Positions 1 through 64,000 of a DNA stretch of 64,000 nt are shown piece by piece. The notes beneath the pieces were generated by a model that saw only the letters and a list, made by a program, of their open reading frames with translations, ran no database searches and had not been told where the DNA came from. The stretch lies in contig JAOAPE010000011.1 in assembly GCA_025462725.1 (NCBI GenBank), positions 62,001-126,000 of the forward strand, read 5' to 3'. A program made the translations under genes and the position numbers. Each line of letters begins with the position of its first letter. The first letter of the stretch is position 1. This stretch comes from Terriglobales bacterium (GTDB taxonomy: Bacteria > Acidobacteriota > Terriglobia > Terriglobales > Acidobacteriaceae).

Positions 1-2147
1 TGGCTACTCGAATCGACCAGGTCGTCGGATCGCACGATAAACTTTTTGGCCGGTTCAGGACCGATCACGGTGTGCAAGCGACATTCACAGATCCGCTCAC
101 GCCCTTGTTCAATGCCTTTAGCACCCAACCTCAATACGAAGGTCAATTGACGGAATCGCACACGTTTGGCAATTCTGCCGTAAACCAATTGGTGATCTCA
201 GGAAGCTGGTACAGCGCCATCTTCGATCTCGCGGATCCGGCTGCTGCAACGGCGGCTTTTCCATTCCAGGTCCGGTTCTCCGACGGAAATTTCGCCCGAC
301 TTGGACCTAGCCCCAGCTTCCCGCAGGGCCGAAATGTTACTCAATATCAGGGTATCGATGACTTTTCGATCCTTAAAGGCAAGCATAACCTGAAATTCGG
401 CGTCAGCTACCGTCGGAATGACATTAACGACCAATCGGCCGGCGTATTCACTCGAGGTCGAGCTCGGGTGTTTTCGCTGACGGATTTCGCTTCCGGCATC
501 GCTGACCAAGTGACGCAGGCGTTCCCGAAGTCAATAGGTCAGCCGATCGCTTTGTACGGTCTGGGCTTCTACGGGCAGGACCAATGGAAGGTCACGCAGA
601 ACTTCTCCCTTGATCTCTCTCTGCGAATAGATCATGGCTCGAATCCAGTCTGCCAGACGAACTGCTTCTCGCGACTGGCCGGACCATTTTCTTCGATCGC
701 GCATGACGAGACGATCCCTTACAACCAGGTCATCAATACAGGTCTGCATCAAGCATTGCCGGAACTTGAAGCCGTGCTGTGGCAACCGCGTTTAGGTTTT
801 GCCTGGACACCAATGGGTCCGGATAGCAAGACTGTGCTGCGCGGTGGCGCCGGAATCTTCTACGACGCAGTGCCCGCTGTTGTTGTGGACAACTTCCTTC
901 TCAACGCGCCCGGAGTGATCACGCTGACCGATAACACCGGTTTGCCTTTGAACGCCCCTACTGTGCCCGGCAGCGCATTCTCCAACCTGGCGGCATCCAA
1001 CGCAGCTTTCCAAAACCTGTTTGCCAGCGGAGGAACTCTAGCCTCTATCACGGCTGCGGTTCCAGCATTCTCCGCGCCGGACTTCAGTACCGTGAGCAGT
1101 AGGATCCGCACTCCCCAGTTCCAGGAATGGAATCTGGAGTTGCAGCAGGGGTTCGGCAATAACTCGGTGTTGTCGTTGAATTACGTCGGCAATCACGGGA
1201 TACACATTCCGGTCACAAACTATTGGCCGAATGCATTCTGTGATCCTGCGACATGCACCACTCCGTTAACGGGAGTCCCGGTGTCGGCCACTGCTCCAGA
1301 TCCACGGTTTGGCACCATCACCGAGCTCTCAAGTGCGGCTAATTCGAACTACAACGGCTTGACCGTCTCGTTCCAACGCAAATTCACCCGCGGTTTCCAA
1401 GTGCAAGCGAATTACACGTGGAGCCACGCTTTGGATGAAGTCTCGAATGGCGGAATCAGTCCGTATGCGTTTGCTACGTTCACAAGCGTTCAAAACCAAT
1501 TGGATCCGACAAACCTGCATCGCCTGAATTATGGCAACGCCGACTACGACGCGCGCCACAACTTCAACGCGAATTTCGTTTGGGATGCCGGATTCCATTT
1601 CAATAACGGTTTTGTGAACGAAGTGCTAGGCGGATGGGTGTTCTCCGGAACGGCCTTTGCGCGTAGCGCGTATCCATACACCGTGGTCGACAGCACGGCA
1701 AACGGCTTGTTCGGGAACTATGCCAATGCCTTTGCGTTCTTCCCCGGCGTTACATCCGCACCCACATCAACAATCAACGGCCAGGATTGCAATAATCCGA
1801 ACGTGCCTTGCTTAAATGCGGCAAGCTTTACTGCATTGGGAAGCTCGGGGCCATCCGCGTTTCCTGATCAACGCCGCAACCAGTTCCGCGGACCGCATTA
1901 TTTCAATGCCGATTTCTCAGTGCAGAAGAACTTCAAGCTGACAGAGGCGACGAGATTTGCGGTTGGCGCAAACTTCTTCAACGTGTTCAACCATCCCAAT
2001 TTCGATTTCCCGGATTCTGACCTCGCGTCCAGCACATTCGGCACGATCATCACTACCGCGAATACCCCAACCAGTCCTTTGGGATCATTCCTCGGTGCGG
2101 ATGCCTCCGCTCGAATCATTCAGTTGCACGCGCGATTCACGTTCTAG
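1..2147 (+). CDS. TonB-dependent receptor, Oar-like, 5' end outside window
   Basis: C-terminal part of an outer-membrane beta-barrel receptor of the Oar/TonB-dependent type, which imports or handles large substrates at the outer membrane. The frame is open from base 3, upstream of the first GTG at 72, and the extra residues (for example DKLFGRF) match the family, so the gene begins outside the window. About 715 residues are visible. Typical features are the repeated aromatic strands, NYTWSHALDE, a late FFNVFNHPNF segment and a terminal strand ending in aromatic residues (HARFTF). The plug and N-terminal carboxypeptidase-like domain are not visible. A strong terminator follows at 2167. A complete paralogue lies on the minus strand at 4022-6835. 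Confidence 0.93.
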   Translation, partial: ATRIDQVVGSHDKLFGRFRTDHGVQATFTDPLTPLFNAFSTQPQYEGQLTESHTFGNSAVNQLVISGSWYSAIFDLADPAAATAAFPFQVRFSDGNFARLGPSPSFPQGRNVTQYQGIDDFSILKGKHNLKFGVSYRRNDINDQSAGVFTRGRARVFSLTDFASGIADQVTQAFPKSIGQPIALYGLGFYGQDQWKVTQNFSLDLSLRIDHGSNPVCQTNCFSRLAGPFSSIAHDETIPYNQVINTGLHQALPELEAVLWQPRLGFAWTPMGPDSKTVLRGGAGIFYDAVPAVVVDNFLLNAPGVITLTDNTGLPLNAPTVPGSAFSNLAASNAAFQNLFASGGTLASITAAVPAFSAPDFSTVSSRIRTPQFQEWNLELQQGFGNNSVLSLNYVGNHGIHIPVTNYWPNAFCDPATCTTPLTGVPVSATAPDPRFGTITELSSAANSNYNGLTVSFQRKFTRGFQVQANYTWSHALDEVSNGGISPYAFATFTSVQNQLDPTNLHRLNYGNADYDARHNFNANFVWDAGFHFNNGFVNEVLGGWVFSGTAFARSAYPYTVVDSTANGLFGNYANAFAFFPGVTSAPTSTINGQDCNNPNVPCLNAASFTALGSSGPSAFPDQRRNQFRGPHYFNADFSVQKNFKLTEATRFAVGANFFNVFNHPNFDFPDSDLASSTFGTIITTANTPTSPLGSFLGADASARIIQLHARFTF

Positions 2148-2166
2148 AGAATCGGATCGCACTTAC

Positions 2167-2201
2167 TTGGCGGCCTCGCAACGGGGCCGCCAAATTTTTT
2201 T
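2167..2201 (+). terminator. Rho-independent terminator after the first receptor
   Basis: A perfect 9-bp stem (TTGGCGGCC at 2167-2175, GGCCGCCAA at 2185-2193) with a 9-nt loop is followed by A and seven T residues (2195-2201). It lies 20 bases after the receptor stop codon and should separate it from the small gene at 2235. Confidence 0.9.
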
Positions 2202-2234
2202 GCGAGTATGCTGTTCCATACGAGGAAACAATTT

Positions 2235-2576
2235 ATGAGTCGAAAGTTCATGGCCTTAGGGGCGCTTCTGAGTTTCATTGCAATTTTCGCAGTCGCTCAA
2301 GAAAAACAGCAGACACCTACACCGGCAGCAGCGCAAACTCCGGCAAAACAGAACTCACGCGCCAGCAATACGGTGAGCATCTCGGGAGCAGAAGTGATCG
2401 GCCTGAAAAACGACGTGAAACAAATGCGCGTGATCCTTCACCAAATGCAGAACAACATGGGAGCAGCAACCAGCGCGCAGGATCCTCTGAAACATCACAT
2501 GGAATTAGAGATTGAGATGTGGCAGGTGGTGATTGATCAGATGGACCGCAGAATAAAAGCCGCCGGAGGAGAGTAG
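2235..2576 (+). CDS. Small secreted hypothetical protein
   Basis: A 113-residue protein of unknown function. It starts with a Sec signal peptide (MSRKFMALGALLSFIAIFAV, probable cleavage after VAQ), followed by a Gln/Thr/Ala/Pro-rich linker and a helical C-terminal half containing DVKQMRVILHQMQNN, which may form a coiled coil. I chose ATG 2235 because GAGGAAA at 2222-2228 is well placed as a ribosome binding site and the signal peptide begins there; a longer frame from 2208 adds nine residues without such support. It is a single-gene unit after a terminator and converges with the M56 gene, 10 bases away. It is probably periplasmic. I do not recognise a named family. Confidence 0.75.
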   Translation: MSRKFMALGALLSFIAIFAVAQEKQQTPTPAAAQTPAKQNSRASNTVSISGAEVIGLKNDVKQMRVILHQMQNNMGAATSAQDPLKHHMELEIEMWQVVIDQMDRRIKAAGGE

Positions 2577-2586
2577 AGCTCAGCGG

Positions 2587-3570
2587 TTACCAGCCGCGCA
2601 CGAGTACTTCAAGGAATTCGTGCGTGAGACTGAGGGCTTGCGGATAAGCGGCGGCCGTAAGAAGCAGGACGTTGATGGAAAGCAGGAGCGCTTGTTTCGC
2701 GATGGCGCTGCTAGAGGTGGGGACAATCGAACGGCCTTCGGACATTTCGACGAGCCGTTCCACGCGGTGTCCCAGAAGAAAATCCCCTTGGTTCATCAGT
2801 GCCGCACTCAACGTGGGCAATTCGGATCCGCAGGAGATGCGTGCAACCTTAACGAGCGCTGAGGCCAATGGCAATGTCCGACCGTGGTCGGAACAGACTG
2901 CCTGTTCATCGGCTGCCAACTCGCAAGCCTTTGCCCAACTTTGTTGGATCGGACGAAGCAGATCGAAACCGGGAAGAAGCTTCGGCGCAAAATGAAGCAG
3001 AAGTTTTTTCAAGGTATCCCGGCTGCTGGCGTGTACTGCTTCGTGCCGTAAAGCCGCGTCGAGTTCCTCTGCAGTCAGGACCTCAAAAACTGCTTCCGAT
3101 ACAAAAATCCGCGTCCGCCATAATCCCAGAACCGCAATGACTGGCGACTCGAGTTGGCACCGATAAAGTTCAAGTCCTTCAACACTGGAGGTTTGACGGA
3201 CGGCTTTACTCGTCCAAGCCTGCATGACACGGTGGCTTTGGATAACTGCCGAAAATGCGCGTTGCAGCGCTCCCAGCAGGACCAGTAAGGAGATCGAAGC
3301 GAGAACGGCAAGCGGAATCGGTACAGGTTCACCCGTTGAGGCGGGTTCGAAGCGCACAAACGCCGGGACGATCAGAGCAGCCGCAGCAATCAATGTAAGA
3401 AATGTCGGAATCACGCGCAAAAGAAAAAATGTTTGTGCGGCGCGATGCGGAGATATCCGTTGTAACCGCTGTTGTCGCAGGGAAAAGAAAAGCAGAGATG
3501 TGACTGAGAGGGCGGTGTGAAGAAGGAAGCATGATCCGAGAGTGATAGCGATCAATAGCAGGTCGTACAT
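2587..3570 (-). CDS. M56 (BlaR1-type) membrane zinc peptidase
   Basis: An integral membrane metalloprotease of the BlaR1/MecR1 M56 family, 327 residues. Three predicted membrane spans occur in the first 105 residues and one near residue 300. The zinc site is visible as HEAVH in the segment LRHEAVHASSRD, with a downstream glutamate ligand in ELAADEQAV. Unlike BlaR1 of Gram-positive bacteria it lacks the C-terminal penicillin-binding sensor domain and ends soon after the last span. Its ATG directly abuts the BlaI-like gene stop, and GAGGAGAAG at the end of that gene supplies the ribosome binding site, so the two are translationally coupled. In the known family the peptidase inactivates its BlaI partner after a signal; the signal here is unknown. 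Confidence 0.88.
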   Translation of the reverse strand: MYDLLLIAITLGSCFLLHTALSVTSLLFFSLRQQRLQRISPHRAAQTFFLLRVIPTFLTLIAAAALIVPAFVRFEPASTGEPVPIPLAVLASISLLVLLGALQRAFSAVIQSHRVMQAWTSKAVRQTSSVEGLELYRCQLESPVIAVLGLWRTRIFVSEAVFEVLTAEELDAALRHEAVHASSRDTLKKLLLHFAPKLLPGFDLLRPIQQSWAKACELAADEQAVCSDHGRTLPLASALVKVARISCGSELPTLSAALMNQGDFLLGHRVERLVEMSEGRSIVPTSSSAIAKQALLLSINVLLLTAAAYPQALSLTHEFLEVLVRGW

Positions 3571-3993
3571 CTACTTCTCCTCGCGACGCGCTTTGCTTTC
3601 CCGGATCAATTTCTCTAGCTCGTCCAAGAGCCGCTTGTCATACTGCTTGAAGGTTTCAACCAGGCTGGCCATAAGCGGAACAGGTTCGTTCTTGTTTTCT
3701 TCAAGAAGGAAACGAAGGGCTTTTCTCACCGCGCCTTCTTTAAATTCCTGCTTGGTGAGGCGGGGCAGGTAGATAAAAGCGCGCCCTTGCTTGCGGCGAT
3801 CGAGCAATCCCTTTTTGTACAGTCGGTCGAGGGTCGTCATGATGGTGGTGTAGGCGAGCCGGCCTTTCAGTTGCTCATGAACGGCGGCAACGGAGCATTC
3901 GCCGAGTTCCCAAACGTGCTCCATGGTCTCCCGTTCGAGGAAACCGAGATCGCCGGATTCGCGCACTTCGCGGGATTTGCCCATACCAAACAT
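3571..3993 (-). CDS. BlaI/MecI-family winged-helix repressor
   Basis: A 140-residue DNA-binding repressor of the BlaI/MecI/CopY family. The winged helix is recognisable in LERETMEHVWELGECSVAAV and AYTTIMTTLDRLYKKGLL, and a helical dimerisation region follows. I start it at ATG 3993 (MFGMGKSREV), where family homology begins; a frame open back to 4134 overlaps the receptor gene and adds unrelated residues. It is the first gene of a pair with the M56 peptidase, its expected partner. A 24-bp inverted repeat fills the gap upstream. BlaI proteins usually repress their own operon as dimers. The target set here is unknown; the genome context does not show a beta-lactamase. Confidence 0.9.
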   Translation of the reverse strand: MFGMGKSREVRESGDLGFLERETMEHVWELGECSVAAVHEQLKGRLAYTTIMTTLDRLYKKGLLDRRKQGRAFIYLPRLTKQEFKEGAVRKALRFLLEENKNEPVPLMASLVETFKQYDKRLLDELEKLIRESKARREEK

Positions 3994-3998
3994 CGAGG

Positions 3999-4022
3999 GG
4001 CTTATTCTACCCTCAATAAGCC
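3999..4022 (-). promoter_or_regulatory. 24-bp inverted repeat upstream of the blaI-like gene
   Basis: Arms GGCTTATT (3999-4006) and AATAAGCC (4015-4022) are perfect and separated by 8 bases. On the minus strand the loop contains GAGGG, the only Shine-Dalgarno-like string near ATG 3993, and downstream CCCCTC could pair with it. It may be a repressor operator, an RNA hairpin affecting translation, or both. It does not have the T tract of a terminator. Confidence 0.45.
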
Positions 4023-6835
4023 TAGAAATTGAAACGCACCTGGAACTGAATCTGCCGGCCAGGGTCCACATTACTGATTCCCCCAAGCGCCGAACCCAAC
4101 GTAGCATTTGGTACCGCAGCGTTGCCATACACACCGTTACGTCCGTAGATATTGTTGTGGTTTGTCAGGTTGAAAGCCTCAGCACGAACGCTCATCCTAA
4201 GCCATTCCCGAAGTTGAATCGCTTTTTCCACAGAAGCAGAGAAGTCGTAGGTGTTCGTCCCCTGCCCAGAATTGCGTGGGATGACCAACCCGTTGATCAC
4301 AGGACGATCAGAATTCGACCCGTCACCATTATTGTCCGTCCCCGTTGTGATGTTGTACGGCCGTCCGGTTGCGAACTGTGTCCAAGAGCCAAGAGTGATG
4401 CGCCATGGGAATTCGTACGATCCGCTGATGGAAAGCCGATGCCGTTGATCGAGAATGCTGGTGGCCTTCTCTTGAATGCCCAGAAAGTTGGAATCGTTCG
4501 GGTCCTGTTGAGGCACGTCAGGCTCGACGGTGTTGATGGAGTGTGACCATGTGTAACTGGTCAGCGCGTTGAATTTTCCGAATCGCATTTTCAGATTAGT
4601 AGTGAGACCGTTGTAGTAAGCGGCGCCAGTGTTCACTGTGGCGAGAATACGTTTGTATCCGTTGGCAACCGGAACGATGGGCCGCGTTGCATCTGCCGTT
4701 GCGGCAGAGCGCGTCTGCCCTTGTGCTGTCCGCTCGAACGGTGCTGGAGCGTTCAAATCCACCGGGCGTTCGAGCTTCAAAGAGTGCTGGCCTTGGTAAT
4801 CCATACTGAGAATCACGTTCGAAGTGAACTCATGCTGCATCCCCAGGGTCCACTGATGCGTGTAAGGATTCACCAGGGCATCGGGATAGAAGCGAAGCGC
4901 TGACACGTTGAAAAACTGATTCAGATAGTCGCGCTGGCCCACCCGAATGGTGATGTCCCGTGCGGGAAGCGCGACACCGACAGGAAATGCAGGCAGAGTG
5001 CCAATTGCGGTGGGGAACCCAAGCTGCCCTTGTACTGCGCTGAAGGTGAAAATGCCTTGAGGGCCGCCGATGGCGTATCCGGCGGCGAGGTTCGTGCGGA
5101 TCTCAGAAGTGAAGATGCCGTAGCTGCCTCTGATTACGGTGCTATCTGAAAAAGGTCGGTAGACAAAACCTACGCGCGGTTGGAAGTTGTTGCGATCGTC
5201 AGTGAAGCTTTGGTTGTCAAAACGCAGGCCAAGATTCAACACAAGCCGCGGGGTGAAAGTCCAGTTATCCTGCAAGAATAGTCCGGTCAACCATTCCGTG
5301 ATGTTGTAATTCTGGTTGCCGAAGCTTTGTGTGAACCGGCAAGTTGCACAATTGACGTCAGAGATTGTCAGTTGAGATACCGGCGTGAAGTCGCCCGACT
5401 TTACGGTGAACTGCCCTAGAACAAATCCACCGCCAAACTCCTGTCCTGTCCCTCCGGAGGATGAATAGATCATGTCCACCCCGGCACGAAGGGAGTGATG
5501 GCCGCGGTTTAGCGAGAGAGTATCGGCGAATTGGTATTGGTGGTTGACCAGTGATCCATAGCGCGATTCGCCTTCTGTGGCCACGCCGGTGCGCACAAAC
5601 TGGATCGAGGGTGATACCGCCGAGAACTGCGTGATGGGTGATGCAAGCTGGAATTGCACTCTGGCTTCGTTTATGGCGTTGTTGTCAATCGTCCACGTCT
5701 CGCTCAGTTGGGTAGAGTACGTGCGGCGCGCGAAAACGCGAGCGGTGCTGGGAAGATTGTTTCCACCGACACTATCGTTAGGATTCGTGTCATCAAAGCG
5801 GTCAAAATTGCTTCGCAATGACAACGAGTGTGCATCGTTGAGATGATGGTCCAATCGCGCGAGGAACATGTCCTGATTGAACTCACCCGGATAAACGCCG
5901 GGAGCAAGGACGGAGGTGATCACTGAATCCCGCGTCTGATGATTGTGCTCGTATGAGAGCAGAAAATGCGTGCGGTCCCGCACGATGGGTCCGGAGACGG
6001 TAGCACTGCCTTGCGCCAGTTTGTCGTCTGTCCGAACGATCGCCAGCGGCGCTCGCGCTTGTATGGAGCCCGGACGCCAGAGCACCAGTGCATCGCCGTG
6101 GAAATCATTCGTTCCGGACTTAGTGATGATGTTGACCGCGCCTCCCGTGGTGCGCCCATACTCTGCCGACGATGCATTTGAAAGCACGGACAATTCCTGC
6201 ACTGCGGAAAATGGAACGTTCGTGAAGAGCGCTTGTCGCCCCCAACTGTCGTCTCCGGTTGCGCTATCGATGGCGAAGGTCACCTGTCGGCGTCCACCGC
6301 CGTTGATGATGAAAAGCGTGTTGCTTAAGAACAGATCACCAGTGCCACGGGCCGCCCGCACTGAAGAGTCAAGCAGCGGAATCGTGCTCAACTTGCGGCC
6401 AAAGACGGGAGTGTCATTTATCTTGCCGAGGTCGAAGCGGTTTTCAAGTTGGGTGTTGTCGGTGTTAACAGAATCGGGCGTGCCCGAAACCGTGACTTCA
6501 CTTCTTCCGTCTGCGATGTTGAGATTGACGTCGGCCACGCTGACTTCGCCGGCTTGCAATTGAATCCCTTGTTTTTGCGCGGTGGAAAAGCCGTTCTGCT
6601 TGATTTCGAGTGAATACGGTCCCGTCAGCGGCAGCGTATGGAAGGAATAGTGGCCAGAAGAGTCAGTGTTTGTGCTCTTAGTCAGACCAGTGCCAGCATT
6701 CCTGAGCGTAACTTCCGCCCCAACTACCTGCGCCCCGGTTGGATCCTCGACCTTGCCGACCAGTGCGCCGGTGCCACGGGTCTGGGAAAACGCGGCGAGC
6801 GATAAAAGAAGTGGGAGAAAAAATATCTTTCGCAT
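4022..6835 (-). CDS. TonB-dependent receptor, Oar-like, complete
   Basis: A full-length outer-membrane receptor of 937 residues. It has a signal peptide (MRKIFFLPLLLSLAAFS), then a carboxypeptidase-regulatory-like Ig fold (GALVGKVEDPTGAQVVGAEV), a plug domain with a TonB-box-like region and GRTTGGAVNIITKSGTNDFHG, and a C-terminal beta-barrel ending in QIQFQVRFNF. These domains define the Oar-like group common in Acidobacteriota. ATG 6835 is preferred because it starts the signal peptide; a TTG at 6868 adds 11 residues. No substrate can be assigned, because no transporter or enzyme for a specific ligand adjoins it. It converges with no gene, and the blaI-like gene follows 28 bases downstream on the same strand. 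Confidence 0.93.
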   Translation of the reverse strand: MRKIFFLPLLLSLAAFSQTRGTGALVGKVEDPTGAQVVGAEVTLRNAGTGLTKSTNTDSSGHYSFHTLPLTGPYSLEIKQNGFSTAQKQGIQLQAGEVSVADVNLNIADGRSEVTVSGTPDSVNTDNTQLENRFDLGKINDTPVFGRKLSTIPLLDSSVRAARGTGDLFLSNTLFIINGGGRRQVTFAIDSATGDDSWGRQALFTNVPFSAVQELSVLSNASSAEYGRTTGGAVNIITKSGTNDFHGDALVLWRPGSIQARAPLAIVRTDDKLAQGSATVSGPIVRDRTHFLLSYEHNHQTRDSVITSVLAPGVYPGEFNQDMFLARLDHHLNDAHSLSLRSNFDRFDDTNPNDSVGGNNLPSTARVFARRTYSTQLSETWTIDNNAINEARVQFQLASPITQFSAVSPSIQFVRTGVATEGESRYGSLVNHQYQFADTLSLNRGHHSLRAGVDMIYSSSGGTGQEFGGGFVLGQFTVKSGDFTPVSQLTISDVNCATCRFTQSFGNQNYNITEWLTGLFLQDNWTFTPRLVLNLGLRFDNQSFTDDRNNFQPRVGFVYRPFSDSTVIRGSYGIFTSEIRTNLAAGYAIGGPQGIFTFSAVQGQLGFPTAIGTLPAFPVGVALPARDITIRVGQRDYLNQFFNVSALRFYPDALVNPYTHQWTLGMQHEFTSNVILSMDYQGQHSLKLERPVDLNAPAPFERTAQGQTRSAATADATRPIVPVANGYKRILATVNTGAAYYNGLTTNLKMRFGKFNALTSYTWSHSINTVEPDVPQQDPNDSNFLGIQEKATSILDQRHRLSISGSYEFPWRITLGSWTQFATGRPYNITTGTDNNGDGSNSDRPVINGLVIPRNSGQGTNTYDFSASVEKAIQLREWLRMSVRAEAFNLTNHNNIYGRNGVYGNAAVPNATLGSALGGISNVDPGRQIQFQVRFNF

Positions 6836-6979
6836 TCGAAGTGGGGCACCCTTAAGGATCAGAGACAAGCCTTAAGTACATACTTCGATGGCCGCTACTA
6901 CCATTAATCGTAAGTGCCTTTTGTAAATTATAGGCAACAGAAAACAGGGCCGGATGAAATCAGGCATAATCGTGAGTCC

Positions 6980-7735
6980 ATGGAATCCAACCTCATGCAG
7001 CCTATTTCGGCTGAAATCACCGCTGCGCATCAATCAATCGACCTGCTCTCGGCGCGCGGGGTCTCGAAACGATTTCAATCGAGTGTGGTCTTGGAAAATG
7101 TGTCGTTCAGTGTGTGGGAAGGGGAGGTGCTGGGACTCATCGGCCCGAATGGCGCAGGGAAGACAACACTTTTTGAGTGTCTCGCAGGATTGATCCCAGT
7201 AGACGCTGGCGAGGTTCAGTTTCGGCAGCAAGCGACAGTTTCCCGGAAGAATGTCCTCTTCTATTTGCCAGACGGCATACGGCCTTGGGCCGACCAGACG
7301 GTGTCTTGGGCAGTTTCGTTTTTCGAAGCGCTATATGGTCGTGTGTCGTCGGACAGCGCCGCACTGTTGTCGGCATTGAAACTCGACCATCTCCTCAAAC
7401 GTCGGATATGGATGCTGTCAAAAGGCGAATCGAAACGCCTGTTGTTGCTTCTGGGCCTGCTTACTCCACAGCCGATACTGCTTGCAGACGAACCTTTCGA
7501 CGGACTCGACCTTCGTCAGACAAAAGAAGTCATGGCATTGCTGCGCACACACGCAGCGAAAGGACGCACGCTCTTTGTCTCTATCCATCAGCTAACTGAT
7601 GCGGCGCGAGTATGCGACCGTCTCGTCCTGTTGAGCGCGGGAAGAGTAGTGGGAGAAGGAACACTCGACGAACTTTCAGCGAAAGCAGGAGTGACCGGCG
7701 GCGGGCTAGAGGAGGTCTTCCTTGCGCTCACGTAG
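6980..7735 (+). CDS. ABC transporter ATP-binding protein
   Basis: The ATPase subunit of an ABC exporter, about 251 residues from ATG 6980. It has Walker A GPNGAGKTT (about residues 55-63), a variant signature LSKGESKR, Walker B ILLADEP with FDGLD, and the switch histidine in FVSIHQ. The frame is open from a GTG at 6914, but the homologous part begins after residue 22 of that longer reading, so I use the internal ATG; ATG 6995 is also possible. The 3' end overlaps the permease start by 14 bases, showing a coupled transporter. The family resembles ABC-2/Gld-type exporters. No substrate is evident. Confidence 0.9.
   Translation: MESNLMQPISAEITAAHQSIDLLSARGVSKRFQSSVVLENVSFSVWEGEVLGLIGPNGAGKTTLFECLAGLIPVDAGEVQFRQQATVSRKNVLFYLPDGIRPWADQTVSWAVSFFEALYGRVSSDSAALLSALKLDHLLKRRIWMLSKGESKRLLLLLGLLTPQPILLADEPFDGLDLRQTKEVMALLRTHAAKGRTLFVSIHQLTDAARVCDRLVLLSAGRVVGEGTLDELSAKAGVTGGGLEEVFLALT
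7708..7716 (+). promoter_or_regulatory. Strong ribosome binding site for a TTG-start permease
   Basis: AGAGGAGGT lies inside the end of the ATPase gene, 5 bases before TTG 7722. It decides the permease start and implies translational coupling. Confidence 0.75.
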
Positions 7736-9041
7736 ATTTTTTCTGTTCTTGCAGAAGGACCTCCGCGAATTGCTCGCCTCTCGTGCGTGCTGGATATTAC
7801 TCATCATCATTGGCCCGCTCGTCGGGCACGGATTCATTTCCGCGGTGAACCTCTATGCGGAAGCGAGCGGGATTGCCGGCGGTCCTGCAGCGCTGTCGCA
7901 AGGACTAACGACGCTCGACGGAATACTCGTCCCGACCTTTGGAGCATACGATCTCGCTGCGACGTTATTGTTTCCGTTCGTTGCAATCCGGCTGATAGCG
8001 TCTGAAAAAGAAAGCGGCGCATGGAAGCTACTAATGCAGTCCCCTGCGAGCATTTTGGAGATGCTCGCTGCGAAAGCCGCCGCGTTGCTGACAGGGTGGA
8101 TCATCGCCTGGATACCGGGGCTAATTGCGCTGGCTCTGTGGAGTTCGTATGGCGGACACATCTACGCGCCGGAATGCATGAATCTGTTGTTAGGACATTT
8201 ATTGCGCGTGGGAATCAGCGCAGGTCTCGCAGTAGCGGCAGCGGCCATCATGCCGGGAGCAGCGAATGCCGCCATCGTCACACTCGCATTCACATTAGGC
8301 ACATGGGCCTTGGAATTCATCGCCGCCGGACGTGGAGGACTGCTGCAGCAGATCGCGAGCTTCACTCCGACCGCCGCGTTGCGCAGCTTCGAACAAGGAC
8401 AACTGCGACTGAGCACTTTGCTGGCGATATGCATCTTCACGATTGCGGGATTTTTCATCGCTTCGGTGTGGTTGAACATCGGCCTGCGCACCAGACAACA
8501 TCTGCAACGCACGATAGCCATTGCGGCCATACTCATCATCGTTGTGATCCCCGCTGCGAATGTCCGCGCCGCGTGGGACCTGAGTGAAGACCGTCGCAAT
8601 TCATTTTCCGCAGCGGACGAAGCCGCGCTGGCGCAGATCCGCCAGTCGCTGCACGTCACCGTTTACCTCGCCGCCGAAGATCCGCGGCTGATGGATCTGG
8701 ATCGAAATATCCTGAGCAAACTCCGCCGTATACTTCCACAGATTGAAGTGGAGTATGCAAGCCAGAGCCGTTCGGGATTGTTCGAATCCGGCAATCACTA
8801 CGGCGAGGTCTGGTATGAATACCAGGGACAAAGAATGATGAGCCGCTCCACGACGGAGCAAATCGTCTTGGAAATTGTTTACAAGCTTACCGGCGTGAGT
8901 GCTCCCGAGGCGAAAACGGATTCGCAATTCAGTGGGTATCCACTGGCCGCGCGACCGACTGGCGCATCGTTGATCTTCTACGCAGTTTGGCCAGTGCTGA
9001 TCGTGTTTTTGTGGTGGTTTGATTCGAAAGGGATTCGTTAA
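7722..9041 (+). CDS. ABC-2 permease fused to a GldG-like auxiliary domain
   Basis: The membrane subunit of the exporter, 439 residues. Residues 1 to about 290 form an ABC-2-type permease with about six membrane spans (FLFLQKDLRELLASRACWI is the usual N-terminus; ASEKESGAWKLL is the intracellular loop). After the sixth span comes a soluble segment starting WDLSEDRRNSFSAADEAAL with LHVTVYLAAEDPRLMDLD, which resembles the start of GldG/ABC-auxiliary proteins, where RY-S-like residues after a DLTEDKR-type motif are typical. A last span precedes the C-terminus. The start is TTG 7722 with a strong ribosome binding site. In gliding bacteria GldF and GldG are separate; here a shortened GldG-like part is fused. 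Substrate and role are unknown. Confidence 0.8.
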   Translation: MRSRRFFLFLQKDLRELLASRACWILLIIIGPLVGHGFISAVNLYAEASGIAGGPAALSQGLTTLDGILVPTFGAYDLAATLLFPFVAIRLIASEKESGAWKLLMQSPASILEMLAAKAAALLTGWIIAWIPGLIALALWSSYGGHIYAPECMNLLLGHLLRVGISAGLAVAAAAIMPGAANAAIVTLAFTLGTWALEFIAAGRGGLLQQIASFTPTAALRSFEQGQLRLSTLLAICIFTIAGFFIASVWLNIGLRTRQHLQRTIAIAAILIIVVIPAANVRAAWDLSEDRRNSFSAADEAALAQIRQSLHVTVYLAAEDPRLMDLDRNILSKLRRILPQIEVEYASQSRSGLFESGNHYGEVWYEYQGQRMMSRSTTEQIVLEIVYKLTGVSAPEAKTDSQFSGYPLAARPTGASLIFYAVWPVLIVFLWWFDSKGIR

Positions 9042-9832
9042 TGATGAAGAAGAAAATTTTCATTTTTTTAGTCGTCGCATTCTGCATTCCCCTGCTCGCA
9101 CAAAATGCGAAGAAGCCTGCCTCAACGCCGAAAGCCATCCAAGTTGATCTCTCGAAAGAAAAATCTGGCAGCGAGCCGACAAAATTTCTTTCCATGGTCG
9201 GCGACTGGATCATCACAGAAGACGACGGTAAGAGAGTTTTGATGGTGGACGGACGTCAATGGGAAAAAGGACAGCCGGCTCGTGATTTCGCTTCGAAGGC
9301 GCGCGCCATTTATGGGTCACGTCATGAGGAGTTCATCGACAACGTAAAGGCGTTCGCATATTTTCCGTACGCAGTCGCAACGGACATTGATGATTTCCAC
9401 GATGGTGAAATCAACATGCGCTTCAAACTACTCGGCGGACAACTCGACCAGTGCGCGGGCATCCTGTTCAATCTCAAGCCGAACGGCGATTACCTGACCG
9501 TACGATTCAACGCCAAAGAAGACAACCTCGTTCTGTGGACGTTCACCAACGGCAAGCGCAGTTTCGTGAAGCGCAATTCCGAAAATATGCCGCTGCCCAT
9601 GCAGCAATGGCACACGATGAAAATAGTTGTGAAGGGAACTCAATTGCAGGGATTTCTGAACGGCAAGCTGCTGATCGAATACACCATGGCAGCGCCGGTC
9701 TCAGGAAAGGTGGGCGTGTGGTCGAAGACTGACAGTATCGCGGACTTCGCCGATTACACCGTCACTCCGGACGCGGCAGCGAATGAAAATACTGGGTATC
9801 ATCGGCGGCATCGCCCCCGATTCAACGATTGA
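9041..9832 (+). CDS. Secreted LamG/DUF1080-like beta-sandwich protein
   Basis: A 263-residue exported protein. It has a signal peptide (MMKKKIFIFLVVAFCIPLLA) and a beta-rich body with INMRFKLLGGQLDQCAGILF, YLTVRFNAKEDNLVLW and WHTMKIVVKGTQLQGFLNGK, the pattern of concanavalin-A-like or DUF1080 domains that bind or act on sugars. I see no defined catalytic site. Its ATG overlaps the permease stop by one base (TAATG), and its 3' end overlaps the racemase-like gene by 50 bases, so it belongs to the same transcript as the exporter. It may be a periplasmic partner of that transporter, which is inference from position only. Confidence 0.7.
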   Translation: MMKKKIFIFLVVAFCIPLLAQNAKKPASTPKAIQVDLSKEKSGSEPTKFLSMVGDWIITEDDGKRVLMVDGRQWEKGQPARDFASKARAIYGSRHEEFIDNVKAFAYFPYAVATDIDDFHDGEINMRFKLLGGQLDQCAGILFNLKPNGDYLTVRFNAKEDNLVLWTFTNGKRSFVKRNSENMPLPMQQWHTMKIVVKGTQLQGFLNGKLLIEYTMAAPVSGKVGVWSKTDSIADFADYTVTPDAAANENTGYHRRHRPRFND

Positions 9833-10478
9833 ATACTACCGGATGATCATCGCCGCATATCGGCGACAAAATGCAGCAGGGGATTATCCGCCGCTGATCA
9901 TTAAAAGCATCAATCTGAACAGACTCGTTACCCTTGTCACCGGCAATCGGCTCGCGGAGCTGGCCGAATTCATATTGCAGGAATTGCAAAAGCTCGCTAA
10001 GGCTGGCGCGGACTTGGCTTTGCTTGCCTCCAACACTCCTCACATTGTCTTCAAGGAAGTCCAGCAGGCGTCGCCACTGCCTCTGGTCAGCATTGTGCAA
10101 TCGGCCTGCGATGCGGCGGAGAGTATGGGACTGAAACGCGTCGGCCTGTTTGGCACGAAATTCACCATGCAAGCCCCATTTTATCCGGAAACATTCGCCG
10201 CGAGCGGGATCACAGTCGTCGCGCCAGAAGCAGATGACCGTGAATACATTCACACGAAATACATGGGTGAGCTGATCAACGGAGTCTTTCTCGACGACAC
10301 TCGCGAAGGTCTTCTCGCGGTCGCGAACAGACTGAAAGCATCTGCGAAGATAGACGGCCTGATCCTCGGCGGAACGGAATTGCCGTTGATCTTGCGAGAC
10401 AGCCCCGCTGTCGGCATTCCATTCCTTGATACCGGACGCATTCACGCCGAAGCCGCGGTAGCGGAGATGCTTCGCTGA
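9783..10478 (+). CDS. Asp/Glu racemase-family protein lacking both catalytic cysteines
   Basis: A 231-residue member of the aspartate/glutamate racemase superfamily, recognised by the N-terminus MKILGIIGGIAPDSTIEYYR. Classical members use two cysteines, one in a CNT-H motif and one in GCTE. Here the first reads ASNTPH, with Ser83, and the second GGTE, with Gly197. Both halves of the two-base mechanism are therefore missing, although the surrounding residues are kept. It may bind an amino acid without racemising it, or catalyse a related reaction. The gene overlaps the preceding lectin-like gene by 50 bases and is the last of the exporter unit, ending 6 bases from a convergent gene. Confidence 0.82.
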   Translation: MKILGIIGGIAPDSTIEYYRMIIAAYRRQNAAGDYPPLIIKSINLNRLVTLVTGNRLAELAEFILQELQKLAKAGADLALLASNTPHIVFKEVQQASPLPLVSIVQSACDAAESMGLKRVGLFGTKFTMQAPFYPETFAASGITVVAPEADDREYIHTKYMGELINGVFLDDTREGLLAVANRLKASAKIDGLILGGTELPLILRDSPAVGIPFLDTGRIHAEAAVAEMLR

Positions 10479-10484
10479 TTCGCG

Positions 10485-11564
10485 CTAGCGAGCTGATGCG
10501 AAGCGCACATTAATGAACGCCTCACGCTGCGTTGGCAGCAATCCCGGAGGGTAAGTAGCCTTCTCGACCAATTGCAGTGCGGAGATATTCAACGCAGGAA
10601 TCGGACCGGGCAGGGCTTCTGCATCAACTACTTTTCCCTTTTCGTCGATGATGGCATGAACGATCACAGGCTGGATGGTGCCGTGTGGCACTTCGTCTGT
10701 AAGTCCGCCGTTCACAGGAAACCGGACTGCCCCAGTCATGATGTTGCCCGGGCCGGCTCCGAGCATCTGGGCAGTGGGAATAAGCCCGTTTGGATTTCCA
10801 ACTCCGTCCTGGATGTTCTGTAATTCAACTCGCAACACTGGCTCTCCACCTTCAATGACTGAGATCTGGCGCGGCATATTGTGTCCGTGGAAATTCAGCG
10901 AATTCGTGTAGTCGTAAACGGTGTAGATCCCCGGCGCCTCAGACCAAATATGCAGGAGAGAAGTCTTCGGATCAAAGCAGTATTCCGTCTCAACCCAGCG
11001 GCGTCCCGGAGTAGGTGTGGGGTCGTTTGCCGCGCCGGAATGCAGAACGCACATCAGTTCGAATCCGTTCCACTTTGCGGATGCGACGCGCAGCAGCCCT
11101 TGCACCCGCGCGGGTAGCGGAGCAAAAATGGCGCTGCGAAGCATTTGCAAGCGGAGCGGCATGGGCCCGGCGGGCTTCTCGTCGTACGCAAAGCGGTCGT
11201 GGAAGATTCGCGTTTGCGAATATCCGCCCATCTGCACTGACCATCGCCAGCTTTGTCCGTTGGCCCAGTTTTCTTCCATTTCGCCGGGGCCGGAATGTTG
11301 CGATTGTCCGCTGGACTCAAAGGAAACCTTCAGGCTATAAGGCGATCCGCCTTGTGCATGAAGTGCGAAATTCTGCCGCGCACGTTGAAACAGGCCGAGA
11401 ACAAGTTGTCGCTGCTGCGGTGTTTGGATCACCGCAGTCGGTCCAGTTGCTAACTCGAGCGGGTCTCCGGGCAGCGGGGCCATCTTGCCGGCTGTTTGGC
11501 AAAGAGAAGGAACGCAAAGCAATGCAGAGACAAAGAAGGAACACAGTACCCGTGTCATGGACAT
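10485..11564 (-). CDS. Secreted protein with TonB C-terminal-like domain
   Basis: A 359-residue exported protein. A signal peptide (MSMTRVLCSFFVSALLCVPS) is followed by a region of unknown fold of about 260 residues, then a C-terminal stretch from about residue 293 (IQPVIVHAIIDEKGKVVDAE and a final PTQREAFINVRFASA) that resembles the TonB C-terminal domain. There is no N-terminal membrane anchor typical of true TonB, only a cleavable signal. I start it at ATG 11564, five bases after GGAGG; the frame is open back to 11846, inside the divergent flavoprotein gene. Proteins of this design are frequent in Acidobacteriota; a role with the Oar-like receptors is possible but unproven. Confidence 0.78.
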   Translation of the reverse strand: MSMTRVLCSFFVSALLCVPSLCQTAGKMAPLPGDPLELATGPTAVIQTPQQRQLVLGLFQRARQNFALHAQGGSPYSLKVSFESSGQSQHSGPGEMEENWANGQSWRWSVQMGGYSQTRIFHDRFAYDEKPAGPMPLRLQMLRSAIFAPLPARVQGLLRVASAKWNGFELMCVLHSGAANDPTPTPGRRWVETEYCFDPKTSLLHIWSEAPGIYTVYDYTNSLNFHGHNMPRQISVIEGGEPVLRVELQNIQDGVGNPNGLIPTAQMLGAGPGNIMTGAVRFPVNGGLTDEVPHGTIQPVIVHAIIDEKGKVVDAEALPGPIPALNISALQLVEKATYPPGLLPTQREAFINVRFASAR

Positions 11565-11649
11565 ACCATCCTCCAACCCGAAACCGGAACATTCTACTCC
11601 AGAGTACGTTGCAGAATCTTCTTCGCGTATCCTTCCGTAGAGTCGCAAA

Positions 11650-12822
11650 ATGGCAGCCATAAAAAAATACGACGCCATCATCCTGGGGGGCGGCGCTGCT
11701 GGGCTGATGTGCGCGATAGAAGCGGGAAAGCGTGGACGGCGCGTTGCGTTGATCGAGCACGCTGACCGTATCGGGAAAAAGATATTGATCTCCGGCGGTG
11801 GACGTTGCAATTTCACCAACATCCATTGCCGTCCCGAAAATTTCATGTCTGCGAATCCACATTTTGCGAAATCTGCGCTGGCACGCTATACGCCAACTGA
11901 CTTCCTCGGACTTGTGAAAGAGCATGGCATTGCATATCACGAGAAGACTCTCGGCCAATTGTTCTGCGATGCCTCGTCGCAGCAGATCGTCGCCATGCTT
12001 GAGGACGAGTGCCTGGCTGCAGGCGTCAGTATTTTCGTTGGCACCACAGTGAAGGAAGTCCGGCACGAAAACGGATTCATTCTCAACGCCGGCGATATCG
12101 AATTTCACGCGCCGAAGCTGGTGATTGCCACCGGCGGGCTTTCGATCCCGAAGATGGGAGCCACTTCTTTCGGATACGATCTCGCGCGACAGTTCGGAAT
12201 CAGCATCCGCGATTGTCGGCCAGCGCTGGTTCCGCTCACGTTCAACACAGCCGATCACAGGAGATACTCTGAGCTGTCAGGAGTCTCGACTGAAGTGATC
12301 GCATCCATCGGAAGCACGCGATTTCGCGAAAAGATGTTGTTCACCCACCGCGGCTTGAGTGGCCCGGCGATCCTGCAGATTTCTTCGTACTGGAACCAGA
12401 ACACGCAGATCACGCTGGATCTCGCTCCAGACCGCGATCTCACCCTCGTCATGCGGGAGCAATCGGCAAATCGCAATCTCGCATCGGCGAAGGCCGCCTT
12501 GCATCGGGCACTGCCAACCCGCTTCGCGGAACGATGGCTCGAACTGCACTCGCCACCTGATTGGACGAATCATTCGCTAACAGAACTGGAGCGTAAGGTT
12601 CACAACTGGATGATCGAGCCAGCGGGCACGGAAGGCTATGACAAAGCGGAAGTGACTGCGGGCGGTGTGGAGACCGACGAACTCTCAGCCAAGACGATGG
12701 AGAGCAAAAAGGTTCCGGGGCTCTATTTCATCGGAGAAGTTGTTGATGTCACTGGACATTTGGGCGGCTTCAACTTCCAGTGGGCCTGGGCATCAGGATT
12801 CTCAGCGGGGCAAGCGCTTTAG
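11650..12822 (+). CDS. HI0933/BaiN-family flavoprotein oxidoreductase
   Basis: A 390-residue FAD-dependent protein of the YhiN/HI0933/BaiN group. The N-terminal dinucleotide-binding motif is ILGGGAAGLMCAIEAG, followed by the family signature ILISGGGRCNFTN. A second marker is the C-terminal GLYFIGEVVDVTGHLGGFNF, with AWASG. Characterised relatives reduce bile-acid intermediates or have flavin-linked activity of unknown physiological role, so no substrate is assigned. It is transcribed divergently from the TonB-C-like gene, with 85 bases between the starts, and is followed 40 bases later by the alkyltransferase-like gene, possibly in the same transcript. Confidence 0.88.
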   Translation: MAAIKKYDAIILGGGAAGLMCAIEAGKRGRRVALIEHADRIGKKILISGGGRCNFTNIHCRPENFMSANPHFAKSALARYTPTDFLGLVKEHGIAYHEKTLGQLFCDASSQQIVAMLEDECLAAGVSIFVGTTVKEVRHENGFILNAGDIEFHAPKLVIATGGLSIPKMGATSFGYDLARQFGISIRDCRPALVPLTFNTADHRRYSELSGVSTEVIASIGSTRFREKMLFTHRGLSGPAILQISSYWNQNTQITLDLAPDRDLTLVMREQSANRNLASAKAALHRALPTRFAERWLELHSPPDWTNHSLTELERKVHNWMIEPAGTEGYDKAEVTAGGVETDELSAKTMESKKVPGLYFIGEVVDVTGHLGGFNFQWAWASGFSAGQAL

Positions 12823-12862
12823 TGATTTCTTAAGATTGATGTGGGCCAAGCTAGGCTTAACT

Positions 12863-13183
12863 ATGCAAGACCAACTTCTTCTCACAGTCCGCAAAATACC
12901 TCGGGGGAAAGTAGCTACATACGGACACGTGGCCGCCGCCGCAGGACATCCGGGAAGAGCCCGTCAAGTGGCTTGGGCGCTGCGTGCAGGCGCAGGCACT
13001 GGAGTGCCATGGCATCGCGTTGTCGGATCAGGCGGATTGATCAAGCTGAGGGGTGAAAGCGCCATGGAGCAGCGATTCCGGTTGGAGATGGAAGGCGTCC
13101 GTTTTCATGGCAAGCGGATTGACATGAAGACGCATGAATGCAAATTTGGGCGCGCTCGCCGGAGAAAAGCACGCTCGCGCTAG
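12863..13183 (+). CDS. Alkyltransferase-like (ATL) DNA repair protein
   Basis: A 106-residue homologue of the DNA-binding domain of O6-methylguanine-DNA methyltransferase. The active-site motif PCHRV is PWHRV here, with Trp50 replacing the acceptor cysteine, which is the hallmark of ATL proteins. They bind O6-alkylguanine without removing it and route it to nucleotide excision repair. IPRGKVATYGHVAAAAG is the usual N-terminal helix region. I start at ATG 12863, the position that fits family length; ATG 12839 and a frame open to 12665 would add unrelated residues. The C-terminus is unusually basic (GRARRRKARSR), which could add DNA affinity. Confidence 0.88.
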   Translation: MQDQLLLTVRKIPRGKVATYGHVAAAAGHPGRARQVAWALRAGAGTGVPWHRVVGSGGLIKLRGESAMEQRFRLEMEGVRFHGKRIDMKTHECKFGRARRRKARSR

Positions 13184-13321
13184 TGCTCCTTTATCTCTGG
13201 CATATCTTGACGCAGTTTCTGCACCATGAACTCCATTACACTCGCATCAAATTCTCCATTCCCGGTAACGTTTGCAAGAGGCGAACATCGCAGATTGTGA
13301 GTGGCCGGCAAGTGAGGTCCC

Positions 13322-13996
13322 ATGCCATCGAAATCCCGTAGTCGAGTTCTCACGGATCATGAAGAGATACGCAATTGGGTGGAAGAGCGCGACGCCACCC
13401 CGGCAGCGGTGAAGAGAACCGAAAGCGAAGACGACCCGGGAATACTGCGAATCGACTTTCCCGGATACAGCGGGGAAGGTTCCCTCGAACCCATCTCCTG
13501 GGATGACTTTTTCCAGAAGTTTGACGAGCGCGGACTCGCATTGCTGGTGCAAGACCAGACCGCTTCCGGCGAACGCAGCAACTTCAACAAGCTTGTGAGC
13601 CGGGAAACCGCGCAAGCTGCGGAGCAGAAGACCAAGTCATCCGAACGAGGGCGAGCGCGCGGAACTTCGGCTGGGAAGAGGCGTGGTGCATCGGCGTCGG
13701 GCAGCAGAGCCGGGCAAAGCAAGTCCAGCCGATCGGGTGTGGCGAAGAAGAGCACTGCAACAAAGAGCAGCAGCAGAAAATCTGCCGGTTTAGGCCGGGG
13801 TGCTAGTTCTGCTTCCCAACGAAGCTCCGGAGGATCCGCGAAGAAGAGTGCGGGGTCACGGACCGCAGCGTCGAAATCAGGGCGCGGGACTACGAAATCC
13901 AAAGGGACGAACGTGCGCAGCATCTCGTCCAAGTCAAAGAAATCGAAATCTACCAGAGGAAGAGGCACGCAGGGCGGCGGACGGAAGGCCGCTTGA
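13322..13996 (+). CDS. Hypothetical protein with histone-H1-like basic tail
   Basis: A 224-residue protein with two parts. Residues 1 to about 95 form a conserved acidic-to-neutral domain (DHEEIRNWVEERDATPAAVK, LRIDFPGYSGEGSLEPISWD, FFQKFDERGLALLVQD). From about residue 105 the sequence is low-complexity Lys/Ser/Arg/Gly/Ala, resembling histone H1 or Hc1-like tails. Homologues of the first part are often annotated wrongly as glucan branching enzymes; nothing enzymatic is visible. The tail suggests nucleic-acid binding. GTGAGG five bases before ATG 13322 supports the start. A long minus-strand frame covering it is only a shadow of the biased composition. Confidence 0.75.
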   Translation: MPSKSRSRVLTDHEEIRNWVEERDATPAAVKRTESEDDPGILRIDFPGYSGEGSLEPISWDDFFQKFDERGLALLVQDQTASGERSNFNKLVSRETAQAAEQKTKSSERGRARGTSAGKRRGASASGSRAGQSKSSRSGVAKKSTATKSSSRKSAGLGRGASSASQRSSGGSAKKSAGSRTAASKSGRGTTKSKGTNVRSISSKSKKSKSTRGRGTQGGGRKAA

Positions 13997-14262
13997 GGGC
14001 CCAGTACCATCCCGACCAGTTTTACGACCTAGAAATCCAGCGCAACAGCAACGAACAAAGCTACTTGCGGCCTTTGCCATCTTACGTCTTAGTACGTCCG
14101 TATACGCCGAAGAACGCCAAAGTTTCTGCTTCCAGAGAACTTATCTAAGTTGTTTGCATCTATGTACATGTCTCATTAGCACGGCAGGTCTTCAGCGCTC
14201 CGTGCACGGGGCCGCCGCATCGCTGGTCATTGACGGTCTTATACATAGAGGGGAACGCATTC
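13997..14262. other. Intergenic region before the epimerase unit
   Basis: 266 bases without a gene I can support. No terminator with a clear stem and T tract and no convincing promoter pair could be picked by eye; a promoter for the 14263-18067 unit must lie here or upstream. Confidence 0.5.
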
Positions 14263-15345
14263 ATGCAGGGAAACGGTCACAGTCGCTCCGTCTTAATATT
14301 CGGAGGGGCAGGGTTTATTGGTTCCAATTGGGCGTCTCGGTTGCTGGATCAAAGTGAGACCAAGGTACACATTTTCGACAATCTCTCGCGAGAAGGCTCC
14401 CGCCACAACCTTGAATGGCTTGAGAAGAAAGCCAAAAAGTCGCGTCGACTCGAGATAACCATTGGTGATGTCCGCAATGCCAAACTGGTGGAGCGCGCAG
14501 TCCGCAGCGCAACTGAGATCTACCAACTCGCCGCACAGGTCGCGGTAACAACTTCCGTCAAAGATCCCCGTTTGGATTTCGAAGTCAACCTCTTGGGAAC
14601 GCTGAACGTGCTGGAAGCCGCTCGTATGCACGGACGCCGTCCGTTCCTGCTTTTTACTTCCACCAACAAAGTTTACGGTGCCTGCGGGGAGTCGCAGGAG
14701 AAATTGGAGAAAGGAACTTCGGAGGCCCAGCCTCTCGATTTCCATTCTCCGTACGGATGCTCGAAGGGAGCGGCCGACCAATACGTTCGCGACTACTCCC
14801 GCATCTACGGCCTTCCTACAATAGTGTTGCGGATGTCCTGCATCGCTGGCCCGCGACAGTTCGGCAATGAGGACCAAGGATGGCTCGCGCACTTTCTCTA
14901 CTCAGCGCTTCAAGAGATTCCGGTAACGATCTATGGCGATGGGCTTCAGGTCCGTGACGTTCTGAACGTCAACGATCTGCTGAATGCTTTCGAGGCAGTC
15001 CGCGAGAAGCTGCCCGTGACTGCCGGCTCGGTTTACAACATCGGCGGAGGTCCGGCCAACGCCGAATCTCTGCTCGGCGTGATTGAGCGCATCAAGACAC
15101 TCACGGGTAAGCGTCTCGAATATACGAAGGCGAAGGGTCGTCCCGGCGATCAGCAGCTCTATGTTACCGATTTCAGCAAACTGCACAATGACACCGGATG
15201 GACGCCAGCGATCGATCTCACCGGAACAATGGAATCGATTTATCAATGGTGGAGATCGAACCGTGACCTGCTGCCATCGCATGCTGCAAAGGTTCCGGAA
15301 CGCACGTTCGGAATGTTGCAACCAGAACCATTGAGGGCAGCATAA
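14263..15345 (+). CDS. SDR-family epimerase, CDP-paratose 2-epimerase-like
   Basis: A 360-residue extended short-chain dehydrogenase/reductase acting on nucleotide sugars. The NAD-binding motif is GGAGFIG (residues 14-20), the catalytic pair is in SPYGCSKG, and the motifs FTSTNKVYG and GPRQFGNEDQGW resemble CDP-paratose 2-epimerases, whose substrate is a CDP-dideoxysugar. No genes for CDP-dideoxysugar synthesis are nearby, so the true substrate may differ. ATG 14263 is preferred over TTG 14230 because GAGGGG precedes it. Its stop overlaps the radical SAM start (TAATG), and a UDP-glucose dehydrogenase follows, so the three act together on a sugar nucleotide, probably for a surface glycan. Confidence 0.88.
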   Translation: MQGNGHSRSVLIFGGAGFIGSNWASRLLDQSETKVHIFDNLSREGSRHNLEWLEKKAKKSRRLEITIGDVRNAKLVERAVRSATEIYQLAAQVAVTTSVKDPRLDFEVNLLGTLNVLEAARMHGRRPFLLFTSTNKVYGACGESQEKLEKGTSEAQPLDFHSPYGCSKGAADQYVRDYSRIYGLPTIVLRMSCIAGPRQFGNEDQGWLAHFLYSALQEIPVTIYGDGLQVRDVLNVNDLLNAFEAVREKLPVTAGSVYNIGGGPANAESLLGVIERIKTLTGKRLEYTKAKGRPGDQQLYVTDFSKLHNDTGWTPAIDLTGTMESIYQWWRSNRDLLPSHAAKVPERTFGMLQPEPLRAA

Positions 15346-16664
15346 TGAGGTATGCCCTCGTAAATCCCAATTGGACTTTTACAGGCTCAACGTATTTCGG
15401 CTGTCAGGAGCCACACTTCCCATTGGAACTGCTCTTTGCCAGCGACAAGATCCGCGAAGCGGGACACGAGTCTCTGGTCATCGACGCACAAATCAATGCT
15501 CTCTCCATAGAAGAAGTTCGGCAACGGGTGGATGACTTCGCTCCGGATTTCATGGTGATTCCCACAGCGCCTTCGTACCTGTTCTGGCGGTGTCCGCAAC
15601 CTGAGTTGCGAGTTCCGCGGGAGTGGTTTGATGGGCTCACACACAAGGCTGTCAAGAAAGCACTGAAAGTTGCGATTGGTCCACACTCGTCGGCGACGCC
15701 GTCCGCTGCCCTCCGAAAGCTTGATTGCGATATCGTCATGCGCGGCGAGCCCGATCAGACGCTCGCGCAGCTTGCTTCAAAGCGTTGGCAAGATATCGAC
15801 GGATGTTGCTGGCGTGAAGAATCGGGAGAGGAACATCTCAGCGCGTCGCTCGGCGTAGCGCCAATGAAGACGCTCGGAGCGCTCGATTTCGCGGACTATC
15901 CAGTGGAGCTACATTCACATCGCCACCATGTCTTCAACGGCAGCGGTCGCGGAGCAGAATTGGAGTTTGCCCGCGGTTGCCCGTGGGCTTGCACCTTCTG
16001 CAACAAGACCCTTTTCCGGAACTCATATCGCGAGCGCGAAATCTCTGCAGTCCTAGCAGAGATAGACGCATTGATTTCCCGCGGGGTGGATTACATCTAC
16101 TTCATTGACGAGATATTCGGTGTGGGCAAGAACGTCTTGAAGCTGCTCGAAGGTATTGCCGAGCGCAACGTCACGATCGGTTTTCAGAGCCGTATCGATC
16201 TCTGGAACGAAGGAACGCTGGACTTGCTGGGCCGTGCTCGCTGCATCTCCTTTGAGTGCGGAATCGAATCTGTCACCGAACAAGGACGCGACGAACTCAA
16301 CAAGAACTGCCGCATGGACACGGAGCGCTTGAGCGAGCTTCTGATCTACGCTCGCACTCGGATTCCATGGGTGCAGGCCAATCTCATCCTCAACGAGCAT
16401 GACGACCGCGAGGTCATTCGTCTGTGGCAGGAGCGCATGAAAGCGCATGGAGTTTGGGTGAGTGAGCCGGTTCCGATGTTCCCGTTCCCGGGCAGTCCGC
16501 TTTATCTGAAAACCTTCGGCGCTCCACCGGACGATTTTGCCTGGGAGCGCGCTCACCGCGACTACCGCGCAAGATTCGACGACAAAGGTTACAGCGACAT
16601 TCAAGAACAAAGGCCACTCATGATCGAGGAACTCGAGAGCGTGGGCCAGGGGAAGGCATCGTAA
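15345..16664 (+). CDS. B12-binding-domain radical SAM protein
   Basis: A 439-residue enzyme with an N-terminal cobalamin-binding-like Rossmann region (about residues 1-150; IVMRGEPDQTLAQL is typical) and a radical SAM core. The iron-sulfur cluster motif CX3CX2C is Cys212, Cys216 and Cys219 in RGCPWACTFCNK. The motifs YIYFIDEIFGVGKN and FECGIES follow as in the Elp3/MiaB-like fold of this class. Such enzymes methylate or rearrange unreactive carbons. The context, directly coupled to an SDR epimerase and two bases before a UDP-glucose dehydrogenase, suggests a sugar-nucleotide or glycan substrate. I do not see the DXHXXG B12-ligating motif, so cobalamin may bind without a histidine ligand. The precise reaction is unknown. 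Confidence 0.87.
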   Translation: MRYALVNPNWTFTGSTYFGCQEPHFPLELLFASDKIREAGHESLVIDAQINALSIEEVRQRVDDFAPDFMVIPTAPSYLFWRCPQPELRVPREWFDGLTHKAVKKALKVAIGPHSSATPSAALRKLDCDIVMRGEPDQTLAQLASKRWQDIDGCCWREESGEEHLSASLGVAPMKTLGALDFADYPVELHSHRHHVFNGSGRGAELEFARGCPWACTFCNKTLFRNSYREREISAVLAEIDALISRGVDYIYFIDEIFGVGKNVLKLLEGIAERNVTIGFQSRIDLWNEGTLDLLGRARCISFECGIESVTEQGRDELNKNCRMDTERLSELLIYARTRIPWVQANLILNEHDDREVIRLWQERMKAHGVWVSEPVPMFPFPGSPLYLKTFGAPPDDFAWERAHRDYRARFDDKGYSDIQEQRPLMIEELESVGQGKAS

Positions 16665-16666
16665 CA

Positions 16667-18067
16667 ATGAATATCGCAATCATTGGGTCTGGCTATGTGG
16701 GGTTGGTGGCAGCAGCAGCATTCGCAGAGATCGGACACAACGTCACCTGCGTGGACAATGACGCCTCCAAAGTAGAGGCACTCAATCGGGGCGAGACGCT
16801 GATCCATGAGCGATTTCTTCCTGAGTTGCTCGCCCGACATCGCGGCGAACGCTTGGTGTTCACGCAGAACATTCAGGAAGCCATTCGCTCCAGCTCAGTG
16901 ATTTTCATTGCTGTAGGAACTCCATCTTCAGAGAACGGCGAAGCTGATCTCTCACTGGTCGAAAACGTCGCTTGCGCCATTGCCCGCAATATCAACTCGC
17001 ACAAGATCATCGTGGAAAAGAGCACGGTTCCGGTCTGCACCAGTCAGTGGATATGCCGCGTAATGATGCAGAACGGCGCGCCCGGCGATATGTTCGATGT
17101 AGTCTGCAATCCGGAGTTCTTGCGTGAGGGAACTGCGGTCACTGATTTTCTTTACCCGCACCGGATCGTCATCGGCGCCGATTCCACCCAGGCCGCCGAC
17201 ACTCTTCGCAAGATATACATGCCCCTCGCCGATGGAAGCTATGCGAAGCTGAGCAAAGCCATCCCGCAGCCTGATAACGCCATTGTTCCCACCCGTCTCA
17301 TAGTCACGAGTGCGGAGAGCGCGGAAGTAATCAAGCATGCGTCTAATGCGTTCCTTGCCATGAAAATATCCTTTATCAATGCCGTCGCAAATGTGTGCGA
17401 GAACGTCGGGGCGGATGTGGAAGAAGTCTGTAGAGGGATCGGCAGTGATGCGCGCATCGGAACTGAGTTCCTCAAGCCCGGAATCGGATACGGCGGCTCA
17501 TGTTTTCCAAAAGACCTCACGGCATTCCGCTCCGTCTCATGTGACTCCGGCTATGACTTCCGCCTGCTCGACGAAGTTCGCCGAATCAATGAGGACCAGC
17601 GACACAGGTTCTTGCGGAAAGTCCGCCAGGCGCTCTGGAACCTTCGAGGGAAGCGGCTTGCGGTCCTAGGACTCTCTTATAAAGGTGGCACTGACGACAT
17701 TCGCGAGTCTCCCGCCATCGCCATGATCCACCTCTTGCTGAAGGAAGGCTGCGATATCGTTGCCTATGATCCGGCGGCGATGGAACGCGCAAAAGAAGAG
17801 TTTCCAAACGGCGAAGTGGAGTTTAGCGCCTATTTGTATGACACTGCTGTTAACGCCGATGCAGTTCTTATTCTTACCGATTGGGAAGAGTTTGCCAGCC
17901 TTGACCTGCCGCGATTGCGAAAGGCAATGAAGAATCCCATCATCGTTGACGGACGCAATCTCTATCGTCCCGAGACAATGAACAATAGCGGTTTCACCTA
18001 TTACAGCATCGGACGTAGGCAGAGAGTCGCGCGTCGCTTGGTGCAGCGCTCCAATACAGCCGCCTAA
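16667..18067 (+). CDS. ugd: UDP-glucose 6-dehydrogenase family
   Basis: A 466-residue nucleotide-sugar dehydrogenase that oxidises UDP-glucose (or a related sugar) to the uronic acid with two NAD+. It has the NAD motif MNIAIIGSGYVGLV, the catalytic motif GYGGSCFPKD with Cys279, and the C-terminal GLSYKGGTDDIRESPA. The length fits the UDP-glucose branch of the UDP-Glc/GDP-Man family better than the UDP-HexNAc branch found at 32758. The start lies two bases after the radical SAM stop. It ends 9 bases from the convergent Gly-rich protein gene. Confidence 0.92.
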   Translation: MNIAIIGSGYVGLVAAAAFAEIGHNVTCVDNDASKVEALNRGETLIHERFLPELLARHRGERLVFTQNIQEAIRSSSVIFIAVGTPSSENGEADLSLVENVACAIARNINSHKIIVEKSTVPVCTSQWICRVMMQNGAPGDMFDVVCNPEFLREGTAVTDFLYPHRIVIGADSTQAADTLRKIYMPLADGSYAKLSKAIPQPDNAIVPTRLIVTSAESAEVIKHASNAFLAMKISFINAVANVCENVGADVEEVCRGIGSDARIGTEFLKPGIGYGGSCFPKDLTAFRSVSCDSGYDFRLLDEVRRINEDQRHRFLRKVRQALWNLRGKRLAVLGLSYKGGTDDIRESPAIAMIHLLLKEGCDIVAYDPAAMERAKEEFPNGEVEFSAYLYDTAVNADAVLILTDWEEFASLDLPRLRKAMKNPIIVDGRNLYRPETMNNSGFTYYSIGRRQRVARRLVQRSNTAA

Positions 18068-18076
18068 GACGCAGCT

Positions 18077-18649
18077 TCAATTCGCGGCAGTCTTGCCAGT
18101 GCCGGCAATCCCAATTTCTTCTCCCAATTTATTTTGCTCGGTTTGGAGATTTGAAAGTGCCTGCACCAGCTTCTCTGCTGAACTCGCAATGGCTTTGTTA
18201 TTTTTTTCGACTGCACTCAGAGCTTTGAGCATTGCGGAGTTAGTTTTGCCTAGTTTCTTTGTGAAGTCCTTCAATCCGTCCTTTTGTACTTCTGAGAAGC
18301 TTCGCAACAGGTGGTATTGTGTGTCCTGAGTCACATCGATCGTATTTTTTAAGTCGGTGATCTGGTGGCGGTCCGGAGTGTTTGCTGCCGCACCAGCAAG
18401 GTCAGCCGACATTTTCCTTGCTGCATCAGTGCTCTTGACCAATGACATGAAATCCGCCCGCTGTTCGTCCGTTGCCTGAAGTGCTATCGCTCGATTGAAG
18501 TCTTTCATGCTGTTCGGATCGGTGCCTCCGCTTGGGCGTGCACCACCGCCACCACCACCTCCGCGCCGCCCGCCACCCCCGCGTTGCGCGAAAACGTTAA
18601 ATGACAAGACGAGCAAGACGACCACGACCAGTGCTGCTGATTTCTTCAT
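18077..18649 (-). CDS. Secreted Gly-rich hypothetical protein
   Basis: A 190-residue exported protein. The signal peptide MKKSAALVVVVLLVLSFNVFA is followed by a glycine/arginine-rich linker (about residues 22-42), then an all-helical domain with repeated polar heptads (about 50-180) that could form a coiled coil, including a conserved ALQATDEQRADF-like start. I do not recognise a named family. The gene is convergent with ugd and divergent from tkt, so it is probably its own transcript. Confidence 0.72.
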   Translation of the reverse strand: MKKSAALVVVVLLVLSFNVFAQRGGGGRRGGGGGGGARPSGGTDPNSMKDFNRAIALQATDEQRADFMSLVKSTDAARKMSADLAGAAANTPDRHQITDLKNTIDVTQDTQYHLLRSFSEVQKDGLKDFTKKLGKTNSAMLKALSAVEKNNKAIASSAEKLVQALSNLQTEQNKLGEEIGIAGTGKTAAN

Positions 18650-18793
18650 TTGAGGATTTCCATTTCTAAACTTGTGGGCGAGTGATTGAAGCTAAAACCC
18701 TTCCATTGCCATGATGTTTCGTCCTGAACGGCTGCTTTGCATACCATCCATACAAAGACTAGCCGAATCAGATAGAATTCCGGTGATTTTAAA

Positions 18794-20842
18794 GTGAGCG
18801 ATATGGATTCCAAGCAGCCTGACGCGAAACTCGATCTTCTCTGCATCAACACCATTCGCACTCTGGCGATGGACGCCGTACAAAAAGCAAACAGCGGACA
18901 CCCCGGAACTCCCATGGCGCTCGCGCCTGTGGCTTACGTTTTGTGGGAGCGATTTCTCCGGCACAACCCGCGCAACACTGACTGGCCCAATCGTGACCGT
19001 TTCATTCTTTCCAACGGACACGCGTCCATGTTGCTTTACTCCTTGCTTCATCTCACCGGATATCCGCTGACGCTGGAAGACCTGAAAAACTTTCGCCAAT
19101 GGGGATCAAAGACTCCGGGACATCCCGAGTACGGGCTCACTCCCGGCGCTGAGACGACCACTGGTCCGCTGGGGCAGGGAGTCGCCAACTCTGTTGGCAT
19201 GGCAATCTCAGAAAAATGGCTGGCTGCGCATTTCAATCGCGATGGACAGGATCCACTCGTCGACTATCGCGTGTACGCGATTTGCGGTGATGGTGACATG
19301 ATGGAAGGCGTCTCCTCCGAAGCCGCTTCTGTTGCCGGACATCTCGGTCTCAACAACCTCGTCTGGATCTACGACAACAATCGCATCACCATCGAAGGCA
19401 GCACCGATCTCGCGTTCAGTGAAGACGTCGCACTCCGTTTCATGGGATACCACTGGAACGTGCAGCGCGTCTCCGACGCCAACGATACCGCCATGCTCGA
19501 GCTCGCGATTCGCACAGCGCAGAAAGAGCAGACGCGTCCCACACTCATCATTGTCGACAGCCACATTGCTTGGGGCTCGCCTAAGAAGCAGGACACAGCT
19601 GGCGCACACGGCGAACCGTTGGGCGAAGATGAGATTCGCGCAACCAAGAAAGCATATGGATGGCCTGAAGACGCCCACTTCCTTGTGCCCGATGAAGTTT
19701 CCGCCCACATGGCGAAAGCGGTGGAACGCGGCAAAGCTTGGGAAGACGAGTGGAACGCGCGGCTTGCAAAGTACAAGACTGCGAATCCCGATCTGTACAA
19801 GCAGTGGGAAGCGATTCAGAAAAGGGAACTGCCCGAAGGTTGGGACGCTAAGATTCCTACATTCCCCGCGGATGCAAAAGGAATCGCCACGCGCGAATCC
19901 AGCGGCAAGGTCGAGAACGCCATCGCCCCGCTTGTGCCCTGGTTCCTGGGCGGCTCCGCAGATCTTGCGCCATCAACAAAAACATTGATTGCGGGCGAAA
20001 CGGATTTCGAAAAAGGCAAATACGGCGGACGCAATTTCCACTGGGGCATCCGCGAACACGCAATGGGTTCGATCCTCAACGGGATGTCGCTCTCGAAACT
20101 GCGTGTCTTTGGGGCAGGGTTCCTGATCTTCTCTGACTATATGCGTGCGGCCATCCGGCTCTCGTCGTTGATGGATCAACCTGTCCTCTATATATTCACG
20201 CATGACTCCATCGGACTCGGCGAGGATGGGCCCACGCACCAGCCCATCGAGCAGATGATGTCGCTACGGGCGATTCCGCGCCTGATCGATCTTCGCCCTG
20301 CCGATGCAAACGAAGTCGCAGAAGCATGGCGCTTCGCGATGAGGTTGGATAAACATCCTGCGGTTCTCGTGCTCAGCCGTCAAGCGCTGCCAACGTTTGA
20401 TCGCACCAAATACGCCTCGGCCGCGGGATTGCACAAAGGCGCATACATCATGGGTGATTGCGAAGGCGTGCCCGAAGTCATCCTCATGGGCACCGGTTCG
20501 GAAGTGCAGCTCTGCGTCGCAGCGTATGAACAACTCAAGGCGGAAGGTGTTCGCGCACGAGTCGTCAGCATGCCGTCGTGGAAGATCTTCGACAAGCAAT
20601 CCGCCGAATACAAAGAGAAAGTTCTGCCCATCGCTTGCCGTGCACGAGTCGGTGTCGAAGCCGGAACAAGCTTGGGATGGCGCGAACATGTCGGACTCGA
20701 TGGACGAATCGTTGCCCGTGCCGATTTCGGCGCTTCTGCTCCCATTAAAGAACTGATGAAGGAATTCGGATTCACCGTCGAGCACGTTGTCGCCGAAGCT
20801 CGCGCGTTGTTAAAAGAGAAGCAGGCCAGCACCCGCGCGTAA
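18794..20842 (+). CDS. tkt: Transketolase
   Basis: A 682-residue thiamine-diphosphate enzyme moving two-carbon units between pentose-phosphate sugars. It shows the N-terminal [12 protein letters not shown], the ThDP/Mg motif [20 protein letters not shown] and NNRITIEG, and the pyrimidine-domain [17 protein letters not shown]. The start is GTG 18794 (GGTGA 8 bases upstream) or ATG 18803 (GTGAG just upstream); the products differ by three residues. It is followed by gnd after 72 bases, and zwf and pgl lie 5 kb further on, so the pathway's oxidative and non-oxidative branches meet here. Confidence 0.96.
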
Positions 20843-20850
20843 TTTGTCTT

Positions 20851-20896
20851 TGTAGCGCCGGCGTCTCGCCGGCTGTAGTGACGGCATCTTGCCGTC
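20851..20896 (+). repeat. Twin 23-bp repeats, each a 7-3-7 hairpin with compensatory changes
   Basis: Two adjacent 23-bp units (20851-20873 and 20874-20896), both starting TGTAG. Unit 1 contains GCCGGCG-TCT-CGCCGGC, unit 2 GACGGCA-TCT-TGCCGTC. The stem differences are paired: a C-to-A change on the left arm matches G-to-T on the right, and G-to-A matches C-to-T, so both stems remain perfect. It resembles dispersed REP-like palindromes. It lies between tkt and gnd, ending 7 bases before the gnd ribosome binding site. Confidence 0.75.
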
Positions 20897-20914
20897 GCAA
20901 ACTGGAGGAACACA

Positions 20915-22363
20915 ATGTCCACCACTGCTGCCGGAACCAAGCTTTCGCAATTCGGCGTCATCGGACTCGGCGTCATGGGCGAGAACCTCGCCCTCAACAT
21001 TGAAGATCACGGCTTCAGTGTCGCCGTCTGGAACCTTGAGACGGAATGGGTGGACCGCTTCGTCCAGAAAAATTCCGGACGCAAGATCACCGGCACCAAA
21101 ACACTTCAGGAATTCGTGCAATCGCTCGCGCGTCCCCGGCAGATGCTCATCATGATCAAGGCCGGCGATCCGGTGGACATGACTCTGGCGAAACTCGCGC
21201 CACTCCTGGAACCCGGCGACATCGTCATTGACGGCGGCAATTCCTGGTTCAAAGACACGCAACGCCGCGAAGCCGAACTCAAGAAGAAAAATCTCAACTT
21301 CTTCGGCATGGGCGTCTCCGGCGGAGAAGAAGGCGCGCGCTTCGGCCCCTCGCTCATGCCCGGTGGTAACAAAGATGCCTACAAACACGTCAGCCCGGTG
21401 CTGCAAGGCATCGCCGCGAAGTCTGACTCTGGGCCTTGCGTTACTTACGTCGGCCCGGACGGCGCGGGACACTTCGTAAAGATGGTTCACAACGGCATCG
21501 AGTACGGCGACATGCAACTTATCGCCGAAGCCTATGACGTTTTACGCAAAGCGCTCGGACTGAATGCCGCTGAAATTGCCGACATCTTCGCGCAATGGAA
21601 CAAAGGCCCAATGGCTTCGTTCCTGATCGAGATCACGTCGCAGATCTTTACAGCGATTGATCCGGAGACGAAGAAGCCGCTCGTCGATCTCGTCCTCGAC
21701 AAAGCCGGACAAAAGGGAACCGGCAAATGGACGGCGCAAGTCTCTCTCGATCTCGCGATTCCCATTCCTACGATCGCAGCTGCAATCGATGCGCGCGTGC
21801 TGTCGAGCATGAAAGAGCAGCGCATCGCCGCAAGTAAAGTACTCTCCGGCCCGGCGAATACCAAGTACACCGGCGATAAAAAAGAACTTATTCAATCCGT
21901 TCACGACGCGCTTTATGCGTCGAAGATATGTTCTTACGCGCAAGGCATGGGGCTCATCCGCGCCGGCTCTGACGAATACAAATGGAACATCAACCTCAAA
22001 GAGATGGCGCGCATATGGAAGGCCGGATGCATCATCCGCGCCGCCTTGCTTGACACCATCATGCAGGCCTATGAGAAGACTCCCGATCTCGCCAACCTGC
22101 TGCTCGCCGACGAGTTCCGCACGCGTATCGCGGCACTTCAGGGCTCATGGCGCAAAGGCGTGAATACGGCGATCGATCTCGGCATTCCCGTTCCTGCGAT
22201 GTCGGCGGCATTGTCTTATTTCGACAGCTACCGCAGCGCCCAACTTCCGCAAAATCTCACCCAAGCACAACGCGACTTCTTCGGCGCTCACACTTATGAG
22301 CGTGTGGACAAGCCGACTGCAGGATTCGTCCACTCGGAGTGGCACAAGCTGATGAAGGGGTAA
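20915..22363 (+). CDS. gnd: 6-phosphogluconate dehydrogenase, decarboxylating
   Basis: A 482-residue enzyme that oxidises 6-phosphogluconate to ribulose 5-phosphate and CO2, giving NADPH. The dinucleotide motif GLGVMGENLALNI, the substrate motif GVSGGEEGARFGPSLMPGG and the catalytic KMVHNGIEYGDMQLI are all intact, and the length fits the long (E. coli-type) family. GGAGGAA four bases before ATG 20915 supports the start. It follows tkt, with the twin hairpin repeats between them, which could separate expression levels of the two genes. Confidence 0.97.
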   Translation: MSTTAAGTKLSQFGVIGLGVMGENLALNIEDHGFSVAVWNLETEWVDRFVQKNSGRKITGTKTLQEFVQSLARPRQMLIMIKAGDPVDMTLAKLAPLLEPGDIVIDGGNSWFKDTQRREAELKKKNLNFFGMGVSGGEEGARFGPSLMPGGNKDAYKHVSPVLQGIAAKSDSGPCVTYVGPDGAGHFVKMVHNGIEYGDMQLIAEAYDVLRKALGLNAAEIADIFAQWNKGPMASFLIEITSQIFTAIDPETKKPLVDLVLDKAGQKGTGKWTAQVSLDLAIPIPTIAAAIDARVLSSMKEQRIAASKVLSGPANTKYTGDKKELIQSVHDALYASKICSYAQGMGLIRAGSDEYKWNINLKEMARIWKAGCIIRAALLDTIMQAYEKTPDLANLLLADEFRTRIAALQGSWRKGVNTAIDLGIPVPAMSAALSYFDSYRSAQLPQNLTQAQRDFFGAHTYERVDKPTAGFVHSEWHKLMKG

Positions 22364-22368
22364 GTCGC

Positions 22369-22932
22369 ATGGAACCTTGGTTCATTGCGACGGAAACGTT
22401 CAGCCCTTCAGACGGAAAAGCATGGCAAAACTTCATTGACTGGAGTGGCCTTTCGCATCTTGAAGAAGTTGTCTCGCTCGACGTCAGCCTTTCTCCAAGC
22501 ATCCTTCGCGAAATAAAGCCTGATTATTGGGCGCATATCGTCAAGCAAGATAAGCTACTTCGATTCTTTTTGGACTTGGATTTTCTTGCCGAGCGAATCC
22601 CAGATCCATCAAAGACAAATCTCCTATTGGTTTATCGCAACCCTTCCCTCGAACCTGATCTGCCTGCCCATTTACGTCAATTTGTTTTCTTAGGATATGA
22701 CTTGGTTGAGCTAGCAACTGGCATAAGTGCTCTTTCAAACTGTGGTGGTTTTCCAGATGTCTTTTCAGGCACTGAACTCTCGAGTGTTGGACTCATACCG
22801 AGTTACACCCGTGCGAAACAAATCCAAACTAAACTGCGGGAACTCCGCCCCGAGGAACTTCACGCGGATTGCGATCTCTGGGCGATATTTCGCGCAAACG
22901 TAAACCCTACTTCTTCTGCGGTGCCGCGCTGA
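22369..22932 (+). CDS. Hypothetical protein, composition lower in GC than neighbours
   Basis: A 187-residue protein of unknown function. No signal peptide, membrane segment or familiar motif is visible; the sequence is rich in aromatic and acidic residues. AAGGGG eight bases before ATG 22369 (5 bases after the gnd stop) supports the start, so it may be read with gnd. The nucleotide composition appears more AT-rich than gnd and the following gene, which hints at recent acquisition. Its last 26 bases overlap the end of the convergent phosphoesterase gene. Confidence 0.6.
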   Translation: MEPWFIATETFSPSDGKAWQNFIDWSGLSHLEEVVSLDVSLSPSILREIKPDYWAHIVKQDKLLRFFLDLDFLAERIPDPSKTNLLLVYRNPSLEPDLPAHLRQFVFLGYDLVELATGISALSNCGGFPDVFSGTELSSVGLIPSYTRAKQIQTKLRELRPEELHADCDLWAIFRANVNPTSSAVPR

Positions 22933-23899
22933 GTTCGAACGAGTCCCGCTCCTCGAACTTCATCTTGTCTTTGTCATCTGTGTTGAGCTTCATCATTTTG
23001 GCTTTGAGCTTTGCTCCGTCGATCTCAAACCGGAGATAGTGATAATTCACAGCCCTGCCGCCCTGGTATTTGTCATTCGCTGAGCGATCGAAGAGATATG
23101 GTGTGGCCCCGCCGCCGCCGCTCACCAAATACGTCACGCTGTTCTTCTCAAACCGTTCGTAGTTGTGTACGTGTCCGGCGATGGCGATGATCCGCGCCCG
23201 CAATTTCGGTTGAAGTTCTTCGAGATACTCCGCCAGGTGCTGTTCCTGAGGACGCGCCGAGTGCCCGCGGCCAGGAATCCTGTGCTCGTGCGAATCGGTG
23301 TATGACGGATGGTGCATGGTCAGGAAGACAAAATCTGTCTCGGCTGGAAGGTGTGTCAGCTGCGAGGTCGCCCACTCCCATTGCGTGCTGCCGGCTTTGA
23401 GATCGGAGTCACTGTCTAGGACTATGAAGTAGCAGTTTCCAAACTGCACGGAGTACCAGCGCTTCTGGTCCAGTTGCGGAAAGCGCTTCCACCAATTCTT
23501 CAGCCCCGCCGCTTCGCCATCCGCAAGTTCGTGGTTCCCAAGCGCAGGATAGATCCTGGTCTTCGCGTCCCATAGAGGCTTGAGTTCGGCGTCCGCTACT
23601 TCCCAGTCAGGCTGTTTGCCGCCGTGATAAGGGATGTCGCCGGTGATGAGCAAGGCGCCGGGCTTCTCATCGGCGATCTTCTGTACGAGCGCGCGCCGCA
23701 CTTCGGCATTGCTGGGGTCGTGTTTGTCAGGGTCAGTGAATCGGATATCCCCATAAGCGATAAGACTGAATTTTGGGCCGACATCCTGCACGAAAAAGGT
23801 GGGGAGGATTTTTGGCGCATCCGGCGATTGGGAGCTGAGCGCGAGGGTGCAAGCGAGAATAAAGACGGCGACGAAGAGTGGTCTTTTAAGAGAAGTCAT
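22907..23899 (-). CDS. Exported calcineurin-like metallophosphoesterase
   Basis: A 330-residue secreted phosphoesterase. After a signal peptide (MTSLKRPLFVAVFILACTLA) come the metal-binding motifs of the family in order: a first motif altered to YGDIRFTDP (canonical GDXH lacks its histidine), GDIPYHGG (GDXXXX), GNHEL (GNHE), a histidine block TMHHPSYTDSHEH, and GHVHNYERF (GHXH). Calcineurin-like enzymes use these to hold two metals. It resembles purple-acid-phosphatase-like exported enzymes; the substrate is unknown. ATG 23899 begins the signal peptide; 23926 would add nine residues. A G-rich tract lies 62-82 bases upstream. Confidence 0.85.
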   Translation of the reverse strand: MTSLKRPLFVAVFILACTLALSSQSPDAPKILPTFFVQDVGPKFSLIAYGDIRFTDPDKHDPSNAEVRRALVQKIADEKPGALLITGDIPYHGGKQPDWEVADAELKPLWDAKTRIYPALGNHELADGEAAGLKNWWKRFPQLDQKRWYSVQFGNCYFIVLDSDSDLKAGSTQWEWATSQLTHLPAETDFVFLTMHHPSYTDSHEHRIPGRGHSARPQEQHLAEYLEELQPKLRARIIAIAGHVHNYERFEKNSVTYLVSGGGGATPYLFDRSANDKYQGGRAVNYHYLRFEIDGAKLKAKMMKLNTDDKDKMKFEERDSFELSAAPQKK

Positions 23900-23952
23900 T
23901 TTTTTGAGTTGTGAAGCTAAAGTCAAATCTTGTCTGAATGCAATATGTTACT

Positions 23953-24084
23953 GGTTGATACCGCCCCCACCCCCTCCCCCCTAGCTAAGATAGCCAGAAT
24001 GACGACTTTAGGACAAAAGTGGGTCGGAAAATGAACGTAATTCAGTTCCGGCTGTTAACGGTTGATAACTCATCCCTACCACCC
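23953..24084. repeat. Paired degenerate repeats with C-rich (minus-strand G-rich) tracts
   Basis: GGTTGATA occurs at 23953-23960 and 24060-24067, and each copy is followed by a C-rich tract (23961-23981 and about 24073-24090). On the minus strand the first tract has G runs of 6, 5, 5 and 2, so it could form a G-quadruplex-like structure upstream of the phosphoesterase. The rest of the 23900-24197 intergenic region shows no gene. Confidence 0.5.
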
Positions 24085-24197
24085 CTCCCCTTTTGCAAGG
24101 TACTTTGTTTGCCTCAGTTACAAAATTTCGGTCGGCAAAATATAGATTCAATTGTACTTTCGCGTAAATTCCTGATTCCATTGGCCCCAAATGTTAG

Positions 24198-24458
24198 CTA
24201 CAAGCGATAGGAGTTGGCGATGCCGTAGAGGAGCGTTCTGGCGACCTCAGGGTCGAGCCGGTTCTGTAGCACGGCGTTCATCACTTTGTGCAAGGCGTCG
24301 AGGCGTGCCCGGTTGGAGTCGAATTTCTCGATGTTGATCTGCCGGCGTTTCATGCGCCGGTGCTGGTGGTGGAAATGGCAATGAGTGGAGTTGCGCAGAG
24401 CAGGGGATTGGCATTGCTGTCCGTTGACTTTGAGGTGAATGCAGGTGCGGAAGGACAT
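24198..24458 (-). CDS. Small Cys/His-rich protein, putative zinc-binding
   Basis: An 86-residue protein with a putative zinc-binding N-terminus: Cys6 in TCIHLKVNGQQC, Cys16 in QCQSPALRNSTHC, Cys27 and His29-31 in THCHFHH. The rest is basic and helical (RRMKRRQINIEK, then a helix ending ARTLLYGIANSYRL). From general familiarity the C-HLK-G-CQSPALR-C-FH pattern recurs as small hypothetical genes in Acidobacteriota; I cannot confirm copy number. No Shine-Dalgarno sequence precedes ATG 24458, but a promoter lies so close that the transcript may be leaderless. The function is unknown; DNA or RNA binding is plausible. Confidence 0.75.
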   Translation of the reverse strand: MSFRTCIHLKVNGQQCQSPALRNSTHCHFHHQHRRMKRRQINIEKFDSNRARLDALHKVMNAVLQNRLDPEVARTLLYGIANSYRL

Positions 24459-24464
24459 AGCTAA

Positions 24465-24494
24465 ATGTTATTCGAGTTATGTTTAAGTTGTCAA
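24465..24494 (-). promoter_or_regulatory. Sigma-70-type promoter, probably giving a leaderless mRNA
   Basis: On the minus strand TTGACA (24494-24489) and TAACAT (24470-24465) are 18 bases apart. Six bases separate the -10 from ATG 24458, so transcription should begin at or next to the start codon, in agreement with the missing ribosome binding site. Confidence 0.5.
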
Positions 24495-24960
24495 ATAGGC
24501 TTTTAACGAGAAGGCGCGTGGCAGAGGAGGGCGAAAGCTTGGTCGCGGATAAATGCAGATTGGCGCGGATCAAATAAAACTCAAACTCTCCCCTTGGATC
24601 TCCTATGGCTCGGGAGCAACAGTTCACGATTGAAAAGGCGATCGTCCGAAGACCTGCGCCGCTTTGAAGATTACGAACAGCAACTGAAGCCGCTTCGCCG
24701 AAACTCAGTGTGTCAGCGCGCGGAAATTTTTAGAAACTTGTGGCACCTGCTTCAAGGCCTGCTTGCGCCACCGGAGTATAGGCAATGCAACCGATGCCCA
24801 CTCAGGGTGGCTCTCCGTCACCCGAGCGTAATCGTTCCCAAGGCATAGAGATCTTATCTTCAACCCGCTTCCGTAGTAGGCGTTTGTCCTACAAGATAAT
24901 CAGACTCCATCCGATGTTCGCTGCCCGGTTCTCTCTTTACCCTAGATTGCGGAGGAGACT
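24495..24960. other. Gene-poor region
   Basis: About 460 bases in which I support no gene. The only notable structure is around 24847-24902: TTATCTT and AAGATAA can pair, enclosing GTAGG-7-CCTAC, a nested hairpin without a T tract. An 84-codon frame from TTG 24594 has no ribosome binding site or recognisable product. The region just before 24961 contains the ribosome binding site GGAGGAG (24951-24957). Confidence 0.5.
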
Positions 24961-25185
24961 TTGAATCCGGAAACGCAAACTAAGATTTTTCAAATCTATC
25001 CCTCTAGATCGCGCGAGCTCGAACTTGTCGTTCTTGCGGCCAAGAAGGAGACGCCGCGTCGCTTCAAGAACCTTGCTTCACGCATTCGATGGTATGTCCA
25101 TCCACGTTTCTGGAAGCAAGGCTTGAGCGTGGTTGCTATCTATTCCACCGTATTCTTCGTCTGGGTGTATTGGTGTAGCAGGTGA
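24961..25185 (+). CDS. Small putative membrane protein
   Basis: A 74-residue hypothetical protein starting at TTG 24961, with GGAGGAG at 24951-24957 as a well-placed ribosome binding site. It has a basic N-terminal part (RRFKNLASRIRWYVHPRFWK) and one C-terminal membrane span (GLSVVAIYSTVFFVWVYWCS). The orientation would be cytoplasmic N-terminus by the positive-inside rule. It lies 90 bases before a histidine kinase gene, with a TATAAT between them, so it may be separate. The strong ribosome binding site is the main evidence; the gene could be spurious. Confidence 0.5.
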   Translation: MNPETQTKIFQIYPSRSRELELVVLAAKKETPRRFKNLASRIRWYVHPRFWKQGLSVVAIYSTVFFVWVYWCSR

Positions 25186-25230
25186 GGAAGCGCTAGGTTC
25201 GGCTGGAACGATGCTTCTTCCAGAATTGGC

Positions 25231-25236
25231 TATAAT
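25231..25236 (+). promoter_or_regulatory. -10 hexamer upstream of the PAS histidine kinase
   Basis: TATAAT at 25231-25236 is a perfect -10 element, 40 bases before GTG 25276. No good -35 hexamer is visible at the usual spacing. Confidence 0.4.
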
Positions 25237-25275
25237 CAACTCAGCTTCATTCGGCACGAGATCAACAAGAAGCGG

Positions 25276-26997
25276 GTGCCCTCCCCAGGCTACCCACAAA
25301 GAAATCTAAATTCCTTGAAGCGGCGCCGATTTCACGTAATCACCACTCCAGTCCTGACCCTAATCGTTGGTTGCTCATCGGTCGCATTTTTTAGCCTGAT
25401 CCTCGTATTTATTTACGATGTGTCTGGCAATGCAAAACTTGTATGGGGCTGGGTAATCTCAGCGCTTGCTGTTGCCGCGATATCGGGGTTTATTTCGTTT
25501 GCATTGCAGCCGCTATCAAATCTGCAGGACACGTCTTCGCTTAGCAATCCAACGCTGAGGGACCGGGCGGAATCAGAGCGACACTATCGCGCGCTCACCG
25601 AACTTTCGCCTCAGATCATCTGGATCGCCGATAAAGACGGCAACACCACTTACTTCAATCAACAATGGTATGACTATACTGGCCTGACTACAGCGGAATC
25701 TCTTGGTAAAGGCTGGACCAGGGTTCTTCATCCTGACGATCGGGAAAGATGCCTGGTGATCTGGGAACGTGCAGTGGAGACTGAGTCCCCCTACGAGATC
25801 GAATACCTATTCAGGAAATATGATGGGAGCTATCGCTGGCACTTGGGCAAAGGATTGCTGGTGAGGGATGAGCAAGGGGACATACAAAACTGGTTTGGGA
25901 TCTGTATAGACATCCATGATCGACGTCTTGCGGCAGCAGCAACTATACGCATTGCTGAGCGGCTGCAATTGGCGATTGAAGCCGGTGGAATCGGCACCTT
26001 TGACTTTTATCCGGATTTGAACGCATTGAAATGGTCTGACCAATGCAATTCGATCCTCGGAGTGGAAAGGACGTTCAAACCAAGTATCCAAGATTTGTCG
26101 CATTTCATTCACAAAGATGACGGGGCCCGGCTAAGCAGAATGCTGCTGAGGATTGCAACCCAAGGCATCCCTGACCAATTCGATGTTGAATACAGGATCG
26201 TTCGTGCCGATGGGGCGATCCGGTGGCTTGCGATCAAGGGCCGCAGGTTCTTGGAGAGATATGACCACGAAATCGAGCGGGTGAGGATCAGTGGAGTAGT
26301 TATCGATGTCACAAGCCGGAAGCAATTGGAAAATGAACGCCTGGCTTTGGCAACTCACATTGAAGCAGCCCGGGAGAGTGAAAGAACGCATGTCGCCCGT
26401 GAGATTCACGACGAACTTGGTCAGACTTTGACAGCGGCCAAGATGGACGTAGCATGGATCAGCAGGCACCTTCGCAGCGTACAAGGTCTTGAGGAGGTTG
26501 AAAGACGAGCGAGTGCCACCTCGGCATTGATCGATGATTCGATCCGGACGGTAAAGAGAATCTCTGCCGAATTGCGCCCTGGCATATTGGATGCAGCCGG
26601 ACTGGCCGCAGCGATCGAATGGCTGGCCCGCACTTTCGAAGAGCGAACCGGCGTATTCGTCCTCGTCAATATCGACTTCGACGATGCAAAGATTCCCAAA
26701 GGTCCACAGACGGCGCTGTTTCGCATCGCTCAGGAATCACTGACTAACGTAGCGCGTCACGCGGCAGCAAGCCGGGTTGCAATCTATCTAACTGCCCATG
26801 AAAATGGTGTGAAACTGATCATTCGAGACAACGGCCACGGCATTTCAAATGATTACGACCGGGAGCGGTCGTTCGGCCTTCTTGGGATGCGCGAGAGGAT
26901 CGCGGCACTCGATGGGCAATTCATTTTAGACAGCAACCCCGGAGAGGGAACGATGGTAACCGTGATTGTTCCATTACTGGCTGTGAGGACAGCATGA
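25276..26997 (+). CDS. PAS-domain sensor histidine kinase (NarL-partner type)
   Basis: A 573-residue membrane sensor kinase. Two predicted spans (about residues 22-45 and 52-75) are followed by two PAS/PAC modules (about 97-215 and 225-350; ELSPQIIWIADKDGNTTYFN begins the first). A HisKA_3 dimerisation domain has His378 in REIHDELGQ, and the ATPase domain has FRIAQESLTNVARHAAAS, DNGHGI and GLLGMRERI. HisKA_3 kinases phosphorylate NarL/FixJ-type regulators, and exactly such a gene follows with a 4-base ATGA overlap. The GTG 25276 start lacks a strong ribosome binding site; TTG 25315 is an alternative. The signal is unknown; PAS domains often sense redox state or small ligands. Confidence 0.9.
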   Translation: MPSPGYPQRNLNSLKRRRFHVITTPVLTLIVGCSSVAFFSLILVFIYDVSGNAKLVWGWVISALAVAAISGFISFALQPLSNLQDTSSLSNPTLRDRAESERHYRALTELSPQIIWIADKDGNTTYFNQQWYDYTGLTTAESLGKGWTRVLHPDDRERCLVIWERAVETESPYEIEYLFRKYDGSYRWHLGKGLLVRDEQGDIQNWFGICIDIHDRRLAAAATIRIAERLQLAIEAGGIGTFDFYPDLNALKWSDQCNSILGVERTFKPSIQDLSHFIHKDDGARLSRMLLRIATQGIPDQFDVEYRIVRADGAIRWLAIKGRRFLERYDHEIERVRISGVVIDVTSRKQLENERLALATHIEAARESERTHVAREIHDELGQTLTAAKMDVAWISRHLRSVQGLEEVERRASATSALIDDSIRTVKRISAELRPGILDAAGLAAAIEWLARTFEERTGVFVLVNIDFDDAKIPKGPQTALFRIAQESLTNVARHAAASRVAIYLTAHENGVKLIIRDNGHGISNDYDRERSFGLLGMRERIAALDGQFILDSNPGEGTMVTVIVPLLAVRTA

Positions 26998-27623
26998 TCA
27001 AGATCTTAATCGCTGACGATCATGCTGTAGTTCGTGAGGGGATAAAGAGAATATTGACAGACCAGCAGTTCCACCGGTTCGGCGAAGCAGCCACAGCGGA
27101 AGAGGCGCTTTCTGCAATACGAAATTCGGAATGGGACATTCTGATACTCGATCTCTCCATCCCTGTTCGAGGCGGACTAGCCGTGCTGGAGGAGGTGCAA
27201 TCACTGGCTCCAAAGCTTCGCACCATCGTGTACAGCATGCATCCAGAGGATCAGTTCGGCCTGCGGGTCCTAAGGGCGGGTGCGGTAGGATATCTGGCGA
27301 AGGAACGTGCTCCGGAAGAACTGATCCAAGCGATTGAAAAGGTCAGAGCGGGGGGGCTTTATGTTACCGAGACTCTCGCGGAAAATCTTGCGGCAGTCTT
27401 GAAATCCGGAGACAATTTGCCGCTGCACCATCGTCTGTCGGGCCGTGAATATACAGTCTTTGAACAAATTGCAAAAGGACAGTCGGTTTCACAGATCGCC
27501 GATGCGCTTTGTCTGAGCGTAAAGACTGTAAGCACTTATCGCGCGCGTATTCTGGAGAAGATGGGGCTCACGTCCAATGCTGATCTAATGCGGTACGCGT
27601 TGAATCAAAAGCTAATCGCATAA
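26994..27623 (+). CDS. NarL/FixJ-family response regulator
   Basis: A 209-residue regulator with a receiver domain (acidic pair DD at residues 8-9, phosphoacceptor Asp53 in ILILDLSIP, conserved Lys in YLAKERAPEE) and a C-terminal LuxR-type helix-turn-helix (LSGREYTVFEQIAKGQSVSQ, LCLSVKTVSTYRARILEKM). It overlaps the kinase gene by four bases and must be its partner. The target promoters are not identifiable; the next gene, zwf, has its own ribosome binding site 165 bases further on and may or may not be under its control. Confidence 0.93.
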   Translation: MIKILIADDHAVVREGIKRILTDQQFHRFGEAATAEEALSAIRNSEWDILILDLSIPVRGGLAVLEEVQSLAPKLRTIVYSMHPEDQFGLRVLRAGAVGYLAKERAPEELIQAIEKVRAGGLYVTETLAENLAAVLKSGDNLPLHHRLSGREYTVFEQIAKGQSVSQIADALCLSVKTVSTYRARILEKMGLTSNADLMRYALNQKLIA

Positions 27624-27778
27624 AAGGCTGGTGTCGGCTTGGTGGGGTTGCGAGCAATTCGATAACCTCATTGACGCGAACTCGTCAGCTTCGGCCCGGC
27701 TGCGTATCCCAATCGGCAGCTAGAGTCTTCTACTTAGCATTGTGATAATCTCCCGTGTCTAGCCCCATTCGGTGATTC

Positions 27779-27784
27779 AGGAGG
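27779..27784 (+). promoter_or_regulatory. Ribosome binding site defining the zwf TTG start
   Basis: AGGAGG lies four bases before TTG 27789. It supports a rare TTG start for zwf and a protein beginning with the non-conserved MSATTVEPKP extension. Confidence 0.7.
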
Positions 27785-27788
27785 CATC

Positions 27789-29378
27789 TTGTCCGCGACG
27801 ACAGTTGAACCCAAGCCCATTACCGCCACCGCCAACCACAAGGTTCCGCGGTCACCGCTGCCCAAAGCTGAATCCTGTGTGCTGGTCATCTTCGGCGCCA
27901 CCGGCGATCTCACTAAGCGCAAGCTGATTCCCGCCATCTACGACCTCAGTTGCGAAGGCTGCATGGACGACAAGTTCCGCATCCTGGGCGTGGGACGCAG
28001 TGCGATGAGCGATGACGAATTCCGCGCCAGCATGCGCGACGCAATGACGCAGGCCAAAGGCAAGCCCATCAACGATGACGAGTGGAAGAAATTCGCGGGA
28101 CGGCTCTCTTACATGGGGGGCGATCCTGCTGACGCGAACACTTTTCCGAATCTCGCGAAGAAACTTGAGGAGATGAGCAAGCAGGGCGCGAGCAACAATC
28201 ATTTGTTCTATCTGTCTGTGCCGCCGTCGGTGTCGCCGGAGATCGTTGAAGGATTGGGACGAGTCGGGCTGGCGAAGAACGACAAAGGATGGTCGCGCAT
28301 CATCGTTGAGAAGCCCTTCGGACGCGACCTGAATTCAGCGCGCGAACTGAACGCGGTTGTGGCGAAGGTTTTTGATGAGAGCCAGGTCTATCGCATTGAT
28401 CACTACCTGGGCAAAGAGACGGTGCAAAACATTTTGGTCTTCCGCTTCGGCAATTCGTTGTTCGAGCCGGTATGGAACCGCAACTACGTTGATTTTGTGG
28501 AGATCACAGCGGCGGAGACGCTGGGAGTGGAGAGCCGCGCGTCATTCTATGAAGAGACCGGCGCGTTGCGCGACATGGTCGCCAACCACTTGTTGCAGTT
28601 GCTGACGCTCACGGCCATGGAACCGCCGGTCGCATTCGACGCCAATTCCGTGCGCGAGGAAAAGGTTAAGCTGCTGCGTGCGATTCGTCCGCTGAACAAC
28701 GTTAAAGACGTAGCCGCGCACACAGTGCGCGGACAATATGGCCCGGGCACGATCAACGGGAAGCCTGTTCCGGGATATCGCGAAGAGAAGGGCGTGGCCA
28801 AAGACTCGCGAACGGAGACCTACGCCGCTGTCGAATTCCACATTGATAACTGGCGATGGAGTGGGGTGCCGTTTTACGTGCGCGCGGGAAAGCGATTGGC
28901 GAAGCCGCTGACGGAAATTCGCGTCCATCTCAAGCCGACGCCGCAAGCGCTCTTCTCGAGAAACCGCAACGAGCACATCGAGCCGAACATTATCACGATA
29001 CGCATCCAGCCGAATGAGGGGATTGGGATCAACTTCGCGGCCAAGCGACCGGGAACAGAGATGCACACTACCACGGTGCACATGAATTTTTCCTACGAAG
29101 AGGCGTTTGCGACGAAGTCTCCGCAGGCGTATGCCACGTTATTGCTCGACGCGATGCGCGGTGACGCAACGCTGTTCACGCGTGGAGACGAAGTGGAAGC
29201 CGAATGGCGGTTGATCACACCGATCGAAGAGGCGTGGGCGCAACTGTCACTGCCGCAATCGATGATCTATCCGGCGGGAAGCAATGGGCCAACGGGCGCG
29301 GACGGATTGATCACGGGACGCGATCATCACTGGCGCGATCTGCAGGAACAGTACGCTCCTGGCGGCCAGGTGCGCTAG
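27789..29378 (+). CDS. zwf: Glucose-6-phosphate 1-dehydrogenase
   Basis: A 529-residue enzyme for the first step of the oxidative pentose phosphate pathway, oxidising glucose 6-phosphate to 6-phosphogluconolactone. The coenzyme motif VIFGATGDLTKRKLIPAIYD, the active-site RIDHYLGKETVQN (about residues 203-215, with the catalytic histidine) and RAGKRLAK near the C-terminal half are intact. The N-terminus has about 30 extra residues before the coenzyme fold. The start is TTG with a strong AGGAGG. pgl follows 6 bases after the stop, so the two steps are co-transcribed. Confidence 0.97.
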   Translation: MSATTVEPKPITATANHKVPRSPLPKAESCVLVIFGATGDLTKRKLIPAIYDLSCEGCMDDKFRILGVGRSAMSDDEFRASMRDAMTQAKGKPINDDEWKKFAGRLSYMGGDPADANTFPNLAKKLEEMSKQGASNNHLFYLSVPPSVSPEIVEGLGRVGLAKNDKGWSRIIVEKPFGRDLNSARELNAVVAKVFDESQVYRIDHYLGKETVQNILVFRFGNSLFEPVWNRNYVDFVEITAAETLGVESRASFYEETGALRDMVANHLLQLLTLTAMEPPVAFDANSVREEKVKLLRAIRPLNNVKDVAAHTVRGQYGPGTINGKPVPGYREEKGVAKDSRTETYAAVEFHIDNWRWSGVPFYVRAGKRLAKPLTEIRVHLKPTPQALFSRNRNEHIEPNIITIRIQPNEGIGINFAAKRPGTEMHTTTVHMNFSYEEAFATKSPQAYATLLLDAMRGDATLFTRGDEVEAEWRLITPIEEAWAQLSLPQSMIYPAGSNGPTGADGLITGRDHHWRDLQEQYAPGGQVR

Positions 29379-29384
29379 TTTCCC

Positions 29385-30155
29385 ATGTCAGAGTCAAAGC
29401 CAAACATAATAGTTGCGGCGAACCGCGATGAGCTGAACGTGGTCGCAGCGCAATTTATTGCTCGCGTGGCGAAGGATTCAATCGCTGCACGCAGCCGCTG
29501 CATAATTGCGCTTTCCGGCGGATCGACGCCGAAGTTGCTCTACGCACTGCTGGCGCAACCAGAGTGGAGCGCGCGATTTGACTGGAATCGGATTCATCTG
29601 TTCTGGAGCGACGAGCGCTGTGTGCCCATCGACCATCCTGACAGCAATTTTGCGATGGTGAACAAGGAATTGTTGTCCAAGGTCCCAATACCGAAAGAAA
29701 ATGTTCATCGGTATCGCACGGAACTCGGTGATGCGAGTGCGGTCGCTGCTGATTATGAGAAGACATTGCGCGAAGTATTCGACGTTTCCGCAGACGAGGT
29801 TCCCCGCTTCGATCTCACGTTATTAGGATTAGGCGAAAACGGACATACAGCATCCCTGTTTCCGCATTGTCCTGCATTGCGCGAAACCGAACGGCTGGTT
29901 GTTGCCGACTACGTGGAAGAAGTGAAGAGCTGGAGATTGACGTTCACTGCGAGGTTAATCAACGCTTCGCGGAACATCGTGTTTCTGATTTCCGGCGCGT
30001 CGAAGGCAGAGGTTGTGAGGGCAGTGTTGAATGGTCCGCGGAAGCCGGAGGAGTTGCCGGCGCAATTGATCAACTCAAGCGGCGACGGCGAAGTGACTTG
30101 GATCATTGATAGAGCAGCCGCAGTATTGATCCAAAACACTGCGACTGCTCCATAG
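29385..30155 (+). CDS. pgl: 6-phosphogluconolactonase
   Basis: A 256-residue hydrolase of 6-phosphogluconolactone, of the DevB/SugarP-isomerase fold. Characteristic motifs are IALSGGSTPKLLYALL, the substrate segment WSDERCVPIDHPDSNFAM and LLGLGENGHTASLFP. The gene starts 6 bases after zwf and completes the route from glucose 6-phosphate to 6-phosphogluconate, which gnd at 20915 then uses. It ends two bases from the convergent TPR gene, leaving no room for a separate terminator. Confidence 0.95.
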   Translation: MSESKPNIIVAANRDELNVVAAQFIARVAKDSIAARSRCIIALSGGSTPKLLYALLAQPEWSARFDWNRIHLFWSDERCVPIDHPDSNFAMVNKELLSKVPIPKENVHRYRTELGDASAVAADYEKTLREVFDVSADEVPRFDLTLLGLGENGHTASLFPHCPALRETERLVVADYVEEVKSWRLTFTARLINASRNIVFLISGASKAEVVRAVLNGPRKPEELPAQLINSSGDGEVTWIIDRAAAVLIQNTATAP

Positions 30156-30157
30156 GT

Positions 30158-32452
30158 TTAGAGCGTGGAGATGAAGGCGCCCATCGTCTGCTTTACGTCA
30201 TCACGATTGCGCAAAGTGGCGTCGAGCTTGAGCGCAGTAGCCATCTCTGTTCTTGCCAGCGTGCGATTGCCGGATTGCAACAATGCTGCTGCGTAGTGGA
30301 AGTGATATTCGGCTTTGGTCGGCTGCTCTTTGACTGCGTCTTGAAGGAGCGGCAAAGCGCTGCCGTACAACTGACGCTTGAAATAAATCCAGCCGAGCGT
30401 GTCTGAGACGAACGCGGCTTTTGGAATGGCGAGCTTTGCGACACGCGCGAGTTCCAGAGCTTTGTCCAGATCTTTGCCTTCATCCAAGTACATGAGCGCG
30501 AGATTGTTGGCTGCGCCGCCTGCGTTTGGATTGAGTTGAAGCGCTTTTTCATACGATTGTTTGGCAACGTCTTTGTGACCGGTTTGCTGATTGAGCATTC
30601 CATAAAGAGTCCACAATCCAACGTCATTGGGCCGCACTTTTGTCGCTTGTTCGTATTGCGCAAGCGCTTTCTCGGGCGACTTCTGGCTGTTATACAAGCC
30701 GCCAAGCAGCATCATTGTGGGATAGCTTTGCGGATCGAGTTGCAGAGCCTGTTTCAAAGCGGCCTCCGCTTTGTCGGCTTGTCCGATCTCGGCGTAGGTT
30801 TTCCCGAGGACGTCATAGATCAGGACGTTGTTATCCTTCTGGAGAGCCTGCTGAATACGCGCGAGTGCTTTGTCATTCTTTTTTTGCAGGAGAAGCACAG
30901 TCGCGAGATTTTCAAGCGCGTCATATTGTTTCGGGTTGATCTCCAAGCTGCGTTCGAAATACTTTTCAGCTACATCGTATTTTTTCTGCGTCATCGCCAG
31001 CATTCCCAGCCGCAACGGAGCCTGCGGAGAATTCGGCGCCAACTTCATGAATCTCTGGAATGCCGGTTCCGCCTTGGCTGAATCGCCGGAGGCGGCATAT
31101 GCATTGGCGGCGAGAAAAGTGGCTGTGACGTTTTCTGGTTCTCGCTGCAGTACCTGCTCTGAATAGCGCAAGCTGGCGGCAGCATCACCCTGGTTCAATA
31201 GCATTTCAGAAAGGGCCAAATAAGCCTGGGTGTACTTGTCATCCAGCGCTATTTCCTGTTCCAAGCTGGATTGCGCGCGGGCCGCGTTTCCCGTCTGAGC
31301 GTAAGCAAGGCCGAAGAGGTAGTGCAGTTTCGGAGCTTTAGGCTCGAGTTTTTGCGCGGCTTCCAAGTCGCTGATGGCCTTGTCTGCTTGCTTCCGCTCC
31401 AAAAATAGTTGAGCGCGCATGATGAGGGCTTGCGGCTCCTTGGGCCTGTCTTTCAAAATCCCGGCGATGATGCGGTCAACGTCGTCCAGTCTCTTTTGAC
31501 GGAATGCGATGTCCGCTAGTTGGAGTTTTGCGGGAAGGTAGCTTGGAGTGTCTTTGACGATCTCCTCATCCAATTTGATGACTTCATCCACTTTGTTCTG
31601 CATTAAGTAAAGGCCGGTAAGATTGAACCGGGATTGAGCAGAGTTTTTCTGGAGGGTAATGATGTCTTTGGCGACAGTCTCAGCCTCAGCCCATCGCTTC
31701 TGTCGCGCGTAGAACTGAGTCAAAGACTGTTTAGCGACCTCTGAAGATGGGTCTGCGTTCACGGCAGCGCGAAATTGCTCCTCGGCTTTGTCCATGTTCT
31801 TCTCATTGGCGTAAAAAGAAGCGAGCGAGCGATGAGCGTCCACAGACTTAGGGTCTGTCTTGACAGCGTCTTGAAACTGCGCGAGCGCCAAGTCTTTCTT
31901 TCCCTGGCTGGCAAAGAAGATTCCGAGATTAAGGCGAATGTTGATCGACTCAGGATGTTTCTTGAGCGAGTCCTCGAGAATTTTTATTGCTTGTGGCATG
32001 TCCTTCTTGCTGGCATAGGCGTTTGCAAGAAGAATGGTGGCATCGATGTTGTCGGGCGCTTTTTCTGCAACCTTGGAAGCCGTTTGGATGGCTTCTTCAC
32101 TCTGGCCGGAGACAAGATAGAACCTCCCTAGCGCGAGTTGAGCCTTTTCGTTATTGGGATCCAGATCTGCCGATTTGTGATACGCCAGGAAAGCTTCGCG
32201 CATCTGTCCGGACTTGAAGTATGCCTCTGCCAGACTGTAGTGAAGGGCCGAAGATTTCGGGTCAATCTTGATCGCGTTGCGATATTGGATGATGGCGTCG
32301 CTGTACTTCTCATCCTTCATGAAGCTGTCAGCACTGGCTAGGAACTCAGCTTTTGCCTTGGCGGGATCTTTGGAGCATCCTGCGAGCAAAGCAGCGAACA
32401 ACATCGCCGTAAACGCAAACAAAATCAAACGACTGGTCTTTTGAAAACTCAT
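30158..32452 (-). CDS. prsT: TPR lipoprotein, PrsT-like (first copy)
   Basis: A 764-residue envelope protein. The N-terminus is a lipoprotein signal (MSFQKTSRLILFAFTAMLFA then LLAGC, lipidated at Cys26). The rest is a long series of tetratricopeptide repeats of 34 residues, for example DAIIQYRNAIKIDPKSSALH, making a superhelical scaffold. The family is PrsT of PEP-CTERM/exosortase systems, thought to act in exopolysaccharide assembly or export. A closely similar second copy is at 46973-49249: the C-terminal ends share LRNRDDVK and a TLGWIYF motif. It is divergent from the UDP-HexNAc dehydrogenase gene and lies outside the main series. Confidence 0.85.
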   Translation of the reverse strand: MSFQKTSRLILFAFTAMLFAALLAGCSKDPAKAKAEFLASADSFMKDEKYSDAIIQYRNAIKIDPKSSALHYSLAEAYFKSGQMREAFLAYHKSADLDPNNEKAQLALGRFYLVSGQSEEAIQTASKVAEKAPDNIDATILLANAYASKKDMPQAIKILEDSLKKHPESINIRLNLGIFFASQGKKDLALAQFQDAVKTDPKSVDAHRSLASFYANEKNMDKAEEQFRAAVNADPSSEVAKQSLTQFYARQKRWAEAETVAKDIITLQKNSAQSRFNLTGLYLMQNKVDEVIKLDEEIVKDTPSYLPAKLQLADIAFRQKRLDDVDRIIAGILKDRPKEPQALIMRAQLFLERKQADKAISDLEAAQKLEPKAPKLHYLFGLAYAQTGNAARAQSSLEQEIALDDKYTQAYLALSEMLLNQGDAAASLRYSEQVLQREPENVTATFLAANAYAASGDSAKAEPAFQRFMKLAPNSPQAPLRLGMLAMTQKKYDVAEKYFERSLEINPKQYDALENLATVLLLQKKNDKALARIQQALQKDNNVLIYDVLGKTYAEIGQADKAEAALKQALQLDPQSYPTMMLLGGLYNSQKSPEKALAQYEQATKVRPNDVGLWTLYGMLNQQTGHKDVAKQSYEKALQLNPNAGGAANNLALMYLDEGKDLDKALELARVAKLAIPKAAFVSDTLGWIYFKRQLYGSALPLLQDAVKEQPTKAEYHFHYAAALLQSGNRTLARTEMATALKLDATLRNRDDVKQTMGAFISTL

Positions 32453-32757
32453 GCTTCAGAACCTCTTCTTCCGTCAGTGGATGGAAATGGCGGCAGTCAA
32501 CCCGGGGAGAATCCAAAAATGGCTGTCTTTGTGCCTCTATCTTCTACTACAAGGGAGTGGCATGTTCAATCGGCATTAAAGCCCTATCAGGTAAGGATTT
32601 GAGTCCCCTAGGGCTAACCGCTGGGAAGTGACCTAAGTCACCGAAGAGAGCTCATTTCTAGCGCGCACAGTGTAAAATGCTCAAGTCCGATATGTCGGAA
32701 TGAGCGAGACTGCGAGTCTCACTCCAACAAAAATAATTTTCGAGGGCGCCCTAATCT
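32453..32757. other. Divergent promoter region of the TPR and dehydrogenase genes
   Basis: 305 bases between two divergent genes. A near-palindrome GTGAC-CTAA-GTCAC lies at 32628-32641 and extends into GTGACCTAAGTCACC, which recurs in variant form before the PilZ gene (GTTACCTAAGTACC, 38347-38360). A GG/GC pair with sigma-54 spacing at 32521-32534 (TGGCTG and TGC) is weak. No further gene is visible. Confidence 0.5.
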
Positions 32758-34143
32758 ATGCCAGCAACTCCGGAAGTCAAGGTTTCAACCTCCAGTTCTT
32801 CTGCAGACCAGCTAAAGACACGACTGGAAAACCGCACAGCAAAAATCGGGATCATGGGGCTTGGCTATGTAGGGCTGCCACTCGCACTGCTTTTTAGCGA
32901 GGAGAAGTTTCCGGTGACTGGCTTCGACGTAGACAAGAAAAAAGTGGATACGTTGAACACCGGAGGATCATACATCTACAGGATCACGACAACGGAGATC
33001 GGGCAGGCGCGTTCCAAGGGATTCGTAGCGACCGCCGACCCGTCGAAGATCTCTGAGATGGACACGATCATCATCTGCGTACCAACACCGTTGAATGAAT
33101 ATCGTGAGCCGGATCTTACGTACATCCGTGATACCGGCGAGATGATCGCCCCGCATCTGCGGGCTGGGCAGTTGGTTGTGCTTGAGAGCACGACTTATCC
33201 GGGAACAACTGAAGAGATCTTGGTTCCGATCTTGGAGCGCGGCAACAAGCATGGTTTGAAAGCTGCTTCGGCGCACAATGCTTCGCCACTCGCAGACGAC
33301 AAGACGTTCTATGTGGCTTTCTCGCCGGAACGCGAAGACCCAGGCAATGACACCGTAGCGCGTTGCGATATCCCCAAGGTGGTTGGTGGAATGGATGCGA
33401 CGGCTTCGGAGCTTGCGGGAACGATGTACAACTCGATCTTCCGGAAGATCGTTCGAGTCTCCACGCCGGCGGCTGCGGAAATGACGAAGCTGCTTGAAAA
33501 CATCTATCGCTGCGTAAACATCGCGCTGGTGAATGAATTGAAGTTGCTGAGTCTGCGAATGGGCATCGATATCTGGGAAGTGATCAATGCAGCGTCGACG
33601 AAACCATTTGGCTTCCATCCGTTTTATCCAGGACCGGGGCTAGGTGGGCACTGCATCCCGGTGGATCCTTATTACCTTTCATGGAAGGCAAAAGAGTGGG
33701 ACTTCCAGACCCGCTTCATCGAGCTCGCTGGCGAGATCAATACCAGCATGCCTTATCACGTTGTGAGTTCAGTGGCAGGCGCGCTGAACAAGCACAAGAA
33801 GGCGATGAACGGTTCGAAGATACTGGTGCTGGGTGTGGCTTACAAGAAGGACATTGATGATCTTCGCGAGTCGCCGGCATTGACGGTGATCGAGTTGCTA
33901 CAGAAAGAGGGAGCCGAGGTCAGCTACAACGATCCGTATTTCCCGACAGTGGGCAAGGGCCGCCATTACGATCTGCAGATGACTTGTACGCCTATCGAGA
34001 AGGTGAAGGAATTCGATTGCGTCCTGATCATCACAAACCACTCTGATTACGACTACGAGAAGATCGTGAACGAAGCCAAGCTGGTTGTTGATACCCGAAA
34101 CGCGACTGGGAACATCAAGTCGCCAAAGATCGTTCACTGCTAG
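32758..34143 (+). CDS. UDP-N-acetylhexosamine 6-dehydrogenase
   Basis: A 461-residue enzyme of the WbpA/WbpO/VipA branch of nucleotide-sugar dehydrogenases, which oxidise UDP-GlcNAc or UDP-GalNAc to the uronic acid. After an extended N-terminus (about 25 residues) comes IGIMGLGYVGLPLALLFSEE; the catalytic cysteine is Cys299 in GPGLGGHCIPVDPYYLSW, which is typical of the HexNAc branch (ugd at 16667 has GGSCFPKD instead). GVAYKKDIDDLRESPA is the C-terminal fold. Its convergent neighbour is a matching 4-epimerase, so together they could make UDP-HexNAcA building blocks for the exopolysaccharide. Confidence 0.93.
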   Translation: MPATPEVKVSTSSSSADQLKTRLENRTAKIGIMGLGYVGLPLALLFSEEKFPVTGFDVDKKKVDTLNTGGSYIYRITTTEIGQARSKGFVATADPSKISEMDTIIICVPTPLNEYREPDLTYIRDTGEMIAPHLRAGQLVVLESTTYPGTTEEILVPILERGNKHGLKAASAHNASPLADDKTFYVAFSPEREDPGNDTVARCDIPKVVGGMDATASELAGTMYNSIFRKIVRVSTPAAAEMTKLLENIYRCVNIALVNELKLLSLRMGIDIWEVINAASTKPFGFHPFYPGPGLGGHCIPVDPYYLSWKAKEWDFQTRFIELAGEINTSMPYHVVSSVAGALNKHKKAMNGSKILVLGVAYKKDIDDLRESPALTVIELLQKEGAEVSYNDPYFPTVGKGRHYDLQMTCTPIEKVKEFDCVLIITNHSDYDYEKIVNEAKLVVDTRNATGNIKSPKIVHC

Positions 34144-34158
34144 AGATAGTGCAGAAGC

Positions 34159-34186
34159 AAAAAGGGCGCCCATGGGCGCCCTTTTT
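34159..34186. terminator. Bidirectional Rho-independent terminator
   Basis: A perfect stem of 13 pairs, AAAAAGGGCGCCC (34159-34171) and GGGCGCCCTTTTT (34174-34186), with a 2-base loop at the DNA level (in RNA a slightly larger loop). It lies between the convergent dehydrogenase and epimerase genes and can serve both strands because A and T tracts flank it. Confidence 0.92.
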
Positions 34187-34207
34187 AATTGCATCGTGAT
34201 CTGCAAT

Positions 34208-34232
34208 CCCACGTTAGCTTCGCGAACGTGGG
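34208..34232. repeat. REP-like palindrome next to the terminator
   Basis: CCCACGTT (34208-34215) and AACGTGGG (34225-34232) form 8-bp arms with a 9-base loop, continuing into GGCACCC. It has no T tract. The string GTGGGGCACCC also occurs at 6840-6850, so it may be part of a dispersed element. Confidence 0.5.
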
Positions 34233-34243
34233 GCACCCAAGTT

Positions 34244-35206
34244 TTATCTCGCGGTGGCGACGGTAGAGCTAACGGTGCGGTACCAAGCGACGGTCTTTTT
34301 CAACCCGTCTTCAAAATTCACGTGCGGGGTGTAGTTCATAGCTTTCTGAGCCAATGAGATGTCTGCGAGTGAGTGTTTGATGTCGCCGGTTCGCTCTGGA
34401 GCGTAGGTGACTTCGCCTTTATAGCCAGTCAAATCTCTCAGGATCTCCACGATCTGATTCAAGGTGATTCGCTTGCCCGTTGCGAGATTCATGCATTTAC
34501 CGGCAACTTGCGAAGCTGGCGCAGTCGCAGCAAGGATGTTGCCAGCCACGACATTATCTATGTATGTGAAGTCACGGCTCTGTTCTCCATCGCCGTAGAT
34601 CGTAGGCGAGTCCCCGCGGAGCATGGCGCTACAGAACTTTGCCAGAACTCCTGAATACTGTGAGGTCGGGTCCTGGTGCGGGCCGAAGACGTTGAAGTAG
34701 CGCAGGGAAACAGTCTCGAGTCCGTACACCCGATAAAAGGACTTCATGTATTGCTCGCCACACAACTTCTGGACGGCATATGGGGAGATGGGGTCGGAAG
34801 GCATGCCTTCGTGCTTAGGAAGTACCGGAGTTTCGCCGTAAGCAGAAGACGAGGCTGCATACACGACCCGCTTCACTTTGGCGTCTCGAGCAGCAACTAG
34901 CAGATTCAGTGTTCCATTGATATTTGCACGGTGGCTCGTGACGGGGTCCACCACAGATTTCGGGACAGAAGGGATGGCCGCTTCATGGAAGATGATGTCC
35001 ACGTCCCGGCATGCATCGCTCAAGGCGGCTTCATCCAGTAGGTCAACCTCACGGAAATCTATCTGCTTCGCTATGTCGCTGAGATTCTCGCGCTTGCCTG
35101 TGGCAAAATTATCAATTCCGCGCACTGAGTCGCCGCGCGTAAGTAGACCGTGAGCCAGCGAAGAGCCGATAAAACCTGCAATGCCTGTGATCAAATACCG
35201 GGCCAT
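34244..35206 (-). CDS. UDP-N-acetylhexosamine 4-epimerase-like SDR
   Basis: A 320-residue extended short-chain dehydrogenase resembling WbpP/VipB, which interconvert UDP-GlcNAc and UDP-GalNAc (or their acids). NAD motif GIAGFIGSS, catalytic serine region AASSSAYGE, the YxxxK pair in ISPYAVQKLCGE, and FNVFGPHQDPTSQYSGV are all typical. It is the last gene of the minus-strand unit kinase-regulator-hypothetical-epimerase (44 bases after the previous stop) and faces the UDP-HexNAc dehydrogenase across the terminator. Both enzymes of one building block thus lie side by side in separate transcripts. Confidence 0.92.
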   Translation of the reverse strand: MARYLITGIAGFIGSSLAHGLLTRGDSVRGIDNFATGKRENLSDIAKQIDFREVDLLDEAALSDACRDVDIIFHEAAIPSVPKSVVDPVTSHRANINGTLNLLVAARDAKVKRVVYAASSSAYGETPVLPKHEGMPSDPISPYAVQKLCGEQYMKSFYRVYGLETVSLRYFNVFGPHQDPTSQYSGVLAKFCSAMLRGDSPTIYGDGEQSRDFTYIDNVVAGNILAATAPASQVAGKCMNLATGKRITLNQIVEILRDLTGYKGEVTYAPERTGDIKHSLADISLAQKAMNYTPHVNFEDGLKKTVAWYRTVSSTVATAR

Positions 35207-35249
35207 GTAATCCTTTTAGAAACGGAAGGAAGTGTAAACCATCAGCGAA

Positions 35250-35726
35250 CTAATATGTGCCGCGGACGCCAAGAACCCTAAAATCCTGCAGCGAACTGCG
35301 CAAAACGTAAACAATCTGGTTATTGCTAAGTGGATCGGGCGGCTTCATGAAAAAGCCAGGGTTCACCAGATAGTGCATTGAATTGTAGATTACGCCTTCT
35401 GTGCTTTCGTTATCTGAAAATTTCAGGCGCACCCAGAGGCCCTCAACAAGAGGATGGGCCTTGAAGAACTTCACTTCATTGTACTGCCGGGAGCCTTCAA
35501 AGCTTTTTACAAAGAACATCGCTTTCAGGTCGGTAAGAGCCACAGAAACCTTTTTGCCTGAATCCGCGAGGCTGAGTTCAAGCTTGTCCGGAGGCGGCGC
35601 AGGCTGCTGCTTCTGTAGGGACTCCGAATAAAAGGCGGGCACACCATCCGTATAGCCCTTTATGAGGCTGCCATCATTGCGATGGGCTACTACTTTCAGG
35701 TGAGTGTCCGGCTGAAGTTGCGGCAT
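35250..35726 (-). CDS. Hypothetical protein, small beta-rich cytoplasmic family
   Basis: A 158-residue protein without signal peptide or membrane span. The N-terminus VVAHRNDGSLIKGYTDG and the middle ALTDLKAMFFVKSFEGSRQY belong to a widespread small domain in Acidobacteriota and other phyla, where VVA-RDGR-KG and DLKA-FFVK-F-G recur (no known function). The C-terminal half contains VEGLWVRLKFSDNESTEGVI, which looks beta-rich. It starts 8 bases after the sigma-54 response regulator stop and is probably co-transcribed with it, so a role in controlling the polymer system is possible. Confidence 0.72.
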   Translation of the reverse strand: MPQLQPDTHLKVVAHRNDGSLIKGYTDGVPAFYSESLQKQQPAPPPDKLELSLADSGKKVSVALTDLKAMFFVKSFEGSRQYNEVKFFKAHPLVEGLWVRLKFSDNESTEGVIYNSMHYLVNPGFFMKPPDPLSNNQIVYVLRSSLQDFRVLGVRGTY

Positions 35727-35734
35727 GCGACGCT

Positions 35735-37165
35735 CTAGCTAGCATCCTTGTCAGCGAAATGTAGTGCGCTGCTGCGCGGTGGCTTGATGCCGTATTGGCG
35801 AACTTTATTGAGCATTGCTTTATAGCTGATGTTCAAAATCTCGGCCGCACGCTTGCGGTTCCATCCCGTTTGAATCAGCGTGCGGGTTATGGCTTCCATC
35901 TCAGCACCATCTTTGAGGCCGCGGACCATGGTCTTCAAGTCGGAGGTATCAGCACCCGCTGCAGCAGCGGCCGCTTTGGCAGGCGACTTCGGGGATTCCG
36001 TTTCGAGCTGTTTGGCAAGCTCCGCGATGGCGAGATTCTCATCCGCAAGAATGAGATATCGCTTCATGAAATTTCCCAACTCGCGAACGTTTCCCGGCCA
36101 CGGTGCTTGAGAACACGCTTCAATGAATTTGGGCGTCATTGGCAAAGGAGAACGTCCATAGTCTTCAGACATACGACTCATCATGTGCCGGAGAAGCTGT
36201 GGAATCTCTTCGCGACGTTCGCGCAAAGGCGGAACGTTGAGTGTGAAGGCATTCAGCCTATAGTAAAGATCTTCGCGGAAGGTTTTGTTCTCAATCGACT
36301 TCTGGACATCGATGTTGGTTGCCGCAAGAACGCGGACGTCAACCTTGATGCTCGCGCGACTGCCCAAGCGTGAGAACTCGCCATCTTGCAATACATGCAA
36401 CAGTTTTGCTTGGAGGTGAGGAGGCATTTCGCCGATCTCGTCCAAAAGGAGAGTGCCTTTGTTGCAGAGCTCAAATTTGCCAGGTTTTGCTTTGTTGGCA
36501 CCCGTGAAAGCACCGGAGTCATAGCCGAACAATTCGCTTTCCAGCAGATCAGCCGGCAGTGCCGCACAGTTCACTTTCATGAATGGGCGGGTCTTGCGTC
36601 CCGAAGTCTGATGGATGAGGCGGGCAATAATCTCCTTGCCGGTGCCGCTTTCGCCCAAAATCAAGACCGGAATATCCACATTGGCAACAAGGCCGACTTC
36701 GCTGCGAATCTTCTTCATCGCAACCGTAGCAGCAAGAAAGAACCCGCCGCCATCCAAATCTTCGACTTCGCAGACTAGCTCGGTCTTACCCGATTCAGGT
36801 TCAATGCAACGTTCAAGCACATGGTCGAGTTGGTGCTTTTCAAATGGCTTGGTGAGGTAGTCCTGAGCGCCGGACCGGATGGCCTGCACGACTTTGGCAG
36901 TGTCGCTAACGCAGGAGATGATCACTACTTTCAAATCAGAGCGGATCTTGCGCATCCGATCGAGTGCCTCGAGCCCATCCATGCCGGGCATGAGGAGATC
37001 AAGGAATACGAGATCGGGGACCGGCCCCTTTTCGATGCGGCTAATTCCTTCCGCGCCATTGCTGGCAGTCTCCACATCAAAGGAATCGAGTTCCAGCAGT
37101 GTTCGCATATAACGCAACATGCTGGGTTCGTCATCAATAACAAGGACGGTACGATTACGGGGCAT
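35735..37165 (-). CDS. NtrC-type sigma-54-dependent response regulator
   Basis: A 476-residue regulator with a receiver (phosphoacceptor Asp56 in LVFLDLLMPG), an AAA+ sigma-54 interaction domain (Walker A GESGTGKE, the sigma-54 loop GAFTGA, Walker B LLLDEIGEM) and a C-terminal Fis-type helix-turn-helix (QTGWNRKRAAEILNISYKAM). It is analogous to PrsR, the activator of PEP-CTERM systems. A low-complexity alanine-rich linker (KAAAAAAG) joins the domains. Its kinase partner lies 26 bases upstream on the same strand. Targets are likely the -24/-12 promoters at 38964 and 51040. Confidence 0.94.
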   Translation of the reverse strand: MPRNRTVLVIDDEPSMLRYMRTLLELDSFDVETASNGAEGISRIEKGPVPDLVFLDLLMPGMDGLEALDRMRKIRSDLKVVIISCVSDTAKVVQAIRSGAQDYLTKPFEKHQLDHVLERCIEPESGKTELVCEVEDLDGGGFFLAATVAMKKIRSEVGLVANVDIPVLILGESGTGKEIIARLIHQTSGRKTRPFMKVNCAALPADLLESELFGYDSGAFTGANKAKPGKFELCNKGTLLLDEIGEMPPHLQAKLLHVLQDGEFSRLGSRASIKVDVRVLAATNIDVQKSIENKTFREDLYYRLNAFTLNVPPLRERREEIPQLLRHMMSRMSEDYGRSPLPMTPKFIEACSQAPWPGNVRELGNFMKRYLILADENLAIAELAKQLETESPKSPAKAAAAAAGADTSDLKTMVRGLKDGAEMEAITRTLIQTGWNRKRAAEILNISYKAMLNKVRQYGIKPPRSSALHFADKDAS

Positions 37166-37191
37166 TGTTAACCTATGTTCCTGAATGTTGA

Positions 37192-38109
37192 TTATGCCTT
37201 AGGGATGGGGATTAAGAACAGGAATTTGCTGCCGGAGCCCGGTTTACTCTCAACCCAGATTTTCCCGCCATGGGCATTGACAAGTCGGCGAGCGATGGAG
37301 AGCCCCAGGCCCATGCTGTCAGAGGCATTCCCGCGCGAGAGCTTGCGGAAGTCGTTGAATATTTCCTGGTGGAATTCAGGTTCGATCCCGGGGCCGGTGT
37401 CGGAGACGATCACTCTGGCAGCGCGAGGCAGCTTGCGAGTTTCCAGGCGACGTTTTTCCATATTCGTGGGCTCTTCGCGCAGACGCCGCTCCCAATAGTA
37501 TTTCTCGCAGGAGACCCACACAGTGCCGCGCGGAGGAGTAAATTTCCAGGCGTTATGGATGAGATTAGAGACCACATGTTGGATTTTTAGATGGTCGAAT
37601 GCGAAAGGCGCGAAGTCCTGCTCAGGCGAGAAATAAAGAGCCACACCCTTTTGCTGAAACCTTGGCATCCACAAAGAACAGACTTCAGCGAGGCAATTGT
37701 TCAAATCGCCTACTTCGAAGTTCATGTTCAGGTTTTTAGTTTCGATGGCAGCGAAGGTCAAGAAGTCGGCAATAAAAGTCTTGAGGCGCTTTTCGTTCGC
37801 CTTCATGTCTTCGAGAATCTGCTGCTGCTTCTCGTTGAGCGGCCCCGTCTTCCCGCTAAAGAGCAGTTCCATGTAGCCTTCCATGACTGCTAACGGAGTG
37901 CGCAACTCATGGACTGCGGATGCTAGGGCAACTGTGCGCCGACGTGATTCTTCACGGAGCCGCTCGCACACGCCACGAATCTCATTTACGCCGAGGGCAT
38001 CGAGATCGCAATCAAGATCTTCTGTGATGGAGGGCACACTAGTGGCAGACCCCTGGCTTTCATGCGTTTCTTTTTCACGAGCCATACGGACGGCGCTTTG
38101 GTCTGCCAT
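37192..38109 (-). CDS. Soluble sensor histidine kinase
   Basis: A 305-residue kinase with no membrane span or signal peptide, so it senses from the cytoplasm. The H box is ASAVHELRTPLAVMEGYMEL with His67. The catalytic domain has NLIHNAWKFTP (N box), VSDTGPGIE (G1 box), MGLGLSIARRLV (G2) and HGGKIWVESKPGSGS. The usual PrsK of PEP-CTERM systems is membrane-bound, so this one differs. ATG 38109 is chosen because CAGG lies before it and the homologous part begins there; the frame is open to 38160. The N-terminal 55 residues may be the sensory part. Confidence 0.92.
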   Translation of the reverse strand: MADQSAVRMAREKETHESQGSATSVPSITEDLDCDLDALGVNEIRGVCERLREESRRRTVALASAVHELRTPLAVMEGYMELLFSGKTGPLNEKQQQILEDMKANEKRLKTFIADFLTFAAIETKNLNMNFEVGDLNNCLAEVCSLWMPRFQQKGVALYFSPEQDFAPFAFDHLKIQHVVSNLIHNAWKFTPPRGTVWVSCEKYYWERRLREEPTNMEKRRLETRKLPRAARVIVSDTGPGIEPEFHQEIFNDFRKLSRGNASDSMGLGLSIARRLVNAHGGKIWVESKPGSGSKFLFLIPIPKA

Positions 38110-38256
38110 TGAGTACCTGAAAAATAAATTGTGTGTAGGGGAAGCGTCATAGTACAACATGTTTCCGCGAGTACATAGAGAAAGTGGTATTCCGGAGAAA
38201 AAAACCGCTTTCAGAAGACGGAAATGGATGGGCAGACCGAGAGCCGGTCACGAGAA

Positions 38257-38272
38257 ATTCCCAATCGGGAAT
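38257..38272. promoter_or_regulatory. ATTCCC-4-GGGAAT inverted repeat
   Basis: A perfect 6-bp inverted repeat with a 4-base spacer in the divergent region between the kinase and PilZ genes; a candidate binding site for a dimeric regulator. Confidence 0.35.
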
Positions 38273-38335
38273 ATGCTGACAAGGTATACAAAGTCGCAAA
38301 CTCTTGCACTGACGGGTTGTGAACAACAAGGAAAA

Positions 38336-38360
38336 GGTGACCATAGGTTACCTAAGTACC
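38336..38360. promoter_or_regulatory. Tandem GGTNACC elements at 10-bp intervals
   Basis: GGTGACC (38336-38342), GGTTACC (38346-38352) and GTACC (38356-38360) follow at 10-base spacing, one helical turn, 44 bases before the PilZ start. The last two overlap with a motif also seen at 32628. Confidence 0.4.
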
Positions 38361-38403
38361 TTTGTTTTCAGTATCCAAATTCAAGCCTAGATTGGCGAGT
38401 GAT

Positions 38404-38787
38404 ATGCAGAGAGTATTGCAGATGAAAGCGACCAAAAGTGGTGCGGAACGGCGACGTTGGGAACGTTTGCCATTGGCAATCCCGGTATTTGTGCGGGGTA
38501 TTGAACCTAATGGTAAGCAGTTCATAGAGTTCGCGACAGCGCTGGATATCAGTGTGGGCGGAGCATTATTGGCGATCCAACGGCATTTGCCGCCGGGATC
38601 GAAGATAATGTTGGAAATCCCATGCACCCCGGTGCCATTGGCTAAAGACTCACAACAGAATCAGAACTTGAAAGCAAAATTGGTGCGAGTGACAAAAGGT
38701 GACGATTGTCATTTGCTCGGACTGAAGTTCCATCGCCCGATGGCGAGCAAGGTTCCGGGAAAAAAGAAAAAATCTGCCACTGTGTGA
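38404..38787 (+). CDS. PilZ-domain protein, cyclic-di-GMP receptor
   Basis: A 127-residue single-domain PilZ protein. The two halves of the c-di-GMP signature are present: RRRWERLPL with the RXXXR spacing and DISVGGALL (D/NXSXXG). The C-terminus is basic (KKKK). PilZ proteins switch exopolysaccharide synthesis or export on binding the second messenger, and it lies between the kinase/regulator genes and the polysaccharide series. ATG 38404 is preferred; ATG 38422 is possible. It is monocistronic, with the long promoter region of the polysaccharide series after it. Confidence 0.85.
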   Translation: MQRVLQMKATKSGAERRRWERLPLAIPVFVRGIEPNGKQFIEFATALDISVGGALLAIQRHLPPGSKIMLEIPCTPVPLAKDSQQNQNLKAKLVRVTKGDDCHLLGLKFHRPMASKVPGKKKKSATV

Positions 38788-38953
38788 AATAGTTTGCACA
38801 CATGTATGGGTGAAATCTCTTAATTAGTTACGACTCCTACGTTACTTTCGATAGTCCTTCCAGCTACTAACCTATTGCATTTCCTTCCACTAAGCGATAT
38901 ATAACAGTCTCCCAAGCAACTTACCTGCATTGAGCTCCAGACCTTCAACCTAG

Positions 38954-38979
38954 TTGAAAAGTTTGGTGCTTTAAATGCA
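38954..38979 (+). promoter_or_regulatory. Candidate sigma-54 promoter of the exopolysaccharide series
   Basis: TGGTGC-TTTAA-ATGCA at 38964-38979 places GG (38965-38966) and GC (38977-38978) exactly 10 bases apart, as in the -24/-12 consensus. It deviates at several consensus bases. Transcription would start near 38990, 37 bases before ATG 39027. TTGAAAAGTT at 38954-38963 recurs upstream of the other candidate at 51013-51022. Confidence 0.55.
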
Positions 38980-39026
38980 ATTGATTGTCTAAATTCACAT
39001 ACTTTTTGCACTTTGAATTGGAATCG

Positions 39027-40115
39027 ATGTCACTCGTCACGGCAACAAGCCTCTTGCAATCGAGCACTAAAAGCAATCTGCCGCCGGAGATTGTCATCTT
39101 TGGCCGGTCGGCAAACATGCTGGCGGTCCAACAGAAGCTTGAAAAAGTTGCCATGGCGAATGTTCCGATCCTGATTGAAGGTGAGAGCGGAACCGGAAAA
39201 GAGATCATCACCAAACTTATTCACCAGTTATCGCCTTGGGGTGCAGGACCATTCGTAAAAGTGAATTGCCCTGCGATACCAGGAACGCTGATTGAAAGCG
39301 AACTATTCGGTTACGAGCGCGGAGCTTTCACCGGTGCTTATGGGGCGAAGGCCGGTCGAGTTGAAATGGCCAGTCGGGGCACGTTGTTTCTTGATGAGAT
39401 CGGCGAACTTGATATGGACTTGCAAGCGAAGCTCTTGCAAGTGCTGCAAGATGGACAATTTTGCAGAATCGGTTCGCAAGAAGATAAGCGTCTTGAGGCG
39501 AGAGTGGTTTGCGCAACGAACCGCTCGCTTGAAGATGAGATTGCGGCGGGAACCTTCCGGCAAGACCTTTATTACAGGATCAATGTCGTCAGCCTGACTT
39601 TGCCGCCGCTTCGCGAGCGCAAGGGCGACATCCCGGAATTGGTCAACTATTTCCTGAACGTCTATAGCGCATCTTTTGAACGCGAGGCACTGCCAATTTC
39701 GACACAGCTGATGCAAAAACTTCAGGCTTATCACTGGCCGGGGAACATTCGCGAGTTGGAAAATCTGATGAAGCGTTATGTCATCCTCGGCTCGGCGGAC
39801 GTGCTGGTGAATGGTCTTGCGTCGGAAGCGGCGCTCGACGAAGAGGATTTCAATGTTGATATCCCGCTGAATGGGTCGATCTTCTTGAAAGATGTAACGC
39901 GCCAGGCGATCCGCAAGATCGAGCGAAACATCATCTTGAAGGTTCTTCAGTCAAACCAGTGGAACCGCAAGAAAGCCGCTCGGGCGCTGAACATCAGCTA
40001 TCGCGCATTGCTTTACAAGTTGAAGGAAGCCGGTCTGCAAACGGACGATGCAGAAGAAGACGTTGTAGCTAATGGAGCGGCGTCAGGCCAAATGGAGGAA
40101 GAAAATGAAATTTAG
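39027..40115 (+). CDS. Receiver-less sigma-54 activator (AAA+/Fis)
   Basis: A 362-residue sigma-54-dependent activator with no receiver or other sensory N-terminal domain: only about 20 residues precede the AAA+ domain. Walker A GESGTGKE, the GAFTGA loop, Walker B TLFLDEIGEL and an arginine finger region (REDLYYR-like RQDLYYRINVV) are intact, and a Fis-type helix-turn-helix ends it (SNQWNRKKAARALNISYRAL). It heads the exopolysaccharide series and overlaps the export gene by 11 bases. Without a phosphorylation switch, activity may be set by expression or by a partner. ATG 39027 begins the homologous part; a TTG at 38985 is inside the promoter. Confidence 0.93.
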   Translation: MSLVTATSLLQSSTKSNLPPEIVIFGRSANMLAVQQKLEKVAMANVPILIEGESGTGKEIITKLIHQLSPWGAGPFVKVNCPAIPGTLIESELFGYERGAFTGAYGAKAGRVEMASRGTLFLDEIGELDMDLQAKLLQVLQDGQFCRIGSQEDKRLEARVVCATNRSLEDEIAAGTFRQDLYYRINVVSLTLPPLRERKGDIPELVNYFLNVYSASFEREALPISTQLMQKLQAYHWPGNIRELENLMKRYVILGSADVLVNGLASEAALDEEDFNVDIPLNGSIFLKDVTRQAIRKIERNIILKVLQSNQWNRKKAARALNISYRALLYKLKEAGLQTDDAEEDVVANGAASGQMEEENEI

Positions 40116-40755
40116 ATTCAAGGGAAACATGTGTGCTGCACTTGCGTTGATGGGCGCTTTGCTCGGAAACGCAGTCGCACAACAAAAGACAGACGCTTCG
40201 GATAAAGGTGCAGCGAAAGCTGCGGATAAGAGCACCGCGGCTCCGGAATTGAAGGGCATCGCTGTGAGTCCGGATTATGTGATCGGGCTGGACGACATCC
40301 TGGTGGTGAATGTATGGCGTGAGCCTGAGGTTTCTCGCCAAGTTGCCGTCAGGCCGGATGGGAAGATCTCTTTGCCGCTGATCGGAGAACTGCAGGCGGC
40401 AGGTGAGACGCCGAGCAGTCTTCAAGTGAGATTGACGAAAATGCTCTCTTCCGTGATCAAGAGCCCTGAAGTCACGGTTATCGTTCAGGACATTCGCAGC
40501 CAGAAGTTCAATGTGTTGGGAGAAGTGAATCGCCCGGGTTCGTATCAGCTCAATAAGCCGATGACGGTGCTGGATGCGATCGCACTTGCCGGGGGATTCC
40601 GGGACTTCGCCCGTCCCAAGAAGATGTATGTGCTGAGACGCGGTAAGGACGGCACTACGTCCAAGATGGCCGTGAATTACGCGAACCTATTGAAAGGCAC
40701 TTCGGCGGATCTGAATTTCGAACTCGAATCCCGCGACACCATCGTAGTCCCGTAG
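40105..40755 (+). CDS. Outer-membrane polysaccharide export protein (Wza/EpsE-like)
   Basis: A 216-residue export channel component. The signal peptide MKFRFKGNMCAALALMGALL ends at AVA-QQ, with no lipobox, so it is a secreted rather than lipid-anchored form. The Poly_export domain (SPDYVIGLDDILVVNVWREP, KISLPLIGELQAAGE) and one SLBB domain (KFNVLGEVNRPGSYQLNKPM, AIALAGGFRDFA) are present, less than full-length Wza. GGAGGAAG before ATG 40105 supports the start, which overlaps the activator gene by 11 bases. Confidence 0.93.
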   Translation: MKFRFKGNMCAALALMGALLGNAVAQQKTDASDKGAAKAADKSTAAPELKGIAVSPDYVIGLDDILVVNVWREPEVSRQVAVRPDGKISLPLIGELQAAGETPSSLQVRLTKMLSSVIKSPEVTVIVQDIRSQKFNVLGEVNRPGSYQLNKPMTVLDAIALAGGFRDFARPKKMYVLRRGKDGTTSKMAVNYANLLKGTSADLNFELESRDTIVVP

Positions 40756-40765
40756 AGAAGCCCAT

Positions 40766-42097
40766 ATGAGATCAATGCACAGAACTCTAATCGCATTTGC
40801 TGCTGTCGCGCTGTTGGCGGCGGGGACAAGCTTCGCGCAGGAATCCGGTTCGGGACAAACGCCCGGATCCGCTCAAGTTTCGACGAGCGACGCGGGCGCG
40901 ACATCCCCGATCAAAAACCTGTTTGGCGAAAACTTCATGGGCCGTTGGAACTATTCAGCCGACGTTGGCGCCAGCCAGGAATTCAACGACAACATTTTCT
41001 CGACCGCTGCGGTGCGCAGCAGTGACACGCTAAGCCGATTTTCGTTGCGGCTAAGTGCATCGATGCAGACGCGGAACTTCAGGTTTGAGGCGCACTACTT
41101 TCCGAACTATGTGATGTACAACCGATATTCAGACAAGAATGCGTTAACGCATCAATATGATCAGCGCGCGACTTATCGAATATCGGCCAGGACGCAACTT
41201 ACATCTTCCATCACAGGTACGCTGACCCCGAGCAGCAGCAATTCGCCATTCCAGTTCGTCAATTTCGGAGGCTCGTTTCTTCCCGTTTTCCACCCTGACG
41301 CATTGCAGAGCAACGCGAGGATATTTTCGTCGCGCGGTGATATCGCGTGGCAGCACAGTTTTTCTGCGCGAAATTCCGTGAGCGTCGACTTCCAAGGCGG
41401 GGTGGTGAAGTTCAAGGGCGAGAATGGCGCGGTGCTGACTGCTGGCAATTCGCAGAACACCTACACTACCGGCGCAAGCCTCCAGTGGGACAACGAATTC
41501 ATTCCCGGGAAAAAACTTGGCGTGCAGCTTGGGGACAGCTATTTCGGTTTTATGAGTCCCGCATCCCATTCGCATTACCAATACGCAAAGGCGAGATATT
41601 CGCAGCGGATCACGAACACCATCCACTTGAGTTTTGGTGCTGGTCCGAGCTATCGGCAAGACCAGGGCAGAGGCGTTATTCCAGCGGGTTCGCATCCTAG
41701 CTTCGCGTTAGATGCCGAGTTGACGAGCAATTCTCCGAGTCATTCACTGGGAGTAAGCTACAACCACGGTTCGCAAGCCGGCCTTACCCAGGGCAGTCTC
41801 AGCTCGGACGGGTTAACCATCACGGGGACGCGTCGAATAAATAAGCGCTGGAATTCGAGCGCCGGAATGAGCTATTCGCGTTCGAACACGGTGAACATCA
41901 CGCCGTCATCTACCACGAGCTACGCCGTGAATGGCGGGCTTAACTACATGGTTTCGCCAAACCTGAATTTTAATGCAGGCTATGCCTATCTGAATCAGAG
42001 TAGTTCCCTCGTGGGACCCATTGCCCAAGACTTTGACCGCAACATATTCACCATTGGATTGCGATATGTCTTTCGGGTTGCGGGAACAGGAAAGTAA
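40766..42097 (+). CDS. Outer-membrane beta-barrel protein of the EPS locus
   Basis: A 443-residue exported protein. A signal peptide (MRSMHRTLIAFAAVALLAAG) precedes a Gly/Ser/Thr-rich region and many alternating strands with aromatic ends, finishing in NIFTIGLRYVF, a barrel-end signature. The position between the export protein and the Wzz-like gene is that of the surface-layer/beta-barrel protein described in exosortase-linked EPS loci. It is probably the outer-membrane pore or assembly partner of the polymer exporter. Sequence divergence is high and family naming would need profile comparison. Confidence 0.78.
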   Translation: MRSMHRTLIAFAAVALLAAGTSFAQESGSGQTPGSAQVSTSDAGATSPIKNLFGENFMGRWNYSADVGASQEFNDNIFSTAAVRSSDTLSRFSLRLSASMQTRNFRFEAHYFPNYVMYNRYSDKNALTHQYDQRATYRISARTQLTSSITGTLTPSSSNSPFQFVNFGGSFLPVFHPDALQSNARIFSSRGDIAWQHSFSARNSVSVDFQGGVVKFKGENGAVLTAGNSQNTYTTGASLQWDNEFIPGKKLGVQLGDSYFGFMSPASHSHYQYAKARYSQRITNTIHLSFGAGPSYRQDQGRGVIPAGSHPSFALDAELTSNSPSHSLGVSYNHGSQAGLTQGSLSSDGLTITGTRRINKRWNSSAGMSYSRSNTVNITPSSTTSYAVNGGLNYMVSPNLNFNAGYAYLNQSSSLVGPIAQDFDRNIFTIGLRYVFRVAGTGK

Positions 42098-42111
42098 AGG
42101 ACGAACATTCG

Positions 42112-43656
42112 ATGCAAAGAAGACCTCCATCTGACATTGCTGATTACTGGGAGATATTTGTCCGCAGGAAGCGCTGGATCGTTCTGCCAGCACTCGTGGT
42201 GTTCTCGTTGGCTATCGTTCTGACGATCAAGCTGCCAAAGTCCTACAAGTCAGAGACGATGATCCTCGTCGATCCGCAAAAAGTCCCACTCGATTATGTG
42301 AAGGGTTCGGTAGGAGGAGACGTTACCGAGCGCTTGCAAGCGATAAGCCAGCAGATCCTGAGCCGCACCAGTTTGCAGAAAATCATCGACCAGCTGGGCC
42401 TGTATAAAGACAAGTCCGCGAAGCTGTCACAGGAAGACATTGTCGAAATGATGCGCAAGGACATCACCATTGATGTGGTGGCGGACAAGCGTGAAGGGAA
42501 CCACTCGATGGGTGGTTTCAAGATCAGCTATGCGGGGCAGACGCCGACACAGACGCAACAAGTAACCCGGCAACTGGCGTCGCTCTTTATCGAAGAGAAC
42601 CTAAAGCTGCGCCAGCAACAGGCTGAAGGCACGAATGCTTTTATCGACCGGCAATTGGAAAAGTCGCGCCAAGACTTGCTCGCGCAAGAGGTGAAGATAA
42701 AGGAATTCAAGTCCAAATACATGGGCAGCCTTCCTGAGCAGCAGCAGGCCAACTTGCAAGTTATGGGACAGTTCCAGACGTTGATGTCGGCGAACAGTGA
42801 TGCGATCGGACGTGCCCAGCAGCAGAAGACGTACCTTGAATCGCTTTCCGAATCGATGAACAAGAAAGCCCCAACGGGTAATCAATATCCGGGTCTGCAA
42901 CAAGACTTGAATTTGCGACGTGCGGAATTAGTGGCTGCTGAGCAGAAATATCAGCCAAACCATCCAGATGTCATCCGACTTCGTGAGGAAGTTGCGGCCA
43001 TAGAAAAGCAAGCCAAGATATTGGCTGCCAAAGATGCGGCAGAATCGCCTGGCATGGGCGATTCTGCTCAGTTCAAGAGTCAGATCCTGAGCCTCGACCT
43101 GGAATTGAAGAACCGGCAACAACGTCAAGCTGAACTGGAAGCGAGAATCCGGACGTTTCAAGGGAAAGTAGACATCCTGCCTGCAATCGAGCAGCAGTTC
43201 ACGGAATTGAACCGCGACTATTTGGCTGCCAAAGACGAGTACAGGTTGCTGCAAGAGAAAAAGGGCGCATCGTCGATGGCCGCGGACGTTGAGCGTGAGG
43301 CGCAAGGTGAACAGTTCAGAGTGGTGGACCCGGCAAGTCTTCCGACTAAGCCTTATAAGCCTGACTTGATCCAGCTGAACGCAATCGGATTGTTGTTGGG
43401 AGTAGTGATTGGCGTTGGGTTTGGAGCTGTCCAAGAACTCAAGGACAAGTCGATGCACAACGACAAGGACATTGCGTTCTATCTGCCATTGACTGTTCTC
43501 GGCGCGATGCCAGTAATCATGAATGAGGACCAACGGCAGGTACGGTCCAAACAGCGACGCCAAAGGTTGATGATAGGTTCGGGAACCATGGCGTTACTGG
43601 TCTTATTGGCGATTTACGTCTTCATGCACCGAAACGCTTTCGAGTTAGCAAGCTAA
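42112..43656 (+). CDS. Wzz-like polysaccharide co-polymerase (chain-length determinant)
   Basis: A 514-residue inner-membrane protein with one span near the N-terminus (WIVLPALVVFSLAIVLTIKL, about residues 23-42) and one near the end (LMIGSGTMALLVLLAIYVFM, about 486-505), enclosing a periplasmic coiled-coil-rich domain (for example DRQLEKSRQDLLAQEVKIKE). This is the Wzz/GNVR topology controlling chain length. The tyrosine-kinase half is encoded separately at 44678, with an ATPase gene between them. The proline-rich motif usual before the second span is not obvious. Confidence 0.9.
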   Translation: MQRRPPSDIADYWEIFVRRKRWIVLPALVVFSLAIVLTIKLPKSYKSETMILVDPQKVPLDYVKGSVGGDVTERLQAISQQILSRTSLQKIIDQLGLYKDKSAKLSQEDIVEMMRKDITIDVVADKREGNHSMGGFKISYAGQTPTQTQQVTRQLASLFIEENLKLRQQQAEGTNAFIDRQLEKSRQDLLAQEVKIKEFKSKYMGSLPEQQQANLQVMGQFQTLMSANSDAIGRAQQQKTYLESLSESMNKKAPTGNQYPGLQQDLNLRRAELVAAEQKYQPNHPDVIRLREEVAAIEKQAKILAAKDAAESPGMGDSAQFKSQILSLDLELKNRQQRQAELEARIRTFQGKVDILPAIEQQFTELNRDYLAAKDEYRLLQEKKGASSMAADVEREAQGEQFRVVDPASLPTKPYKPDLIQLNAIGLLLGVVIGVGFGAVQELKDKSMHNDKDIAFYLPLTVLGAMPVIMNEDQRQVRSKQRRQRLMIGSGTMALLVLLAIYVFMHRNAFELAS

Positions 43657-43663
43657 GGCAGAA

Positions 43664-44677
43664 ATGTATTTAGAGTCGTTTGGGTTACGAGAAAATCCGT
43701 TCACACTGGTCACTGATCCTCGCTTTCTGTATTACAGCGAGTCGCACTGTGATGCCATGGCGCATTTGCTTTATGGAGTGCGCGAGCGTAAAGGCATCAT
43801 CTTGATGTTAGGAGAAGCTGGCACTGGCAAGACTACGCTGGTGAAGGCAACGCTCGAGATGTTGCGCTCGACCCGGGTGGTTTCAAGTGTGATCTTGAAT
43901 CCGATCCTCAGCGGAACTGAAGATTTTTTTGATCTTATGTTGCGCGGTTTCGGGCTTGACGGTTTCAAACGCAACAACGTGGAGATGGCAGACATGCTGC
44001 AGCGTTTTCTGGTGCAGCAGAGCCGTCGCGGACGCATTCCGGTGATCGTTGTTGATGAAGGACAAGAGTTAGCACGACCATACTTAGAGCAGATCAGAAT
44101 GCTGTCCAACTATGAAGATAACGGGCAGAAGCTGGTGCAGTTCGTCATCGCCGCGCAGCCTGAAATGTCGGAAAAGATCGAAAGCTTTGAACTGCGAGCA
44201 CTTCGACAGAGGATCACGGTGCGGTGTCGGCTAAGCGCGATGAGTCCGCAGGAGACATGGACTTACTTGTATAGCCGATTGGAGCGCGCCGGCTGTTCCC
44301 GCCAAGATGTTTTTGTGCCTGCGGCAGTGGAACTCATTTACGCGTACTCGGGTGGAATTCCCCGAATCATCAACAGCATCGCCGATAACTGCTTACTCGC
44401 GAGCTTCGCTCGCAGTGCTTCGAACGTTGACGCAGCGATGGTTCAGAAGGTAGCACGACATTTAGAACTCAAGGAATCAGCATCGAACAGCAGCCAAACT
44501 GAAAACATCCACCGCGACGTTTTGAAGGCTTCTTCAACTTGGAGAGAGGTTGCCGGCGACATTCGTACGGGAGCTGTGCCTGAAGCGTTGAAGAAGTTCG
44601 TGGAAAAGCTACAGACGAACGAAGACAGTTGGAAGGCCGAGAAGGTGTACTCGGCAGCGATCGAGCAAGGAGAATAA
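43664..44677 (+). CDS. ExeA-like AAA ATPase of the exosortase EPS locus
   Basis: A 337-residue ATPase of the ExeA/MshM type. It starts MYLESFGLRENPFTLVTDPR, typical of the family, with Walker A GEAGTGKT (residues 50-57) and Walker B IPVIVVDEGQEL. A C-terminal arginine-finger-like region (GGIPRIINSIADNCLL) follows. The family is linked with PEP-CTERM loci, where it lies between the chain-length and kinase genes exactly as here. TAAGG before ATG 43664 and a close 7-base gap to the previous gene place it in the operon. The molecular role is unclear; it may energise assembly of the export complex. Confidence 0.92.
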   Translation: MYLESFGLRENPFTLVTDPRFLYYSESHCDAMAHLLYGVRERKGIILMLGEAGTGKTTLVKATLEMLRSTRVVSSVILNPILSGTEDFFDLMLRGFGLDGFKRNNVEMADMLQRFLVQQSRRGRIPVIVVDEGQELARPYLEQIRMLSNYEDNGQKLVQFVIAAQPEMSEKIESFELRALRQRITVRCRLSAMSPQETWTYLYSRLERAGCSRQDVFVPAAVELIYAYSGGIPRIINSIADNCLLASFARSASNVDAAMVQKVARHLELKESASNSSQTENIHRDVLKASSTWREVAGDIRTGAVPEALKKFVEKLQTNEDSWKAEKVYSAAIEQGE

Positions 44678-45529
44678 ATGGGATTCTTTTATCAGGCGTT
44701 AAAAAAGGAATCGGGCATTGAACCGGACGTCACTGAAGAGTCGCGAATGGACCGGCAAGATGCCACTGTTGCTACGGCAACTGTCACCAGAGAAGAAGCG
44801 CGCGGGAGTAAGCAAAAATTTGAAGTGAAATTCCCGTTGGAAAGCCTTGTTGCTTTCCTGACGCCGCCAGTGGTGGACGAAAACATTGTTGCTATGGAGC
44901 ACTGCCGAATCCTGCGCACTCGCATTCGCGAGATCATGCAGAGTAAGGGCATGCGGACTTTGTTGATGACGAGCGCCATTGCTGCTGAAGGCAAGACGCT
45001 TATGTCCGTAAATCTTGCCTATGCCATGAGCCATATTGAAAACACAAAAGTGCTTTTGGTGGACGCTGATATGCGCCGCCCAAACGTTGCACCTTTCCTC
45101 AAGATGAAACCGGAAAGAGGGCTAAGTTCGTACCTCCAGAAAAAACACGATTTTGATGATGTCTGCTGGGAACTGACTCCCTCACTTGATGTGGTGCCGA
45201 CATTGGAAGTTGACGAGAATTCTGCCGAACTCCTGCATAGCCAGAGAATGCTGGATTTCTTGCGCATCGCTGGTGAACGCTATGGAGTGATCCTGTTGGA
45301 CGGGCCTCCTCTGTTTCCGATCGTGGATGCTCAAGTCCTGGCGCCACTTGTAGATGGTGCCATTCTTGTAGTTCGCGCCAACAAGACGCCGTACGATCTG
45401 TCGCGTCAAGCAGCAGACATGTTGAAATCCAAATTCATTGGAAGCGTTCTGAATGGAGCTGATCACGCGTCGAAGTCAGGCGGGTACGGCGGCTATTACG
45501 GGCGGTACGGAAGCAAAGAGAAGAAGTAG
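44678..45529 (+). CDS. BY-kinase (CpsD/CapB-like tyrosine autokinase)
   Basis: A 283-residue bacterial tyrosine kinase of the CpsD/CapB type, lacking the membrane part. The deviant Walker A is TSAIAAEGKTLMSVNLAYA (about residues 98-116), Walker A' is VLLVDADMRRPNV, and Walker B is VILLDGPPL. The C-terminus carries a tyrosine cluster GGYGGYYGRYG, the usual autophosphorylation site. It partners the Wzz-like protein at 42112. It starts directly after the ATPase stop with AAGGAG before ATG 44678. Phosphorylation cycles of such kinases control polymer length and export. Confidence 0.92.
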   Translation: MGFFYQALKKESGIEPDVTEESRMDRQDATVATATVTREEARGSKQKFEVKFPLESLVAFLTPPVVDENIVAMEHCRILRTRIREIMQSKGMRTLLMTSAIAAEGKTLMSVNLAYAMSHIENTKVLLVDADMRRPNVAPFLKMKPERGLSSYLQKKHDFDDVCWELTPSLDVVPTLEVDENSAELLHSQRMLDFLRIAGERYGVILLDGPPLFPIVDAQVLAPLVDGAILVVRANKTPYDLSRQAADMLKSKFIGSVLNGADHASKSGGYGGYYGRYGSKEKK

Positions 45530-45544
45530 TAAAAGACCTCCTCC

Positions 45545-46939
45545 ATGATCAAGGTGCTTAATCAATATTTCCCGGGGCGGCTCTTTGTCCTATTAGTGAC
45601 AGAGAACCTTTTGATATTGCTGGGTATCTGGATCGGGATCTCATATCAAACCGGTGATTTACGGTGGTCGCTGCTCTCCTATCCCACGCTTTTTGGCAAG
45701 GCGATCCTGATAAATCTCACTTGCCAGTTCTGTCTGTACTACGCTGACGTCTACGACCTTCGCAATATTGGCTCGAGACTCGAAATCGGGTTGAGAACCC
45801 TACAAGCGTTGGGTGCTGCGGCATTGATACTCGCCACTCTCTACGCGATATTCCCGGAAATGCGATTGGGAGCGGGGATCGTGGAGACGGCCATTGTCGC
45901 AATCGTTTGCGGCATATTGGTTTGGAGAATCTTCATTGAGTGGTTGAACCGCGCCTATGGTGCGGGAGAACGGATTCTGCTCGTTGGTTCAGGAGATGCC
46001 GTTCATTCTTTGATCAGAGAGCTTCGCGGACGACCCGACCTTCCAATCACATTAATAGGAACAGTTGACGAAGAAGGATATGCAGGCTCCGCCGTGTTCC
46101 CAAACCTCTCTTCACTTGGGACACTTAAAGACCTCGGTCAGATCATCAAGGACTCGAGCCCGGATAGATTGATTGTTGCGCTCAAGGAACGTCGGCAACA
46201 GCTTCCGATCGATCTCTTGCTCAGTTATCGCATGCGCGGACTGGTGATCGAGGAGGCCAGTGCTCTATATCAAAAGCTAACGGGAAAGGTGCCGGTAGAG
46301 AGTATCCGTCCTAGTGCGCTCATCTTTTCTGATGGATTCAGCCAATCCACCCTGCAAAAGATATATGGACGTCTGCTTGGGTTCATTGCAGCGGTGCTGG
46401 CGCTGATATTTGTGGGCCCCTTTTTGCTGCTCATCGCGGCTGTTATTAAGCTGGATTCTCGGGGGCCAGCGTTGTACAAACAATCTCGCGTGGGGCTCAA
46501 TGGTGAACTGTTCGATGTGTTGAAGTTCCGATCAATGCGAATGGACGCAGAAGCTACCAGCGGGCCGGTTTGGGCCCAAGATGTAGATCCCAGGATCACG
46601 AGAGTGGGACGGTTCCTAAGGAAAGTAAGATTGGACGAACTTCCCCAACTGATCAATGTGCTCTACGGCCACATGAGTTTTGTGGGGCCGCGTCCAGAGA
46701 GACCTTTTTTTGTTGATCTGCTAAAGGACAAAATTCCCTTTTATGACCTCCGGCATGCGGTTCGCCCAGGGATCACAGGGTGGGCGCAAGTGTCGTGTCA
46801 CTACGGCGCAACTGTTGAGGACGCACAACAAAAACTCGAGTACGACTTGTTCTATATCAAGAATTTCTCGCTGTCATTTGACAGCCTGATCCTGTTCCAA
46901 ACGATCAAGATCGTGTTGTTCGGACGCGGAGCCCGTTGA
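45545..46939 (+). CDS. Undecaprenyl-phosphate sugar phosphotransferase (initiating)
   Basis: A 464-residue inner-membrane enzyme that transfers the first sugar phosphate to undecaprenyl phosphate. Several spans occupy about the first 130 residues, a Rossmann-like middle (GERILLVGSGDAVHSLIREL) follows, then one span near residue 285 and the catalytic domain with SRVGLNGELFDVLKFRSMR, LDELPQLINVLYGHMSFVGP and RPGITGWAQVSC. This is the EpsB/exosortase-associated type. The ATG is preceded by GACCTCCTCC, which resembles an anti-Shine-Dalgarno sequence, not a binding site; translation may rely on coupling. Confidence 0.93.
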   Translation: MIKVLNQYFPGRLFVLLVTENLLILLGIWIGISYQTGDLRWSLLSYPTLFGKAILINLTCQFCLYYADVYDLRNIGSRLEIGLRTLQALGAAALILATLYAIFPEMRLGAGIVETAIVAIVCGILVWRIFIEWLNRAYGAGERILLVGSGDAVHSLIRELRGRPDLPITLIGTVDEEGYAGSAVFPNLSSLGTLKDLGQIIKDSSPDRLIVALKERRQQLPIDLLLSYRMRGLVIEEASALYQKLTGKVPVESIRPSALIFSDGFSQSTLQKIYGRLLGFIAAVLALIFVGPFLLLIAAVIKLDSRGPALYKQSRVGLNGELFDVLKFRSMRMDAEATSGPVWAQDVDPRITRVGRFLRKVRLDELPQLINVLYGHMSFVGPRPERPFFVDLLKDKIPFYDLRHAVRPGITGWAQVSCHYGATVEDAQQKLEYDLFYIKNFSLSFDSLILFQTIKIVLFGRGAR

Positions 46940-46972
46940 TTCCGCATGCGTGAGTCGAAGAGAGGTCACACC

Positions 46973-49249
46973 ATGTTATCCAGAAAGTCTGTCTTAGTAT
47001 TCATTTCTGCCTTAATGCTGTTTGCCATGCTGGGCTGCACCGCAGACCCTGCAAAACAAAAGTCGGAATTCGTGGCCAGCGCCGAGAAATTCATGGCCGC
47101 AGGCAAATTCAGCGATGCGGTGATCCAGTATCGTAACGCTTTGAAGATCGAACCGAATTCCTCGCCGCTCAACAACTCTCTCGGAGATGCGCACTTCAAA
47201 AATGGACAACTACGAGAAGCGTTTCTTGCATACAAGAAGGCGACTGAACTGGACCCGAACAACGTCACGGCGCAAATTTCGATGTCACATTTCTATCTCG
47301 TGACGCAGCAGTTTGAAGAGGCAACGCAGATTGCAACATCGATCCTTACAAAGAATCCCGACAATGTAGAAGCAAGCCTGGTGCTTGCAAACGGCTTTGC
47401 GGGCAAGAAAGATGTTCCACATGCGATCAGTATCTTGCAAACGGTATTGAACCAACATCCTGATGCCACCAATGTGCATTTGAATCTGGGAGTCCTGTTC
47501 GTTAGCCAGGGCAAGAACGATACGGGCCGCGAAGAATTTGAGTTGGCCGTCAAGAGCAATCCCAAGAGCGTGGACGCGCACAAGGCACTTGGAACCTTGT
47601 ATTGGGCGCAAGGAAATGTTGCCAAGGCGGAAGAGGAATTCAAAGCGGCTGTAGCGGGCGATGCAATGTCCCCGATCGCAAAGCAAGCACTGGCCGAATT
47701 TTATGTCCGGCTGAATCGATATCCGGAAGCCGAAGCGGTCTATAAGGCCATGGTTGTGGATGCGAAGAATTCTCCTGAGTCACGCTACACGCTCGCAAGC
47801 TTTTACATGTTCGTGAAACGGAACGATGACGGGATAAGAGTTGACAACGAGATTCTGAAGGACAATCCATCTTTCCTGCCAGCGAAATTTCAACTGGCGC
47901 GAATCGCGATCGACACCCACAACTTGGATGAAGCGGACCGGATCATTAATGGAGTGCTGAAGGAACGTTCTAAAGAACCCCAAGCACTGATCCTGCAAGG
48001 AGAAATATTGATAGAGCGCAAGCAGCCGCAAAAGGCGATTGATGCGCTCGAAGCGTCGCAGAAGTTCGAACCGAACGTCCCGATGCTGCATTTCCTTCAG
48101 GGCATTGCGTATTCGCAGATCGGCAATCTGGACCGGGCGCAAGCTAGTCTGGAACAGGCGATCGGTCTCGATCAGAAATACACCGCCGCTTACCTAGCCT
48201 TGAGCCAAATGATGCTCAATCGCAACCAGTTGGATTCCTCGCTCCGCTATAGCCAGGAAGTTCTCCAGTGGGAGCCTAACAACATCGCGGCCCTATTTTT
48301 GGAAGCGAATGCCTATGCCAGTCAGCAGAATTACCCGAAAGCAGAAGCGCTCTTTCAGCAGTTCGCAAAAGCCACGCCCCAGTCCGCAGAAGGCCCATAC
48401 AGGCTAGGCGTGCTTGCAATGTCGCAGAAGAAATTGGATGCCGCAGAGAAGAATCTTGAGCGTGCACTCCAGATCGATCCGAAGCAGTACGCGGCGATGG
48501 ACAGCCTCGCGGGTCTGTATCTTTACCAAAAGAAAAATGACAAGGCGGTACAGAGAGTCCTGCAGCAGTTGCAAAGCGACAATAGCGCAGAACTGTACAG
48601 CATCTTAGGCAGAATCTATACACAGACCAAGCAGTTTCCCCAGGCTGAGGCTGCTCTCAAGCAAGCGTTGAAATTGAAACCGGACGACTACAACGTGTAC
48701 AGCCTGATGGGAACGTTGTATGCCAGTCAAAGTTCGTTCGATGAAGCATTGAAGCAATATGAGCAGGCCACGAAACTCAACCCGAAGGACCCCGGCGTTT
48801 GGACTGTTTACGGAATGTTAAACGCCGAATCTGGACACAAAGACATAGCCATTCGCGCGTACGAAAAAGCATTGGAATTTGCACCGAACTCAGGAAGTGC
48901 TGCAAACAATCTTGCGTGGTTGCTATTGGAGCAGAACAAGGATGCGGATCGGGCGCTAGAACTGGCGCGCACCGCAAGAGTCTCGCTACCAGAAGCAGGG
49001 CCCGTCTCTGACACGCTAGGCTGGATCTACTTCAACCGCAGGCTCTATGACAACGCACTTCCGTTGCTGCAGGAAGCTGTGAAGCGGGACCCCAATAATG
49101 CGGAATTTCGTTTTCACCTCGCGTCAGTGCTTCTTGAAACCGGAAAGAAGCCGCAGGCAAAAGCTGAACTCTTGGGCGCTCTAAAACTCGATTCGAATCT
49201 GCGCAATCGAGATGATGTGAAAAAAGCAATGGCCGCGTTGTCACTCTAG
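46973..49249 (+). CDS. prsT: TPR lipoprotein, PrsT-like (second copy)
   Basis: A 758-residue TPR protein in the polysaccharide series. It has a signal peptide (MLSRKSVLVFISALMLFAML then GC, a slightly atypical lipobox), followed by about 20 TPR units such as DAVIQYRNALKIEPNSSPLN. The same protein design and many identical stretches are found at 30158-32452 (for instance LRNRDDVKKAM and a TLGWIYFNRRLY motif). AGAGAGG before ATG 46973 supports the start. In PEP-CTERM systems the corresponding gene is prsT. The two copies imply duplication within the locus, so the paralogues may work on different polymers or steps. Confidence 0.87.
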   Translation: MLSRKSVLVFISALMLFAMLGCTADPAKQKSEFVASAEKFMAAGKFSDAVIQYRNALKIEPNSSPLNNSLGDAHFKNGQLREAFLAYKKATELDPNNVTAQISMSHFYLVTQQFEEATQIATSILTKNPDNVEASLVLANGFAGKKDVPHAISILQTVLNQHPDATNVHLNLGVLFVSQGKNDTGREEFELAVKSNPKSVDAHKALGTLYWAQGNVAKAEEEFKAAVAGDAMSPIAKQALAEFYVRLNRYPEAEAVYKAMVVDAKNSPESRYTLASFYMFVKRNDDGIRVDNEILKDNPSFLPAKFQLARIAIDTHNLDEADRIINGVLKERSKEPQALILQGEILIERKQPQKAIDALEASQKFEPNVPMLHFLQGIAYSQIGNLDRAQASLEQAIGLDQKYTAAYLALSQMMLNRNQLDSSLRYSQEVLQWEPNNIAALFLEANAYASQQNYPKAEALFQQFAKATPQSAEGPYRLGVLAMSQKKLDAAEKNLERALQIDPKQYAAMDSLAGLYLYQKKNDKAVQRVLQQLQSDNSAELYSILGRIYTQTKQFPQAEAALKQALKLKPDDYNVYSLMGTLYASQSSFDEALKQYEQATKLNPKDPGVWTVYGMLNAESGHKDIAIRAYEKALEFAPNSGSAANNLAWLLLEQNKDADRALELARTARVSLPEAGPVSDTLGWIYFNRRLYDNALPLLQEAVKRDPNNAEFRFHLASVLLETGKKPQAKAELLGALKLDSNLRNRDDVKKAMAALSL

Positions 49250-49269
49250 GAAAGCAAGGTCTGAAAAAA

Positions 49270-50169
49270 ATGAGTACAGTCGCAGTTCGAGCAGCAGAGG
49301 AGCCATTTTCGTTCGTTGCGGAACTAAAGCGCTCGCCAGGTTGGATATTGGTGATTTTATCCGCTGCTGTTCTTTATGCGCAGATGCTGGGGGCGCTGGC
49401 GGTGGAGTGGTGGCAAAATCCCGACTACTCGCATGGATTGCTGGTGCCGTTCGCTGTCGCATATTTGCTTTACGAGAAGCGGAATGTATTTGCCAGCCTT
49501 CCGGTACAGCCCTCTTGGTTCGGATTAGTGGTGATAGCAGGCTCGCAAGTCATCAATCTGGTCGGATTCCTGGGAGCCGAATTCTTTCTTCAGCGGTTCT
49601 CCTTCATCGTCTTTGTCGGCGGACTGCTACTGTACCTTGCGGGCTGGAGATACTTATGGGAGAGCGCATTTGCGCTTCTTTTGTTCGCACTCGCCATCCC
49701 TTTGCCGGTAATAGTTTTCAATCTAGTTGCATTACCTTTGCAATTGATCGCCTCTTCCTGGGCCGAATCGTTTTTGCGCGCGTGTCAGATCCCGGTATTC
49801 AGGGAAGGCAACATCCTCATACTTCCGCAGCAGACACTGAATGTTACCGAAGCATGTAGCGGGATCCGTTCGTTAATGAGCTTGATCAGCTTGGGGGTCA
49901 TGCTGGGGTACTTTCTACCGTTTAAGTTTTGGGTCAGAGCACTGTTCGTCGTCACTACGATACCGATCGCGCTAGTCGCAAATGCATTTCGGGTGGGCGG
50001 AACGGGCATTCTAGCGCAATCGTTCGGTGAGAGGGCTGCACAAGGCTTCTTCCACACGTTTTCGGGGTGGCTCGTCTTTGTATTTGCGTTCTCAGTGCTA
50101 TTGCTGGAAGTGACCGTGTTGCAAAAGTTGTTGGGAAAGACGGTCAAGGGAGAAAAAAATGAAGCTTAA
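49270..50169 (+). CDS. Exosortase (PEP-CTERM sorting enzyme)
   Basis: A 299-residue integral membrane transpeptidase-like protease that sorts PEP-CTERM proteins. About eight spans are predicted. The catalytic triad is visible: Cys196 in VTEACSGIRSL, Arg241 in VANAFRVGGTGI and His262 in FHTFSGWLVFVF. It is not fused to EpsI; that gene overlaps its end by 11 bases. Substrates with VPEPAS-like tails follow at 51090 and 51919. AAGG lies before ATG 49270. Confidence 0.95.
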   Translation: MSTVAVRAAEEPFSFVAELKRSPGWILVILSAAVLYAQMLGALAVEWWQNPDYSHGLLVPFAVAYLLYEKRNVFASLPVQPSWFGLVVIAGSQVINLVGFLGAEFFLQRFSFIVFVGGLLLYLAGWRYLWESAFALLLFALAIPLPVIVFNLVALPLQLIASSWAESFLRACQIPVFREGNILILPQQTLNVTEACSGIRSLMSLISLGVMLGYFLPFKFWVRALFVVTTIPIALVANAFRVGGTGILAQSFGERAAQGFFHTFSGWLVFVFAFSVLLLEVTVLQKLLGKTVKGEKNEA

Positions 50170-50806
50170 CAATAGGCTCATCGTTATCAGTGTTCTACTG
50201 CTGCTCACATTCGGCATGAGGACATGGGCGAATGTGGCCCCCACTATTCCCGATCGCAAAGCGTTCAAGGACTTCCCAGATGCCCTAGGCGAATGGAAGC
50301 TTTCGAGTACTGCAACGTTGACCGAGAGTATTGAAAAGATATTGCTGGCGGACGACTACCTGCTGAAGACTTATCGCGATCCCAATGGCAAACAGGCAGA
50401 TCTTTTTGTCGCCTACTATCGTTCTCAACGCGCGGGCGAAAGCATGCATTCACCCAAAAATTGCTTGCCCGGATCCGGTTGGACGCCCACTGTCAACGAT
50501 ACTGTCGTTTTGCAAAAAGATTCCCAAGGCAAGGAAGTAAGGATTAACCGCTATGTGGTTGAGAACGGAACTGACCGAGCCCTCGCTTTGTATTGGTACC
50601 AGGAAAATGGTCGCGTGATCGCCAGCGAATACTGGGGCAAATTCTATCTTGTTTGGGACGCCCTTCGGACTGGGCGGCGAGACGGCGCCATCGTCCGCGT
50701 GATGGTTCCATTGCACCGAAATGAGAGCATTGACGGGCCCACCGAGATTGGCCTGGCTTTCGCTCGTACCGCATCTTCTGGACTACCTGCCTACCTTCCG
50801 AACTAG
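50159..50806 (+). CDS. epsI: EpsI-family protein (exosortase-associated)
   Basis: A 215-residue membrane-anchored protein of the EpsI/DUF3485 family that accompanies exosortases. One N-terminal span (RLIVISVLLLLTFGMRTWAN) precedes a periplasmic domain with the conserved SMHSPKNCLPGSGWTP and LYWYQENGRVIASEYWGKFY. In the XrtA subgroup EpsI is fused to the exosortase C-terminus; here it is separate but translationally coupled (11-base overlap, with AAGGGAGA before ATG 50159). A long inverted repeat follows 25 bases after the stop. Confidence 0.94.
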   Translation: MKLNNRLIVISVLLLLTFGMRTWANVAPTIPDRKAFKDFPDALGEWKLSSTATLTESIEKILLADDYLLKTYRDPNGKQADLFVAYYRSQRAGESMHSPKNCLPGSGWTPTVNDTVVLQKDSQGKEVRINRYVVENGTDRALALYWYQENGRVIASEYWGKFYLVWDALRTGRRDGAIVRVMVPLHRNESIDGPTEIGLAFARTASSGLPAYLPN

Positions 50807-50831
50807 TATTCCTTGATATAAGTCACTCTGG

Positions 50832-50873
50832 ATTGCGGTAATGGTCAGTAACTCCCCCGACCATTACCGCAAT
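50832..50873. terminator. 15-bp perfect inverted repeat after epsI
   Basis: ATTGCGGTAATGGTC (50832-50846) and GACCATTACCGCAAT (50859-50873) are perfect arms around a 12-base loop. It lies 25 bases after the epsI stop and is followed by TGATTTTA, a weak T tract. A transcription terminator of the polysaccharide series is the simplest reading; a regulatory site for the next promoter is possible. Confidence 0.6.
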
Positions 50874-51039
50874 TGATTTTACGTAAGCTGCAAAGTTTTG
50901 CATCTTGGGTGTGAGTTTCTGGCAAGCGGCTTCTGGAAAAGTCGAAAGTGGAAATAACGATAAATCGTAAGTAGATGAAAACAGGTAAGTTAACTGTCGA
51001 ATGTCAATCGTTTTGAAAAGTTCAGATAGGGGCTCCATT

Positions 51040-51055
51040 TGGTATTCAGCTTGCA
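51040..51055 (+). promoter_or_regulatory. Candidate sigma-54 promoter of the first PEP-CTERM gene
   Basis: TGGTAT-TCAGC-TTGCA has GG (51041-51042) and GC (51053-51054) at the -24/-12 spacing of 10 bases and a perfect TTGCA -12 element. Transcription would begin near 51066, 24 bases before ATG 51090. A 12-bp palindrome ACGATAAATCGT is at 50957-50968, a possible activator site. Confidence 0.65.
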
Positions 51056-51089
51056 ATGTTATTGGCGTAAGAGTGAGGTAATAGGGTCA

Positions 51090-51836
51090 ATGTTTAGTTC
51101 ACGCAAATTCGCAGTTGTGGTGGTGGGGTTGATGCTGCTGGTTGGCTCAACGTCACTGCTGGCCGATTCGTTCACGATTGCACAAGGCGGCAGTGTTACT
51201 TATGCATACGACGCGCCGTCTCCATATACGGCTTCGCATGCGACAGTGACATTCTCTCTGAGCGGAGATCACCTGACGCTTACGATCTCCAACACATCGA
51301 CGCTTCCCAATACGAAGTTGTTTGACATTGGGTTCGATACAACTCCGAACATCAATCTGTATGCGGTGAACGGCAAGGTAGCGCCGCTGAGCGTCTCTGC
51401 CAACTTGTCGAACTATAAGTGGGTTGATAACGGTCCGACGGCGAATCCTGGACCGAATGGTCCCTTCAAGTTTGAAATTTTGGCAGATAGCACCGGTTCG
51501 CAGACCTGCACTTCTTCGACGACTATCACGCCTGTCGGAAATGGGAACGTGCTTTGCAGCGGCCAGACTGGGACAGTGGTGTTCAAGATTCTTAATGCAG
51601 ATACGACGCCGGCTTCAGCCTTCACCGGTCCGTTAACGATCGACTCCAGCTATGTCCGCATGGGATCGCTGGCAGGTTATGGCCCGAATGGAAGCCAGAT
51701 ACTGGGTGGGCCAAGTTTGTGGATACAGGGTCACAAGGTCCCACAGGTTTACACGCCCGAGCCGGCAGGGCTAGCTCTTCTCGGCACAGGGCTATTAGGA
51801 ACAGGCGGATTCATTCGCCGCAAGTTTAAGAAGTAA
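51090..51836 (+). CDS. PEP-CTERM surface protein 1
   Basis: A 248-residue exported protein. The signal peptide is MFSSRKFAVVVVGLMLLVGS then TSLLA-DS. A Gly/Ser/Thr-rich beta-type body follows. The C-terminus is a PEP-CTERM sorting tag: TPEPAGLALLGTGLLGTGGF, a hydrophobic stretch, then basic IRRKFKK. Exosortase at 49270 should cleave it. ATG 51090 is chosen because the signal peptide starts there, with GGG upstream; the frame is open to 51039 but that part contains the promoter. A cohesin-like fold is possible in the body but not certain. Confidence 0.9.
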   Translation: MFSSRKFAVVVVGLMLLVGSTSLLADSFTIAQGGSVTYAYDAPSPYTASHATVTFSLSGDHLTLTISNTSTLPNTKLFDIGFDTTPNINLYAVNGKVAPLSVSANLSNYKWVDNGPTANPGPNGPFKFEILADSTGSQTCTSSTTITPVGNGNVLCSGQTGTVVFKILNADTTPASAFTGPLTIDSSYVRMGSLAGYGPNGSQILGGPSLWIQGHKVPQVYTPEPAGLALLGTGLLGTGGFIRRKFKK

Positions 51837-51918
51837 GCGGAATTTAGTACGTCTGTCCACAAGGCAGGCTAAACAATGGGCGCAGTTAAAACAAGGCAGT
51901 GTAATTTAAGGAGAGAAA

Positions 51919-52506
51919 ATGAAACGGATAGCAACAGTCATCGCAATCGCATTGGTGCTCTGCATCGGTGCATACGCAACCCCGGTAACTTTCAACGGGA
52001 CCACAACCGGCGTGTTTAGCGGCGTCGGAACAGCCCCGACCTTCACTGGCGGAAGCTTCCACGGCACAACGGATGCCTTCGGCAATCTTTCAATCGGTGG
52101 TGCGGGAAACAACTTCGGTACGTTCAGCCTCGCATCAGGCGCGACTGGGTACAACGGCAGTTTCACTTTGACCATCAATATTTCGGCTCCTGGTGGAACC
52201 ACACCGAACCCGAGCTCAACCAGCGTTTTTGTGTCCGGCAACGTCAATGTCGGCAACACTGTTTTCGGGATTAACTTCATTCCGAATCCGATTGCCTTCA
52301 CGTTCTCGAACAATGCACAGACTGGCTTCTTCTTTGTCGGGGTAAACAACATCAGCATCCATCCTGGTGATTCTAACCAGGCTCTGAGCGGTGTGATTTT
52401 TGCCGAAGCTACCAACAACCCGGTTCCCGAGCCTGCTTCCTTGGTTCTGATGGGATCTGGATTGCTGACCGGCGGCGGTCTTCTGCGACGCAAGCTGTTG
52501 GCATAA
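51919..52506 (+). CDS. PEP-CTERM surface protein 2
   Basis: A 195-residue exported protein. Signal peptide MKRIATVIAIALVLCIGAYA, then a Gly/Thr/Asn-rich body without cysteine-rich or catalytic motifs, and a textbook sorting tag VPEPASLVLMGSGLLTGGGL followed by LRRKLLA. AAGGAGAG lies before ATG 51919. It follows the first PEP-CTERM gene by 82 bases and a strong terminator ends the pair. Both may be matrix proteins held in the exopolysaccharide; their functions are unknown. Confidence 0.92.
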   Translation: MKRIATVIAIALVLCIGAYATPVTFNGTTTGVFSGVGTAPTFTGGSFHGTTDAFGNLSIGGAGNNFGTFSLASGATGYNGSFTLTINISAPGGTTPNPSSTSVFVSGNVNVGNTVFGINFIPNPIAFTFSNNAQTGFFFVGVNNISIHPGDSNQALSGVIFAEATNNPVPEPASLVLMGSGLLTGGGLLRRKLLA

Positions 52507-52544
52507 CAGAGATAGACGCTTTCGCAACGACTGTTTTCTATCCG

Positions 52545-52580
52545 AAATCGGGGCTGGAGAAACCGCCAGCCTCGGTTTTT
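52545..52580 (+). terminator. Rho-independent terminator after the PEP-CTERM pair
   Basis: CGGGGCTGG (52549-52557) pairs with CCAGCCTCG (52566-52574), with one G-U pair and an 8-base loop, extended by A-T pairs, followed by GTTTTT. It ends the 51090-52506 transcript. Confidence 0.88.
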
Positions 52581-52680
52581 AACCACTTCCCCAAGTAGTT
52601 TGGTTAGCTGGATAGTGCAGTCGGAAGTTCGGCGGGAAGTGACTCAAAACAAGTTCTGCAGTAATCCTCCGACCCTAACG

Positions 52681-52686
52681 TATAAT
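52681..52686 (+). promoter_or_regulatory. -10 element of the glycosyltransferase series
   Basis: TATAAT at 52681-52686 is 87 bases before GTG 52774. The region upstream has no convincing -35 element. The glycosyltransferase genes after it follow with 4-base overlaps or short gaps. Confidence 0.35.
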
Positions 52687-52773
52687 CTCCCCTCAACCAG
52701 CACTCCAGATCTGTTTGGGACTGAATGAATAATTCAGGAACACGTATTCTGCTGTTCTGGCAACCCCAAAAAA

Positions 52774-53976
52774 GTGCTTGTATCCATTGCGCCGCTTCTA
52801 ACATGGTTCTCTTTGTTCTTCTCTGCGCTGGCGTTTCTCGCTAGTGGCTATGTGCTGTTTTTCGCCTTGTACGGTCGCCGCGTGGCCCAATTCCCTCCAG
52901 TTTCACTCCCGATAAATACGAATCCAACGCGCTTTCTCGTGCTCGTGCCGGCTCATAATGAGGAAAACTGCATAGCAGCCACGGTGGCCAGCTTAACCGC
53001 GCAGCAATATCCTTTTGATCGATACAAGGTTGTTGTTATCGCCGACAATTGCAATGACCGAACGGCTCAAATCGTCCGCGAAATGGGTGCAGAGGCGTGG
53101 GAGCGGCAAAACCTGAGCGATCGGGGCAAAGGCCAGGCTCTCCGTTGGGCGCTCGATAGGGCAAGCGGGATGGCTTTCGAAGCTGTCGTCTTTATCGATG
53201 CTGATACAACCGTGGACAGTCGATTACTGTTGCAGTTCGATAACAAGATCAAATCTGGCGCAAATGCGATGCAGGTCCGCTACGATTTCGAACTGAAGGA
53301 TGAGCAGTGGTTCTCCATCCTTTCTCACGCGTCCAAGACCGCCGAGGCCGCCTTATTCTGGACGCCGCGACAGCATTTGAGTCTTACCTGTTTCATACAG
53401 GGCAATGGGTTTTGCCTGAGCAGAAACTTGCTGCAACGGATCCCGTGGGCTGCATATTCCATCGTTGAGGACATCGAGTATTCGATCCAGTTGGTGCTCG
53501 CGGGGGAGCGGATCCATTTCGTGGATGAAGCCCGTGTTATTTCGAGACCAACGCAGTCACTGGGTGATGCCTTTCCGCAACGATTACGTTGGGCTTCCGG
53601 CACTTTCCCCATCATGGCCCGATACATCCCGAAGTTGTTGATCGGCGGAATTATGCGGGTCGATCTTTATTTGGCAGAATCCGCTGTCGCGCTGGCGCTG
53701 ACAAGTCGCATGTTTGTCGTTTATCTCACCGTCCTGGGCCTGGCATTTTCTGTGTTCGCTTCAGGACCACTCGGGATGGTCAGTTTCTCGCTGCTTGGCG
53801 CGACTATTCTTGCGCAGTTTGTTTATCTTGTTTTGCTCATCCGATGTGGCTCGGAAAAAGCCAGCGTCATCAAGACCATATTGTTCACTCCGTTCTATCT
53901 TCTCTGGTTACTGGGGATACAGTTATTTGCCGCAGTGGGCTTCAGGCGAAAGCTTTGGGTCCGGACGACTCGATGA
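52774..53976 (+). CDS. Processive family-2 glycosyltransferase
   Basis: A 400-residue membrane glycosyltransferase of the cellulose-synthase-like GT2 class. One span near the N-terminus, the GT-A catalytic domain with LVLVPAHNEENCIAATVASL, ADNCNDRT, IDADTTVD (DXD-type) and VEDIEYS, the processive QRLRW motif (FPQRLRWASG), then about four spans at the C-terminus. It probably elongates the polymer at the membrane. The start is GTG with no ribosome binding site I can see. A 4-base overlap (ATGA) links it to the next gene. Confidence 0.9.
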   Translation: MLVSIAPLLTWFSLFFSALAFLASGYVLFFALYGRRVAQFPPVSLPINTNPTRFLVLVPAHNEENCIAATVASLTAQQYPFDRYKVVVIADNCNDRTAQIVREMGAEAWERQNLSDRGKGQALRWALDRASGMAFEAVVFIDADTTVDSRLLLQFDNKIKSGANAMQVRYDFELKDEQWFSILSHASKTAEAALFWTPRQHLSLTCFIQGNGFCLSRNLLQRIPWAAYSIVEDIEYSIQLVLAGERIHFVDEARVISRPTQSLGDAFPQRLRWASGTFPIMARYIPKLLIGGIMRVDLYLAESAVALALTSRMFVVYLTVLGLAFSVFASGPLGMVSFSLLGATILAQFVYLVLLIRCGSEKASVIKTILFTPFYLLWLLGIQLFAAVGFRRKLWVRTTR

Positions 53977-55106
53977 GTGCCGGAGACAAGCGTCGGGTAC
54001 TGCATCTGGTGGCAAGCAACTTCGTCGGGGGCCCGGAAAAGCAGATACTGCAACACGCGTTAGACATGCGCGGCACGAATTACGAAGTCTGGGTCGGATC
54101 TTTTTTAGAAGACTCGGGACGTCCGGAGATTCTCCTGCGGGCTGAAGAACTGGGAATCCCTACGGTCCAACTTGCAGCGGGACGATTCAATCCTCGCGCA
54201 GTGTCTCAACTTGTGACTTTGACGCGGAAGAACAGTGTCGATCTCATTTGCACGTACCATTACAAAGCAAACATCGCGGGATGGTTGGCCCGCTCGTCGG
54301 GACTGACGCAAATAGCTTCAGCGCGCGGATTTACTGGCGAAGATCGGCGTGTCCGATTCTATGAAAGCCTAGATCGATTCGTATTGAACCGCACCGAGCA
54401 CGTAGCATGTGTATCGCTCGCACTCGCTGAGAGTCTGCAAAAGAACCGCCGCAAGGGGCTTTCAATTCCGGTGGTGATCCCGAATTCCCCTACCATCAAG
54501 GTGGAGGAACAAGGCGAGAACGACCGTGCATCCCTCAGAGACAAGCTTGGGATTCAGCGAAGTGCGTTTCTCATAGGCGTCGTGGGAAGACTAAGTCCTG
54601 AAAAGGGACACTATTATCTTTTGCAAGCAATTCCGGAACTGTCAAAGAGAATCCCGCAACTGCAAGTGGTCTTTGTCGGTGAAGGTAGGGAGCGCCAACG
54701 GTTAGAAGAGCAGGTGGGGGAATTAAAGATCCAAGATCGCGTTACCCTAGTCGGATTCAAGAAAGATGTTGTGGATTGGATTCGCTCTTGCGAACTGCTT
54801 GTGAACCCTTCGCTTTCTGAAGGCATGCCGAACGCCGTCATGGAAGCTATGGCTGTGGGAACGCCTGTTGTGGCAACTGCTGTTGGCGGGGTGCCAGAAT
54901 TTGTGAAGCATGGAGTCTCCGGCATTCTCACGCCGCCCGCAAACAGCAACGCGTTGTTGGAAGCAATCTGCAACTTGTATGAGAATCCCGAACAGCGCCA
55001 TTCTTTAGCGAATGGCGCAAGAGAGTCACTGCGGCATTCCCGGGCAAAGCAGAAACAAGCATTCATTCATCTTTATGAAAAAGTACTGGGGCTAAACTCG
55101 GAATGA
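53973..55106 (+). CDS. GT-B glycosyltransferase (family 4-like)
   Basis: A 377-residue soluble glycosyltransferase. The N-terminal half begins RRVLHLVASNFVGGPEKQIL; the C-terminal donor-binding half has VVGRLSPEKGHYYLLQAIPE and NPSLSEGMPNAVMEAMAVGT with PVVATAVGGVPEFV, the E-x7-E motif of retaining GT4 enzymes. The start is ATG 53973, overlapping the preceding stop by four bases; the frame is open back to 53589 within the previous gene, but that part is not homologous. It adds a sugar in the repeat-unit assembly. Confidence 0.93.
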   Translation: MSAGDKRRVLHLVASNFVGGPEKQILQHALDMRGTNYEVWVGSFLEDSGRPEILLRAEELGIPTVQLAAGRFNPRAVSQLVTLTRKNSVDLICTYHYKANIAGWLARSSGLTQIASARGFTGEDRRVRFYESLDRFVLNRTEHVACVSLALAESLQKNRRKGLSIPVVIPNSPTIKVEEQGENDRASLRDKLGIQRSAFLIGVVGRLSPEKGHYYLLQAIPELSKRIPQLQVVFVGEGRERQRLEEQVGELKIQDRVTLVGFKKDVVDWIRSCELLVNPSLSEGMPNAVMEAMAVGTPVVATAVGGVPEFVKHGVSGILTPPANSNALLEAICNLYENPEQRHSLANGARESLRHSRAKQKQAFIHLYEKVLGLNSE

Positions 55107-56167
55107 CAGACAACTCAAATCAAAATGCACGCTCAGATCTCTCGATCTCAGTAGTCATTCCGGTGCGAAACGAGGAAGCGCATATCAGGTTCACCCTTGA
55201 TGCGCTGGTAACTCAAGAATATCCGCCGCAAAAGCTTGAAATACTTGTAGTGGACGGAAACTCTACCGATCGGACTGTGGAAATCGTTTCCGAATTTGCC
55301 CGTACAAGTCCGGTGCGCATCCAGGTACTACCCAACCCCGCTCAATGGTCGAGCAGCGGCCGCAATATCGGAATAAAGGCCAGCAATAGTGAAATCATTG
55401 CGATCATTGACGGGCATTGTTACATCCGCAATCCCCTGCTATTGCGAAACATTGTCACGTTGATGGAATCAAAGCAGGCGGACTGCTTGTGTCGTCCCGC
55501 TCCGAATTATGTGGAGGCCAATACTCCATTTCAGGATGTGCTGGCGCGCACTCGCGCATCGCGACTTGGACATGGATTAGATTCAACGATCTATGACATG
55601 CAGAATGAACGCTACGTAAATCCAATGAGTTCAGGGGCCATCTATCGCGCGACGGTGTTCGACAAGGTTGGACTTCACGATGAAGAGTTCGACGCTTGCG
55701 AAGACGTAGAACTCAATTACCGCATATGGAAAGCTGGCTTAAAGTCTTACTCCAGTCCTGATCTGGCAATCTATTACAGCCCTCGCAAGACTCTCGGATC
55801 GCTGTGGAACCAGATGCTGCGGTACGGCCAAGGACGATTGCGATTCATGCGAAAACATCCTGAAGCTGTTTCTATCGGCCAACTGATACCCGCAGGTTTC
55901 GTCCTTTGGTTACTTGTAACTGCAGCCTTGGGTTTTTGGTGGCCGTTAAGCACGAAGATATTTGCGGGAACAATTCTCATTTATCTTTCTGCGGTAATTG
56001 CTTTTACGATTGCATTGGCATTTGAGCACGGGTGGCGTCATCTGTTCCTCTCTCCTTTGGTCTATTTCACCGTGCATTTTGGATTGGCTGCCGGGTTCTG
56101 GAGGGAAGCCCTTAGAGCAGTCTTAAGGCCTATCCGGAAGCCCTCAACTCAGCAAAACGAAGCATAG
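55103..56167 (+). CDS. Family-2 glycosyltransferase (ExoA-like)
   Basis: A 354-residue glycosyltransferase with a GT2 domain (ISVVIPVRNEEAHIRFTLDA, VVDGNSTDRT, IIDGHCYIRN in place of a DXD) and three or four C-terminal membrane spans. The DGHC form and the membrane tail resemble ExoA of succinoglycan synthesis, which acts on lipid-linked sugars. It overlaps the previous gene by four bases. Confidence 0.9.
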   Translation: MTDNSNQNARSDLSISVVIPVRNEEAHIRFTLDALVTQEYPPQKLEILVVDGNSTDRTVEIVSEFARTSPVRIQVLPNPAQWSSSGRNIGIKASNSEIIAIIDGHCYIRNPLLLRNIVTLMESKQADCLCRPAPNYVEANTPFQDVLARTRASRLGHGLDSTIYDMQNERYVNPMSSGAIYRATVFDKVGLHDEEFDACEDVELNYRIWKAGLKSYSSPDLAIYYSPRKTLGSLWNQMLRYGQGRLRFMRKHPEAVSIGQLIPAGFVLWLLVTAALGFWWPLSTKIFAGTILIYLSAVIAFTIALAFEHGWRHLFLSPLVYFTVHFGLAAGFWREALRAVLRPIRKPSTQQNEA

Positions 56168-56215
56168 AAAAGTTCGGGAACTTAGCTTAATATTGAGTTC
56201 TCCCCTGCCATCCTC

Positions 56216-57082
56216 ATGCTTAATGCCATTACAGTTGACGTTGAAGACTACTTCCACACGGAAGCGATGTCGGAGGCTGTGCGTTCCCAAGACTGGGACT
56301 CGATGCCGTCTCATGTGGAAGCCAGCACTAACCAACTGCTCGAAATATTTTCTCGGAACGGCGTAAAGGCGACGTTATTTTTTTTGGGATGGGTGGCGGA
56401 AAAATTCCCGGAACTTGTGCGGCAGGCCGTGCGTGAAGGACATGAGATCGGCTGTCACAGCTACTGGCACCGCGCAGTTTTCAGACTGACACCGGAAGAG
56501 TTTCTGGCCGATACGAAACGCGCAAAGGATGCGATTGAGGATGCAGGAGGCGTTGCGATCAATGGCTATCGCGCGCCGAGTTTTTCGCTCATTCCAGGGA
56601 CCGAGTGGGCTGCTGACATCCTGCAACAGCTTGGTTTCACGTACGACTCTAGTGTGAATCCCATCCGCCACGATTTCTACAGCAATCAGGATGCGCCAAG
56701 AATTCCTTACCTTTTGCGCGAGAATCTGTGGGAGTTTCCCATAGCGACAGTGCGTTTTGGAGAGCAGAACTTGCCGATCGGCGGCGGCGCGTACCTCCGC
56801 ATTTTGCCGTTGAAGTATTCCACTTGGGGCATTTCGCGCTTAAATGAAGTTGAGAAGTGCGCCGGAATGTTCTATTTGCATCCCTGGGAGATTGATGCGG
56901 CACAACCGCGCTTGCCGGTGAAATTGAAATCGAAAATCAGGCAGTACACCGGGCTCAGCGGCATGGCGGGTAAATTAGAACAACTACTCAAGGATTTCAG
57001 TTTCGGTCCTGTGAGAGATGCTTTTCAAAGTCAGTTGCAAGCGCCCGCGTTGGTGAATGCTGCGGCAGGGGTGGTCGGCTAA
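56216..57082 (+). CDS. Polysaccharide deacetylase, exosortase-associated (DUF3473 type)
   Basis: A 288-residue NodB-fold carbohydrate deacetylase. The N-terminus MLNAITVDVEDYFH with Asp8 (the metal-associated aspartate) and His81/His85 in EIGCHSYWHR, YRAPSFSLIPG, and the C-terminal MFYLHPWEIDAAQPRLP match the PEP-CTERM-linked subfamily that carries a DUF3473 tail. No signal peptide is seen, so it probably acts on the cytoplasmic side or on lipid-linked intermediates. The gap before it is 48 bases. Confidence 0.92.
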   Translation: MLNAITVDVEDYFHTEAMSEAVRSQDWDSMPSHVEASTNQLLEIFSRNGVKATLFFLGWVAEKFPELVRQAVREGHEIGCHSYWHRAVFRLTPEEFLADTKRAKDAIEDAGGVAINGYRAPSFSLIPGTEWAADILQQLGFTYDSSVNPIRHDFYSNQDAPRIPYLLRENLWEFPIATVRFGEQNLPIGGGAYLRILPLKYSTWGISRLNEVEKCAGMFYLHPWEIDAAQPRLPVKLKSKIRQYTGLSGMAGKLEQLLKDFSFGPVRDAFQSQLQAPALVNAAAGVVG

Positions 57083-57084
57083 AG

Positions 57085-58380
57085 ATGGTAATCGCCATTG
57101 GTGTGGCTATCCTGTTCGTGGCACTTTGGGGCCTCAAGAATCCGTTCGCAGGCTTACTGGGTCTGGTGATGATCAACAGCGTTCAGCCGGGAGAGATATA
57201 TCCCGTGTTGGATTCACTGCACGTAGAACGCATGGTCGTTATCCTGGTAGTCATTTCTGCGCTCGTTCACCACGAGAAACTAGTCTTCCCCAAAGTGACG
57301 AAAAGCATGCTTGGTCTCTGGGGCGTGATGATCGTCGGCATCCCCGTCGCATATTGGAAGGGCCATACATTAGAAGAGTGCATAGCCTTCGGGCAAACAG
57401 TCTTTTATCACCTGCTTGTGGTGATGCTGGTAGTGACTGAAAGCCAATTCAAGGCATTCATAAAAACATACGTTGTAGGAATCGGCTGGCTGGCGGTTTC
57501 GAGCACCTATCTTTATTTCACGGGCGGAGCTTGGCATGATCAGGGAATCAATCGAGCTGTTGCGCTCACGAGCGCCGGGGACAATTCGAACACGTTGGGA
57601 TTGACGTTGGTGTCCGCGCTGCCCATTGCAGCTCTCTTGCTGGTGCCCGATCTAAGTAAGCGAGTGAGGCTTCTGGGCCTGTTTGTGGTTTTGTGTTGCA
57701 TGCTGACAATCGTCAACACAGGGTCACGAATGTCGTTTTTCACTCTTCTAATCCTGCTGGCATTGGCGTTTTTCAGTAAGAAAAAGAACTTAATATTCTT
57801 ACCCGTCGTGCTCGCTGCTGCGGCGATGATCTGGTCAGTGGTGCCGCAAGAGTTGAAACAGCGATATGAATCCGTTCAGTCGCTGGAAAAGGACGAGTCA
57901 TACCAAAACCGCGTCTTAGCTTGGCAGGCGGGCTGGGGAATGTTTAAGGACAGTCCACTGTATGGCATGGGCGCAGGCAATTACGCGGTTGCGGCCGGGG
58001 AAAAGTATTGGCCGAGTAAGGGGCGCAAGATCCAGTTGAACGCTCATTCGCTCTATTTCCAGGTTATGGGAGAGCTAGCACTGATGGGCATTGTTGCTTT
58101 TACATATTTTCTGATTACGCTGTTCAAGACAAACTTTGCTCTCAAAAAGAAGCTTGCCGATCTGCCTCTCAGTAAGATGTTGTGTTATTTCCCATCGGCA
58201 TGCAACTTTGCGTTGGTCGTACTCTTGATCGCAGGTTACTCCTCTCACACTCTTTATAGGACTACGTGGTACATCCTGGCTGCGATGACCGCTGCACTCG
58301 AGGGAATCGTTAATAGACAACTGGCGGAGATGCCGGAGGCGTCGGCTCCTGCACAATCGTTAAGCGCGGTGACTGCTTAG
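57085..58380 (+). CDS. O-antigen ligase/polymerase-like protein
   Basis: A 431-residue integral membrane protein with about ten to twelve spans. The Wzy_C-type motifs TGSRMSFFTLLILL and a long periplasmic loop with NRVLAWQAGWGMFKDSPLYG and NAHSLYFQVMGELALMG resemble the exosortase-associated O-glycosylation ligase family. It starts two bases after the deacetylase stop. It likely polymerises or transfers the glycan on the periplasmic face. Confidence 0.88.
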   Translation: MVIAIGVAILFVALWGLKNPFAGLLGLVMINSVQPGEIYPVLDSLHVERMVVILVVISALVHHEKLVFPKVTKSMLGLWGVMIVGIPVAYWKGHTLEECIAFGQTVFYHLLVVMLVVTESQFKAFIKTYVVGIGWLAVSSTYLYFTGGAWHDQGINRAVALTSAGDNSNTLGLTLVSALPIAALLLVPDLSKRVRLLGLFVVLCCMLTIVNTGSRMSFFTLLILLALAFFSKKKNLIFLPVVLAAAAMIWSVVPQELKQRYESVQSLEKDESYQNRVLAWQAGWGMFKDSPLYGMGAGNYAVAAGEKYWPSKGRKIQLNAHSLYFQVMGELALMGIVAFTYFLITLFKTNFALKKKLADLPLSKMLCYFPSACNFALVVLLIAGYSSHTLYRTTWYILAAMTAALEGIVNRQLAEMPEASAPAQSLSAVTA

Positions 58381-58395
58381 CTTCATTTATCAAAC

Positions 58396-59802
58396 GTGAA
58401 TAATTGGAATCCAACCCGAATCACAGGCTCGATGGTCCGCAATGTAGTGTTTCCATTGTGGGCGAAGAGGGATCATCCCCATTATCGGCAGTACATACAT
58501 GAATTCACTCGCACGCAATTTCTGTCGCGGGAAGAGATTGAAGCTTCGCAGTTGATTCAACTGCAATCGCTGCTGAAACACGCCTATAAGCAGTGTCCGT
58601 TTTATCGGAAGAGAATGGACGACGTCGGTTTTAGCCCCGAACACTGCACCTCTTTGAACGCTCTATCGAAGATCCCGGCACTTACCAAGCGCGACATCCA
58701 GGATTTTGGCGCACGGATGATGGCCGAAGGGTTTCCAGAGAGCAATCGGTTGCGCAATCAGACTGGTGGATCCACCGGCAGCCCTTTGCAGTTCTACGTG
58801 GACAAGAAGCGGTACGATTCCAGGCTTGCGAGCACTGTGCGTCACAACTTGTGGGCGGGATTGCGGCCCGGAGATTGGTTTGCTCAGCTTTGGGGTGCGC
58901 GATTGGATCAGTTGCCAACGGGATCATGGAAGGATTGGGCGCGAAATTCGTTGCTCTACAGACGCATTGAGCTCAATACATCGTCCATCTCAGAAAAAGA
59001 TTGGGCAGGCTTCATTTCCCGGGTGAGAGCGAAACGACCTCGCGTTCTGCTTGCATATGCACATTCAGCAGTCCTGTTCGCACAGCACCTGGAATCCACG
59101 GGAATCTCAGACATCACTTTCGACTCGATCATTGCGACGGCGGAAGTGCTGATGCCGGAGCAGAGAATCCTGCTGGAGAGAGTATTCAAGGGGCGCGTAT
59201 TCAATCGCTATGGGTGCAGGGAAGTCAGCATCATAGCCAGCGAATGTGATCGGCATGAAGGCATGCATGTGAATTCCGAGGCCGTGTTGGTCGAAATCGT
59301 GCCAGATCCGGCATTGAAGGGTGGAGCAGGGAAAATTCTGGTAACCGATCTTTTGAATTTCAGCATGCCACTCATACGGTATGAGATTGGTGACGTTGGC
59401 GAGTGGTCTGAAAAGCAGTGTTCATGCGGTCGCGGATTACCGTTGCTGCAGAACGTACAAGGCCGGACTACCGATTTTCTGGTGCTGGCGGATGGACGCA
59501 AAGTATCCGGTCCGGCTCTCACGTTAGTGGTCGCCGATATGGCGGACGTGCGGCAAGTTCAATTCGTGCAGAAATCGCCGGCGGCAATCGTGCTTCGCGT
59601 TGTTCCGGGCAATGGCTACGGCGAATCGACGAGACTGGAATTGCAGAAGCGATTGGGTTTGTATCTGCAGGGGGCCGCGAGCATGCAGATCTCAGAGGTT
59701 GAAACCATTGCCAGTGAAGTCTCAGGTAAGTATCGGTTCGTAGTGAGTGAGATGGAGTCCCCGTGGTCGGCTGAAGCTGTCGCAGGAAAGGGGGCGCAAT
59801 GA
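58396..59802 (+). CDS. CapK/PaaK-like adenylate-forming enzyme (first copy)
   Basis: A 468-residue enzyme of the phenylacetate-CoA-ligase-like CapK group. The AMP-binding P-loop-like motif is QTGGSTGSPL, with YGCREVSIIASEC and GRTTDFLVL as the later motifs. CapK-type genes are frequent in polysaccharide clusters; their substrate (often thought to be an acyl or amino-acid group for modifying sugars) is unproven. The start is GTG 58396. The following paralogue overlaps it by four bases. Confidence 0.87.
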   Translation: MNNWNPTRITGSMVRNVVFPLWAKRDHPHYRQYIHEFTRTQFLSREEIEASQLIQLQSLLKHAYKQCPFYRKRMDDVGFSPEHCTSLNALSKIPALTKRDIQDFGARMMAEGFPESNRLRNQTGGSTGSPLQFYVDKKRYDSRLASTVRHNLWAGLRPGDWFAQLWGARLDQLPTGSWKDWARNSLLYRRIELNTSSISEKDWAGFISRVRAKRPRVLLAYAHSAVLFAQHLESTGISDITFDSIIATAEVLMPEQRILLERVFKGRVFNRYGCREVSIIASECDRHEGMHVNSEAVLVEIVPDPALKGGAGKILVTDLLNFSMPLIRYEIGDVGEWSEKQCSCGRGLPLLQNVQGRTTDFLVLADGRKVSGPALTLVVADMADVRQVQFVQKSPAAIVLRVVPGNGYGESTRLELQKRLGLYLQGAASMQISEVETIASEVSGKYRFVVSEMESPWSAEAVAGKGAQ

Positions 59803-61181
59803 CTCCGCTGCGTGAGCTTTATACAAACGTGGTTTTCCCAATGTTCGAAAGCCAACGATTCAGCGGCTTGCCATCAAGATTAGAGCGACTGAAAACTATT
59901 GAAAAGCAATCCTTGGAGATTAATCGACAGCAGCAGTGGGAAGCGCTGAAACGGCTGTGCAAGCATGCTTATGAGACCGCTCCGTTCTATCGCGCTCGTT
60001 TCGATGCCCACGGTTTGCATCCAGAGCGAATGAATTCTCCTGCGGATCTGCAGAAGATCCCAGTGCTGACGAGAGATGAGATTCGGCAGAATTTCGCAGA
60101 TTTAAGGTCGCGGAGTTTCAAGGAAAGCGAACTTTCGAAGTCAGCAACAGGTGGGACAACGGATACGCCGGTCGCCTTTTATCGCGATCAAGAATCTGTA
60201 CTTGAAAAAAATGCGGTGCAACAACGACTGAACGAATGGGCGGGATACGTTCCAGGGGACAAGACATTTTTTCTTTGGGGCGCGCAATCAGACTATCCGC
60301 AAAATCCCAGTTGGCGTTGGCGTTTGTATGATCGGTACGTGATGCGCCGACATTGGGCCGCCACCTCCCTATTCAATGAAGAAAGCTTAAGCGCGCACTT
60401 GCGTGACTGGAACGAATTGCGTCCGGATGTTGTATTTGCGTACCCGACTCCTCTCACTCTTTTTTGCCAGTACCTCGAAAATAGTGGAACGCGATTCCAC
60501 CTCCCGCGGACGATTATTTGCACCGCCGAGCCGCTACTAGACGAGCAGCGCGAGACGATGCGGCGAGTATTGGGGGTCGATCCTTTCGAGCATTATGGCA
60601 GCAGGGAAGTAGGCATGGTGGCTGCACAGTGTTCGCAGAAAACTGGAATGCATGTTGATCCGGTTGCGGTCTTTATTGAACATCTGCCGGTTGACGGCGG
60701 AGAGAGCGGGCTGCATGAGATGGTCATCACGGACCTGCTGAATTACGGGATGCCGCTAATTCGATATCAAGCAAACGATTGCTCGTTGCTGACGGACGGA
60801 GTTTGCGATTGCGGGATAGGATTTCCCCTGATAAAGCGTGTGATGGGACGCACGACTGACAACTTCTTCCTGCCGAACGGCGATGTGGTGCCGGGAATCT
60901 CATTTCAGAACCGAATCATCAAGGTGTGTCCGGGGATAAAAAAGATACAAGTTATTCAAGAGAGTATCGCCCAATTTCATATCCGGTATGTTCCGACTGA
61001 GGCTTTTTCAAACGCGGACATCCAAACTCTCGATGCGAAACTCCGCGAGTTTCTCGGAACAACTGTGACTTGGAAATTCGAGAAGGTGGATGACATCGAG
61101 AGAGAACGATCGGGCAAAACTCGTTTCTGCATATCTCATGTAAAGAAGCCGGCGAGAGTAGCAGGAGCACCGTCGAGATGA
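59799..61181 (+). CDS. CapK/PaaK-like adenylate-forming enzyme (second copy)
   Basis: A 460-residue paralogue of the preceding protein. The P-loop-like motif reads ATGGTTDTPV, with Asp in place of the second glycine, so nucleotide binding may be changed. YGSREVGMVAAQC and GRTTDNFFL are kept. A pair of such genes in tandem suggests either different substrates or a heteromeric pair. Overlaps of four bases on both sides place it in the middle of a coupled series. Confidence 0.85.
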   Translation: MTPLRELYTNVVFPMFESQRFSGLPSRLERLKTIEKQSLEINRQQQWEALKRLCKHAYETAPFYRARFDAHGLHPERMNSPADLQKIPVLTRDEIRQNFADLRSRSFKESELSKSATGGTTDTPVAFYRDQESVLEKNAVQQRLNEWAGYVPGDKTFFLWGAQSDYPQNPSWRWRLYDRYVMRRHWAATSLFNEESLSAHLRDWNELRPDVVFAYPTPLTLFCQYLENSGTRFHLPRTIICTAEPLLDEQRETMRRVLGVDPFEHYGSREVGMVAAQCSQKTGMHVDPVAVFIEHLPVDGGESGLHEMVITDLLNYGMPLIRYQANDCSLLTDGVCDCGIGFPLIKRVMGRTTDNFFLPNGDVVPGISFQNRIIKVCPGIKKIQVIQESIAQFHIRYVPTEAFSNADIQTLDAKLREFLGTTVTWKFEKVDDIERERSGKTRFCISHVKKPARVAGAPSR

Positions 61182-62275
61182 GCACAATCCAAGAACCCGG
61201 TTCGAAGCTATCCCCGAGCGCATTGATCGCAAATCCGTCTGCGGGCGATTCGGGCGGAGAGTCTTTCCGCATTCTATGTAGTCAACGCGTTGCTCTTGCC
61301 CCTGAACTTGCAAAGGTTACTGATGTGCTCCCCGAAACGCTTGAGAACTGGGTAGAGCGATGTCTCAAGGCGCTAGGCCTGAAAGAGACCGCACGACGCA
61401 GTCGGGATCTGCGAAAGAGTTTTTCACTGCTGCGATACTCCAAGTCTTACGCTGCGGTAGTAACTGTGGGTGATTTGGAAGGTTTGGCGCTAGGAATGTG
61501 GCGGACGCTGCTTGGGAAAAACGGCCCAGTGAATGTGATGTATGGCTGCCTGTGGTACGGAGGCAATTTTCTGAAGCGGGCTTGGATGCGTTATTGTCTG
61601 AGGTCGGTAGATAGCTGCATAGTGTGGGCGACCGTCGAGATCTCGCGTTACGCCTCAACGTATAAACTGCCACAATCCAAATTCGTCTATGTCCCGCATC
61701 ACCATACGATGAAGAATTATCCCGTTGACATCAAGGACGAGGGATACGTTTTCGCCGGGGGCAATCGGGACCGCGATTTCGCAATGTTCGTGGATGCGGT
61801 TCGAACGCTGAATATTCCCTGCATCATCGGCACAAACTGGGCGGACAACGTGAAAGACATTGTTATGCCCGCAAATGTACAAGTCATGGATGTTGGCCCC
61901 GCTGAGTTCCGGCAACTTATGGCTGGAGCAAGAATCGTAGTGATGCCCATGAAATCAGACTACCTTCATGCCGGGGGGCAACAGAGCGTATTGAACGCGA
62001 TGTATCTTGGAAAGCCTGTTGTATTCACTGATGACGAGGGCGGAACGGATTACATAACCGATGGCGAAAGCGGAGTACTGGTCCACTATCGCGATGTTTT
62101 GCAATTGCGAGAAGCTATATGGAAACTTTGGGAGCAGCCCGAAATGGCCCGTGCAATTGGGAATCGCGCGCGAGAAGTTGCACTTCCTTTATCTACTCAG
62201 AACTCCAACGATTTGATCTGGAACCACTGCATCGAAAAAATCCGTGCAGCAAATCTCACAAAACGCTCCAGTTAA
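61178..62275 (+). CDS. Glycosyltransferase, GT-B fold
   Basis: A 365-residue protein with a GT-B-like C-terminal half: YVFAGGNRDRDFAMFVDAVR, QLMAGARIVVMPMK and HAGGQQSVLNAMYLGKPVVF resemble family-4 donor-binding sites, though the usual E-x7-E is changed (GGQQSVLNA). The N-terminal half is divergent (RILCSQRVALAPELAKVTDV). Start at ATG 61178, four bases within the preceding gene. It probably adds a further sugar. Confidence 0.83.
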   Translation: MSTIQEPGSKLSPSALIANPSAGDSGGESFRILCSQRVALAPELAKVTDVLPETLENWVERCLKALGLKETARRSRDLRKSFSLLRYSKSYAAVVTVGDLEGLALGMWRTLLGKNGPVNVMYGCLWYGGNFLKRAWMRYCLRSVDSCIVWATVEISRYASTYKLPQSKFVYVPHHHTMKNYPVDIKDEGYVFAGGNRDRDFAMFVDAVRTLNIPCIIGTNWADNVKDIVMPANVQVMDVGPAEFRQLMAGARIVVMPMKSDYLHAGGQQSVLNAMYLGKPVVFTDDEGGTDYITDGESGVLVHYRDVLQLREAIWKLWEQPEMARAIGNRAREVALPLSTQNSNDLIWNHCIEKIRAANLTKRSS

Positions 62276-62302
62276 TTTGTTCCTAAGACCCTGGGATATT
62301 GA

Positions 62303-63889
62303 ATGCCACCTGTAGAAACCAGCGGAGTAGCTCCCGCGAAAACTGATGTTATCGGCGCGAACTCGTTGACGCGGGCGAAATCGCGCATATTGGTTAATGT
62401 CTCTTCCAATTGGGCAGGATTCATAGCCAATGGCGTTTTGGCTTTTGTCATCACGCCGCTTCTCGTGCATGGGTTAGGAGCCATCGGATACGGTATCTGG
62501 TCGCTTATCGGGCAAGTAACCGGGTATATGGGACTGCTGGACTTTGGAATCCAGATCGCCATAAGCCGATACATAGCGCATCATCACGCTTTGGGCGAGA
62601 AGAAGGAAATCAGCCAAGTGGTCTCCAGCACCATGGCTTTCTTCGCTGTACCCACGGCGATTATTTCCGCAGTGGGTTTGGCGTTGGCCATACTCTTTCC
62701 GCGGCTTTTTACTATTCCGCCGGAGATGGTTTCTGATGTCCGGATTAGCATCATCCTGGTGACCGCATCCGTCGTAGTCACATTCTTGCGCGCATTGTTT
62801 GGATCGTGCTTGGCCGCGATATCCAGGTATGACCTTCTTAGTGTCCGAAACATCTCTTGGGCTGCGTTGAGGGCATTGCTACTTTGGATATTCATCTCAC
62901 GCGGTTACGGGTTAGTTGCGGTGGCTGTTATCAACTTGGTCGTCCAGGCAGTGAACGCCTGGATCGGCTACTACTTGGTGAAGACGCAGATGCCGTGGCT
63001 TGAGATTGGGCCAAAACTGATTGACCGCGGCGTCCTAAAAAAGGTTCTTCACTTCACCTATTATGCGTTTCTGCTTTCGATAGCTAAGCGAATGAAGCTG
63101 TGGACTGATGGCTTAGTCATCGGTTTTGTTCTCGGACCGATTGCCGTTACTTACTACATGATCGGAAGCTTAATCGCCGACCAACTTCGGACTGCGATGG
63201 AATCTGTGGCGTCGTTGTATGCTCCACTCGCGGCACAGATGAACGCGTTAAATCAACGGGATTCAATGCGGAACCTATTTTTGTCCGGATCAAGAGTGGG
63301 TTACATGATGGTTCTGGCCGGGGCAATCGGAGTGGCTATCTTGAGGGAGCCGTTCTTGAGGCTCTGGATGGGACAGGATTTTGCACGGGAGTCCGCGCAA
63401 ATAATGGTGCTCTTGACGTTTGCCGTGGTGATCAACGCGTTGTCACTGACTTGCGGACAGATCCTATATGGCATGAGCAAGCACAAAGTGAATGCATGGC
63501 TCTCGGTGGCTGAGGCTGGCTCAAACCTGGTGCTTAGCATTGTGCTTATACATCGGATGGGTGCCGTAGGAGTCGCTTGGGGCACGGTGATTCCCGCGAT
63601 CATCTTTCAAGCGATAGCTTTGCCGATATACACGATGAAGCTGCTCGATGTGTCCCCCGTCACCTACTACTGGAACGTAATTCTGCGCCCTACGCTGGCG
63701 TCTGTTCCCTACGGGATATTGCTATGGGTGTTCGTCAGACAAGGACTAGTTCAAGGCTGGCTCTCAATGACGCTCGTAGTGCTCCTGGGATTGCTTGTGT
63801 TTGCTGCCATGGCCTGGACGATCTCACTGGAGCCGCAAGAGCGGCAATTCGCGATGAAGATGTTGAGACCTGCAAAGACCTCAGCGTAG
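62303..63889 (+). CDS. Polysaccharide flippase (Wzx/MVF-like)
   Basis: A 528-residue integral membrane protein with about twelve to fourteen spans, of the oligosaccharide flippase/MOP superfamily. The N-terminus (NWAGFIANGVLAFVITPLLV, LGAIGYGIWSLIGQVTGYMG, LLDFGIQIAISRYIA) is typical. It moves lipid-linked repeat units to the periplasm, upstream of the ligase/polymerase. GGGA precedes ATG 62303. It appears to close the glycosyltransferase series. Confidence 0.92.
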   Translation: MPPVETSGVAPAKTDVIGANSLTRAKSRILVNVSSNWAGFIANGVLAFVITPLLVHGLGAIGYGIWSLIGQVTGYMGLLDFGIQIAISRYIAHHHALGEKKEISQVVSSTMAFFAVPTAIISAVGLALAILFPRLFTIPPEMVSDVRISIILVTASVVVTFLRALFGSCLAAISRYDLLSVRNISWAALRALLLWIFISRGYGLVAVAVINLVVQAVNAWIGYYLVKTQMPWLEIGPKLIDRGVLKKVLHFTYYAFLLSIAKRMKLWTDGLVIGFVLGPIAVTYYMIGSLIADQLRTAMESVASLYAPLAAQMNALNQRDSMRNLFLSGSRVGYMMVLAGAIGVAILREPFLRLWMGQDFARESAQIMVLLTFAVVINALSLTCGQILYGMSKHKVNAWLSVAEAGSNLVLSIVLIHRMGAVGVAWGTVIPAIIFQAIALPIYTMKLLDVSPVTYYWNVILRPTLASVPYGILLWVFVRQGLVQGWLSMTLVVLLGLLVFAAMAWTISLEPQERQFAMKMLRPAKTSA

Positions 63890-63911
63890 GACTTCACAAT
63901 CGCAATCATTT

Positions 63912-64000
63912 ATGCAATTCATGGTGAACGGCGAAGAGCGCAAGTTCGAGACGGCTAGATGTGCCTACCTTATCGAAGATGTTGCTCAGGTGATGTTTGA
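63912..64000 (+). CDS. Possible partial gene at the right edge
   Basis: An open frame starts at ATG 63912 (MQFMVNGEERKFETARCAYL and on) and reaches the window end without a stop, 29 complete codons. No ribosome binding site is visible. It may be the beginning of another gene or noise; the fragment is too short to assign. Confidence 0.3.
   Translation, partial: MQFMVNGEERKFETARCAYLIEDVAQVMF

Follow-up and report, generated by a model that had tools for sequence, protein, structure and literature searches.

Gene content and layout of the locus

The window analyzed here is a stretch of 64,000 nucleotides from a Terriglobales bacterium, in which three genuine, closely packed open reading frames lie on the forward strand. 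Gene 1 (14263..15345, family F3) encodes a CDP-tyvelose-2-epimerase-type SDR ('TyvE'). In the open reading frame list, its start is placed further upstream, at a TTG (14230); the ATG lies at 14263, and a ribosome-binding-site-like stretch, AGAGGGGA, can be read ahead of it at 14247..14254 of the same strand. Gene 2 (15345..16664, family F2) is assigned by its NCBIfam profile to the B12-binding-domain radical SAM proteins of TIGR04295, and gene 3 (16667..18067) by TIGR03026 and Pfam domains to the UDP-glucose 6-dehydrogenases (UGDH). The final A of the gene 1 stop codon TAA is the first base of the gene 2 ATG (1-base overlap), and two bases (ca) separate the TAA of gene 2 from the ATG of gene 3, exactly the spacing given in the initial annotation. 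A promoter and terminator scan at the locus yielded no signal clearly exceeding shuffled sequence.

Gene 1 harbors SDR epimerase domains (PF01370/PF16363), and its closest PDB structures in a phmmer search are 9rl0 (TaTyvE, 256 bits) and 1orr (237 bits), the next one reaching 142 bits. Compared with TyvE (SDR1E; TaTyvE from Thermodesulfatator atlanticus), it retains the Tyr/Lys/Thr triad, the TNK segment, and the DQGW loop, as these residues are named in PMC13098431. The VAM segment of TaTyvE apparently reads VAV, judged by position within the conserved AAQVAVT rather than from an alignment with TaTyvE. Among 72 epimerase rows, some of which are one gene fetched twice, YGCSK is present in all, DQGW in 71 (the remaining row is truncated), and T.TN.VYG in 68, the exceptions being two truncated rows and two from one genome without the pattern. 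TaTyvE is reported to convert CDP-lyxose at 14 times the rate of CDP-mannose and to take UDP-glucose as a substrate as well (PMC13098431, PMC7851689). Unlike TyvE, gene 1 is not adjoined by CDP-dideoxysugar genes; its neighbor is predicted to make UDP-glucuronate.

This neighbor, gene 3, scores 438 bits against TIGR03026 (nucleotide-sugar dehydrogenase, cut-off 189.8) and carries the three UDPG_MGDP_dh domains PF03721, PF00984, and PF03720. It matches UGDHs of the TuaD/AglM type over their full length, with all three domains, but falls below both equivalog cut-offs; TuaD, the top-scoring model, gives 503 bits at a cut-off of 700. The formal assignment is therefore limited to 'nucleotide sugar dehydrogenase, UGDH-like'.

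The radical SAM protein and its candidate chemistry

Gene 2 matches TIGR04295 (B12_rSAM_oligo) over model positions 1-422 of 422 with 624.6 bits (cut-off 400). Its CX3CX2C motif occupies residues 212-219, and C212, C216, and C219 are invariant across 46 aligned sequences. With an SDR epimerase and a UGDH on either side, the initial description of a cobalamin-type radical SAM enzyme amid sugar-nucleotide genes is supported. TIGR04295 is listed in NCBIfam as a 'hypoth_equivalog' without a named reaction, and the 'oligo' in its name presumably refers to an oligosaccharide-type neighborhood with TIGR04290. The open-access literature searched contains no mention of the TIGR04295 accession or name or of the TIGR04290 accession, and nothing that links 3-C-methylmannose, or C-methylation of nucleotide sugars by cobalamin radical SAM enzymes, to these genes.

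The AlphaFold2 model of gene 2 (pLDDT 90.6) predicts the same two-domain architecture as in TsrM, OxsB, AprD4, MgmA, and CysS over 351-390 residues. As regards a putative cobalamin-binding-type Rossmann domain, TsrM and OxsB align with the predicted fold from residue 1 onwards. PF02310 is matched with an E-value of 2e-5 but with 24.9 bits, under its cut-off of 32.1. Gene 2 can be regarded as a radical SAM protein of the B12 type within a sugar-nucleotide or glycan setting, and it may bind cobalamin. It is 14-19% identical to the cobalamin-fold radical SAM structures, and such a match does not reveal the chemistry. A fold search was tried for choosing a reaction and was given up: TsrM, OxsB, and AprD4, three enzymes with differing reactions, match equally well over nearly the full length, so that the comparison decides nothing on this point.

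The initial annotation had proposed a modification at a sugar carbon, with methylation as an example. A cobalamin-dependent C-methyltransferase yielding a branched (C-methyl) sugar is possible, if somewhat short of an even chance. The predicted fold resembles the methylating enzymes TsrM (Z 27.0), MgmA (25.6), CysS (24.8), and TokK (20.4) over 351-388 residues, the profile match to the methylase MgmA extends into the cobalamin-fold domain, and HpnR (66 bits) and further methylases are among the other NCBIfam models matched. However, the best of these models is the oxidative cyclase BchE (81 bits), the diol dehydratase AprD4 and the ring-contracting OxsB fit equally well by fold, and the best PDB profile match is AprD4 (46 bits, radical SAM core only). 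The AprD4 model NF033070 itself is matched with 21.5 bits at a cut-off of 500. AprD4 works without cobalamin. Sugar C-methylation thus stands as a possibility, unproven by these comparisons.

The home cassette of the epimerase-radical SAM pair

TIGR04290 was present in 29 of the 31 genomes with TIGR04295 among 120 genomes examined. The usual cassette comprises a TIGR04290 methyltransferase, a GH-like protein, a second SDR, four glycosyltransferases (one GT4 and three of the PF13524 type), and the epimerase-radical SAM pair, and occurs in Acidobacteriota, one Desulfarculales MAG, and Alphaproteobacteria. A GH-epimerase fusion also emerged from the comparison. Identification of the second SDR as SmUxe was considered but is not established.

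The radical SAM gene was located in 30 genome-contig loci: with the epimerase and GT4 in 22, in the triad with epimerase and UGDH in three, in the pair alone in two, and in other or truncated settings in three. Genes 1 and 2 thus recur together in 27 of these loci, which disposes of the concern that they might never be found together elsewhere and corroborates the unit proposed for them. With start codons chosen by script, 21 of the 27 show an overlap of 1 or 4 bases between them. The two genes do not always occur together: the cassette of genome G005 has the epimerase and no radical SAM gene was found in that genome, while three Azospirillum cassettes (L184, L190, L191) carry the radical SAM gene without an adjacent epimerase. 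Hence, the radical SAM enzyme may act on something other than what the epimerase produces.

No flippase, priming transferase, or polymerase was seen among the annotated cassette genes, which makes a cytoplasmic oligosaccharide a likelier product than a secreted polymer. Polysaccharide genes are present in some cassette flanks.

The cassette also bears on the CDP-dideoxysugar question. The absence of such genes next to the epimerase, pointed out initially, is true for the vicinity but not for the genome, in which RfbF, CDP-glucose 4,6-dehydratase, and RfbH exceed their cut-offs on another contig (C70). Together with the TyvE signature, these genes would allow gene 1 to produce CDP-tyvelose from CDP-paratose, its link to the radical SAM gene being incidental. 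This reading is very improbable, as epimerase and cassette go together in different phyla and a search (E up to 1e-20) detected no RfbF in six of the 11 tested genomes having the cassette or its short form; for the latter reason, the CDP-dideoxysugar pathway was set aside as the home of gene 1. Given the C70 genes, some role with a CDP-sugar is conceivable.

Variation among alphaproteobacterial plasmid cassettes

Among 23 distinct plasmid cassettes, nine contain only the radical SAM gene, 13 only a pair of Zn-dehydrogenase and Gfo/Idh genes, none both, and one neither (Fisher p 1.2e-5, relatedness ignored). This count leaves out L193, a near copy of L187, and L198, with fewer than three glycosyltransferases; L192, one of the nine radical SAM stretches, runs into the beginning of its record and therefore has a short upstream flank. 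Since 11 of the 13 dehydrogenase-pair cassettes belong to Rhizobiaceae and seven of the nine radical SAM cassettes to Azospirillum or one Bradyrhizobium strain, few independent events may underlie the exclusion. That the two never co-occur suggests, from gene content, that they replace each other, perhaps in redox or dehydration chemistry.

Gene 2 might accordingly catalyze a redox, epimerization, or dehydration step at a sugar carbinol carbon, for which other Alphaproteobacteria would use the Zn-dehydrogenase and the Gfo/Idh/MocA oxidoreductase. This somewhat doubtful proposal agrees with the exclusion and with AprD4, a sugar diol dehydratase, being the best PDB profile and tied best by fold. 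A precedent exists in 2-deoxystreptamine biosynthesis, where the radical SAM enzyme BtrN replaces a Zn-dehydrogenase. However, the products of the two cassette types may simply differ, and neither the radical-SAM-free acidobacterial cassette of G005 nor Roseomonas marmotae has the Zn-dehydrogenase and Gfo/Idh pair. Against C-methylation, the exclusion does not suggest methyl transfer, and the cassette already encodes a separate methyltransferase.

UDP-glucuronate decarboxylase is encoded in 18 of the 23 plasmid cassettes, i.e. in four of nine with the radical SAM gene and in 14 of 14 without it. Inositol-phosphate synthase occurs in seven of the nine radical-SAM-bearing cassettes, whereas a search of 11 acidobacterial genomes with a query from Alphaproteobacteria, run without a positive control, found it in none of them, so that the product chemistry may differ between the phyla.

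Detachment of the pair and its position before UGDH

Relative to the usual TIGR04295 arrangement, the radical SAM and epimerase genes of the window stand apart from the cassette, with UGDH next after them. The oligosaccharide-type TIGR04290 neighborhood, absent at the window locus, lies on contig C74 of the same genome, where TIGR04290, the GH-like gene, GT4, and three PF13524-type glycosyltransferase genes occur without epimerase, radical SAM gene, and second SDR; a 55% homologue of the second SDR is on C75. The triad exists in seven genomes of four genus codes, the window genome included. One of them is a single contig (G035), with the cassette lacking the pair at 3.87 Mb and the triad at 4.12 Mb. 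In eight relatives, the cassette likewise lacks the pair. This comparison of gene content establishes, at the level of sequence, that genes 1 and 2 belong to a cassette whose other genes are carried by a different contig of this genome.

The claim that all three genes form one unit stands for genes 1 and 2 as a conserved pair; gene 3 is not a regular member. UGDH was rejected as a core cassette component, as it adjoins the pair in only three of 30 genome-contig loci and lies elsewhere in the searched relatives with embedded cassettes. In a first UGDH tree, containing two long rows (L167, L174), the UGDHs of the triad were not grouped. In a rebuilt tree excluding L167, L174, L165, L164, L173, and L166, they group together (92/92), compatible with one origin. 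For the radical SAM protein, 80 rows were fetched, 46 entering the alignment, 49 the first tree, and 28 the second; broken or truncated rows (L020, L034, L042), repeat fetches, and some further rows were left out. The radical SAM tree mildly rejects a single clade of detached copies (AU p 0.042, for a group named after the first tree had been seen), and two relocations to UGDH are therefore possible. The detached copy of G044 (L052), ungrouped in the first tree and labelled 'embedded' in the second, was outside the AU-constrained rows. The UGDH tree would thus favor one origin of the triad and the radical SAM tree two, both being possible.

UGDH could also be a chance neighbor, the pair having been inserted before a housekeeping gene without any functional link. 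UGDH homologues (47-67% identical) indeed lie elsewhere in relatives with an embedded cassette or its short form and adjoin UDP-glucuronate decarboxylase in nine of 17 genomes searched; the single grouping of the triad UGDHs and the five radical-SAM-bearing plasmid cassettes without a decarboxylase gene point the same way. Such a coincidence is nevertheless somewhat unlikely in view of the possible second relocation, the frequency of decarboxylase genes in the plasmid cassettes, and the detached pair of G044, which adjoins a different, divergently transcribed UGDH-like gene.

Proposed pathway and implications

The presence of the decarboxylase, the next enzyme after UGDH, in most plasmid cassettes points to UDP-glucuronate or UDP-xylose as the feedstock, and all 11 genomes tested, the window genome among them, contain a decarboxylase homologue. 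Genes 1 and 2, probably coupled in translation, would then constitute a module that has become detached from a widespread oligosaccharide-building cassette and, in this lineage, relocated before UGDH. UGDH would provide UDP-glucuronate, which the decarboxylase encoded elsewhere in the genome would convert to UDP-xylose. The TyvE-type epimerase may invert C2 of an NDP-sugar, the favored guess being UDP-xylose to UDP-lyxose, with a hexose possible. The radical SAM enzyme would subsequently alter a carbon atom, either in that sugar or in the glycan, to give a product used by the cassette glycosyltransferases and methyltransferase. This explanation as a whole is considered probable, with moderate confidence. 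A more specific version is rather unlikely to hold in all its parts: TIGR04295 would act in a redox, epimerizing, or deoxygenating manner on an NDP-pentose or a growing glycan, interchangeably with the Zn-dehydrogenase and Gfo/Idh pair, in an undescribed cytoplasmic pentose-oligosaccharide pathway (inositol-based in Alphaproteobacteria), with decarboxylase and UGDH recruited separately, the former in Alphaproteobacteria and the latter in this lineage.

TIGR04295 has already been catalogued, without an assigned reaction. Few radical enzymes are known to remodel activated sugars. The mobile two-gene module, the cassette that naturally lacks a radical SAM gene, the exclusion of the dehydrogenase pair, the GH-epimerase fusion, and the supply genes offer testable hooks, and the exclusion pattern would allow methylation and redox chemistry to be separated by genetic complementation, for a cassette that Acidobacteria have in common with plasmid-bearing Alphaproteobacteria, among them Azospirillum and Bradyrhizobium.

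The three genes and their families

Three open reading frames follow one another on the plus strand of the window, gene 1 (14263-15345), gene 2 (15345-16664), and gene 3 (16667-18067). Read directly in the sequence, genes 1 and 2 overlap by one base and genes 2 and 3 are separated by two, and the tight packing described in the initial annotation is thereby borne out. The genome (4.33 Mb, 91 contigs) harbors the window on contig C51 (positions 62001-126000). Gene 2 is its sole member above cut-off of TIGR04295, 'B12_rSAM_oligo' (624.6 bits, cut-off 400), a B12-binding radical SAM family; the closest named relative in a scan of GTDB contigs was found in a Candidatus Angelobacter MAG (86% identity), which makes an acidobacterial host very likely. 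Gene 3 is, by family, a predicted UDP-glucose 6-dehydrogenase (UGDH). The three-gene arrangement is new, and its radical SAM family was already catalogued.

Gene 1 encodes an SDR whose best matches, at 256 and 237 bits, are two CDP-tyvelose 2-epimerases of known structure; the next match reaches 142. TaTyvE of T. atlanticus is described as having a catalytic triad (Thr124/Tyr164/Lys168), a TNK segment, and a loop (Gly197-Trp207) containing Asp204-Gln205 (PMC13098431). The window epimerase and its relatives resemble this enzyme in retaining TSTNK, YGCSK, and EDQGW. Among 72 epimerase rows, several of which represent one gene fetched twice, YGCSK is present in all, DQGW in 71, and T.TN.VYG in 68, the misses being truncated rows and one genome seen twice.

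Usual neighborhood of the epimerase-radical SAM pair

The GTDB contig scan for relatives of gene 2 yielded 30 loci, whose neighbors were clustered and compared with named cassettes. In 22 loci the order epimerase, radical SAM, GT4 glycosyltransferase is found (one of the first two genes is split in L034 and L039), and the pair is accompanied by UGDH in three (L013, L014, L015). In two loci (L019, L021), neither UGDH nor glycosyltransferases accompany the pair, which lies in a third gene neighborhood common to both genomes. The remaining three comprise two truncated or broken loci (L020, L042) and one with methyltransferase and radical SAM (L035). Terriglobus albidus DSM 26559 carries the radical SAM gene in an embedded cassette (L027). 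The fullest cassette, exemplified by L033, shows the order GH-like protein, second SDR, epimerase, radical SAM, GT4, and three PF13524-type glycosyltransferases, with a HAD phosphatase, a TIGR04290 methyltransferase, and a nucleotidyltransferase nearby. With start codons chosen by script, the epimerase gene shares 1 or 4 bases with the radical SAM gene in 21 of the 27 loci holding both; the other six show gaps of 3 to 462 bases and, in two cases, a split gene.

In a survey of 120 genomes, own genome included, TIGR04295 (E up to 1e-60) was detected in 31 and TIGR04290 in 33 (32 above cut-off and one clear fragment in G084; five more fell below cut-off). Both families occur in 29 of the 31 TIGR04295 genomes, the exceptions being G056 and G085; related genomes among them do not count as independent. 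Only the methyltransferase was found in G003, G005, G079, and G083. In order-level relatives (L089-L094, L096), TIGR04290 lies directly upstream of epimerase and radical SAM (in L093 of radical SAM only), and the cassette glycosyltransferases are absent from the stretches fetched; this is an additional, short form of the cassette. The cassette radical SAM genes of two contigs labelled Rhodanobacteraceae (L024) and Verrucomicrobia (L030) fall among Acidobacteriaceae rows in the tree, reflecting either misbinning or recent transfer.

Relocation of the pair

The TIGR04290 methyltransferase of the own genome (348.5 bits, cut-off 300) is located on another contig, C74, beside a GH-like gene (L075:14109-15068), GT4, and three glycosyltransferases; this block is devoid of the pair and of the second SDR. 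The latter has a 55% homologue on C75, located 2 kb from a UGDH-like gene (37% identical) and without further cassette genes. The same block as in the own genome is present in G001, G002, G003, and G004, and the main cassette of G033, G035, G041, and G044 contains methyltransferase, GH-like protein, second SDR, GT4, and three glycosyltransferases, again without epimerase and radical SAM. The triad of pair and UGDH occupies a separate locus in G001, G002, and G004 (L013, L015, and L014, respectively), as well as in G033, G035, and G041, amounting to seven genomes of four genus codes with the own genome included. Fragmentation of the assemblies does not account for the split, because in G035 cassette and triad reside on a single contig (3.87 and 4.12 Mb). 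In G044, the detached pair adjoins a divergently transcribed UGDH-like gene (45% identical); the 78% complete G003 genome yielded no radical SAM gene. The pair is a module tied to the glycan cassette that has been relocated in these genomes. Triad UGDHs cluster together (92/92) in a tree without long rows, and in the radical SAM tree the detached copies do not form one group (AU p 0.042, for a group picked after the first tree); one relocation or two are possible.

Plasmid-borne cassettes and the GH-like protein

TIGR04295 was found in nine of 72,556 plasmid records (tblastn, E up to 1e-40), namely of Azospirillum (five), Bradyrhizobium (two, one strain), Tistrella, and a Geminicoccaceae bacterium. 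In these cassettes the epimerase adjoins the radical SAM gene in six, inositol-3-phosphate synthase is present in seven, and UDP-glucuronate decarboxylase in four. The epimerase query retrieved 176 plasmid records, mostly of Sinorhizobium and Rhizobium, from which 14 distinct radical-SAM-free cassettes were picked for taxonomic spread. All 14 contain UDP-glucuronate decarboxylase, and 13 (exception, Roseomonas marmotae) harbor inside or beside them a Zn-dehydrogenase and Gfo/Idh/MocA gene pair that was found in none of the nine radical SAM cassettes within the fetched stretch (Fisher p 1.2e-5 for mutual exclusion, relatedness ignored). One of the nine stretches (L192) ends at the record start; in another (L190), an annotated Zn-dependent alcohol dehydrogenase starts about 11 kb off, with no Gfo/Idh partner in the stretch. 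An acidobacterial cassette of G005 (L139, C7:100001-120000) carries GT4 directly after the epimerase and lacks the dehydrogenase pair. It also lacks the radical SAM gene, of which tblastn found no remnant (best E 0.16); the gene was either lost naturally or never present in the ancestor. DUF1003, Ku/LigD or sigma-factor genes flank several plasmid cassettes, a hint of stress, and two of these cassettes have polysaccharide pyruvyl transferase genes beside them.

According to annotated lengths and order of matches, GH-like protein and TyvE-type epimerase are fused in Tistrella, the Geminicoccaceae bacterium, R. leguminosarum, R. etli IE4771, and Rhizobium N621 and N324 (fusions at L181:11956-14004, L186:9950-12004, L188:11014-13056, L196:10026-12068, L197:10014-12056, and L199:10026-12068); the N-terminal part of the L181 fusion, searched alone, gave no Pfam match. 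The GH-like protein (e.g. L017:6823-7758) displays LWNEPNN near the N-terminus, WVTEVG at residues 109-114, and a SWADSFRP-type stretch near the C-terminus, with key residues invariant in 14 sequences. Its AlphaFold2 model (pLDDT 78.8) comprises eight strands alternating with helices, and Foldseek matches were weak, some of them half-length, to GH10 and GH128. The motif order suggests a circularly permuted GH-A-type barrel.

Reaction and candidate sugar

The AlphaFold2 model of gene 2 (pLDDT 90.6, 46 sequences) matches TsrM (Z 27.0, 388 residues, 2.8 A), OxsB (Z 26.8, 378 residues, 3.1 A), and AprD4 (Z 26.8, 379 residues, 3.4 A), followed by MgmA (Z 25.6) and CysS (24.8). Among solved chains, the family profile matches AprD4 best (46 bits, over the radical SAM core), with MgmA next at 42 bits in a match that extends into the cobalamin-fold domain. 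Fold and profile matches thus predict the architecture of cobalamin-fold radical SAM enzymes, in which methylation, dehydration, rearrangement, and epimerization are each possible. The unusual carbon modification of a sugar nucleotide, e.g. methylation, proposed in the initial annotation is partly supported: the radical SAM gene is tied to a glycan cassette, and methylation is one of these four candidate reactions.

To our knowledge, no member of an acidobacterial cassette has been assayed. RfbF, the maker of CDP-glucose, was not found in six of 11 genomes with cassette or short form, all 11 of which possess a decarboxylase homologue (two in the own genome, on C51 and C83). A UGDH homologue lies within 1.5 kb of the decarboxylase gene in nine of 17 genomes searched. 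In A. brasilense MTCC4038, a cluster containing an undecaprenyl-phosphate glucose phosphotransferase holds a TyvE-type epimerase (54%), encoded two genes upstream of a nucleotide-sugar dehydrogenase, and, 5 kb off, a decarboxylase. The own genome also carries CDP-3,6-dideoxyhexose genes (RfbF, CDP-glucose 4,6-dehydratase, and RfbH, all above cut-offs; C70, L221:12576-15815), and the window contains at 34244-35206 (minus strand) an SDR nearest to WbpP/WbgU-type UDP-N-acetylhexosamine 4-epimerases (278 bits to 1sb8). TaTyvE is reported to act on UDP-glucose at a sixth of its rate on CDP-glucose (PMC7851689) and to be 14 times faster with CDP-lyxose, giving CDP-xylose, than with CDP-mannose, giving CDP-glucose (PMC13098431). 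Taken together, these rates, the absences of RfbF, and the decarboxylase, UGDH, and MTCC4038 contexts favor a UDP-pentose as the feedstock of the module.
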